Position numbers and translations under genes: made by a program. A DNA stretch of 32,398 nucleotides from Clostridia bacterium (GTDB lineage Bacteria; Bacillota; Clostridia; Christensenellales; Aristaeellaceae). The stretch is from positions 1-32,398 of the forward strand of contig JAFSKN010000050.1 in NCBI GenBank assembly GCA_017448975.1, written 5' to 3'. A model generated the notes under the pieces. That model did no database searches. It was not told the origin of the DNA and saw only the letters and a list, made by a program, of their open reading frames with translations. The stretch's first letter is position 1, and each line of letters starts with the position of its first letter. Positions 1 to 32,398 of the stretch are shown here, in pieces.

Positions 1-70
1 GTAATTACGAAGCAGCAGGCGGCGTTTGCTTGACAAATCCATACATGCCTCTTCGCCTGGAGCGGGGTCA

Positions 71-112
71 AGGGGGATCATCCCCCTTGTGGGGTGCGGG
101 GCAAAGCCCCGC
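71..112. repeat. Two adjacent GC-rich hairpins in the leader region
   Basis: Two perfect stem-loops lie side by side: 71-77 pairs with 81-87 (AGGGGGA/TCCCCCT, 3-nt loop), and 96-102 pairs with 106-112 (GCGGGGC/GCCCCGC, AAA loop). No T-run follows, so a simple intrinsic terminator is not supported. The string GGGGTGCGGGG just before the second loop reappears on the minus strand beside the hairpin at 32104-32148, which suggests a dispersed palindromic repeat. The rest of 1-180 shows no gene and no convincing promoter. Confidence 0.6.
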
Positions 113-180
113 CGGTCTCCTTTGTAACTTAAAGTGCTCTTTCAATCCTAAACCATAATATCACCTAAGGGGGCATCGGT

Positions 181-741
181 ATGCTGCAAAAAATCAAACG
201 GGGCATGGAAAGCTGGGGCCATTACCTGCTGGCCCTGCTGTGTGCCGGGGTGATCCTGCTTTCGGCGGTGTGGACGCGGCAGCAGCAGGAGTTGGAAACC
301 GCGGATCAGGCGGCGCTGTCCGATCAGGGTCAGCGTTTGGCCCAGGTGATGGAAACACCCGAACCGATCGCCTATGCCCGCCCGGCGGCGGGGGCCGTGC
401 TGAGGGGATATTGCGAAGCCCCCGTATTTTTCCCCGAAATGGGGGTGTGGAAGCCCCATCCCTGCCTGGACTTTACTGCGGCGGCGGGGGAAACGGTGTG
501 CGCCCTGGGGTTGGGTACGGTGGTTTCCTGCGGGGAGGAAATCAGGATCGACCATGGGGACGGCAGTGAGAGCCTGTATCGCGGTATCCGGGAAACAAAA
601 GTACACCCCGGCCAGCGGGTGCGGGCCGGGGAGGCGATCGGTACGGCGGGGGCGTCCATCCCCTTCGAGGGGAAGGGCCATATATGTGTTACCCTGTTTC
701 AGGCTGGGAAACCTGCCGCGTTTGGGGCAGATTGGAAGTGA
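181..741 (+). CDS. Membrane-anchored degenerate M23/LytM-domain protein (SpoIIQ-like)
   Basis: This 186-residue protein has one N-terminal membrane segment (about 13-31), a short charged linker and a LytM/M23 fold from about residue 88 to the end. Seen in the sequence: the first zinc motif HxxxD is present (H93, D97), followed by the typical DHGDG and VxxGQRVRAGEAIG strands (residues 124-153). The usual YAHL histidine is replaced (LYRG, 132-135) and the closing HxH motif reads H167-I-C169. Active family members cut peptide cross-links in peptidoglycan; SpoIIQ-type members are anchored scaffolds in the sporulation engulfment channel and can lack activity. I infer a structural or weakly active envelope protein, possibly of the SpoIIQ type. 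The start is supported by AAGGGGG at 167-173, seven bases before the ATG. At 186 residues it is short for SpoIIQ. It converges on the toxin gene with 18 bp between them. Confidence 0.72.
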   Translation: MLQKIKRGMESWGHYLLALLCAGVILLSAVWTRQQQELETADQAALSDQGQRLAQVMETPEPIAYARPAAGAVLRGYCEAPVFFPEMGVWKPHPCLDFTAAAGETVCALGLGTVVSCGEEIRIDHGDGSESLYRGIRETKVHPGQRVRAGEAIGTAGASIPFEGKGHICVTLFQAGKPAAFGADWK

Positions 742-759
742 TCGGACAGACGACAGCTT

Positions 760-1065
760 TCACAATTTGTCCGGCTCCTGCCGTTGGTGCAGAAAACGCC
801 AGATTTCAACGGTTTTGTGGTCTTCCCTGACCACATAAAACACGTTGTAGTTTTTTACGGGGAAGAATCGGATTTCCCGCTTCATGGCAAAGGGCGTGTA
901 GTAGATCGGATGACGGTATGGACATTCGGTTAGCCCTTCAACTTGGCACGACACTTCGTTCAGCAGATTTTCTGCGGCGCTGGGGGCGTGCAGCTCGGAA
1001 GCGATATAAATCGCCGCGTCCGTCAGCTGCCGCCGGGCGGTGGGCAGGTAAACGATTTTATACAT
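760..1065 (-). CDS. ParE/RelE-family toxin of a type II toxin-antitoxin pair
   Basis: This 101-residue protein has the compact ParE/RelE pattern: an N-terminal strand YKIVYLPTARRQLTDAAIYI, a helical hairpin, then basic strands with REIRFFPVKNYNVFYVVRED and a C-terminal VEIWRFLHQRQ. RelE-type members cut mRNA in the ribosomal A site, while ParE-type members poison gyrase; the sequence alone does not decide which. The ATG overlaps the end of the antitoxin gene by 8 bp (ATGTATAA), a normal translational-coupling arrangement in which antitoxin is made first. The protein is full length for the family, with no disruption visible. Confidence 0.88.
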   Translation of the reverse strand: MYKIVYLPTARRQLTDAAIYIASELHAPSAAENLLNEVSCQVEGLTECPYRHPIYYTPFAMKREIRFFPVKNYNVFYVVREDHKTVEIWRFLHQRQEPDKL

Positions 1066-1342
1066 GCTGGCCGTTCACCGCCTTGATTTTTGCGCGGATG
1101 TCCCGCATCACTTCCTCGTGGGTGAACCGTTCCGTTGTGGTTTCAGCTTCCAGTTCGGCGGCGCGCAGCTCCCGCGCCACCATCATTTCGTACTGTACCT
1201 TCTGGTATTCCTCATAGGATAATACCACCATATCGCCATAGCCGTTTTTTGTCAGGATGATGGGCTCACGGGTTTCGTGTACGGCGCGGGAGATTTCGGC
1301 AAAATTGTTGCGAAGATCAGAAACGGGCCTGATTTGAGACAT
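1058..1342 (-). CDS. Phd/YefM-family antitoxin
   Basis: This 94-residue protein begins MSQIRPVSDLRNNFAEISR and continues with EPIILTKNGYGDMVVLSYEEYQ, the standard Phd/YefM DNA-binding half. Its C-terminal half is rich in Glu and Arg and would form the toxin-neutralising helix. The frame stays open five codons further upstream (ATG at 1355-1357), but that start would place the GGAGGG ribosome-binding site inside the gene, so the ATG at 1340-1342 is chosen. Family members bind their own promoter, usually as a complex with the toxin. A promoter with a nearby direct repeat lies just upstream (1375-1403). The toxin gene overlaps the 3' end. Confidence 0.9.
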   Translation of the reverse strand: MSQIRPVSDLRNNFAEISRAVHETREPIILTKNGYGDMVVLSYEEYQKVQYEMMVARELRAAELEAETTTERFTHEEVMRDIRAKIKAVNGQHV

Positions 1343-1357
1343 GCAAACTCCCTCCAA

Positions 1358-1403
1358 GCATTATTTATGGCATTATTTTATCATAATTCCGCTAACAACG
1401 CAA
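1358..1403 (-). promoter_or_regulatory. Promoter and candidate operator of the toxin-antitoxin pair
   Basis: On the minus strand a -35 box TTGCGT (1398-1403) is followed after exactly 17 bp by TAAAAT (1375-1380). Overlapping and just downstream of the -10 is a direct repeat of GCATTATTT (plus-strand 1358-1366 and 1370-1378) with a 12-bp period. Phd/YefM antitoxins repress by binding repeats over their own promoter, so I infer this is the autoregulatory operator. Boxes are seen; the regulatory role is inferred. Confidence 0.6.
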
Positions 1404-1432
1404 GGATTCGTTTGTCCGCCTGCTTTCATGCT

Positions 1433-2449
1433 TTACAGCGCCGCGATCTTTTCCCCCGCCGCCTGCATGATGTCCGCCACGGCGTCGGAGAAGCGGTCAA
1501 ATTCCGGGTCCTCGATTTGCAGTTCCGGGTGGGACCGGAAATACGCGGCGCTTTCCCGGCAGGCCTGATCGAAGCGCTTCTGGATCTTCCAGGTGGGCGT
1601 CAGTCGGTGGGCCAGGGTATTGTCGAAAATCACGGTATTGGATTTATCGCCCAGCATGGCTCCTTCAAAATCGTATTTTGCCGCTTTCATCAAAAGCGCG
1701 GTGGGCACATAGCAGGGCTTGTATACGCCGCCCACGGCCTTGGCGATTGCGCCCATGATCTGGTTCCAGGTGAGCAGTTCCTCCCCGGTGATCTGCACGG
1801 CCTGGCCGATGGCGTGGATGTTGCCCATGAGGCCCACGAAAGCGGGGGCGAAATCCTCGCTGTTCAGCACGGCCCACAGGCTGCTGCCATCGCCGGGCAT
1901 GAGCACGGGCTTGCCCTCCATCATCCGCTTCATCACCTGCCAGGCGCCCTTGTCACCGTGGACAGCCACGGGCATGGAACGGAAGTTGAAGGTGTGGCTG
2001 GGCCGCACGATGGTGACGGGGAAGCCGGAAGCCCGGTATTCCTTCATGAGCAGTTCTTCGATGGCCGCCTTGTTCCGGGAGTATTCCCAATGGGGATTGT
2101 GCAGGGGCGTGGCCTCGGTGATGACCGGGCTGGACAGGGGCTTCTGGTAGGCGGACGCGGAGCTGATGAAGATATACTGGTCGGTTTTGCCTTTGAACAG
2201 GCGGATGTCCCGTTCCGCCTGGGCGGGCACAAAGGCGATAAAATCCGCCACCACGTCGAAATGTTCCTTTTCAATGGCTTTCTTTACCGCCGTTTCGTCG
2301 TTGATGTCGGCGATCAGTTGCTTCGCGCCGGGCACGTCGTTGGGCCTGGTTCCCCGGTTGAGGAGGGTCAGGTCCCACCCCTTAGAAACCAGCAGGCGGG
2401 AAATGGAGGTGCTGATAACGCCGGTGCCGCCGATGAACAATGCTTTCAT
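1433..2449 (-). CDS. NAD(P)-dependent epimerase/dehydratase-type SDR
   Basis: This 338-residue protein is an atypical extended short-chain dehydrogenase. It opens with MKALFIGGTGVIS, the glycine-rich nucleotide-binding turn (residues 7-13). The catalytic pair is YSRNK (Y123, K127), preceded by a serine-rich strand ISSASAY (95-101). The C-terminal part resembles sugar-nucleotide epimerases and the CSP41-like branch, with substrate-loop features such as VRPSHTFNF. The substrate cannot be read from the sequence. The open frame extends 26 codons upstream, but the AAGGAG eight bases before the ATG at 2447-2449 fixes the start, and a promoter sits at 2492-2520. It is the last gene of the minus-strand run, with no close link to the toxin-antitoxin pair downstream. 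Confidence 0.85.
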   Translation of the reverse strand: MKALFIGGTGVISTSISRLLVSKGWDLTLLNRGTRPNDVPGAKQLIADINDETAVKKAIEKEHFDVVADFIAFVPAQAERDIRLFKGKTDQYIFISSASAYQKPLSSPVITEATPLHNPHWEYSRNKAAIEELLMKEYRASGFPVTIVRPSHTFNFRSMPVAVHGDKGAWQVMKRMMEGKPVLMPGDGSSLWAVLNSEDFAPAFVGLMGNIHAIGQAVQITGEELLTWNQIMGAIAKAVGGVYKPCYVPTALLMKAAKYDFEGAMLGDKSNTVIFDNTLAHRLTPTWKIQKRFDQACRESAAYFRSHPELQIEDPEFDRFSDAVADIMQAAGEKIAAL

Positions 2450-2491
2450 GGGTAACGCTCCTTTTTTGTTAATTTGGAAAACTTTACCACC

Positions 2492-2520
2492 ATTATATCG
2501 CCGTTTTACGGAAAAAACAA
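2492..2520 (-). promoter_or_regulatory. Sigma-A-type promoter for the SDR gene
   Basis: Minus-strand TTGTTT (2515-2520), a 17-bp spacer and a perfect TATAAT (2492-2497) lie about 43 bases before the SDR start codon. The spacer contains the small inverted repeat CCGT-AAA-ACGG, which could be an operator but is short enough to be chance. Confidence 0.65.
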
Positions 2521-2546
2521 GCAACAATTCAGTGATGACGCAGCGT

Positions 2547-2987
2547 TTATAAAGCGTGGATGTAGATTTTCTCCTCCGGTCCCCAGAAAGCTTTCTTTCT
2601 GTCGATCACCCGAAAACCGTATTTTTCATACAGGTTTTCATGATCGCTGACCAGATAGACGGCAGGGAAGCCGAGGGATTTCAGGTAATCCATGGCGCAC
2701 AGGATCATCTGCTGGCTGAGCCGATGGCCCCGGCAGGCTTCGTCCACGAACAGAAAGCCGATGTAGGGCGTATAGCTCACGTCGGGAATACAGTCCGTCT
2801 TGGCAATGGTACAATAGCCGCGGATTTTCTCCCCATCCAGCGCCACGAGAATCCGTTCCCAATCTGAAAACGCTTTTTTCCGCATGGCCTGGGCCAACGC
2901 CTTTCCCGCGCTCCAGGAGCAGGCTTCCGCGTACCGGATCAGGGCATCCCATTTCTCGCTGGCGGCAGTGAGCAATTCAAAGGTCAT
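2547..2987 (-). CDS. GNAT-family N-acetyltransferase
   Basis: This 146-residue protein has the single-domain GNAT layout: an N-terminal helical region, a central strand ERILVALDGEKIRGYCTIA, the acetyl-CoA strand and loop YIGFLFVDEACRGHRLSQQM (about residues 75-94), and the closing YLVSDHENLYEKYGFRVIDRK, in which NLYEKYGF is the typical motif B. The acceptor molecule is unknown. Its ATG overlaps the stop of the upstream YnbB-like gene as ATGA (4 bp), so the two are translationally coupled. The Q/RxxGxG loop is present in a variant form (CRGHRLS). Confidence 0.85.
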   Translation of the reverse strand: MTFELLTAASEKWDALIRYAEACSWSAGKALAQAMRKKAFSDWERILVALDGEKIRGYCTIAKTDCIPDVSYTPYIGFLFVDEACRGHRLSQQMILCAMDYLKSLGFPAVYLVSDHENLYEKYGFRVIDRKKAFWGPEEKIYIHAL

Positions 2988-4228
2988 GATACGTTTCCCT
3001 TCCGTTCCATGCTTTCCAAAGCGGAAATCAGGGCGATTTTTCCGTGGGCGTAGGTGAGCCCTCCTTGCAGGTACACGGTGAAGGGCTCCCGCATGGGCGC
3101 GTCGGCGGAAAGCTCGATGGAGGCCCCGCCCACGAAGGTACCCGCCGCCATGATCACCTGATCGGTGTAGCCGGGCATATCCCAGGGCTCGGGCACGGCG
3201 CTGGCGTCGATGGGGGAAGCGGCCTGGATGCCCTGGACGAAAGCGATCAGCTTCTGCGGGTCGCCCATTTCAATGGCCTGGATGATGTCCGCCCGGGGCG
3301 CGTCAAAGGCCGGGGTGGTTTTCATGCCCAGCAGTTCAAAGGTCCGGGCGGCCAAAATGGCGGTTTTCAGGGCCTGGGTGACGGTATGGGGGGCCATGAA
3401 CAGCCCCTGGTAGAAGGGCTGGTAGCTGGCGGCGCAGCTGCCCACCTCCCGGCCCAAGCCGGGGGCGGTAAGGCGGGCTTCGATGCGTTCGATCGCTCGC
3501 TTCGTGCCCGCCAGATACGCCCCGGTGGGGGCCAGCCCGCCCCCCGCGTTTTTGATCAGGCTGCCCACGCACACGTCCGCGCCGAAGTGGGTGGGCTCGT
3601 TTTCGCAAATGAATTCCCCGTAGCAGTTATCCACCATGATGAAAATGTCCGGGCGGACAGCGTGCACGGCCTGCATGGCTTCCTGCATTTCCTCGGGCCG
3701 CAGGGACGCCCGCCAGGCGTAGCCCCGGCTGCGCTGGATCAAAATCACCCTGGTGTTGGGCTTCAGCGCCGCCAGCACGCCGGGCACGTCGATCTTCGTT
3801 TGATTTTCGGTCATTTCCACCTGCGCGTAGGAAACGCCCATTTCCTTCAGATTCCCCGGCGCGTTCCCGGAAAGGCCGATCACCGTTTCCATGGTGTCGT
3901 AGGGCGTGCCGGTAACGGACAGCAATTCGTCCCCCGGCAGCAGCAGCCCGAACAGGCACAGGGAAAGCGCCGCGGTGCCGCAGGCGATGGCAGGCCGCAC
4001 GATGGCGCTTTCCGCCCCGAAAAGCCGGGCGAAAACCCGCTCCAAAGCGTCCCGGCCGATGTCATCGTAGCCGTAGCCCGTGGTGGGGGCAAAGTGCCGC
4101 GCGGCAATGTCCTCCGCCCGGAAAGCGTCCAGCACCCGCCGGGTGTTTTTGATTTCCGTTTCCTCCAGGGCGGCAAACACGGGCGCGCAGTCCTGTTCCG
4201 CCTTGGCAATCAGGGCGTGTATATCCAT
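2984..4228 (-). CDS. ynbB: Methionine gamma-lyase-like PLP enzyme (YnbB / aluminium resistance family)
   Basis: This 414-residue fold-type I PLP protein belongs to the family annotated as methionine gamma-lyase-like or aluminium resistance protein (YnbB in Bacillus). Visible features are the N-terminal GYGYDDIGRD (51-60), the glycine/threonine phosphate region IACGTAALSL (81-90), the aspartate that would hold the PLP ring in MVDNCYGEF (D200), and the Schiff-base lysine in GSLIKNAGGGLAPTGAY (K226). The true substrate of this family is not settled. The frame runs 18 codons further upstream through a heptamer repeat, giving a meaningless phenylalanine-rich start; GGAGGT before the ATG at 4226-4228 supports the shorter protein. 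It lies directly after miaA, as ynbB lies near miaA in Bacillus. Confidence 0.88.
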   Translation of the reverse strand: MDIHALIAKAEQDCAPVFAALEETEIKNTRRVLDAFRAEDIAARHFAPTTGYGYDDIGRDALERVFARLFGAESAIVRPAIACGTAALSLCLFGLLLPGDELLSVTGTPYDTMETVIGLSGNAPGNLKEMGVSYAQVEMTENQTKIDVPGVLAALKPNTRVILIQRSRGYAWRASLRPEEMQEAMQAVHAVRPDIFIMVDNCYGEFICENEPTHFGADVCVGSLIKNAGGGLAPTGAYLAGTKRAIERIEARLTAPGLGREVGSCAASYQPFYQGLFMAPHTVTQALKTAILAARTFELLGMKTTPAFDAPRADIIQAIEMGDPQKLIAFVQGIQAASPIDASAVPEPWDMPGYTDQVIMAAGTFVGGASIELSADAPMREPFTVYLQGGLTYAHGKIALISALESMERKGNVS

Positions 4229-4242
4229 GGGAAGCACCTCCA

Positions 4243-4277
4243 AAAAGTGAAAAGTGAAAAGTGGAAAGTGAAAAGGG
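4243..4277. repeat. One-armed heptamer array between miaA and ynbB
   Basis: Five 7-bp units follow one another without a gap: AAAAGTG three times, then GAAAGTG and AAAAGGG. The array begins one base after the miaA stop codon (4279-4281, minus strand) and ends just before the ynbB ribosome-binding site. No complementary arm is seen. The unit shares period and purine-rich pattern with the GAGAGTT heptamers of the two-armed elements elsewhere in the window. Confidence 0.85.
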
Positions 4278-4278
4278 A

Positions 4279-5202
4279 TCAAATTTCGCGTTTATTCCAG
4301 CTCGCGCATATGATTTCCACCAACGGTTCCAGATCCTTCCCCGGCGACCAGGGCAGCCATTGAATCCGCTCGTCCCGCTTGAACCAGGTGAGCTGGCGCT
4401 TGGCGTAGTGCCGGGTGCGGAGCTTTAAGAGGGATACCGCGTCGGACAGGCTCGTTTCCCCGGTCAGCACGGGCCATAGTTCCTTATACCCCAGGCCCTG
4501 CATGCTCTGGGCGTCGGGGGAAAGGCCGCTGTCCTTTAAGCGCCGCACTTCTTCCAGCAGGCCCCGAGCCATCATATCGTCCACCCGGCGCTCCACCCGG
4601 TCATATAGCATATTCCGGGGCAAATCAATGGCGTATAATTGAAAATCGTAGGGCGCGTCCTCGGGCTCCGGCATTTTCTGGCTGGACAGGGGCACGCCGG
4701 TCAGGTCGTACACCTCCAGGGCCCGCACCACCCGTCGCACGTCGTTGGGGTGGAGCTTCTGGGCGGACAGGGGATCGACCTTTTTCAGCAAATCATGCAG
4801 GGCTTCCGGCCCCTGGGCGTCGACGATGGCGTGATACTTTTTGCGGATGGATTCATCTCCGCCAACCGCTCCGTAATCCATGGGCAGGGACAGGGATTGC
4901 AGATACATCCCCGTGCCGCCCACTAAAATGGGAACGTCCACCCGTTCGATGACTTCCCGCGCTTTCTGGGCGTACTGGGACACGGAAAAAGTCTCGTCCG
5001 GGTCCAAAAAGCTGTGCAGATGATGGGGGGCCCGGGCCTGTTCTTCCTTTGTGGGCTTGGCCGTTCCAATGTCCATGCCCCGATAGATCTGCATGGAGTC
5101 CATGCACAGGATGTCCCCGCCTAACCTTTCCGCCGCCAGGAGGGACAGGGCCGTTTTCCCGCTGGCGGTGGGGCCGACGAGGCCGAGAACGCGCTTTTTC
5201 AT
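4279..5202 (-). CDS. miaA: tRNA dimethylallyltransferase MiaA
   Basis: This 307-residue enzyme transfers the dimethylallyl group from DMAPP to N6 of A37 in tRNAs that read UNN codons. The product is the substrate of MiaB, encoded upstream in the same run. Visible features are the P-loop GPTASGKT (residues 10-17), the tRNA-binding MDSMQIYRGMDIGTAKP (34-50), the HHLHSFLDPDETFSV region and VGGTGMYL (about 94-101). The length is normal and the protein complete. The ribosome-binding site is weak (GGTGA just before the ATG). Between mutL and miaA lies a two-armed heptamer repeat; a one-armed array follows its stop codon. Confidence 0.97.
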   Translation of the reverse strand: MKKRVLGLVGPTASGKTALSLLAAERLGGDILCMDSMQIYRGMDIGTAKPTKEEQARAPHHLHSFLDPDETFSVSQYAQKAREVIERVDVPILVGGTGMYLQSLSLPMDYGAVGGDESIRKKYHAIVDAQGPEALHDLLKKVDPLSAQKLHPNDVRRVVRALEVYDLTGVPLSSQKMPEPEDAPYDFQLYAIDLPRNMLYDRVERRVDDMMARGLLEEVRRLKDSGLSPDAQSMQGLGYKELWPVLTGETSLSDAVSLLKLRTRHYAKRQLTWFKRDERIQWLPWSPGKDLEPLVEIICASWNKREI

Positions 5203-5224
5203 TTCTTCACCACGTCAATCGTGT

Positions 5225-5334
5225 AGAGTTGAGAGTTAAGAGTTGTGAGTTGAGATGAAAATAGAAAGCTTATTTGAAACAAAAATGCATCCAGCTAAAA
5301 AATCTCAACTCTCAACTCTCCGCTCTCAACTCTC
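5225..5334. repeat. Inverted heptamer-repeat element A (mutL-miaA spacer)
   Basis: The left arm (5225-5256) is four and a half AGAGTTG-type heptamers ending GAGAT. The right arm (5302-5334) is the reverse complement with few mismatches (28 of 32 aligned bases agree). The core is 45 bases and AT-rich. The right arm directly abuts the mutL stop codon (5335-5337). Transcribed, it would form a roughly 30-bp stem with a 45-nt loop. Confidence 0.9.
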
Positions 5335-7275
5335 TTAATTCTGTATTCTCCTGAACCGTTTCTCCAGCTCATTCCTCGTGATCTGCACCATCAATGGCCG
5401 TCCGTGGGGGCAGGTGGGGGTGACTTTTTGCTCGATCACGTCCCGGATCAATTGCTTCACGCTTTCCTCCGGCAGGCGTTCGCCGCCCTTGACCGCGTGC
5501 TTGCAGGCCATTTGAATCACCCGGCTGGTGCGGTCGGCAGGGGGCAGGGAGGGGTTCTCCATGAGCTCGTCCAGGGCTTCCAGCAGGCAGCTTTCCGCCT
5601 GGGGCTGGCCCAGCACGATGGGCACGCCGCGCAGCTGCACCGTGCCGTTCCCGAAGGGGGCAAGGTCGAAGCCCGCTTTTTCCAGCGTTGCCTTGTTGTC
5701 TTCGTAGCAGGCGTATTCCGCCGGGGACAGCGTAACAACCAAAGGAATCAGCAGGGATTGACTTGCCGGGGCGGAGGCGGTTTCCCGCATGAACTGCTCG
5801 TATAACAGCCGTTCGTGCACCGCGTGCTGGTCGGACAGGATCAGCAGATCGCCGTATTCCATGACGATGTAGGTGTTGAAAGCCACGCCCAGCACCCGAA
5901 GGGGCTTTTGCCGGAAGACCGCTTCCACCGTGGGGGCCTGCACCTGCTCCGGTTCGGGAATCGGGGCTGGCATTTCCGGGGGCTTTTCCAGGTTGGGCCG
6001 GGGCGGCAGGATGGAAGCCCCGGAATCCCGCAGCAGGTTGGGCCGGGCGGGGACAGGGGGCGGCAGGATGGGGGCCGCTTCCTTTTTTGGCGCGGGGGGC
6101 GCGAAGGTGGGCAGCGCCCCGTCCTCCGTAAAGGCGCTCAACCGGCTGTCCGTTTTTTTCAGAGCGGCGGGGGCGTCCTCCGGCGGGGCCACGGGCTGGG
6201 TGACCTGGACTTTCGCCGGGGCGGGGGCCGGGGCCGCGTTTTCCGGGGGCAGATACATGGGCGGGATGGGCGGCGCGGCATTGGTCCTTTCCAGCGCTTC
6301 AAACACGATGGTTTCCACCGCCGCCCGTACGCCGCGCTCGTCCTGGAAGCGCACCTCCCACTTGTTGGGGTGCACGTTCACGTCGGCGCTTTCAAAGGGC
6401 ATGGTCAAATGCAGCACGCACAGGGGGAACCGCCCGATGGTCACCCGCTGGCGGCAGGCGTTTTCCACGGCGGAGGAAAGCATGGGGCTTTTCATGGCGC
6501 GGCCATTTAAGAAGAAATGCTCGTGGCTCCGGTTGCCCCGGCCCGCATCGCCCACGCCCACGAAGCCGGAAAGCATCACGCCGTTCATGCTGCCGTCGAT
6601 TTTCGTCAGCAGCTTCAAGGTGTCCGTGCCGTATACGCTCATAATCGCGCTGTCCAGCTTCCCGTCCCCGGCGCTGAAATAAGTGAGCTTCCCGTCCGCC
6701 ATGAAGCGGAAGGAGGTGGCGGGGTGGGAAAGGATCAGCCGGGCCATGAGCTCGGACACGGCGGCGGTTTCGGAAGCGGGTTTTTTGAGGAACTTCCTGC
6801 GCACCGGGGCGTTGTAAAACAGCTCCTTTACCGTGAAGGTGGTGCCCTCCGGGCAGGCGGCGTCCTGAATATCCAAAATGTCGCCGCCCTCGTTGCGCAC
6901 CAGCACGCCCATCTCCTGGCCCCTGGCGCGGGTCTGGCAGGTCAGCTTGCTCACCGCCGCGATGGAGGCCAAAGCCTCCCCTCGGAAGCCTAAGGAGCGC
7001 ACGCCGTATAAATCCTCGGCGGTGCGGATTTTGCTGGTGGCGTGGCGGGCGAAAGCTAAGCGGATGTCGCTGGGCTGTATGCCGCTGCCGTTGTCCGCCA
7101 CCCGGAAAGAGGCAAGCCCCCCTTCCTTGATGTCCACGGTAATGGCCGTAGCCCCCGCGTCCATGCTGTTTTCCACCAGTTCCTTGATGGCCGCCGCGGG
7201 CCGTTCCACCACTTCCCCGGCGGCGATTTGGCCGATGACCTCCGGGGGTAATTGACGAATGTGGGCGATTTCCAT
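5335..7275 (-). CDS. mutL: DNA mismatch repair protein MutL (endonuclease type)
   Basis: This 646-residue protein is a complete MutL. The N-terminal GHKL ATPase shows KELVENSMDAG (31-41, E34 and N36), DNGSGI (61-66) and FRGEAL (98-102). A proline/alanine-rich linker runs from about 331 to 455. The C-terminal dimer domain carries the nicking-endonuclease motif DQHAVHERLLYE (482-493), ACKHAVK (590-596) and CPHGRP (622-627), so it should nick DNA as in bacteria without MutH. It acts after MutS, whose gene lies upstream in the same run but is separated from it here by three unrelated genes. AGGAGA twelve bases before the ATG supports the start. Confidence 0.97.
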   Translation of the reverse strand: MEIAHIRQLPPEVIGQIAAGEVVERPAAAIKELVENSMDAGATAITVDIKEGGLASFRVADNGSGIQPSDIRLAFARHATSKIRTAEDLYGVRSLGFRGEALASIAAVSKLTCQTRARGQEMGVLVRNEGGDILDIQDAACPEGTTFTVKELFYNAPVRRKFLKKPASETAAVSELMARLILSHPATSFRFMADGKLTYFSAGDGKLDSAIMSVYGTDTLKLLTKIDGSMNGVMLSGFVGVGDAGRGNRSHEHFFLNGRAMKSPMLSSAVENACRQRVTIGRFPLCVLHLTMPFESADVNVHPNKWEVRFQDERGVRAAVETIVFEALERTNAAPPIPPMYLPPENAAPAPAPAKVQVTQPVAPPEDAPAALKKTDSRLSAFTEDGALPTFAPPAPKKEAAPILPPPVPARPNLLRDSGASILPPRPNLEKPPEMPAPIPEPEQVQAPTVEAVFRQKPLRVLGVAFNTYIVMEYGDLLILSDQHAVHERLLYEQFMRETASAPASQSLLIPLVVTLSPAEYACYEDNKATLEKAGFDLAPFGNGTVQLRGVPIVLGQPQAESCLLEALDELMENPSLPPADRTSRVIQMACKHAVKGGERLPEESVKQLIRDVIEQKVTPTCPHGRPLMVQITRNELEKRFRRIQN

Positions 7276-7329
7276 GAATGTTTCTCCTATTCAAGTCTCA
7301 TTTTTGGATGCCGTGGGAATCCTTTGTGT

Positions 7330-8679
7330 TTATTCCGTTCTGTAATTCAGTCCCTTTTCTCTTGCCCAAGTTTCGGCACAGCTATCGGGTGCAACATACA
7401 ACACCGCGTTCGTACCGTTGAAAGCATCCGGGGCAATGGACTTCACAGAAACAGGAATGACAATCATATCCACATTCAGTCCCGCAAATGCTTCGCTTTC
7501 AATAGTGGTCAAATTGGCCGGGAGAATGAGTTTGGTAGCAGAAAGCGGATCGATCAGAACATAGGGAATACTATTGGATTCAGCATAATCTTGAGCTTTG
7601 GAATCCGCTACACAATAGATTACCGTATTCGTCGTACCATTTAGAGCATTGTCGTTGATGATGGTATCCTTGCCAAGAATAGTTATGCTGGTTAAGGTTG
7701 TACAGTTATAGAAAGCATAATTTCCGATACAGGTGACACTTTCCGGGATGGCGATGCTGGTCAGATCAGTGCAGTTAGCAAAAGCCCACTCCCCAATATT
7801 GATGATGCCGTCCGAGAGAATAACGTTAGTCAGGCTATTACAACCATAAAATGTTGCCAATCCAATGTCTGTGGCACCATACGGAATGATGATGCTGGTT
7901 AGGCTGAGACAGTTGTGAAATGCCCAATCAGCAATATACCTGTCACTATCAGAAAGAATGATGGTGTTTAGATTGCTACAGTTATCGAAAGCACTTTTCC
8001 CAACACGTATGATACTGTCTGGAAGAATGGCACAGGTTAGACTGGTACAGTTTTCAAAAGCCGATTCCCCAATACTCGTGATACTGTCAGGAAAGATAAT
8101 ATCTGTCAAATTAGTGCAATTATAGAACGCCTCATTTCCAATGTTGGCGATGCTATCAGAAAGAATGATACTGGATAGATTAGAACAATCATAGAATGTG
8201 CAATCGGCAATACTAGCAATACAGTCGGGGATAACGATATTGGTTAAACTAGTGCAGTGGCCAAAAGCACTATCGCCAATACTGGTGATGCTGTCTGGGA
8301 GGATGATATTGGTCAGGCAGGTGCAGTCAAAAAAAGCTTGATTTCCAATGGTGATAACACTATTTGGGATATTTATACTGGTCAATTTTGTACAACCATA
8401 AAAAGCATAATTGACTATGTCTGTAAGACCAGTTTCAATTATAACATGAACAGGTGCTGCGCCCCATGGGGCAGTGGTTAGAAAATTTTCATTGCCAATA
8501 TAACTTATTGAATAGTTGTACATATTCCCCGTCCCTGAAATGGTAAGGGTTCCTGCATCGTCGAGCGTCCAGTTTAGATTAGGGCCACATTTTCCTCTAC
8601 GGGTTTCCGAAATGGCGGGGTAACACAGAAAAAGCGCAGTCAGCAGCACAGCCGTCATCAGACACAGTCTCCATTTCAT
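7330..8679 (-). CDS. Secreted BspA-type leucine-rich-repeat protein
   Basis: This 449-residue protein starts with a signal peptide (MKWRLCLMTAVLL..., likely cleaved near residue 24). A short beta domain WTLDDAGTLTISGTGNM (37-53) follows, then eleven consecutive 23-residue LRR_5 units (about 96-348), each of the form C-x2-LTxIxIPDSIxSIGxxAFxx, and a C-terminal pair of diverged units. No LPxTG or membrane anchor is seen, so it is probably released or held non-covalently. BspA-type proteins of host-associated bacteria bind surfaces or proteins; the ligand here is unknown. The ATG at 8677-8679 is chosen because GGAG stands seven bases before it. Base composition is clearly more AT-rich than in the flanking mismatch-repair genes, suggesting acquisition by transfer. 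Confidence 0.88.
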   Translation of the reverse strand: MKWRLCLMTAVLLTALFLCYPAISETRRGKCGPNLNWTLDDAGTLTISGTGNMYNYSISYIGNENFLTTAPWGAAPVHVIIETGLTDIVNYAFYGCTKLTSINIPNSVITIGNQAFFDCTCLTNIILPDSITSIGDSAFGHCTSLTNIVIPDCIASIADCTFYDCSNLSSIILSDSIANIGNEAFYNCTNLTDIIFPDSITSIGESAFENCTSLTCAILPDSIIRVGKSAFDNCSNLNTIILSDSDRYIADWAFHNCLSLTSIIIPYGATDIGLATFYGCNSLTNVILSDGIINIGEWAFANCTDLTSIAIPESVTCIGNYAFYNCTTLTSITILGKDTIINDNALNGTTNTVIYCVADSKAQDYAESNSIPYVLIDPLSATKLILPANLTTIESEAFAGLNVDMIVIPVSVKSIAPDAFNGTNAVLYVAPDSCAETWAREKGLNYRTE

Positions 8680-8696
8680 AATGATCTCCATTCCTT

Positions 8697-9134
8697 TCAG
8701 CTTTGCCTTAGCGGTAAGGCATCAGTTTCCTCTGTAAACAGCCCGGAAACGTATAAAGCGGATTGTCCGTAAAGCCCGGTATCGTCATCCGCGTAATTCG
8801 CGCCCGTGGCGGACAGATAAAACCTGTCCAAGGCTTCTTCTTCCGTCCAGCCGTAGTTTTTCATCAATAGATGTGTAATGTCTGGCAAAATCATAGCTCG
8901 TACCGTGGCATGTCCAACCGGCAGACATATTTCGCAAGCGCTTTTCCCTTTCAGGTATTCGTCGCAAAACTGCATCATATACTCCAGCCCCATCCCGTGC
9001 AAATCCTCATAATCGGAACGCAGCAAGTCCAGCAGACCCTCTTGCTTGAAAAGCTGATACACTTCGTTGCTGGGCCGATGGACATGATCCGCGTAATGCT
9101 CCACGCAGAAGCAAATAAAGGATAATTGGCTCAC
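8697..9134 (-). CDS. DUF3791-like protein, function unknown
   Basis: This 145-residue soluble protein resembles the DUF3791 family: FICFCVEHYADHVHRPSNEVYQLF and LLRSDYEDLHGMGLEYMMQF in the first half. The second half, with ILPDITHLLMKNYGWTEEEALDRFY and a tail DTGLYGQSALYVSGLF, is also typical of such proteins as I remember them; I could not verify the family by search. No catalytic motif is evident. The start is GTG (9132-9134) with AAAGGA about eleven bases upstream. It is 17 bp before the LRR gene and 24 bp after the lipase gene, so the three are probably co-transcribed. Its function may be linked to the LRR protein, but nothing in the sequence proves this. Confidence 0.65.
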   Translation of the reverse strand: MSQLSFICFCVEHYADHVHRPSNEVYQLFKQEGLLDLLRSDYEDLHGMGLEYMMQFCDEYLKGKSACEICLPVGHATVRAMILPDITHLLMKNYGWTEEEALDRFYLSATGANYADDDTGLYGQSALYVSGLFTEETDALPLRQS

Positions 9135-9158
9135 AGAACCGCGTCCTTTCGTTTGATT

Positions 9159-9947
9159 TCAAAATCCGGCTTGCACCAATTCTTCACAAAGCGCCGAATA
9201 AAAGGCGAAAATCTGATCCCGCTTTTTGTCCCGCACCATGAAATCCACCACTTCGGTGTGGGAGAGGGAGCCGTCTAAGCAATCCCCGCGGTATCGGCCG
9301 AAAATGGCGGAATCCCGTGGCACCATGCCGTCGGAGGCCCGGCCCTTTTCCATCCAGCGGGAAAACATGTAGGGGACGCGCATGATAAAATCGGCTTTGC
9401 CTTCTTCTGGTTTCAAGGCGGCGGAAAAGCTCTGGCAGAACACGTTCTGAATGGGGCGGGCCGTTTCCTCCGCCATGCTTTCCGTGCGTTTCAATTCTTC
9501 GCAGGCGGTGAAGCTGTCCGGGTGCTTATCGCCGAAGACGCGGAAAAAGGTGTTGACCCAGAAGGCGGCGTACTTGACGGCGAAGCGGGGGAACCTGAGC
9601 ACGAAGCTGGCGACGGGGGTGCCCCGGTGAGGCGTGCAGAGGGTGGTGAGGGAGGCTACTTTATCCCCCATGCCCAGCCGCTCAATCATGTATTTGGCGT
9701 CCAGTCCGCCCTTGGAGTGGGCGATGATATTTACCTTATCCGCGCCGGTTTCCGTTAAAATCGTTTCGATTTCGTTCTTTAGCTGGGCGGCGTTGGTTTC
9801 CACCGAGCCTACCGCGTCCACATCGCTTTTGTACACATGATGGCCTTGTATGCGCAGGATGCGGTCAATCCGCCCAAAGGACTTCATAAAAAACGTGTCC
9901 TTCATGGCGAAACCATGCACAAGCACGATGGGATACTTTGTTTTCAC
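9159..9947 (-). CDS. Lipase-like alpha/beta hydrolase
   Basis: This 262-residue protein is an alpha/beta hydrolase of the triacylglycerol-lipase/LipA type. The sequence shows IVLVHGF (7-13, oxyanion region), the nucleophile in IAHSKGGLDAKY (S78), a probable aspartate in RASDGMVP (D206) and a histidine in LSHTEVVDF (H230), so the triad is complete. TLCTPHRGTPVA (102-113) is typical of these lipases. There is no signal peptide, so it probably acts inside the cell on an unknown ester. The start is GTG (9945-9947) preceded by GGGAGG. It begins 26 bp after the mutS stop and is one of three genes inserted between mutS and mutL. Confidence 0.85.
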   Translation of the reverse strand: MKTKYPIVLVHGFAMKDTFFMKSFGRIDRILRIQGHHVYKSDVDAVGSVETNAAQLKNEIETILTETGADKVNIIAHSKGGLDAKYMIERLGMGDKVASLTTLCTPHRGTPVASFVLRFPRFAVKYAAFWVNTFFRVFGDKHPDSFTACEELKRTESMAEETARPIQNVFCQSFSAALKPEEGKADFIMRVPYMFSRWMEKGRASDGMVPRDSAIFGRYRGDCLDGSLSHTEVVDFMVRDKKRDQIFAFYSALCEELVQAGF

Positions 9948-9973
9948 AGGGAAGCAGCCTCCCTTCTCACTCG

Positions 9974-12571
9974 TCAGAGCTTCATCGCTTTTTCTTTCAG
10001 CAGGAACAATTTATTCAGCGCGTCAATGGGCGTCATGGCCATCACGTCCAGATTGCGGATTTCCTCCACGAACTCCGTTTTCTGGTACTCCATCAGGTCC
10101 ACCTGTTCATTCTTCTTTTTGTGGCCCGCGCCCAAAATATTCTGGCCGATGGAGTTCTGGTTCACGTTGTTGACTTCCAATCGGGCCATGATCTCCTGGG
10201 CCCGCGCCACCACGGGCCGGGGCACGCCCGCCAGGTGCGCCACGTACACGCCGAAGCTCTTGTCCGCGCCGCCGGGGACGATCTTGCGCAGGAAGATCAC
10301 TTCCTCCCCATGCTCCTTCACGGACACGCAGAAGTTGTTCACCCCCTCCAAATGCCCTTCCAGCTCCGATAATTCATGGTAGTGGGTGGCGAACAGGGTC
10401 TTGGCCCCGGATTTTTTCTGGTCGGCTAAATATTCCACCGCCGCCCAGGCGATGGAAAGGCCGTCGAAGGTGCTGGTGCCGCGCCCGATCTCGTCCAAAA
10501 TCACCAAAGACTTGCTGGTGGCGTTGCGCAGGATATAGGCCATTTCGCTCATTTCCACCATAAAGGTGCTCTGGCCCGTAGCCAAATCGTCGGACGCGCC
10601 GACCCTTGTATACACCCCGTCCACCAGGGAAATATCCGCTTCCCTGGCGGGCACGAAGGAGCCCATGTGGGCCATGAGGGTGATCAAAGCTACCTGGCGC
10701 ATGTAGGTGCTTTTGCCCGCCATGTTGGGGCCGGTGATGATCTGCACCCGGTGCTCCTGGGTGTCCAAATAGGTATCGTTGGGCACAAATTCCATGTCCG
10801 GCAGGGTGTTTTCCACCACGGGATGGCGGCCGTCCTTGATGTCGATGACCCCTTCCTCGTTGATGCGGGGCCGGGTGTAGTGGTTGAGCAGGGCCACCCG
10901 GGCCAGGGACAGCAGGGCGTCCAAAGTCTTATACGCTAAGGCGGTGGACTGCAAGCGGCCGATATTCGCGCTGATCTCGTCCCGGATCTGTTCGAACAGG
11001 GTCATTTCCAGCTTGGCGGCCTGCTCCTGGGCCCCGGTCACCTTGCTCTCGATCTCCTGCAGTTCGTCGGTGGTGAAGCGTTCGCTGTTAGCAAGGGTCT
11101 GGCGGCGGCGGTAGCGCAGGGGCACCAGGGAATAATTGGATTTGGTCACCTCGATGTAATAGCCGAACACCCGGTTGTACTGGATGCGCAGGTTCTTGAT
11201 GCCCGTTTCTTCCCGTTCCTTGGCCTCCAGATCCAGAATCCACTGCTTGCCCTCGGTGGAGGCCCGGCGCAGTTCGTCCAGATGCTCATTGTACCCGGCC
11301 CGGATAAAATTGCCGTCGGACAATTGCAGCGGCGCGTCGGGGGAAATGCCCCGGCGCAGCAGGTCGGTGAGCTCCGGCAGGGGGTCCAAAAGGTCTTTCA
11401 GGAAGGAAACCGCGTCCCCCGGCACGTTGCCAAGCAAAGTGATGATTTCCGGGGCTTTTTCCAGGGAGCGCAGCAGGCTCAGACAGTCCCGGGCGTTCAG
11501 CGTATGGTAGGACACCTTGGACAGCAGCCGTTCCATATCGTAGACCTGGGAAAGCTGGTCCCTGAGGTTCTGGGAAAGCACATGCTGGCTGTAAAACGCC
11601 TCCACGGCGGACAGCCGGGCTTCGATTTTTTCTTTGCTCAAAAGCGGCTTTTCCACCCAGGAACGCAGAAGCCTGCCGCCCATGGCGGTGACGGTTTCAT
11701 CTAAGATGGATAAAAGCGAACCTTTCGCGCTGCGGCCCCGGATGGTTTCCGTCAGCTCCAAATTCCGGCGGGTGGAGGCGTCCAGGGGCATCACGTCGCC
11801 CTTTTCGATCACCCGCAGGGAGGAAATGTGCTGGAGGGAATTTTTCTGGGTTTCGCTTAAGTACCGCATCAGCGCCCCGGCGGCTTGAGCGGCCACGGAC
11901 AGGGAAGCGTCCAGGCCCAGGGCGATGAGGGAAGAAACGCCAAAGTGGGAAAGCAGCGTTTCCCGGGCGTTCTGGCTCTGGTACGCGGCGGCGGCGTAAT
12001 TCCGGCACACGATGGCCGCGCAGGGCTGGGCCGTTTCCGGGCTGTTGGTGATGATTTCGCCGGGATTCAGGGCGTCCAGGGCCGCTTTCAGGGCGGCGGG
12101 GGTGTTTTCCATCTGCTGCACGTAAAATTCCCCGGTGGACACGTCGCAGGCCGCCACGCCGCAGCGCTTGCCGTTCACGCACACGGAGCAAAGGAAATTG
12201 TTCCGCTTTTCCCCGATGACGGAGGAATCGGTCAATGTGCCCGCCGTGACGATACGGATGATGTCCCGGTCCACCAGGCCCTTGGCAAGCGCCGGGTCCT
12301 GCATCTGTTCCCCGATGGCTACCCGATAGCCCCGTTCCACCAGCCGGGCCACATAGGTATCCACGGCGTGGTAGGGCACGCCGCACATGGGGGCGCGCTC
12401 CTCCAGGCCGCAGTCCTTGCCCGTCAGGGTCAGCTCCAGTTCCCGGCTGGCGGTGAGGGCGTCCTCAAAGAACATTTCGTAAAAATCGCCCACCCGGAAA
12501 AACAGCAGGGTGTCCGGGTTCTGTTCTTTCAGGCGCATGTATTGCTGCATCATGGGGGAGAGGGTAGCCAT
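9974..12571 (-). CDS. mutS: DNA mismatch repair protein MutS
   Basis: This 865-residue protein is a full-length MutS. The mismatch-binding domain carries the FYE motif (residues 30-32, in FFRVGDFYEMF). The connector, lever and clamp domains follow, and the ATPase has Walker A GPNMAGKS (614-621), the downstream TGQSTFMVEMSE signature-like segment and Walker B LVILDEIGRGTSTFDG. It recognises mispaired bases and recruits MutL. AAGGAG nine bases before the ATG supports the start. A 232-bp leader with several hairpins separates it from the ricA-like gene. Nothing is missing. Confidence 0.98.
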   Translation of the reverse strand: MATLSPMMQQYMRLKEQNPDTLLFFRVGDFYEMFFEDALTASRELELTLTGKDCGLEERAPMCGVPYHAVDTYVARLVERGYRVAIGEQMQDPALAKGLVDRDIIRIVTAGTLTDSSVIGEKRNNFLCSVCVNGKRCGVAACDVSTGEFYVQQMENTPAALKAALDALNPGEIITNSPETAQPCAAIVCRNYAAAAYQSQNARETLLSHFGVSSLIALGLDASLSVAAQAAGALMRYLSETQKNSLQHISSLRVIEKGDVMPLDASTRRNLELTETIRGRSAKGSLLSILDETVTAMGGRLLRSWVEKPLLSKEKIEARLSAVEAFYSQHVLSQNLRDQLSQVYDMERLLSKVSYHTLNARDCLSLLRSLEKAPEIITLLGNVPGDAVSFLKDLLDPLPELTDLLRRGISPDAPLQLSDGNFIRAGYNEHLDELRRASTEGKQWILDLEAKEREETGIKNLRIQYNRVFGYYIEVTKSNYSLVPLRYRRRQTLANSERFTTDELQEIESKVTGAQEQAAKLEMTLFEQIRDEISANIGRLQSTALAYKTLDALLSLARVALLNHYTRPRINEEGVIDIKDGRHPVVENTLPDMEFVPNDTYLDTQEHRVQIITGPNMAGKSTYMRQVALITLMAHMGSFVPAREADISLVDGVYTRVGASDDLATGQSTFMVEMSEMAYILRNATSKSLVILDEIGRGTSTFDGLSIAWAAVEYLADQKKSGAKTLFATHYHELSELEGHLEGVNNFCVSVKEHGEEVIFLRKIVPGGADKSFGVYVAHLAGVPRPVVARAQEIMARLEVNNVNQNSIGQNILGAGHKKKNEQVDLMEYQKTEFVEEIRNLDVMAMTPIDALNKLFLLKEKAMKL

Positions 12572-12803
12572 AGGTTGACGCTCCTTCCGTCGCGTTCAGT
12601 CAAGACGGCTGACGCCGTCTTGACTGGTTTTCATCAATTTCCTGTAAAATGGCATTTCCGTCATCTTCGATTCCGGAAACGCTCATTTTACGGCCGGAAA
12701 TCGATAGCGGAAGCAACCTTCGGTTGCTCCTCGGCGACGTACACGCCGCCGCCTGCGGAATGATTGATGAAAGGGCTGCGGCCCTTTCATACTATCCCGG
12801 GGT
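12572..12803. other. Hairpin-rich ricA-mutS spacer
   Basis: No gene is seen in these 232 bases, but there are four stem-loops. 12598-12609 pairs perfectly with 12614-12625 (12 bp, AGTCAAGACGGC). 12644-12660 pairs imperfectly with 12674-12691. 12712-12718 pairs with 12722-12728. 12767-12776 pairs perfectly with 12781-12790 (10 bp, ATGAAAGGGC). The last is right behind the ricA stop and the first is just before the mutS ribosome-binding site. None has a clear T-run on the minus strand. They could shape transcript processing or attenuation, or be remnants of small palindromic repeats. Confidence 0.75.
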
Positions 12804-13199
12804 TTAATTGCAGCCCGAGCAGGCGGCGCAGTTGCCGCCGCAGCCGCCGGCATTGCCGCCCGGGTTCAGCACGGCGGAAAGCTCGCCGTTTACCTGGCCC
12901 ATCATATCGGAAAACTGCTTCCGGGCGGATTGCAGCGCCTGATACATGGGCATGGCCTTGATCTGCCCGTGCACTTCTTCCAATTCACGGGCCAAAGCGT
13001 CCATCTGGTCGAAATCCGGTTCCTTTTTCAGGGTGATTTCCTCGATTTCCCGATGGATGCCGTCATACTTTTTGAACAATTCCTGCAATTGCGTATCCTG
13101 CCCCGCTGCGTCCTCCGTGGCCCGCATAGTGATGTATTCCGGGGACTGGGCGATCACGCCCGCCAACTCCTTGGCCTTTTCAATGACTGCCTGACTCAT
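12804..13199 (-). CDS. YlbF/YmcA (RicF/RicA) family protein with cysteine tail
   Basis: This 131-residue protein is helical, with the YlbF/YmcA pattern: an N-terminal helix VIEKAKELAGVIAQSPEY, QLQELFKKYDGIHREIEE, and MPMYQALQSARKQFSDMM followed by NGELSAVL. It ends in a glycine-rich tail with four cysteines (C120, C124, C127, C130). In Bacillus, RicA (YmcA), RicF (YlbF) and RicT form a complex that helps RNase Y mature mRNAs and carries iron-sulfur clusters held by cysteines. The place between miaB and mutS matches ymcA (ricA), but sequence alone does not separate RicA from RicF. Start: ATG at 13197-13199 with AAGGAG; the longer open frame begins inside the preceding gene. Confidence 0.82.
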   Translation of the reverse strand: MSQAVIEKAKELAGVIAQSPEYITMRATEDAAGQDTQLQELFKKYDGIHREIEEITLKKEPDFDQMDALARELEEVHGQIKAMPMYQALQSARKQFSDMMGQVNGELSAVLNPGGNAGGCGGNCAACSGCN

Positions 13200-13221
13200 G
13201 CTGTTTCTCCTTTTTCTGTTA

Positions 13222-13935
13222 TTACAATAGGCTCCGTACAATGAATTCCACGGTCGTTTCCTGCTGTTCTTCGGAGGAAACACACGCTTCGCCGTCGCCT
13301 TTTTGTTTTCCGTAATTGCCGAACTGCGCGTGATTCCCGCCCTGAATCACATATTCCATGCTGAGGGTCGGAGCGTATTGCCGCCCTTCCTCTACCTTTT
13401 TCAGGTTCAACACACCGTCCTCCGAACCATAGACGCTCAGCAGCAGCAGATGATCGTCAAGCTGCTTGCTGGGATAGGCGGCGAGCAGGATCACGCCATT
13501 CAAATCTCCGCTGTGTTCTGCCGCGTAAATGGAGGCCATTGCGCCGCCCATGGAGTGCCCCCCGATATACCGATAGGGGTAATCGTATTGCGCAAACACG
13601 TCCTTTGCTTTGTTTATCCCGAAAATTGCCAGCCTGAACGGCATGCTGACCAGACAAACATCTATGCCATTCTCCCCGAGGCGGCGCAGCAGCGGCGCGT
13701 AGGCGCTTTCTTCCACTTTGGCTCCCGGATAGAAGACAAGGAGACGATCTTCCGACGGCCCGTCAAAAAACCAGCCGTAATCGGTCTTATTCACCCTGAC
13801 CGTTTCGTCCGTTTTCATGGCGGCAAGGGACGCGGAATCCGCGTGGTAATAAATTCCTGTGTAAACGAGAAAGGCGCAAAGGAGGATTGCAAGGGCAGCC
13901 AAAGGGATGATGATCCATTTCAGCTTTCTTTTCAT
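13222..13935 (-). CDS. Membrane-anchored alpha/beta hydrolase
   Basis: This 237-residue protein has one N-terminal membrane segment (about 7-28) after a basic KRKLKWK-like start, so the catalytic domain probably faces outward. Hydrolase features are YPGAKV (69-74), the nucleophile elbow GGHSMGGAMAS (S128), an acid loop YGSEDGV (D173) and the final histidine in QGGNHAQFGNYG (H202). This is the family with QGGNHxxF near the end, often annotated as alpha/beta hydrolase or carboxymethylenebutenolidase-like; the substrate is unknown. The ATG at 13933-13935 has AAGGAG seven bases upstream; an in-frame GTG two codons earlier is too close to it. It lies 22 bp after miaB and 22 bp before the ricA-like gene. 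Confidence 0.83.
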   Translation of the reverse strand: MKRKLKWIIIPLAALAILLCAFLVYTGIYYHADSASLAAMKTDETVRVNKTDYGWFFDGPSEDRLLVFYPGAKVEESAYAPLLRRLGENGIDVCLVSMPFRLAIFGINKAKDVFAQYDYPYRYIGGHSMGGAMASIYAAEHSGDLNGVILLAAYPSKQLDDHLLLLSVYGSEDGVLNLKKVEEGRQYAPTLSMEYVIQGGNHAQFGNYGKQKGDGEACVSSEEQQETTVEFIVRSLL

Positions 13936-13957
13936 GAACACGCTCCTTTCCCGCGCC

Positions 13958-15367
13958 TTACGGCGTTTCGATTCGCCCTTTCAAGGTGGTTTTGCTGGCG
14001 GCGGTGATTTTCACCGGCACGATTTTGCCCACCAAGCCGGCGTTTCCTTCAAAGTTGACGCTGATGTTCCGGGAGGTTTTGCCGGTGATCTGGTTTTCGC
14101 TGCGCTTAGAAGCGCCGGTGACCAGGACGGACGCCGTTTGCCCGATCATTTCGGCGAAGCGCTTCTGGGTCATTTCCTCCTGGAGGGCGATCAGGCGCTC
14201 AATGCGTTCCGTGGCAAGCGCCGGGTCGATGCGGCCCGGCATGTCGGCGGCCCGGGTGCCCGTGCGGGGGGAATAGATGAAGGTGAAAGCGCTGTCGTAG
14301 CAAACCATGCGCGCCAAATCCATGGTGTCCTCAAAGTCCTGGTCCGTTTCGCCGGGGAAGGCCACGATGATGTCCGTGGTCAGGCCCACATCCGGGGCGG
14401 CCTTGCGGATTTTCTCCACCTTCTCCAGATAGCTTTCCCGGGTGTAGCGCCGGTTCATGGCCTGCAAAATGCGGTTGCTGCCGCTTTGCACGGGCAAATG
14501 GAGATGGCGGCACAGGACGGGGTTTTCCGCCATTTCCCGGATCAGCTCGTCGGACAGGTCTTTTGGGTGGCTGGTCATGAAACGGATGCGGGGGATGCCG
14601 GTTTCCGAAACCTTTCGCAGCAGTTGGGGGAAGGTGAGGCCGCCGGGCACGTCGTTGCCGTAGGAATTGACGTTCTGGCCCAGGAGCATGATTTCCTGTA
14701 CGCCCTGCTTTTGCAGGCATTCCACCTCCCGGAGAATGTCGTCCGGGGTGCGGCTGCGCTCCCGCCCCCGCACGTAGGGCACGATGCAGTAGGAGCAGAA
14801 ATTGTTGCAGCCGTACATGATGGTCACATACGCTTGAAAATCGCTTTCCCTGCGGATAGGCAGACCCTCGATGAGGGTGCTCTGTTCCTCCGGCACGGCC
14901 ACCGTCCGGCGGCGGGTGGAAGCGGCGCGGTACAGCAATTCGGGCAATTGATAAATGTTGCCCGTGCCAAAAGCCACGTCCACAAAGGGGTACTGCCGCA
15001 AAATCTTTTCCGCCATGCCCGGCTCCTGCACCATGCAGCCGCACACGCCGATGAGCATTTCAGGCCGCTCCTTTTTGATTTCCTTGAGCCAGGTCACATT
15101 GCCCAGGGCCTTGCGCTCGGCGTTGTCCCGGATGCAGCAGGTGTTGTGCAGCACAAAGTCCGCTTCCTCCCGGCTGGGGGCGGGGGATAGGCCCATGTCC
15201 TCCAGCATGCCCGCCAGCTTTTCCGAATCGTGGGCGTTCATCTGGCAGCCGTAGGTGACGATGTGGTAGGTCCGGGGGCGGTCGGTCAGCGCTTCAAATT
15301 CTTTTGCGAATTGCCGCTGGGCCGCCATTTCCTCCGGGGTAACGCGAATGGTTTCTTCTCGTAACAT
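13958..15367 (-). CDS. miaB: tRNA-2-methylthio-N6-dimethylallyladenosine synthase MiaB
   Basis: This 469-residue radical-SAM methylthiotransferase adds the 2-methylthio group to i6A37 made by MiaA. The N-terminal UPF0004 domain has three cluster cysteines (C41 in YGCQMN, C77 in NTC, C111 in GVCGC). The radical-SAM domain has CxxxCxxC (C187, C191, C194, in YGCNNFCSYC), and a TRAM domain ends the protein (about 400-469). The open frame runs 35 codons further upstream through a heptamer-repeat arm, an artefact; GGAGG before the ATG at 15365-15367 sets the start. Order miaB - hydrolase - ricA-like - mutS recalls Bacillus ymcB-ymcA-cotE-mutS. Confidence 0.97.
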   Translation of the reverse strand: MLREETIRVTPEEMAAQRQFAKEFEALTDRPRTYHIVTYGCQMNAHDSEKLAGMLEDMGLSPAPSREEADFVLHNTCCIRDNAERKALGNVTWLKEIKKERPEMLIGVCGCMVQEPGMAEKILRQYPFVDVAFGTGNIYQLPELLYRAASTRRRTVAVPEEQSTLIEGLPIRRESDFQAYVTIMYGCNNFCSYCIVPYVRGRERSRTPDDILREVECLQKQGVQEIMLLGQNVNSYGNDVPGGLTFPQLLRKVSETGIPRIRFMTSHPKDLSDELIREMAENPVLCRHLHLPVQSGSNRILQAMNRRYTRESYLEKVEKIRKAAPDVGLTTDIIVAFPGETDQDFEDTMDLARMVCYDSAFTFIYSPRTGTRAADMPGRIDPALATERIERLIALQEEMTQKRFAEMIGQTASVLVTGASKRSENQITGKTSRNISVNFEGNAGLVGKIVPVKITAASKTTLKGRIETP

Positions 15368-15391
15368 GATTGATCCTCCGACTTTGATGCC

Positions 15392-15499
15392 AGAGTTGAG
15401 AGTGGAGAGTTGAGCGTGGGGATTATATCGTTTTCCAAATGGGTTCTCGCATTTTTCAAAACACAATCTCAACTCTCAACTCTCAACTCTTCACTCTCT
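15392..15499. repeat. Inverted heptamer-repeat element B (rng-miaB spacer)
   Basis: The left arm (15392-15423) and right arm (15466-15499) are inverted arrays of AGAGTTG-type heptamers around a 42-base core unlike the other cores. The right arm ends one base from the stop codon of the RNase E/G gene (15501-15503). Confidence 0.88.
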
Positions 15500-15500
15500 T

Positions 15501-16577
15501 TCAATTCTTCTTCCTGGTCATTTCCATCAGCCCCAAGGTGGTGAACCCATGCACCACGGCTTTCACCGGGTCGTCCCGCAGGGCGTCTTCCAGGGCCTTT
15601 TGCACGGCGGCGCGGCTTTCCTCGGCCTGCATGTCCACAAAATCGATGATGACGATGCCGCCGATGCTGCGCAGGCGCAGGATGCGGGCGGTTTCCTGAG
15701 CCGCCTCCACGTTGAGCTTTACAAAGGTGTTTTCCGTGCCGGTTTTGCCGCCGGTGAATTTTCCGCTGTTCACGTCGATGACGGTCAGGGCTTCGGTTTT
15801 ATCAATGACCAGATACCCCCCGCAGTCCAGCCACACCTTGCGCTGCATGGATTTTTCCAGCTTGGTTCGGACGCCGTACAGATCGAAGGGGTTTTCGCAG
15901 GGACGCACGGGGAGAGGCAGGGACGGAAGCACCTCCGGGGCGTTGGTGAGGATTTCGGAGATTTCCCCATGCTCGTCCCGCAGGAGCCGGGAAAGGGCAT
16001 CCTCCCGACCTTTCAGCATACAGGGGGCTTGGGCTGTTTTCTGCTTTTCCCTAATCTCATTCCAGCCTTGCAGCAGGGAAGCGGTGTCTGCGGCCATATC
16101 CTCTTCGCCCGCGTCGGCGCTTTCCGTGCGCATCACCAGCCCGCAGCCTGCCGGGGCCAGCCTGGCGGCGATGCTTTTTAGCCGCGCCCGTTCTCCTTCC
16201 GCTGTGATCTTCTGGGACACGGCAAAGCGGGTGGAGCAGGGCGTCAGGATCACATACCGCCCGGCCAGGGCAATATCGGCGGTGAGGTAGGGCGCTTTTT
16301 CCCCGATAGGAGGCTTTTTCACCTGCACCAGCAGCTTGTTCCCGGAGCGCGGTTTTTCCATGCACTCGGCAAAGGGCAGGAACCCCACCTGCTCCTTGCC
16401 CAAACGCACGAAGCAGGCTTCCATGCCTTTTACGATGCGGTCCACCACCCCGAAATAGATTTGTTCGGCCTCGACGCCCCCGCCTGTATCCTGGAAAAAG
16501 GCCAAAAGGCGTTTTCCGTCCAGCAGGGCGATTTCCCGCTGCCCGTTTCGGACTTCCATCAAAATCTGTTTGCTCAT
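15501..16577 (-). CDS. rng: Short ribonuclease E/G family protein
   Basis: This 358-residue protein is the catalytic core of the RNase E/G family, an endonuclease for single-stranded RNA active in mRNA decay and rRNA maturation. An S1-type RNA-binding region lies at about 37-110 (YFGVVDRIVKGMEACFVRLG). The 5'-sensor/RNase H-like part follows. The DNase I-like part holds the magnesium aspartates in TVIDVNSGKF (D268) and IVIIDFVDM (D312). It stops at LGLMEMTRKKN, just where longer members continue into the CxxC zinc-link and small domain, so those are absent; E. coli RNase G has about 489 residues. Its ATG overlaps the upstream gene's stop (ATGA), showing coupling with the DUF2344 gene. Confidence 0.92.
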   Translation of the reverse strand: MSKQILMEVRNGQREIALLDGKRLLAFFQDTGGGVEAEQIYFGVVDRIVKGMEACFVRLGKEQVGFLPFAECMEKPRSGNKLLVQVKKPPIGEKAPYLTADIALAGRYVILTPCSTRFAVSQKITAEGERARLKSIAARLAPAGCGLVMRTESADAGEEDMAADTASLLQGWNEIREKQKTAQAPCMLKGREDALSRLLRDEHGEISEILTNAPEVLPSLPLPVRPCENPFDLYGVRTKLEKSMQRKVWLDCGGYLVIDKTEALTVIDVNSGKFTGGKTGTENTFVKLNVEAAQETARILRLRSIGGIVIIDFVDMQAEESRAAVQKALEDALRDDPVKAVVHGFTTLGLMEMTRKKN

Positions 16578-17236
16578 AGGCTTTCCAGGGGGACCAGCGC
16601 CCCGTCCTTTTCACCCAGCAATTGGGTGCGGGTGATGAGCGCCCGGGGCCGTTCCGTGCCCGCGAATTCAAACAGGGAGGACAAAAGCAGATCGGGCTTG
16701 CAGGTGGCGCTTTCGCACAGGGCCAGCACCATGGTGAGGGTGTTGCCTTTCAGGGTCAGGCCGTAGATCATGGGCCGGAGGTCGCAGGGCTTCATGCCCG
16801 TTTTGGTTTTGCGGACGGCGGGGATTTCCTTCTGCGCCAAATATTTTTCCACCATTTCCCCGAAGTTCTCCGGCACCGTTTCCAGCTCCGCCTGGTACAC
16901 GGCGGCGGTGAGCAGCGCCATGGGGGCGGGGTGCCGGTCGTCCACGGGAACGGCGGAAAGCACCGGTAAATCCGGCGGCAGGGCGGCGGAGAGCTTTGTA
17001 AGGAACGCTTCCCCCGTCATTTCGCCCTCGATGGGCACTTCCATGACCTCCCGCTTCCCCGGCATCCCAACGGAAAGCGGCGCGGCAAAAGTCAGCAAAA
17101 TATGGGGGTTGAACCCCTGGGAATAGCGAAGCGGCAGACCGCTGCGGCGCAGGGCCCGCTGCATGGCCCGCATCAGGTCAAGGTGGCCGATGTGGCGCAG
17201 ACGGGGAGCCTTTTCAAATACGACGATCATTTTCAT
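16574..17236 (-). CDS. TIGR03936/DUF2344 radical-SAM-linked protein
   Basis: This 220-residue protein begins MKMIVVFEKAPRLRHIGHLDLMRAM and continues with RALRRSGLPLRYSQGFNPH and ISFAAPL-like residues, the hallmark start of the DUF2344 family. The family is nearly always next to, or fused with, the TIGR03960 radical-SAM protein, which is immediately upstream here. Its biochemical role is unknown; the neighbourhood with RNase E/G suggests RNA metabolism. The ATG at 17234-17236 is chosen by homology, since the upstream TTG-initiated extension is not family-like. The ribosome-binding site (AAAGG) is distant, about 13 bases. A heptamer-repeat element separates it from its partner gene. Confidence 0.88.
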   Translation of the reverse strand: MKMIVVFEKAPRLRHIGHLDLMRAMQRALRRSGLPLRYSQGFNPHILLTFAAPLSVGMPGKREVMEVPIEGEMTGEAFLTKLSAALPPDLPVLSAVPVDDRHPAPMALLTAAVYQAELETVPENFGEMVEKYLAQKEIPAVRKTKTGMKPCDLRPMIYGLTLKGNTLTMVLALCESATCKPDLLLSSLFEFAGTERPRALITRTQLLGEKDGALVPLESL

Positions 17237-17279
17237 GCTGTTCAAACAACCTTTCAAAAGCGAAGCAAGGTTACGGAGC

Positions 17280-17390
17280 AGAGTTGAGAGTTTAGAGTTG
17301 GGAGTTGAAATAAAATAGTCTGTACAACGGTTTCCGAATCATCTGTCCAACGATATAGATCTCAACTCTCAACTCCCAACTCTCAACTCT
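17280..17390. repeat. Inverted heptamer-repeat element C (between the radical-SAM pair)
   Basis: The left arm (17280-17311) and right arm (17359-17390) are inverted AGAGTTG-type heptamer arrays around a 47-base core. The right arm ends two bases before the stop codon of the radical-SAM gene (17393-17395). It sits between two genes that are often fused in relatives. Confidence 0.9.
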
Positions 17391-17392
17391 TT

Positions 17393-19294
17393 TTAGTCGG
17401 CTAAGGGCGCGGCGGTCTGCGCTTTGCCCTTCAGCGGCGGATTCTTCACCCAGTCGCACACGCCCCAGGTGTGCAGGCCGCAGCCGTTGCAGCCGTGGCG
17501 GCAGTCCGGGGTGGTTTTTACCTGCTTGGCCTTTTCGTTTTCCTTTTGCAAGTAGGCCATGGTCACCCCCGCGTCCACGAACTGCCAGGGCAAAAGCTCG
17601 TCGTAGGGCCGCTCCCGGTAGGCGTAGAAGGCGACGTCCAGGCCGCAGTCGGCAAAGGCCCCCAGCCACTGGTCATACTTGAAGTGCTCCATCCAGCTGT
17701 CCAGGCGGCAGCCCCGCTTCCAGGCGGCGTAAATCACGTCACAGATGCGGCGGTCGCCCCGGGAAATGCAGGCCTCCAGGAGGGACAGCTCGCTTTCGTG
17801 CCAGTTGAAATGCACGTTTTTGAGCTTCAGATACTGCCTTAGCTTGGCCTGCTTTTCGTGCACCGTTTCCAGGGTATCCTGGGCGGCCCACTGGAAGGGG
17901 GTGAAGGGCTTGGGCACGAACACGCTGGCCGAGGCCGTCACCCGCACGCCGTTTTTGCTGCGCTTTTCCTTGGGGATGGAATAATAGGCGTCCACCACCT
18001 TTTTGGCAAGATGCCCGATGCCCTGCAAATCCTCGTCCGTTTCCGTGGGCAGGCCCATCATGAAATAGAGCTTGACGCTGCTCCAGCCGCACTCAAAGGC
18101 GTCGGTGACGGAACGGATCAGGTCTTCTTCGGTAACGCCCTTGTTGATGACGTCCCGAAGCCGCTGGGTGCCCGCCTCCGGGGCCAGGGTGAGGCCGGAT
18201 TTTTTCACCTGCTGGGTTTCCTCCAGGGATTGCTTTACGATGTTGTCGATGCGCATGCTGGGCAGGCTCACGCTGACCCGCTTTTCCTTGTACCGGTCCA
18301 TGAGGGCCTGGATGAGCTGGGGCAGGCAGGTGAAATCCCCGGAGGAAAGAGAAGAAAGGCTCATTTCCTCGTAGCCGGTGGACTGCTGCAATTTATCCGC
18401 CAGTTCCAGCAGCCTTTCCATGCTGCGCTCCCGCACCGGGCGGTACAGCATGCCCGCCTGGCAGAAGCGGCAGCCCCGGGTGCAGCCCCGCATGATTTCC
18501 AGCACCATGCGGTCATGCACGATTTCCGTGTAGGGAACGGGAATGGCTTCGGGGTATACGGCGGAGGACAGGTCTTTGACCACCCGCTTTTTCACCGTCT
18601 TGGGGGCGGCTGGGTCGTTGGGGGCAAAGGATTTCAGCGTGCCGTCCTCGTTGTACTCCACGTCGTACAGCGAAGGAACATATACGCCCTCCAATTTCGC
18701 CAGGTTCCGCAAAATGTCTTTCCGGGAAAGGCCCGCTTCCCGCCCGTCCCGGATCACGTCGATCAGCTCGTGCATCACGTCTTCCCCGTCGCCGATCATG
18801 AAAGCGTCGATGAAATACGCCAAATTTTCGGGGTTAAAGGCGCACGGCCCCCCCGCCACCACAATGGGGTCGGTTTCCCCCCGGTCCTTGCCAAAGATGG
18901 GGATGCGGCCCAGATCCAGCATTTCCAGAATGTTGGTATAGCTCATTTCGTATTGCAGGGTGAAGCCCACGATATCGAAATGATTCAGGGCCTTGCGGCT
19001 TTCCAGGGAAAAGAGGGGAATATTTTCTTCCCGCATTTTGTCCGCCATGTCCGCGTCCGGCATAAAGAGCCGCTCGCACAGGGCGTCGGGCCGCTGGTTG
19101 ATGAGATAATACAGAATTTTCATGCCTAAGTGGCTCATGCCGATCTCGTAGGTATCGGCAAAGCAGAAGCCGAAGGTGCAGCGCACGGAATCCCAATCCT
19201 TGCGCACGCTGTTCATTTCCCCGCCGATGTAGCGGGCGGGCTTCTGCACGGTTTCCAGAAGCTTTTCCAGGCGGGCGTTTTCCTGTTCGTTCAA
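17393..19294 (-). CDS. TIGR03960 family radical-SAM protein with B12-binding-like N-terminus
   Basis: This 633-residue protein has an N-terminal B12-binding-like region (FGFCFADTYEIGMSHLGMKILYYLIN, 41-66) and VAGGPCAFNPE (146-156). The radical-SAM CxxxCxxC is in RGCTRGCRFCQAG (C271, C275, C278), and a cysteine-rich tail holds C598, C602, C605 and C613, which may hold another cluster. The reaction of this widespread family is unknown. The start is a TTG (19292-19294) eight bases after GGAGG; the ATG between them is in another frame. A strong promoter lies at 19335-19363, so this is the likely first gene of the long minus-strand transcript. RNase E/G and DUF2344 are its usual partners. Confidence 0.93.
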   Translation of the reverse strand: MNEQENARLEKLLETVQKPARYIGGEMNSVRKDWDSVRCTFGFCFADTYEIGMSHLGMKILYYLINQRPDALCERLFMPDADMADKMREENIPLFSLESRKALNHFDIVGFTLQYEMSYTNILEMLDLGRIPIFGKDRGETDPIVVAGGPCAFNPENLAYFIDAFMIGDGEDVMHELIDVIRDGREAGLSRKDILRNLAKLEGVYVPSLYDVEYNEDGTLKSFAPNDPAAPKTVKKRVVKDLSSAVYPEAIPVPYTEIVHDRMVLEIMRGCTRGCRFCQAGMLYRPVRERSMERLLELADKLQQSTGYEEMSLSSLSSGDFTCLPQLIQALMDRYKEKRVSVSLPSMRIDNIVKQSLEETQQVKKSGLTLAPEAGTQRLRDVINKGVTEEDLIRSVTDAFECGWSSVKLYFMMGLPTETDEDLQGIGHLAKKVVDAYYSIPKEKRSKNGVRVTASASVFVPKPFTPFQWAAQDTLETVHEKQAKLRQYLKLKNVHFNWHESELSLLEACISRGDRRICDVIYAAWKRGCRLDSWMEHFKYDQWLGAFADCGLDVAFYAYRERPYDELLPWQFVDAGVTMAYLQKENEKAKQVKTTPDCRHGCNGCGLHTWGVCDWVKNPPLKGKAQTAAPLAD

Positions 19295-19334
19295 GGGGCA
19301 TACCTCCAGAAGTCAGCATAACATACCAATTTAT

Positions 19335-19363
19335 ATTGTAACATTTTTTGGGGCGTTTGTCCA
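19335..19363 (-). promoter_or_regulatory. Promoter at the head of the minus-strand run
   Basis: Minus-strand TGGACA (19358-19363), a 17-bp spacer and TACAAT (19335-19340) match the sigma-A consensus well. Transcription would start near 19328, giving a leader of about 34 nt that includes the GGAGG of the radical-SAM gene. It is back to back with the promoter for the plus-strand acetyltransferase gene. Confidence 0.75.
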
Positions 19364-19388
19364 TGCCGGGTTTTTTTCAAAAAAGTGC

Positions 19389-19417
19389 TTCCGGGAAGGG
19401 CCGGACTGGTGTATAAT
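19389..19417 (+). promoter_or_regulatory. Promoter for the double-GNAT gene cluster
   Basis: A perfect TATAAT at 19412-19417 lies 48 bases before the ATG at 19466. The best -35 at 17-bp spacing is TTCCGG (19389-19394), a poor match, so expression may need an activator or be modest. It would drive the plus-strand group. Confidence 0.55.
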
Positions 19418-19465
19418 GGAAGGGAAAACAGGCATTTTACGGCGCGTGGGAAAGGAAGAAAGCAT

Positions 19466-20524
19466 ATGAATGGAATCACTGTCCGGCCCTTCCGGCGGGA
19501 GGACGAAAACGGCGTTATGTCCGTCTGGAACGCCTGCGTGGACGCGGGGGACGTGCTGTATTATCCCTTGACCGGGGAATATTTTGAGCGGAAGTTCCTC
19601 CTGGGCGACGGGTGCGAAGCGGAAAACCTGCTGATCGCGGAAACGGAGGGGCAAATCGCGGGCTTCATCCACGGTGTGGCCCCGGGCACCTTTGCCCTGG
19701 CCCGGCCCGGCTGCGCGTATCTTACCTGCGTCATGACCGCGCCCTCGTTCCGGGGCCGGGGGATCGGAAAAGCATTGCTTTCCGCCCTGAAAGCCCGGAT
19801 GAAGGAAAGAAAAGCCCATACCCTGTACATTTCCAGCCTGAATCCCGTGAACCTGGATTGGCGCATCCCCGGTACCCCCGGCCACGACCACAACAACATG
19901 CCGGGGCTGGATACGGGCTGCGCGGGGTACGGCTTTTTCCCGGCCCGGGGCTTTCAGGAAAAGTACCGGGAAGTGAGCCTGTATATGAACCTTTCGGATT
20001 ACCGCGTGCCGCCTGAGGTGCCGGAAATCCAAAATCGTCTAAGCGCGGAGGGGATTTATACCGGGCCCTACGACGCGGCTTGGGACTGCGCTTTTGACGG
20101 CATGTGCGACCGGGTGGGCAGCGATTACTGGCGGGACGTGCTGCGCACCGAAATCGCCGCCTGGAAAGAAAACCAGCCCAACGCCGACGCCCGCTTCTGG
20201 GCGGACGGCATACGGCCCGACCGGCCCCGGCCCCTGCTTACCGCCGTAAAGGACGGGCAGATCGTGGGCTTTACCGGCCCGGTGGACAGGCAGCAAAGCG
20301 GCCGGGGTTGGTTCACCGGCATCTGCACCGATCCGCTGTTTGAACGCCGGGGCATCGCCACCGTGCTGTTTAACCTGCTGATGCAGGCATTCGTCAAAGA
20401 GGGCGCGGCCTTCACCACCCTGTTCACCGGGGCGGACAGCCACGCCCAGAAGGTATACCGCCGGGCCGGGCTGCGGCCTGTGCGGGAATTTGCCTTGATG
20501 GCCCTGGATTTAAAGGAGGAATGA
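19466..20524 (+). CDS. Double-GNAT acetyltransferase
   Basis: This 352-residue protein carries two GNAT domains in tandem. The first has the acetyl-CoA loop RGRGIGKAL (96-104) after YLTCVMTAPSF; the second has ERRGIATVL (293-301) after TGICTDPLF, closed by AQKVYRRAGLRPV (328-339). Both loops look intact, unlike the many two-domain GNAT proteins where one is degenerate. Substrate unknown; mycothiol synthase and aminoglycoside-type acetyltransferases share this layout. The start at 19466 follows GGAAG, and the longer open frame upstream lies before the promoter. It is the first gene of the plus-strand cluster, and its stop lies two bases before the chosen PIG-L start. Confidence 0.87.
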   Translation: MNGITVRPFRREDENGVMSVWNACVDAGDVLYYPLTGEYFERKFLLGDGCEAENLLIAETEGQIAGFIHGVAPGTFALARPGCAYLTCVMTAPSFRGRGIGKALLSALKARMKERKAHTLYISSLNPVNLDWRIPGTPGHDHNNMPGLDTGCAGYGFFPARGFQEKYREVSLYMNLSDYRVPPEVPEIQNRLSAEGIYTGPYDAAWDCAFDGMCDRVGSDYWRDVLRTEIAAWKENQPNADARFWADGIRPDRPRPLLTAVKDGQIVGFTGPVDRQQSGRGWFTGICTDPLFERRGIATVLFNLLMQAFVKEGAAFTTLFTGADSHAQKVYRRAGLRPVREFALMALDLKEE

Positions 20525-20526
20525 CG

Positions 20527-21219
20527 ATGAGCAAAACCATTATGGCCGTGGGAGCCCATACCGGCGACGCCCAGCTGACCTGCGGTATGCTGCTGGCCAA
20601 GCACGCCATGAACGGCGACCGGGTGGTGATCGTGGACCTGACCGCCGGGGAGCGGGGCACGCCCAAGGGCTGGACCGTATCGGATTTCCGGGCCTACAAC
20701 GCGGAATGCGCCGGGAAATTTGCCCGGAAGTTAGGCGGCGTTTCCGTGGTGCTGGACACCCCCGACGGGGAGCTGTACGACACCAAGGAAGAAGAGCTGC
20801 GCCTTGCCGATTTGATGCGGGAATACCGGGCCGACGCGGTGCTGTATCACTGGAAAAACAGCCTGCACAAGGATCACGAGGCCGCCCACCGCATCACCGA
20901 TAACGCCATTTTCTACGCCTCCCTGCCCACCTTTGAACGGCCCCTGCCCCCAGCGCCCATCAAGCGCTTCATGTGCGCCGAAAACTGGGAGGACGAGCCG
21001 GAGTTCACCCCCTATTACTGGTTCGACGTGACGGAAGCGTTCCCCCTGTGGAAGGAAGCGATCAAGGAGCTGTGGCTCGCGGAACATTCAACGAGTTTCA
21101 AATACCTGCGCTATTACGAAGCGCTGAGCGTCGTGCGGGGCGCCCGCATCGGCGTGGATCACGCCACCTGCTTCGGCACGTCCCCCAGCGCCAAACGCCA
21201 GAAGCTGGATTTGCTGTAA
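20527..21219 (+). CDS. PIG-L/LmbE-like protein with altered active-site motif
   Basis: This 230-residue protein is a PIG-L/LmbE-type de-N-acetylase fold: IMAVGAHTGDAQLTCG (5-20), VVIVDLTAGERG (33-44) and YHWKNSLHKDHEAAH (107-121). The normal first motif is AHPDDE; here it reads AHTGDA. The zinc ligands equivalent to MshB H13, D16 and H147 remain (H11, D14, H117), but the aspartate used as general base is a glycine (G13). I recall Clostridia relatives with AHxGDxELT, so this may be a true subfamily rather than decay. Activity on N-acetyl sugars is doubtful. ATG at 20527 is preferred because AAGGAGG lies at normal spacing; an ATG at 20521 overlaps the GNAT stop. Confidence 0.85.
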   Translation: MSKTIMAVGAHTGDAQLTCGMLLAKHAMNGDRVVIVDLTAGERGTPKGWTVSDFRAYNAECAGKFARKLGGVSVVLDTPDGELYDTKEEELRLADLMREYRADAVLYHWKNSLHKDHEAAHRITDNAIFYASLPTFERPLPPAPIKRFMCAENWEDEPEFTPYYWFDVTEAFPLWKEAIKELWLAEHSTSFKYLRYYEALSVVRGARIGVDHATCFGTSPSAKRQKLDLL

Positions 21220-21252
21220 CAGAACGAAAAACCGGAAAAGGAGCGAAACGCC

Positions 21253-23904
21253 ATGGCTGGAAAGGGATGCGTGATCGGGCTTGCGGCCCACGTGGACGCG
21301 GGGAAAACCACCCTGTCCGAATCCCTGCTGTTTCTTTCCGGCGCGGTGCGCAAACAGGGCCGGGTGGATCATGGCGACGCTTTCCTGGATACGGAGCGCA
21401 TGGAAAAGGAGCGGGGCATCACCATCTTTTCCAAGCAGGCGGTGCTGAACTGGAAAAAGAAAGAAATCACCCTCATGGACACCCCCGGCCACACGGATTT
21501 TTCCGGGGAAACGGAGCGGGTGATGGGGGTGCTGGACGCCTGCGTGCTGGTGATCAGCGCCGTGGACGGGGTGCAGAGCCACACCCGCACCCTGTGGAAG
21601 CTGCTGGAGCGGTTCAACGTTCCCGTGCTCCTGTTCGTCAATAAAATGGACCGCTTTCAGGGGAACAAAAACGCCCTGGTGACGGCCTTGCAAAAGCAGC
21701 TTTCCGAGAATATCGTGGATTTTGCCGACCGGGACGATGAAAAGATCGCCCTGTGCGACGAAGTGGCGCTGGATTTTTATTTGAAAGAGGGCAAAGTGCC
21801 CGATTACCGCGTGCGGCAGCTGATTCGCCAGCGGCGGCTGTTCCCCTGTTATTTCGGCTCCGCCCTGCGCAACGAGGGCATCGAAATGCTGCTGAACGCA
21901 TTGGCGGAATTCGATCCGGAAAAGGAATATCCTTCGGAATTCGGCGCGCGGGTGTACAAGGTGGCAAGGGATCACCAGGGGGCGCGGCTCACCTTCCTGA
22001 AAGTCACCGGCGGCATATTGAAAGTACGGGATCTGCTTTCACTGAAGGACGAAAGCGGCGAAACCCTGTGGGCGGAAAAGGCGGCGGAGCTGCGCCAGTA
22101 TTCGGGGGCGAAGTATACGCCCGTGCAGCAGGCGGAGGCGGGCAGCCTGTGCTGCGTGGTGGGATTGAGCAAAACGGCCCCCGGCGACGGTTTGGGCGTG
22201 GAAAAGGCGGGGAAGGAAGCGTCCATTCAGCCCTGCTATGCCTGCCGTCTGGTGATCCGGGATCAGACGGACATCCACCGCGCTCTGGATTATCTGCGCA
22301 CATTGGAAGAAGAAGAACCGCTCATGCGGGTGGAATACATCGAACAGAAGCGGGAAATCCACATCCAATCCATGGGCGACGTGTATCTGGAGGTGCTCAA
22401 GCGCCAGTGCCAGGACCGCTTCGGCATGGAGATCGATTTTGCCGACGAAAGCGTGCTGTACCGGGAAACCATCTTAGGGCCGGTGGAGGGAGTGGGACAC
22501 TACGAACCTCTGCGCCACTACGCCGAAGTGCATTTGCTGCTGACCCCCGGCAAACGGGGCAGCGGCATGACCTTTTCTTCCGCCGTCTCCCTGGACGATT
22601 TGGCGGTGAACTGGCAGCGCCTGATCATGACGCACCTGAAAGAAAAAGTACATGTGGGGGTGCTTACCGGGTCGCCCATCACGGATATGAAAATCACCCT
22701 GATCGGGGGAAAAGCCCACCTGAAACACACCGAGGGCGGCGATTTCCGCCAGGCCACCTATCGGGCCATCCGCCAGGGGCTGATGAAGGCGGAAAGCGTG
22801 CTGCTGGAGCCCTATTTGAATCTTGAACTGACCCTGCCCGAAGAAAATTTGGGCCGGGCTATGACCGATTTGACTGCCATGGGCGGAGAATTTGAGGCCC
22901 CGGAAGCGGCCCCGGACGGGCTGCTGACCCTCCGCGCCCTGGCCCCCGCCTCCAAGTGCGCGGCCTACGGCAAACAGGTGAGCATTTACACCAAGGGCAG
23001 GGGGCACATGGCGGCGGAGTTTGCCGCCTGCCTGCCCTGCGCTGACGCGGACGCGGTGATCGCCGCCCGGGCTTACGATCCCCGGGCCGACCTGTACAAT
23101 TCCCCCGATTCCATCTTCTGTTCTCACGGGGCGGGGTTCGACGTGCCCTGGGATCAGGTGGACGCCTATGCCCATCTGCCCTTGCTGAAGGAAATCAGGG
23201 AACAGACGGCCAAGGAAGCCGAAGCCGTCCCCAAGGCCCCCGTTCGCTATCAGGGCACGGCTAAGGAAGACGAGGAATTGATGGCGATTTTTGAGCGCAC
23301 CTACGGCCCCGTCAAGTCCCGGCAGTTGTTCGCGCCTGTGAAGCCCGCGGTGTCCGGCACCGTCCCCGCGGCTCCCGGCACCGCGCCCCAGCGGGAAATC
23401 CTGCTGGTGGACGGCTACAACATCATTTTTGCCTGGGAGGAATTGAAAGCCCTGGCGAAGGATAATCTCCAGGCCGCCCGGCAGCAGCTCATGGACATCC
23501 TGTGCAATTACAGCGGCGTCACGGGCAGGGACGTGATTTTGGTGTTCGACGCCTACCGGGTGCCGGGCAACGCCGGATCGGTGGAAAAATACCTGAATAT
23601 TTTCGTGTGCTACACCAAGGAAGCCCAGACCGCCGACGCTTTCATTGAAAAAACCACCTACGAGGCCAAGGGCACGCCCCGCATCCGGGTGGCCACCTCC
23701 GACGGGCCGGAGCAGACCATCGTGCTGGGCAACCGCGCCCTGCGGGTATCCGCCCGGGAATTTGAGCGGGAGGTGGAGGGCGTGCAGGGCAGCATCGCCG
23801 CCTTCTTGGAAAAAAATAACCGCGTCCACAGCGCTCCTGCCTTAGAGACGGCCTATAAAGCCGCCTGGAAGCAGAAAAAGCAGGGGGAGGCGGAAAAACC
23901 GTGA
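21253..23904 (+). CDS. TetM/EF-G-type ribosomal GTPase fused to YacP/Rae1-type NYN nuclease domain
   Basis: This 883-residue protein joins two translation-linked modules. Residues 1-~650 are an EF-G/TetM-type translational GTPase: G1 AHVDAGKT (12-19), G2 RGIT (54-57), G3 DTPGH (76-80), G4 NKMD (130-133), then domains II-V ending in YTKGRGHMAAEF (579-590) and SHGAGFDVPWDQV (624-636). After a linker, 713-855 is a NYN/PIN domain of the YacP type: ILLVDGYNIIFAW (716-728, D720), VILVFDAYRVPGN (761-773, D766), TKEAQTADAFIE (788-799, D795) and RVATSDGPEQTIVLG (812-826). TetM-type proteins bind the A site; Rae1/YacP of Bacillus cuts mRNA in the ribosomal A site. I infer a ribosome-targeted mRNA cleavage or rescue factor; tetracycline protection is not proven. 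AAGGAG supports the start. Confidence 0.93.
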   Translation: MAGKGCVIGLAAHVDAGKTTLSESLLFLSGAVRKQGRVDHGDAFLDTERMEKERGITIFSKQAVLNWKKKEITLMDTPGHTDFSGETERVMGVLDACVLVISAVDGVQSHTRTLWKLLERFNVPVLLFVNKMDRFQGNKNALVTALQKQLSENIVDFADRDDEKIALCDEVALDFYLKEGKVPDYRVRQLIRQRRLFPCYFGSALRNEGIEMLLNALAEFDPEKEYPSEFGARVYKVARDHQGARLTFLKVTGGILKVRDLLSLKDESGETLWAEKAAELRQYSGAKYTPVQQAEAGSLCCVVGLSKTAPGDGLGVEKAGKEASIQPCYACRLVIRDQTDIHRALDYLRTLEEEEPLMRVEYIEQKREIHIQSMGDVYLEVLKRQCQDRFGMEIDFADESVLYRETILGPVEGVGHYEPLRHYAEVHLLLTPGKRGSGMTFSSAVSLDDLAVNWQRLIMTHLKEKVHVGVLTGSPITDMKITLIGGKAHLKHTEGGDFRQATYRAIRQGLMKAESVLLEPYLNLELTLPEENLGRAMTDLTAMGGEFEAPEAAPDGLLTLRALAPASKCAAYGKQVSIYTKGRGHMAAEFAACLPCADADAVIAARAYDPRADLYNSPDSIFCSHGAGFDVPWDQVDAYAHLPLLKEIREQTAKEAEAVPKAPVRYQGTAKEDEELMAIFERTYGPVKSRQLFAPVKPAVSGTVPAAPGTAPQREILLVDGYNIIFAWEELKALAKDNLQAARQQLMDILCNYSGVTGRDVILVFDAYRVPGNAGSVEKYLNIFVCYTKEAQTADAFIEKTTYEAKGTPRIRVATSDGPEQTIVLGNRALRVSAREFEREVEGVQGSIAAFLEKNNRVHSAPALETAYKAAWKQKKQGEAEKP

Positions 23905-24749
23905 AACGGGAACTGGACGCATGCCAATTGGCGGAGCGCAGCGTCAGCAAAAAGTACCGCAAGGAAATTTGGAACCCCTTTATCGCGGCGGTGAAGCACT
24001 ACGAGCTGGTGGAGCCGGGGGACAAAATCGCCGTGTGCGTGTCCGGCGGCAAGGATTCCATGCTGCTGGCGAAGCTGATGCAAATGCTGCGGCGGTACAC
24101 GGAAACGCCCTTCGAGCTGGTCTTTTTGATGATGGACCCCGGCTACGCCCCGGACAACCGGCAATTGATCGAGGAGAACGCCGCCCTGCTCCGCATCCCC
24201 CTGACGGTATTTGAAACCGATGTTTTTCAGGTGGCCAACGGCACCGAGAAAAATCCCTGCTATCTCTGCGCCCGCATGCGCCGGGGACATTTGTACAGCG
24301 AGGCCCAAAGGCTGGGCTGCAACAAGATCGCCCTGGGCCATCATTTCAGCGACGTGATAGAAACCACCGTCATGGGCATGCTGTACGGCGCGCAGCTCCA
24401 GGCCATGCTGCCCAAGCTGCACAGCGACAACTATCCCGGCATGAGCCTGATCCGGCCCCTGTACTGCGTGCATGAGGATGCGATTTTAGCCTGGCAGCGC
24501 TACAATCACCTGCGCTTCATTCAGTGCGCCTGCCGCTTCACCGAGCGCGAGGCGGGAGAGGAACACGGGGGCAAGCGCAGGGAAATCAAGGAACTGATCC
24601 GGCAATTGAAGCGCCAGAACCCCGACGTGGAAAAAAGCATTTTCGCCAGCCTGCACAACCTGTGTTTGGACACCTTCCCCGGCTACAAGCACGAGGGAAA
24701 GGGGCATTCGTTTTTGGAACGGTACAAGGCGAATGAAAGGACACTTTAA
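23901..24749 (+). CDS. TtcA-family tRNA 2-thiolation protein, copy 1
   Basis: This 282-residue protein has the PP-loop SGGKDS (48-53) used to adenylate the target base, a CxxC (C120, C123 in CYLCARMRRG) and IQCACRF (C209, C211); in E. coli TtcA three cysteines at matching places hold a 4Fe-4S cluster. TtcA makes 2-thiocytidine at position 32 of some tRNAs. The conserved GHHxDD stretch reads GHHFSD here (S150). The start is GTG overlapping the GTPase-NYN stop by four bases (GTGA) with GGAGG upstream, so the two are translationally coupled. A paralogue lies at 26126-26959; the two align without a gap from about residue 17 to 211. Confidence 0.87.
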   Translation: MKRELDACQLAERSVSKKYRKEIWNPFIAAVKHYELVEPGDKIAVCVSGGKDSMLLAKLMQMLRRYTETPFELVFLMMDPGYAPDNRQLIEENAALLRIPLTVFETDVFQVANGTEKNPCYLCARMRRGHLYSEAQRLGCNKIALGHHFSDVIETTVMGMLYGAQLQAMLPKLHSDNYPGMSLIRPLYCVHEDAILAWQRYNHLRFIQCACRFTEREAGEEHGGKRREIKELIRQLKRQNPDVEKSIFASLHNLCLDTFPGYKHEGKGHSFLERYKANERTL

Positions 24750-24752
24750 TGC

Positions 24753-24863
24753 AGAGTGGAGAGTTAAGAGTTGAGAGTTGAGATGATATCATGTTAATCA
24801 CAAGAGCATCTTGCTGTGATTGACAATATAAATCTCAACTCTCCACTCCCAACTCTCAACTCT
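24753..24863. repeat. Inverted heptamer-repeat element D (ttcA-oxidoreductase spacer)
   Basis: The left arm (24753-24784) begins three bases after the ttcA stop codon; the right arm (24832-24863) is its inverted partner. The 47-base core holds its own hairpin: 24796-24805 pairs with 24809-24821 with one bulged base (AATCACAAGA against TCTTG-C-TGTGATT). Here the host genes are on the plus strand, and still the stop-proximal arm lies right behind a stop. Confidence 0.9.
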
Positions 24864-24915
24864 TTTACTGCCTTAAAGCGTTCAATTCATAAAGATCAAG
24901 AAGGAGGCCGTATCC

Positions 24916-25878
24916 ATGCTCCATATCGCCATGCTCAGCAAGTGGCACGTTCATGCCGAGAATTACGCCCAGTTCATCCAGGATCAGCCCGACGCGCAAA
25001 TCACCTGCGTGTGGGACGAGGACGCCGCACGGGGCAAAGCCTGGGGCGAAACGCTGAACGTGCCCTTCATCTCCGATCTGGACGCCCTGCTTGCCCGGCC
25101 CGACGTGGACGCGGTGATCATCGATTCCCCCACCAGCATGCACAAGGAACTGATGGTGAAGGCGGCGAAGGCCGGCAAGCACATCTTCACCGAAAAATGC
25201 ATGTGCCTGACCGTTGCGGACTGCGACGAAGTGATCCGCGCCGTGGAGGACGCCGGGGTGATCTTCACCATCAGCTTTCCCCAGCGCGCCCGGGGCCGCA
25301 GCCTGTTCGTGAAAAAGTGCGTGGAGGACGGCGTTTTGGGCGACGTGACCATGCTGCGCACCCGCACCAGCCACAACGGGGCCACGGCGGGCTGGCTGCC
25401 GGATTACTGGTTCGATCCTGAAACCACCGGCGGCGGGGCCATGATGGATTTGGGGGCCCACCCCATGTACCTGGCCCGTTGGATTTTGGGCAGGCCCACG
25501 CGCATTTCCTCCCTGTTTAACACCCGCGCGGGGTACGCGGTGGAGGATAACGCGGTGTGCGCCATCGAGTTTGAAAACAAAGCCATCGCCATTGCGGAAA
25601 CCAGCCTGATTTCCGGCATGAATCCCGAAATGCTGGAAGTATACGGCACCAAGGGCGTGCTGCTCTGCGCCGACGATTCTGTGCGCCTGCGCACCCAGAA
25701 CGCGGACTGGACGGAAATCACGCCCCCGGCGGGGGACCCCCTGCCCCTGCGCCAATTCCTGGACAGCGTACTGTATGGCAAGCCCGTGCAATACGGTTTG
25801 CAGGAAGGCCGGGAGCTGACGGAGCTCATGGAGGCGGCCTACCGTTCCCACCGGGAACACAGGGAAATCACCTTTTGA
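24916..25878 (+). CDS. Gfo/Idh/MocA-family oxidoreductase
   Basis: This 320-residue protein has an N-terminal Rossmann domain (MLHIAMLSKWHVHAENYAQF; VDAVIIDSPTSMH at about 70-82) and a C-terminal Gfo/Idh substrate domain with GGGAMMDLGAHPMYLARW. The nicotinamide-side motif EKP of the family reads EKC here (FTEKCMCL), and DxGxH is DLGAH. Family members oxidise or reduce sugars and polyols; this substrate is unknown. The start follows AAGGAGG, eight bases before the ATG. It is separated from ttcA by a heptamer-repeat element and ends ten bases from the convergent DUF1858 gene. Whether it belongs to the same transcript is unclear. Confidence 0.88.
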   Translation: MLHIAMLSKWHVHAENYAQFIQDQPDAQITCVWDEDAARGKAWGETLNVPFISDLDALLARPDVDAVIIDSPTSMHKELMVKAAKAGKHIFTEKCMCLTVADCDEVIRAVEDAGVIFTISFPQRARGRSLFVKKCVEDGVLGDVTMLRTRTSHNGATAGWLPDYWFDPETTGGGAMMDLGAHPMYLARWILGRPTRISSLFNTRAGYAVEDNAVCAIEFENKAIAIAETSLISGMNPEMLEVYGTKGVLLCADDSVRLRTQNADWTEITPPAGDPLPLRQFLDSVLYGKPVQYGLQEGRELTELMEAAYRSHREHREITF

Positions 25879-25888
25879 TACGTCGTGA

Positions 25889-26113
25889 TTACGCCTCGTG
25901 CTTCGCAATCAGTTTTTGGAGTTCGTCCAGCACCTGATTCACCGGATACCCCGCCTTTTTGGCGGCGTCCCCTACGGTGGCGGTGCGGATGAGCAGCTTG
26001 CCGATGGGGCTGTTGATGATTCTGAAGCGCCCGTCCATTTGAATCAGCGCTTCCGGCAGCCAGGGATAGGCTGCCAAAATATCCTTGAGCTTTGTTCGTT
26101 CGTTGATTTCCAT
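25889..26113 (-). CDS. DUF1858-like small protein
   Basis: This 74-residue protein reads MEINERTKLKDILAAYPWL, then LIQMDGRFRIINSPIGKLLI and a helical end TVGDAAKKAGYPVNQVLDEL. It resembles the DUF1858 domain often found alone or beside redox proteins, but lacks the usual cysteines. Function unknown. ATG at 26111-26113 is chosen because AAGGAG is seven bases upstream; an ATG two codons earlier is too close to it. It starts 12 bases after the second TtcA gene and should share its promoter. Confidence 0.75.
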   Translation of the reverse strand: MEINERTKLKDILAAYPWLPEALIQMDGRFRIINSPIGKLLIRTATVGDAAKKAGYPVNQVLDELQKLIAKHEA

Positions 26114-26125
26114 TGCCATACTCCT

Positions 26126-26959
26126 TTATTCGTCGTAAACGTCTAAAAAAGACATTTCTTTTCCCTTGTATTTCCACCCCGCCATGGTGTCCAGCTGGAC
26201 ATTGTGGATGCTGCCGAAAATGTTCTGCTCCACCACGGGGTTTTCTTCGTGCAGCCTTTGGACCAGGCGCTTGACCTCCTGGCGCTTGCTTTCGTGTTCG
26301 CCCGCCTCGGCCCCTTCGGTGAACCGGCAGGCGCACTGGATGAAGGAAAGGCCCATGGCGTCCTTCCAGGCGATGATGTCCTGCTCCCGCACCATGTACA
26401 TGGGCCGGATCAGCTCCATGCCGGGGAAGTTTTTCGCCCGCAGCTTGGGGGGCATGGCCTGCAGCTGGCCGCCGTACAGCATGCTGATCAGTACGGTTTC
26501 GATCACGTCGTCGAAATGGTGGCCCAGGGCGATCTTGTTGCAGCCCAGGGCTTGGGCTTTGCCGTACAGGCAGCCCCGCCGCATGCGGGCGCACAGGAAG
26601 CAGGGATGCTTCTCCTGGCTGGCGGAAGCTTCAAAGATGTCGCTTTCAAACAGGGTGTAGGGAATTTCCAGCAGCTTGGCGTTGTTTTCCACTTTTTCCC
26701 GGTTTTCAGGCGCGTAGCCGGGGTCCATAATGAGATAGACGGCCTCAAAAGGGACCTCCGAATGGCGGTGCAGCAATTGGATGAGCTTCGCCAGCAGCAT
26801 GGAATCCTTGCCCCCGGAAATGCACACGGCGATTTTGTCCCCCGCCTCAATCAGCCGGTAGCGTTTCACCGCCCGGCAGAAGGGCTGCCACAGGGTTTCC
26901 CGGTATTCCGTCAGGATGCTTCTTTCCAAGCCCTGGATATAGCTGAATTCCCGGCCCAC
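26126..26959 (-). CDS. TtcA-family tRNA 2-thiolation protein, copy 2
   Basis: This 277-residue protein is a second TtcA-type PP-loop enzyme: SGGKDS (48-53), CFLCARMRRG (C120, C123), GHHFDD (146-151) and IQCACRF (C209, C211). Motif numbering matches copy 1 exactly over this stretch, and it keeps the normal HHFDD. The likely job is sulfur insertion into tRNA using an iron-sulfur cluster; whether both copies modify C32 is unknown. The open frame runs to 27046, but the promoter at 26990-27018 puts the transcript start near 26983, so the GTG at 26957-26959, behind AAAGGGGGG, is the start. The DUF1858-like gene follows 12 bases on. Confidence 0.9.
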   Translation of the reverse strand: MGREFSYIQGLERSILTEYRETLWQPFCRAVKRYRLIEAGDKIAVCISGGKDSMLLAKLIQLLHRHSEVPFEAVYLIMDPGYAPENREKVENNAKLLEIPYTLFESDIFEASASQEKHPCFLCARMRRGCLYGKAQALGCNKIALGHHFDDVIETVLISMLYGGQLQAMPPKLRAKNFPGMELIRPMYMVREQDIIAWKDAMGLSFIQCACRFTEGAEAGEHESKRQEVKRLVQRLHEENPVVEQNIFGSIHNVQLDTMAGWKYKGKEMSFLDVYDE

Positions 26960-26989
26960 GGCCCCGCCCCCCTTTCTCAAAGCGCTTTC

Positions 26990-27018
26990 ATTATAGGCGC
27001 TTTCTTTTTTACCGTCAA
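26990..27018 (-). promoter_or_regulatory. Near-consensus promoter of ttcA copy 2
   Basis: Minus-strand TTGACG (27013-27018), a 17-bp spacer and a perfect TATAAT (26990-26995) form the strongest promoter in the window. The expected transcript start is about 24 bases before the GTG start codon, which decides the start of the gene. Confidence 0.85.
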
Positions 27019-27052
27019 GACGGAGCCGGACAATCACGGGAAACAAAGAGGC

Positions 27053-28342
27053 TTACAGCTTATCTTCTTCCAGCCGGTGGATTTTTCTTCGGAGCAGGAC
27101 GCCCTGCAAAAGCAATACCAATAAAAGCAGCCCGCATCCTCCGGCCAAAGCATAAATCAGGAAAGGCGGCTGTTCATTTTTCTGTTGCACTGTGTCAGCC
27201 GCGGCAGCAGATGCCGCCGGTTTTTCCACGGTCAACTGGAGGGGCAGAGAAAAGGAAACGGGATTTCCGTCGTTGTCCTCCCCTTCCACGGCGAGGGTTC
27301 CCTGAAAATCGCCGGATATGTCCTTGCCTGCGGTCAGGGTGATCTGCGCCTGCCGGGTTTCGCCGGGAGCGATGGCGCCCACCAGCACGGCCTGCCGTTC
27401 CGTTATGCCGGGCAGGGACACGGCTGCTAATACATTGACAATATCCGCCTTACCCATGTTCATGAGGGGCAGGGACAGGGTGACGGAATCCCCGGCGATG
27501 ACGGTGGAGGCCATTTTCAAGCCGCCCTGCTCCAGGCGGATTTCCTGCTTGACCGGCACTGTGTAGCTCTCCGTTTGGGAAACATTTTGCTCTAAGGCTG
27601 TCCAGGTGAGATCGAATTTCAAGCTGTGGCGGGCAACGGACGCTTTCCCCAGCACAGCCACGGGGTATTCCACCTGTACGCTTTCGCCGGGAGCCAGATC
27701 GGGCAGATACAGCACATCCACTTCCCGGGGAATGATGTCTCCGGTCGGGTCGGTGATATGCAAAACCGGTTGCTCATACGCGACGGTCTGACAGGGATTT
27801 CGGAGGACGGCACGGATGCAGCCGTCCTCGCCCACGTTCAAATCGGTTTCCACGTCATGGATTGCCATGCGGAGGGTTTCATTGGTAGGCAGGCCGTCCC
27901 GGACGCGGAGGGTATACGGGATTTCTGACATCAGAAGCTTTCCTGATTTCGCATGTCCGGTGATCCGGATGACACAGGGATAATCACCGTTCCGCCGGTC
28001 GGCGTACATCGCTAAGTTCAGCCGCACGGCATAGACGCCGCTTTCCGCCCGCTGGGTCTTCACATACATGGTTTGTGGCTTGAAGGGAGACGCGCTTTCG
28101 TGCAGCACGATCCATTCAGTCTGGATGCTTCCTTCCGCCTGATCGGACAGAATGGGAAGCACCATGGAAAGATGATTGTTGGAAATCGTTGGTTCATACC
28201 CTTGCAGCCAGGAACGGTTCATTCCTTGCAGCACCCGGCGCCGGTCGATTTCAAAATCGGCTTTTTCCTCTGACTGCGCGTCAAAAAATGGTATGAGAAG
28301 CAAAGCGGCCAAAAGGACCGCGATTCTGTATTTCCTATTCAT
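27053..28342 (-). CDS. Signal-peptide protein with CARDB-like repeats and C-terminal membrane anchor
   Basis: This 429-residue protein has an N-terminal signal (about 1-23) and a final membrane segment (about 394-417) followed by a short basic tail RRKIHRLEEDKL, so most of it faces outside. The middle is beta-rich with repeats that resemble CARDB or S-layer accessory domains: PLMNMGKADIVNVLAAVSLPG and APGETRQAQITLTAGKDISG, and earlier LPDLAPGESVQVEYPV. No enzyme motif is seen. It follows the FtsX-type permease, so an accessory or substrate-recognition role for that transporter is the best inference. ATG with AAAGGA upstream. A heptamer-repeat element separates it from the permease gene. Confidence 0.75.
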   Translation of the reverse strand: MNRKYRIAVLLAALLLIPFFDAQSEEKADFEIDRRRVLQGMNRSWLQGYEPTISNNHLSMVLPILSDQAEGSIQTEWIVLHESASPFKPQTMYVKTQRAESGVYAVRLNLAMYADRRNGDYPCVIRITGHAKSGKLLMSEIPYTLRVRDGLPTNETLRMAIHDVETDLNVGEDGCIRAVLRNPCQTVAYEQPVLHITDPTGDIIPREVDVLYLPDLAPGESVQVEYPVAVLGKASVARHSLKFDLTWTALEQNVSQTESYTVPVKQEIRLEQGGLKMASTVIAGDSVTLSLPLMNMGKADIVNVLAAVSLPGITERQAVLVGAIAPGETRQAQITLTAGKDISGDFQGTLAVEGEDNDGNPVSFSLPLQLTVEKPAASAAAADTVQQKNEQPPFLIYALAGGCGLLLLVLLLQGVLLRRKIHRLEEDKL

Positions 28343-28358
28343 GTTTTTCCTTTCTACA

Positions 28359-28468
28359 GGAGTTGAGAGCGGAGAGTTGAGATTAAGTTTTCCTGATAAG
28401 ATGTATGTTTGGGGTTACTTTTTAGCAGGCTATAAATCTCAACTCTCCACTCTCAACTCTCCACTCTC
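28359..28468. repeat. Inverted heptamer-repeat element E (permease-accessory spacer)
   Basis: The left arm (28359-28383) and right arm (28436-28468) are inverted AGAGTTG-type heptamer arrays around a 52-base core, the longest of the five. The right arm ends eight bases from the permease stop codon (28477-28479), and the left arm nearly touches the ribosome-binding site of the next gene. Confidence 0.88.
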
Positions 28469-28476
28469 ATTTCAGC

Positions 28477-31323
28477 CTACAGTTCTCTGATGTTCTCAAC
28501 CACGCTTCTGTTCAATACCTGCCGAAGCCGCGCTTTCACGCCGATCATGCAGCACAGGGCGCACAGCGCCGCCAGGAGGATCATCAGCGGCAGGGTAATG
28601 ACTGCGTGACGACCCATCAGGAAGTAATTGCTCCAGACCGTGCCCATGAGGATGAACAGGCAGAGCGCCAGCAGCAATCCGATAGCGGTGGTCACAATCA
28701 TGGGCAGGCGATAGCAGCCCAGCAGGGCGCTTTCGTCCGCGCCTACGGCCCGGAGGGTGCCGATCATGCGCTGATCCGCCCGGATGCGCCGTCCAGCGCT
28801 GCTTACCTGCATGGATACAGCCACGGCGAAGAACAGGATGATCACGCCCAAGAAGACCAGTTCGGTCTTCCGCTGCTGCCGGGCGTTTTCCCGGGCGTTT
28901 GCCATGCGGTTGACAACCTCCATCCCGGCCCGAGAAGCGATGGTTTCCAGGCGGCGCTGGATGGCTTCTTCCGCCGCCCGGTCCACCTCGCCCGTTAAGG
29001 TGATATTGACAAAGGTTGGCTGGGTGGGCGCAAAGCCCAGAGCACGCAGCCCCTTTTCCGTGGTCATCAGGCACAGGCCGTTGCTGCCCAGGGGCGCGCT
29101 CTCCAGCACCGCACCCACCGTCACGGCGGTCTTATCCGTATGCAGATTGCGGTAGGCTTGCTCCATGTTTTCCAGTTCCGCCGGGGTATAGGGCCCGGTG
29201 CTGAAATCCGTGGGCCGGTTATCGGGTTCCGTCAGCGCTTGGAGCAGGGACAGGGACTGCCCGGCCCGGAAATAATCGTTGACGGCCATGCCCTTCAGCT
29301 GGGCGTCCGGGCGGTACTCTCCGAAGTCCGCCCCGGCGGTGTTGCCCACGGTTTCGCCGTGCTCCACCGTTTCCCAGTAGCCCAGCGTGGGGGCATAGAC
29401 CAATACCTCCTGCCCCGCGTCCAGGGCGGCAAGATTGATTTTTCCATCCACCACGCCCCGCTGAAATTCGGGGTCGTTCACGTCAACGACTTCGACCGTC
29501 AGGGGGATCAGCTTGCCCGTGACGCCGTAGGCCCGCTGTGCCGCCTGCATCTCCTGAAAGGTTTTCGCGTTCCACACGCGGTATTCGTCCGTTAAATCGG
29601 TTACCTGGTCTGGCGTGTCCTCCAGCAGATAAGCCAGGGAATTGGTGAAAATAAAGGGCATGACCGGGTTATGAAAGGTGTAATGCAGCGCAGATTCGTC
29701 GTTTATGCTCATCCCGGCAATGAGCCGTTCCTCCGTATAGTAATCCCGGAAGTATTGGGGAACTTCGTTTTCGTTCAATTCCAACAGGATATCCGCCGCC
29801 GTTTCCAACGTGACGGACTGTACGTTTTCAATGGCGCGAATTTGCTGCATATCCTGCTCCGTCAGCACGTTTTCCTTCGCTGCCTGACCGGCAAAATGCA
29901 GGGAACCCGACGTGACAGTGGTATAATGCACGTTGACGGGCTGGATATAAAAATCGTAGGCGGGCTGATACCCCGATTGGTACAGAAACGCTTCTGATAA
30001 AACGGCTGTCAGCAGCAGCGTCAGCGCCACCATCACCGAAGCGCCCGCCTGCCGCAGGGGATGCAACCGGGTTTGACGGGAAGCGATGAGCCGGGTGGCC
30101 CGGAACTGCTTTTTGCTTTGGAATCGCTTGGCTTTGCGCAGTGTCCCCGTATCCCTCAGCACACCCATGGGCGTTTGCCGGGAGGCTCGTTTCAGTGGAA
30201 GTCTTGAGGACAGTAGCACGCACAGGGCGGAGAGTGCCGCCACAGGCAGCAACAGCCAGCCGTTCAGCCGGAACAGGATCGTTCTTTCCGCGAACAGGGA
30301 AATGACCCATACGGTGACGATACCCAGCCCGATACCGATAGGCAGAGCGATGAGGCATAAAAGCCATCCGTCCCGCCCGAACAGTCGCCGGATCTGCCGC
30401 CGGGTAGCGCCCACCGCCCGTAGCATTCCGATTTCCTCCGTCTTTTGGGCCAGCATACTTTCCATGGCGCTGGAGATGCCGATGCCGCAAGTCAACAGCA
30501 GCGCTCCGCCCATGATCCACCAGATCATGGATTGCCCGGCGTATTTTTCCAGATCCTCCAGAGCTGGGTCGTACCAGGTAGCCTGGCCGGTGGAACGGCT
30601 GATGGCAATGAAGTTATAGCCCCACGCTTCGTAAGCGTCGGAATTTGTGAACCGGCTATAGGTAACCAGGGTTGCGTAAGTGACTACGCGGTGCACGGCG
30701 GGATCGCCCGTTTGAAAAGGCGTATCCTGGGAATACACCAAGGCGTTGGGCCATTCAGGCGTTCCGTGGTCTGAGATCATGGAGCCGTAGCTTTCCATAT
30801 AGGGGGATTGATCATTCAGTACACCCACTAAGGTATAGGTCCTTTCCTCCGGCAAGCCAGCCAGGGGCTGCATGGTCCAGGTGACTTGATCGCCCACCCC
30901 AATATCCAGGCGAAGCTGGGCCAGCGCGGTTTCCTCCAGGGCGATTTCGCCGGGATTCTCCGGCATGCGGCCTTCCACACACGTTCTGGGCATCAAGGAT
31001 AATGCTTCCTCGTCGTAGTACCCCACATACTGCCCCGTTTTGTCGATCTGGGCGGTGACGAATACCTTGCCGACGCGGGCAAACCATCCGCTGCTGCGCA
31101 CGGTTTCATCCGATACGCTGGCACTGTTCAGGAAAAAGCCATCGATATATCCCACACGATCAATGATTTTCTGCTGGTTCGCCTGGATCGTGCCGTAAGC
31201 CCCAAGCACCGCCGCCGTGCACAGATACACCGCAAGGAAAATGCCGACAGCCAAGCTGCGATAGGCTTTTTTGTTGGCTTTCAGGCTGGCTTTTGCCACC
31301 TGATTCATGGTGAGGCGTTTCAT
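28477..31323 (-). CDS. FtsX/MacB-type ABC transporter permease (duplicated, eight helices)
   Basis: This 948-residue protein is a two-unit FtsX-type permease. Unit 1 has a membrane helix (about 22-46), an outer domain (47-265) and three helices (about 266-288, 319-345, 354-373), with the conserved cytosolic stretch GMLRAVGATRRQIRRLFG. Unit 2 repeats this: a helix near 428-449, a large outer domain to about 815 and three final helices (about 822-838, 875-895, 908-927) with GTLRAVGADESALLG. This type usually works in mechanotransmission, lipoprotein or peptide export and antibiotic sensing, not simple import. Its ATG overlaps the ATPase stop (ATGA). With the upstream kinase it resembles peptide-sensing or detoxification modules; the substrate is unknown. 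Confidence 0.9.
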   Translation of the reverse strand: MKRLTMNQVAKASLKANKKAYRSLAVGIFLAVYLCTAAVLGAYGTIQANQQKIIDRVGYIDGFFLNSASVSDETVRSSGWFARVGKVFVTAQIDKTGQYVGYYDEEALSLMPRTCVEGRMPENPGEIALEETALAQLRLDIGVGDQVTWTMQPLAGLPEERTYTLVGVLNDQSPYMESYGSMISDHGTPEWPNALVYSQDTPFQTGDPAVHRVVTYATLVTYSRFTNSDAYEAWGYNFIAISRSTGQATWYDPALEDLEKYAGQSMIWWIMGGALLLTCGIGISSAMESMLAQKTEEIGMLRAVGATRRQIRRLFGRDGWLLCLIALPIGIGLGIVTVWVISLFAERTILFRLNGWLLLPVAALSALCVLLSSRLPLKRASRQTPMGVLRDTGTLRKAKRFQSKKQFRATRLIASRQTRLHPLRQAGASVMVALTLLLTAVLSEAFLYQSGYQPAYDFYIQPVNVHYTTVTSGSLHFAGQAAKENVLTEQDMQQIRAIENVQSVTLETAADILLELNENEVPQYFRDYYTEERLIAGMSINDESALHYTFHNPVMPFIFTNSLAYLLEDTPDQVTDLTDEYRVWNAKTFQEMQAAQRAYGVTGKLIPLTVEVVDVNDPEFQRGVVDGKINLAALDAGQEVLVYAPTLGYWETVEHGETVGNTAGADFGEYRPDAQLKGMAVNDYFRAGQSLSLLQALTEPDNRPTDFSTGPYTPAELENMEQAYRNLHTDKTAVTVGAVLESAPLGSNGLCLMTTEKGLRALGFAPTQPTFVNITLTGEVDRAAEEAIQRRLETIASRAGMEVVNRMANARENARQQRKTELVFLGVIILFFAVAVSMQVSSAGRRIRADQRMIGTLRAVGADESALLGCYRLPMIVTTAIGLLLALCLFILMGTVWSNYFLMGRHAVITLPLMILLAALCALCCMIGVKARLRQVLNRSVVENIREL

Positions 31324-32006
31324 TGCACCGTCACCCCGCTATCATCAACGACTTGTCCGTCCTCCAAGCGGATGATGCGCTCGGCCTGTTCCGCTACGCC
31401 CAAATCATGGGTCACTAAGATCATGGTGATGCCCAATTCCTGGCTCACCGTGCGAAGCAAGGTCAATACCTCCCGGCCCGTTTTGCCGTCCAGGTTACCC
31501 GTGGGCTCGTCGGCAAAGAGGATGGCGGGCTTGTTCGCCAAAGCCCGCGCGATACACACCCGCTGCTGCTGCCCGCCGCTCATGGCCCCCGGCAGATGGG
31601 ACAGCCGGTCGCCGATGCCAAGGATTTCGATCAGCCGGTTCAGGTGGTTTTCGTCAGGCTTGCGGCTGTCCAGCATTACCGGCAGCAGGATGTTTTCCTG
31701 GGCGGTCAGTTCCCGCACCAGATTATAGCTCTGGAACACGAAGCCGAACCGCCGCCTGCGCAGAACGGAAAGCTGGTTGTCGTTGTATTTGGAAAGGTCG
31801 TTGTCCTGGTAGATCACCTTGCCGCCCGTGGGCCGATCCAGACCGGAGAGCATATGCAGCAGGGTGGATTTTCCGCTGCCGCTTTTCCCCGTGACAGCGG
31901 TAAAGGAACCCTGCGCAAAGGTCAACGTCACGTTTTGCAAGGCATGCACTGGCATGCCTCCGCTTTGGTAGGTTTTCGTCAGGCTTTCACAGCGTAAGAT
32001 TTCCAT
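31320..32006 (-). CDS. MacB/LolD-type ABC transporter ATP-binding protein
   Basis: This 228-residue ATPase has Walker A GKSGSGKS (40-47), the Q-loop FQSYNLV (Q92), the signature MSGGQQQR (142-149, Met for the usual Leu), Walker B AILFADEPTGNLD (161-173) and the H-loop VTHD (H200). It powers the overlapping permease. The start is fixed by AAGGAGG eight bases before the ATG. Upstream lie a 20-bp palindrome (32066-32085), a 21-bp hairpin (32104-32148) and the sensor kinase gene, which suggests control by that two-component system. Confidence 0.95.
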   Translation of the reverse strand: MEILRCESLTKTYQSGGMPVHALQNVTLTFAQGSFTAVTGKSGSGKSTLLHMLSGLDRPTGGKVIYQDNDLSKYNDNQLSVLRRRRFGFVFQSYNLVRELTAQENILLPVMLDSRKPDENHLNRLIEILGIGDRLSHLPGAMSGGQQQRVCIARALANKPAILFADEPTGNLDGKTGREVLTLLRTVSQELGITMILVTHDLGVAEQAERIIRLEDGQVVDDSGVTVQ

Positions 32007-32043
32007 GGTTCATTCCTCCTTCTGACCATATCCTACCAAACCA

Positions 32044-32085
32044 ACCTTACTTTCAGGTGACTTTTACCTTACGATTTCGTAAGGT
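32044..32085. promoter_or_regulatory. Palindromic operator candidate upstream of the ABC genes
   Basis: A perfect 20-bp palindrome, ACCTTACGA-TT-TCGTAAGGT, occupies 32066-32085. Its half ACCTTAC occurs once more at 32044-32050, 22 bp away, about two helix turns. That layout suits an OmpR-type response regulator acting on the ABC promoter, which has no good -35 box. The repeats are seen; the regulator is inferred. Confidence 0.5.
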
Positions 32086-32103
32086 AGGGGGACGAGGAGA
32101 ACG

Positions 32104-32148
32104 GCGGGGGGAACCATTCTTTGGAGCCCAAAGAATGGTTCCCCCCGC
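32104..32148. repeat. Perfect 21-bp hairpin between kinase and ABC genes
   Basis: Bases 32104-32124 pair without mismatch to 32128-32148 around a 3-base loop. The stem has GC-rich ends (GCGGGGGG/CCCCCCGC) and an AACCATTCTTTGG inner part. No T-run follows on the minus strand, so it is not a classic terminator, though it could stop or protect the kinase mRNA end. Flanking GGGGTGCGGGG on the minus strand is shared with the hairpin at 96-112. Confidence 0.75.
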
Positions 32149-32169
32149 ACCCCCTCCAAGAAAGGCGGC

Positions 32170-32398
32170 TTATGATTTTGTGAGATTCAATATCGGTATG
32201 GAGATTGAAAACTTCAAACCATTCTTGGTATTTTCTGCTGTGATATGCCCATGATGTCGGAAGATGATCTCCTTCACAATAGCGAGGCCCAGGCCCGCGC
32301 CGCTTTGTTTCTGTCCCTCCGCACGGTAGAAGCGCTCAAACAGGTGGGGCAAATCATTTTCTGATACCCCGCCGCCGTTATCTTCGATGGCGCAGTAA
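32170..32398 (-). CDS. Sensor histidine kinase, C-terminal fragment
   Basis: Only the C-terminal 75 or so residues lie in the window; the gene continues past its right edge. Seen are the ATP-lid part of a HATPase_c domain: the G1 box EDNGGGVSENDL, the F box LPHLFERFYRAE, the G2 box GAGLGLAIVKEIIFRHHG and a terminal strand KFSISIPI. It is the end of a classical membrane sensor kinase, whose response regulator should be upstream, outside the window. The adjacent ABC genes on the same strand are the likely target. The stop is at 32170-32172. Confidence 0.9.
   Translation of the reverse strand, partial: YCAIEDNGGGVSENDLPHLFERFYRAEGQKQSGAGLGLAIVKEIIFRHHGHITAENTKNGLKFSISIPILNLTKS

Follow-up and report, generated by a model that had tools for sequence, protein, structure and literature searches.

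A Clostridia protein joining an EF-G-like GTPase to a Rae1-type nuclease domain

Architecture of the fused protein

Rae1 (YacP) of Bacillus subtilis is reported to depend on translation and to act in the ribosomal A site (PMC6613710, PMC10100781). Ribosome-protection proteins (RPPs) carry a domain-IV loop of the SPVSTPADFR type, to which a role in drug release is ascribed (PMC4342817). The same work, Atkinson 2015, describes Tet proteins of ten Clostridiales that carry a YacP-like NYN domain, and suggests an RNase-based resistance. The open literature that we searched yielded neither a worked-out function for the fusion nor a further paper that treats it, and the wording 'YacP-like NYN' is absent from the main text of PMC8547433.

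We analysed a protein of this architecture encoded in a stretch of 32,398 nucleotides of Clostridia DNA (hereafter the window). Its gene occupies positions 21253..23904 of the forward strand, as do all features described below, and forms one ATG-started frame of 883 codons (883 aa) with no internal stop. From the N terminus, the protein consists of (i) a GTPase (G) domain (residues 8–220; 21274..21912; Pfam GTP_EFTU, E 2e-50) in which the alignment shows AHVDAGKTT, DTPGH and NKMD intact; (ii) an EF-G-type domain III (residues 326–396; 22228..22440; EFG_III, E 4e-6, 27.2 bits against a gathering score of 27); (iii) an EF-G-type domain IV (residues 401–514; 22453..22794; EFG_IV, E 2e-17); (iv) an EF-G-type domain V (residues 516–592; 22798..23028; EFG_C, E 8e-13); (v) a C-terminal extension with a SIFCSHGAGF motif, delimited by alignment and an AlphaFold2 model (residues 593–658; 23029..23226); (vi) a poorly conserved tether (residues 659–714; 23227..23394); and (vii) a NYN_YacP/Rae1 nuclease domain (residues 717–858; 23401..23826; PF05991, E 1e-44, 153 bits against a gathering score of 24.6). 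The GTP_EFTU, EFG_IV and EFG_C matches are also over their gathering scores.

The sequence-only reading had proposed a single-chain fusion of a translational GTPase and a Rae1-like nuclease, and the uninterrupted frame, with the Pfam EF-G domain series followed by NYN_YacP, bears this out. The fusion is real and not an assembly join, because genome contigs contain at least 577 relatives of the fused protein and the 80 that were retained match most of it at 49–94% identity. These 80 fused proteins are 845–951 aa long. The main alignment (hereafter A1) has 79 rows, i.e. the window protein and 78 of the 80 fused loci; one of the two loci left out has a split frame and was excluded from the protein alignments. 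No conserved operon partner was found among the 80 fused and 16 unfused loci, where the most widely shared neighbour family occurs in eight loci.

The AlphaFold2 model built from A1 (mean pLDDT 85.7, pTM 0.68) is confident for the GTPase, for residues 599–658 of the C-terminal extension and for most of the NYN domain. Residues 689–712 of the tether have a pLDDT below 50 and are read as disordered, and a helix is predicted at residues 670–684. The distance between the FC..G.G motif of the extension and the DGYN motif of the nuclease domain ranges from 74 to 134 residues (median 85) in 79 of the 80 proteins, the remaining one falling outside the pattern. In comparisons of the window gene with five relatives, dN/dS is 0.08–0.18 for the GTPase, 0.05–0.29 for the C-terminal extension, 0.05–0.23 for the NYN domain and 0.17–0.42 for the tether. 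Both halves are therefore maintained under purifying selection, as the low values of the GTPase and NYN domain relative to the tether indicate.

The nuclease half and the separate rae1 gene

The NYN half matches the solved structures of B. subtilis YacP/Rae1 (5mq8, 5mq9) over 140 residues (E 1.7e-24). Residues D720, N723, D766, D795 and D817, which we take from the alignment to be the active-site set, are invariant in the 79 rows of A1, and the same letters occur at a frequency of 1.00 in 34 stand-alone NYN rows; D720, N723 and D766 are likewise at 1.00 in 65 fused rows. The acidic residues D720, D766 and D795 had been noted from the sequence alone, with their loss among homologues named as an outcome that would count against a nuclease; they are in place throughout, and N723 and D817 complete the set. 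The two kinds of domain differ at their ends. In the window protein, the NYN match ends at position 144 of a profile of 166, and in other fused copies it ends anywhere from 135 to 166; nearly all stand-alone copies among the matches listed reach 164–166. The window protein and many other fused copies in several families thus lack ∼20 positions at the end of the Rae1 profile. In the experiments described in PMC6613710, selection yielded an R166P change in B. subtilis Rae1, roughly in the region missing here, with an apparent loss of function, so that the NYN domain of the fusion may not act exactly as Rae1 does. The missing end could mean that docking was handed over to the GTPase, or else that the fused enzyme acts differently.

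We then compared the distribution of fused and separate genes. The window's genome (85% complete) contains one NYN_YacP domain, the fused one. Among 60 genomes of the window's family, 51 have a NYN_YacP match, one each; judged by frame length, 16 of these are fused (874–942 codons) and 35 are stand-alone (170–502 codons). The class-wide tally of 391 genomes includes 129 with the fusion, which is found in many families of Clostridia, and a separate rae1 accompanies it in just one of them (G389). Another genome, G192, has two fused copies. An unfused GTPase of the same subfamily occurs in 22 genomes, 15 with a separate NYN_YacP and seven with no match over the cut-off. No subfamily GTPase was found at E 1e-130 in 229 genomes, 95 of which have NYN_YacP (one at only 7e-4; frames are known among the matches listed). 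The last 11 genomes have broken or cut frames and were set aside, and three genomes were counted as fused even though their matches are divergent or broken into pieces. Second NYN domains in three further genomes were rejected as 21-bit matches below the cut-off. The genomes are related, so that the exclusion counts are not independent, and a Fisher test (odds ratio 0.01, p 2e-23) ignores kinship and is descriptive only. As a separate observation, the seven genomes with the GTPase and no NYN_YacP, and the 95 with NYN_YacP and no subfamily GTPase, speak against an obligate partnership of the two.

The separate rae1 gene has a regular position. In 20 separate NYN loci chosen from the class, SigH follows downstream in 19 and RlmB lies immediately upstream in 16. 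For the window's family, we inspected this slot in 20 genomes that were chosen rather than drawn (12 of the 16 fused and eight of the 35 others), with queries identified as SigH, ThyX, a SpoU methylase (rlmB) and an RNase III-domain protein that we take to be MrnC. All eight unfused genomes have the order rlmB–rae1–sigH. In none of the 12 fused genomes, that of the window included, does rae1 lie between rlmB and sigH; in the window's genome, the NYN domain lies within the fusion, on a contig other than that of the slot. The mrnC and thyX genes are mostly upstream of the slot in fused and unfused kinds alike.

Among 23 chosen fused genomes of other families, 17 keep rlmB adjoining sigH and none of these 17 has an intact rae1 in between; in the remaining six, SigH lies outside the 1.5 kb examined and the slot is uninformative. 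The gene is present in the slot in two unfused genomes of two families, and in G389. Three fused genomes retain remnants: G084 has a decayed rae1 (E 1.9e-12) whose matched stretch contains three stop codons, with no DGYN in any of three frames, G192 has a 21-codon rae1 match (81%, E 3e-5) and G406 has a smaller piece (E 0.002). Weaker matches in other gaps (E 0.04–1) were counted as nothing. In genome G118, which shares its genus code with G084, the slot is occupied by rae1 and the fusion search gave no match. We take these patterns to mean that rae1 has been lost, or is decaying in its original place, in genomes that carry the fusion. Comparison thus supports the view that the fusion stands in for the native gene, and the Rae1 link of the sequence-only reading comes out stronger than that reading could have known.

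The fusion itself appears to have one origin. In a NYN tree of 99 rows (quick method), the fused domains fall into one starred clade (99*) of 67 rows. Three rows of this clade are marked stand-alone, namely one that is actually fused and the separate NYN domains of two genomes; another row of the tree was wrongly cut (46% of columns filled), and one locus gave no row. The stand-alone rae1 genes of the window's family belong to a different starred clade, so the family's fused gene was probably not made from its own rae1 and arrived with the shared fusion, either by transfer or by old coexistence followed by loss.

The GTPase half and the tetracycline reading

The domains and G motifs of the window protein are those of an EF2-type translational GTPase, and the solved structures that Foldseek ranks highest against the complete model are EF-G chains. 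The GTPase motifs AHVDAGK, DTPGH and NKMD are invariant or above 90% in A1, in agreement with the intact motifs noted earlier. The initial description of this half as TetM-like holds loosely, in that the best NCBIfam model is tet_protect. It does not hold functionally. The window protein scores 390.2 bits against a tet_protect cut-off of 775 and 269 bits against a cut-off of 1100 for the TetM/W/O/S model. The EF-G of the window's own genome scores 389.8 bits with tet_protect and 1117.9 bits, over the cut-off, with the EF-G model; the window GTPase is therefore no nearer to tet_protect than EF-G is.

The loops of domain IV are more discriminating. Two of them, loop I at residues 413–427 (22489..22533; GVGHYEPLRHYAEVH) and the tip at residues 486–510 (22708..22782; GKAHLKHTEGGDFRQATYRAIRQGL), which aligns with the SPVSTPADF-type RPP loop, emerged as subfamily-specific from alignments and from pattern searches in six frames. 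The tip pattern KHT.GGDFR occurs in all 80 fused loci, in 29 of 30 fused loci of a second set and in all 16 unfused loci, and the loop I pattern GH[YF]EPL..Y.E occurs in 80 of 80, 30 of 30 and 16 of 16, respectively; neither is found in any of 26 RPP loci. Conversely, the RPP loop (SPVSTPADFR type) is present in 26 of 26 RPP loci and in none of the 80 and 30 fused or 16 unfused loci. The divergent fused copies of G291 and G448 retain loop I and lack the tip pattern. When 30 fused and 16 unfused sequences are aligned with 10 true RPPs and one EF-G, both loops and the C-terminal motif prove to be common to fused and unfused proteins, the motif being variable in some unfused ones, and to be lacking in the RPPs and EF-G. 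The C-terminal extension is also alike in the unfused relatives and does not align in the 10 RPPs. Four genomes first considered as sources of unfused relatives were rejected for lack of the subfamily loops.

A GTPase tree of 66 rows agrees with this division. The fused proteins form a clade (98*), fused and unfused proteins together form a clade on a long stem (99*) and the RPPs form their own clade (100*); the tree was built by a quick method with a single long-branch EF-G outgroup, and 21 rows are flagged for odd letter composition. Because of its own loops, the absent RPP loop, the scores below the cut-offs and the separate clades, the sequence data place this GTPase in a subfamily of its own beside the RPPs rather than with TetM.

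These results bear directly on the idea, raised in Atkinson 2015, that the protein removes tetracycline or another decoding-site drug from the ribosome with the NYN domain aiding resistance. In its favour are the tet_protect match, the names of plasmid relatives and a possible precedent, namely a chromosomal tetM intrinsic to the B. cereus group, which is described as giving resistance (PMC5209696) and may or may not belong to the present subfamily. NCBI uses both 'translation factor GTPase family protein' and 'TetM/TetW/TetO/TetS family' for the subfamily (25 listed plasmid records), the latter for many of the plasmid relatives among the matches listed. Of 1289 plasmid records with a match, only two cover at least 80% of the query, and a mobile resistance gene was rejected on this ground. 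Among the matches listed, Ligilactobacillus salivarius plasmids of 141–530 kb carry the unfused form. Loop I is found in both of the two plasmid loci compared (a fused one of Monoglobus and an unfused one of L. salivarius), and the tip pattern in one of them. The resistance data for L. salivarius in the relevant passages of PMC8065712 do not give the status of the strains for the unfused gene. Co-occurrence is also informative: a true RPP occurs in 23 genomes of the class, and seven of these have the fusion as well, a frequency near the overall 129 of 391, so that the fusion apparently does not make an RPP dispensable. In brief, the curated cut-offs, loop motifs, tree and co-occurrence led us to reject ribosome protection as the main function, and tetracycline resistance is not supported by these sequence comparisons.

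Proposed function and comparison with known systems

Nearly all sampled fused genomes lack a separate rae1, which suggests that the fused protein is a ribosome-guided mRNA cutter. We consider it fairly probable that it is the Rae1 of its lineage, i.e. a ribosome-dependent endonuclease that cuts mRNA and comes with a translational GTPase of its own: if the fusion stands in for Rae1, it most likely does Rae1's job, with an EF-G-shaped carrier to take it to the ribosome. Ribosome binding would follow by analogy with the EF-G family, and the mRNA substrate and A-site cutting by analogy with Rae1.

A possible sequence of events has four steps. First, the EF-G-shaped half with GTP would bind the factor site of a stopped or slowed ribosome whose A site is open, and the nearly invariant domain-IV loops would probe the decoding site. 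Second, the flexible tether that follows the conserved C-terminal extension would keep the NYN domain concentrated beside the A-site mRNA. Third, GTP hydrolysis and withdrawal of domain IV would allow the NYN domain to enter and cut the mRNA. Fourth, general RNases and ribosome rescue would complete the process. The sequence-only reading had likewise suggested delivery of a nuclease by GTP hydrolysis. The simplest version of such GTP-licensed A-site delivery faces the difficulty that a docked Rae1 would collide with domain IV in the A site. Since both would need the same space, binding and probing may come first and cutting may come after GTP hydrolysis; this order, and the part played by hydrolysis, are conjectural. 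More tentatively still, the protein could be a one-chain no-go-decay factor, in which the GTPase senses the open A site of a stalled ribosome and GTP hydrolysis licenses its own Rae1 to cut the mRNA; the unfused GTPase of other Bacillota would then be a partner or specificity factor of Rae1. We offer this wider scheme as a possibility rather than an expectation.

It is also conceivable, albeit unlikely, that the halves work separately, the NYN domain as the cell's Rae1 and the GTPase in an unrelated ribosome job, so that fusion would couple only their amount and place. Such independence would suit the many genomes that have one half without the other, the length, variability and partly predicted disorder of the tether, and the lack of a conserved gene neighbourhood that would tie both halves to a single pathway. 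However, the fusion forms one clade across many families with native rae1 missing or decayed, and the fused NYN domains of several families lack the end of the Rae1 profile, as if docking had passed to the GTPase. Cutting of rRNA or tRNA on the ribosome, rather than of mRNA, in quality control or controlled shut-down appears improbable. Roles of NYN domains in rRNA and tRNA maturation have been proposed (cited in PMC4342817), but the fusion appears to replace Rae1, whose reported targets are mRNAs and transcripts of short ORFs (PMC10632193, PMC11780869), and PADLOC returned no match that would suggest a defence role. Drug removal by ribosome protection is very improbable in view of the mismatches described above, and an anti-phage system was rejected since PADLOC gave no match.

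The preferred reading, a Rae1 carried on its own GTPase, has several implications. Genomes that have a Rae1 joined to an EF-G-like GTPase and no free enzyme suggest that a GTPase of this kind can locate ribosomes for the nuclease, and the unfused GTPase becomes a candidate partner of Rae1 in lineages that have both as separate proteins. Moreover, a widespread Clostridia gene that some NCBI records name for tetracycline resistance is probably misnamed, which matters for resistome surveys.

Compared with EF-G, the window protein shares the fold and differs in its domain-IV loops and C-terminal extension, and its genome has a separate EF-G. With RPPs of the Tet(M)/Tet(O) type, it shares the EF-G domain order, the G-domain motifs and a TetM-like annotation, but has other domain-IV loops, scores far below the cut-offs, a separate clade, another C-terminal extension and an added nuclease. 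The unfused GTPase of L. salivarius plasmids is 43–45% identical to the window GTPase half and has loop I (in the one compared), but lacks the NYN domain (640 codons in the one compared). The proteins of ten Clostridiales species in Atkinson 2015 have an identical architecture, but were filed as Tet, and the main-text passages of that paper give no rae1 loss, unfused subfamily or loop difference. As far as our searches show, the absence and in-place decay of rae1 alongside the fusion, the GTPase subfamily with unfused members and the mismatch with RPPs are new. Finally, B. subtilis Rae1/YacP shares with the fused protein the NYN domain, its acidic residues and asparagine and usually a single copy per genome; the fused version differs in sitting behind a GTPase of ∼650 residues and, in the window protein and many others, in ending ∼20 profile positions early.

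Gene neighbourhood and C-terminal extension of the fused protein

A gene for a PIG-L-type deacetylase (window 20521-21219, + strand) precedes the fused gene, separated from it by 33 bases, and the two are possibly carried on one transcript. The 3' end of the fused gene shares 4 bases with the first of two PP-loop genes (ATP_bind_3, TtcA-like; 23901-24749, + strand); the second (26126-27046, - strand) lies nearby. A PP-loop relative is present in three loci, including the window, among the 80 fused and 16 unfused loci compared. The window also encodes MutL (5335-7275, - strand) and a MiaB-type tRNA methylthiotransferase-like protein with UPF0004, Radical_SAM and TRAM domains (13958-15472, - strand).

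Within the C-terminal extension (window 23029-23226), the region around SIFCSHGAGF is a conserved motif bearing cysteine and histidine. Our alignment reveals that it is common to the fused members and occurs with changes in the unfused members.

rae1 remnants and a separate NYN domain

Decayed rae1 remnants occupy the slot between rlmB and sigH at two loci (L284, 2217-2858; L291, 1148-1501), and both genomes also have the fusion. Genome G302 (loci L239 and L247) encodes a separate NYN protein of ∼190 aa, which the NYN tree places within the fused clade, and a separate GTPase, which the GTPase tree places in the unfused clade. This arrangement may reflect a domain split or a transfer.

A further RPP-like group

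Four loci (L253, L254, L255 and L257) encode RPP-like proteins of about 640-690 aa, in which a pattern search found neither the loop of ribosome-protection proteins (RPPs) nor the loops of the subfamily to which the fused protein belongs. They adjoin the RPP clade in the GTPase tree and constitute a further, unassigned group.
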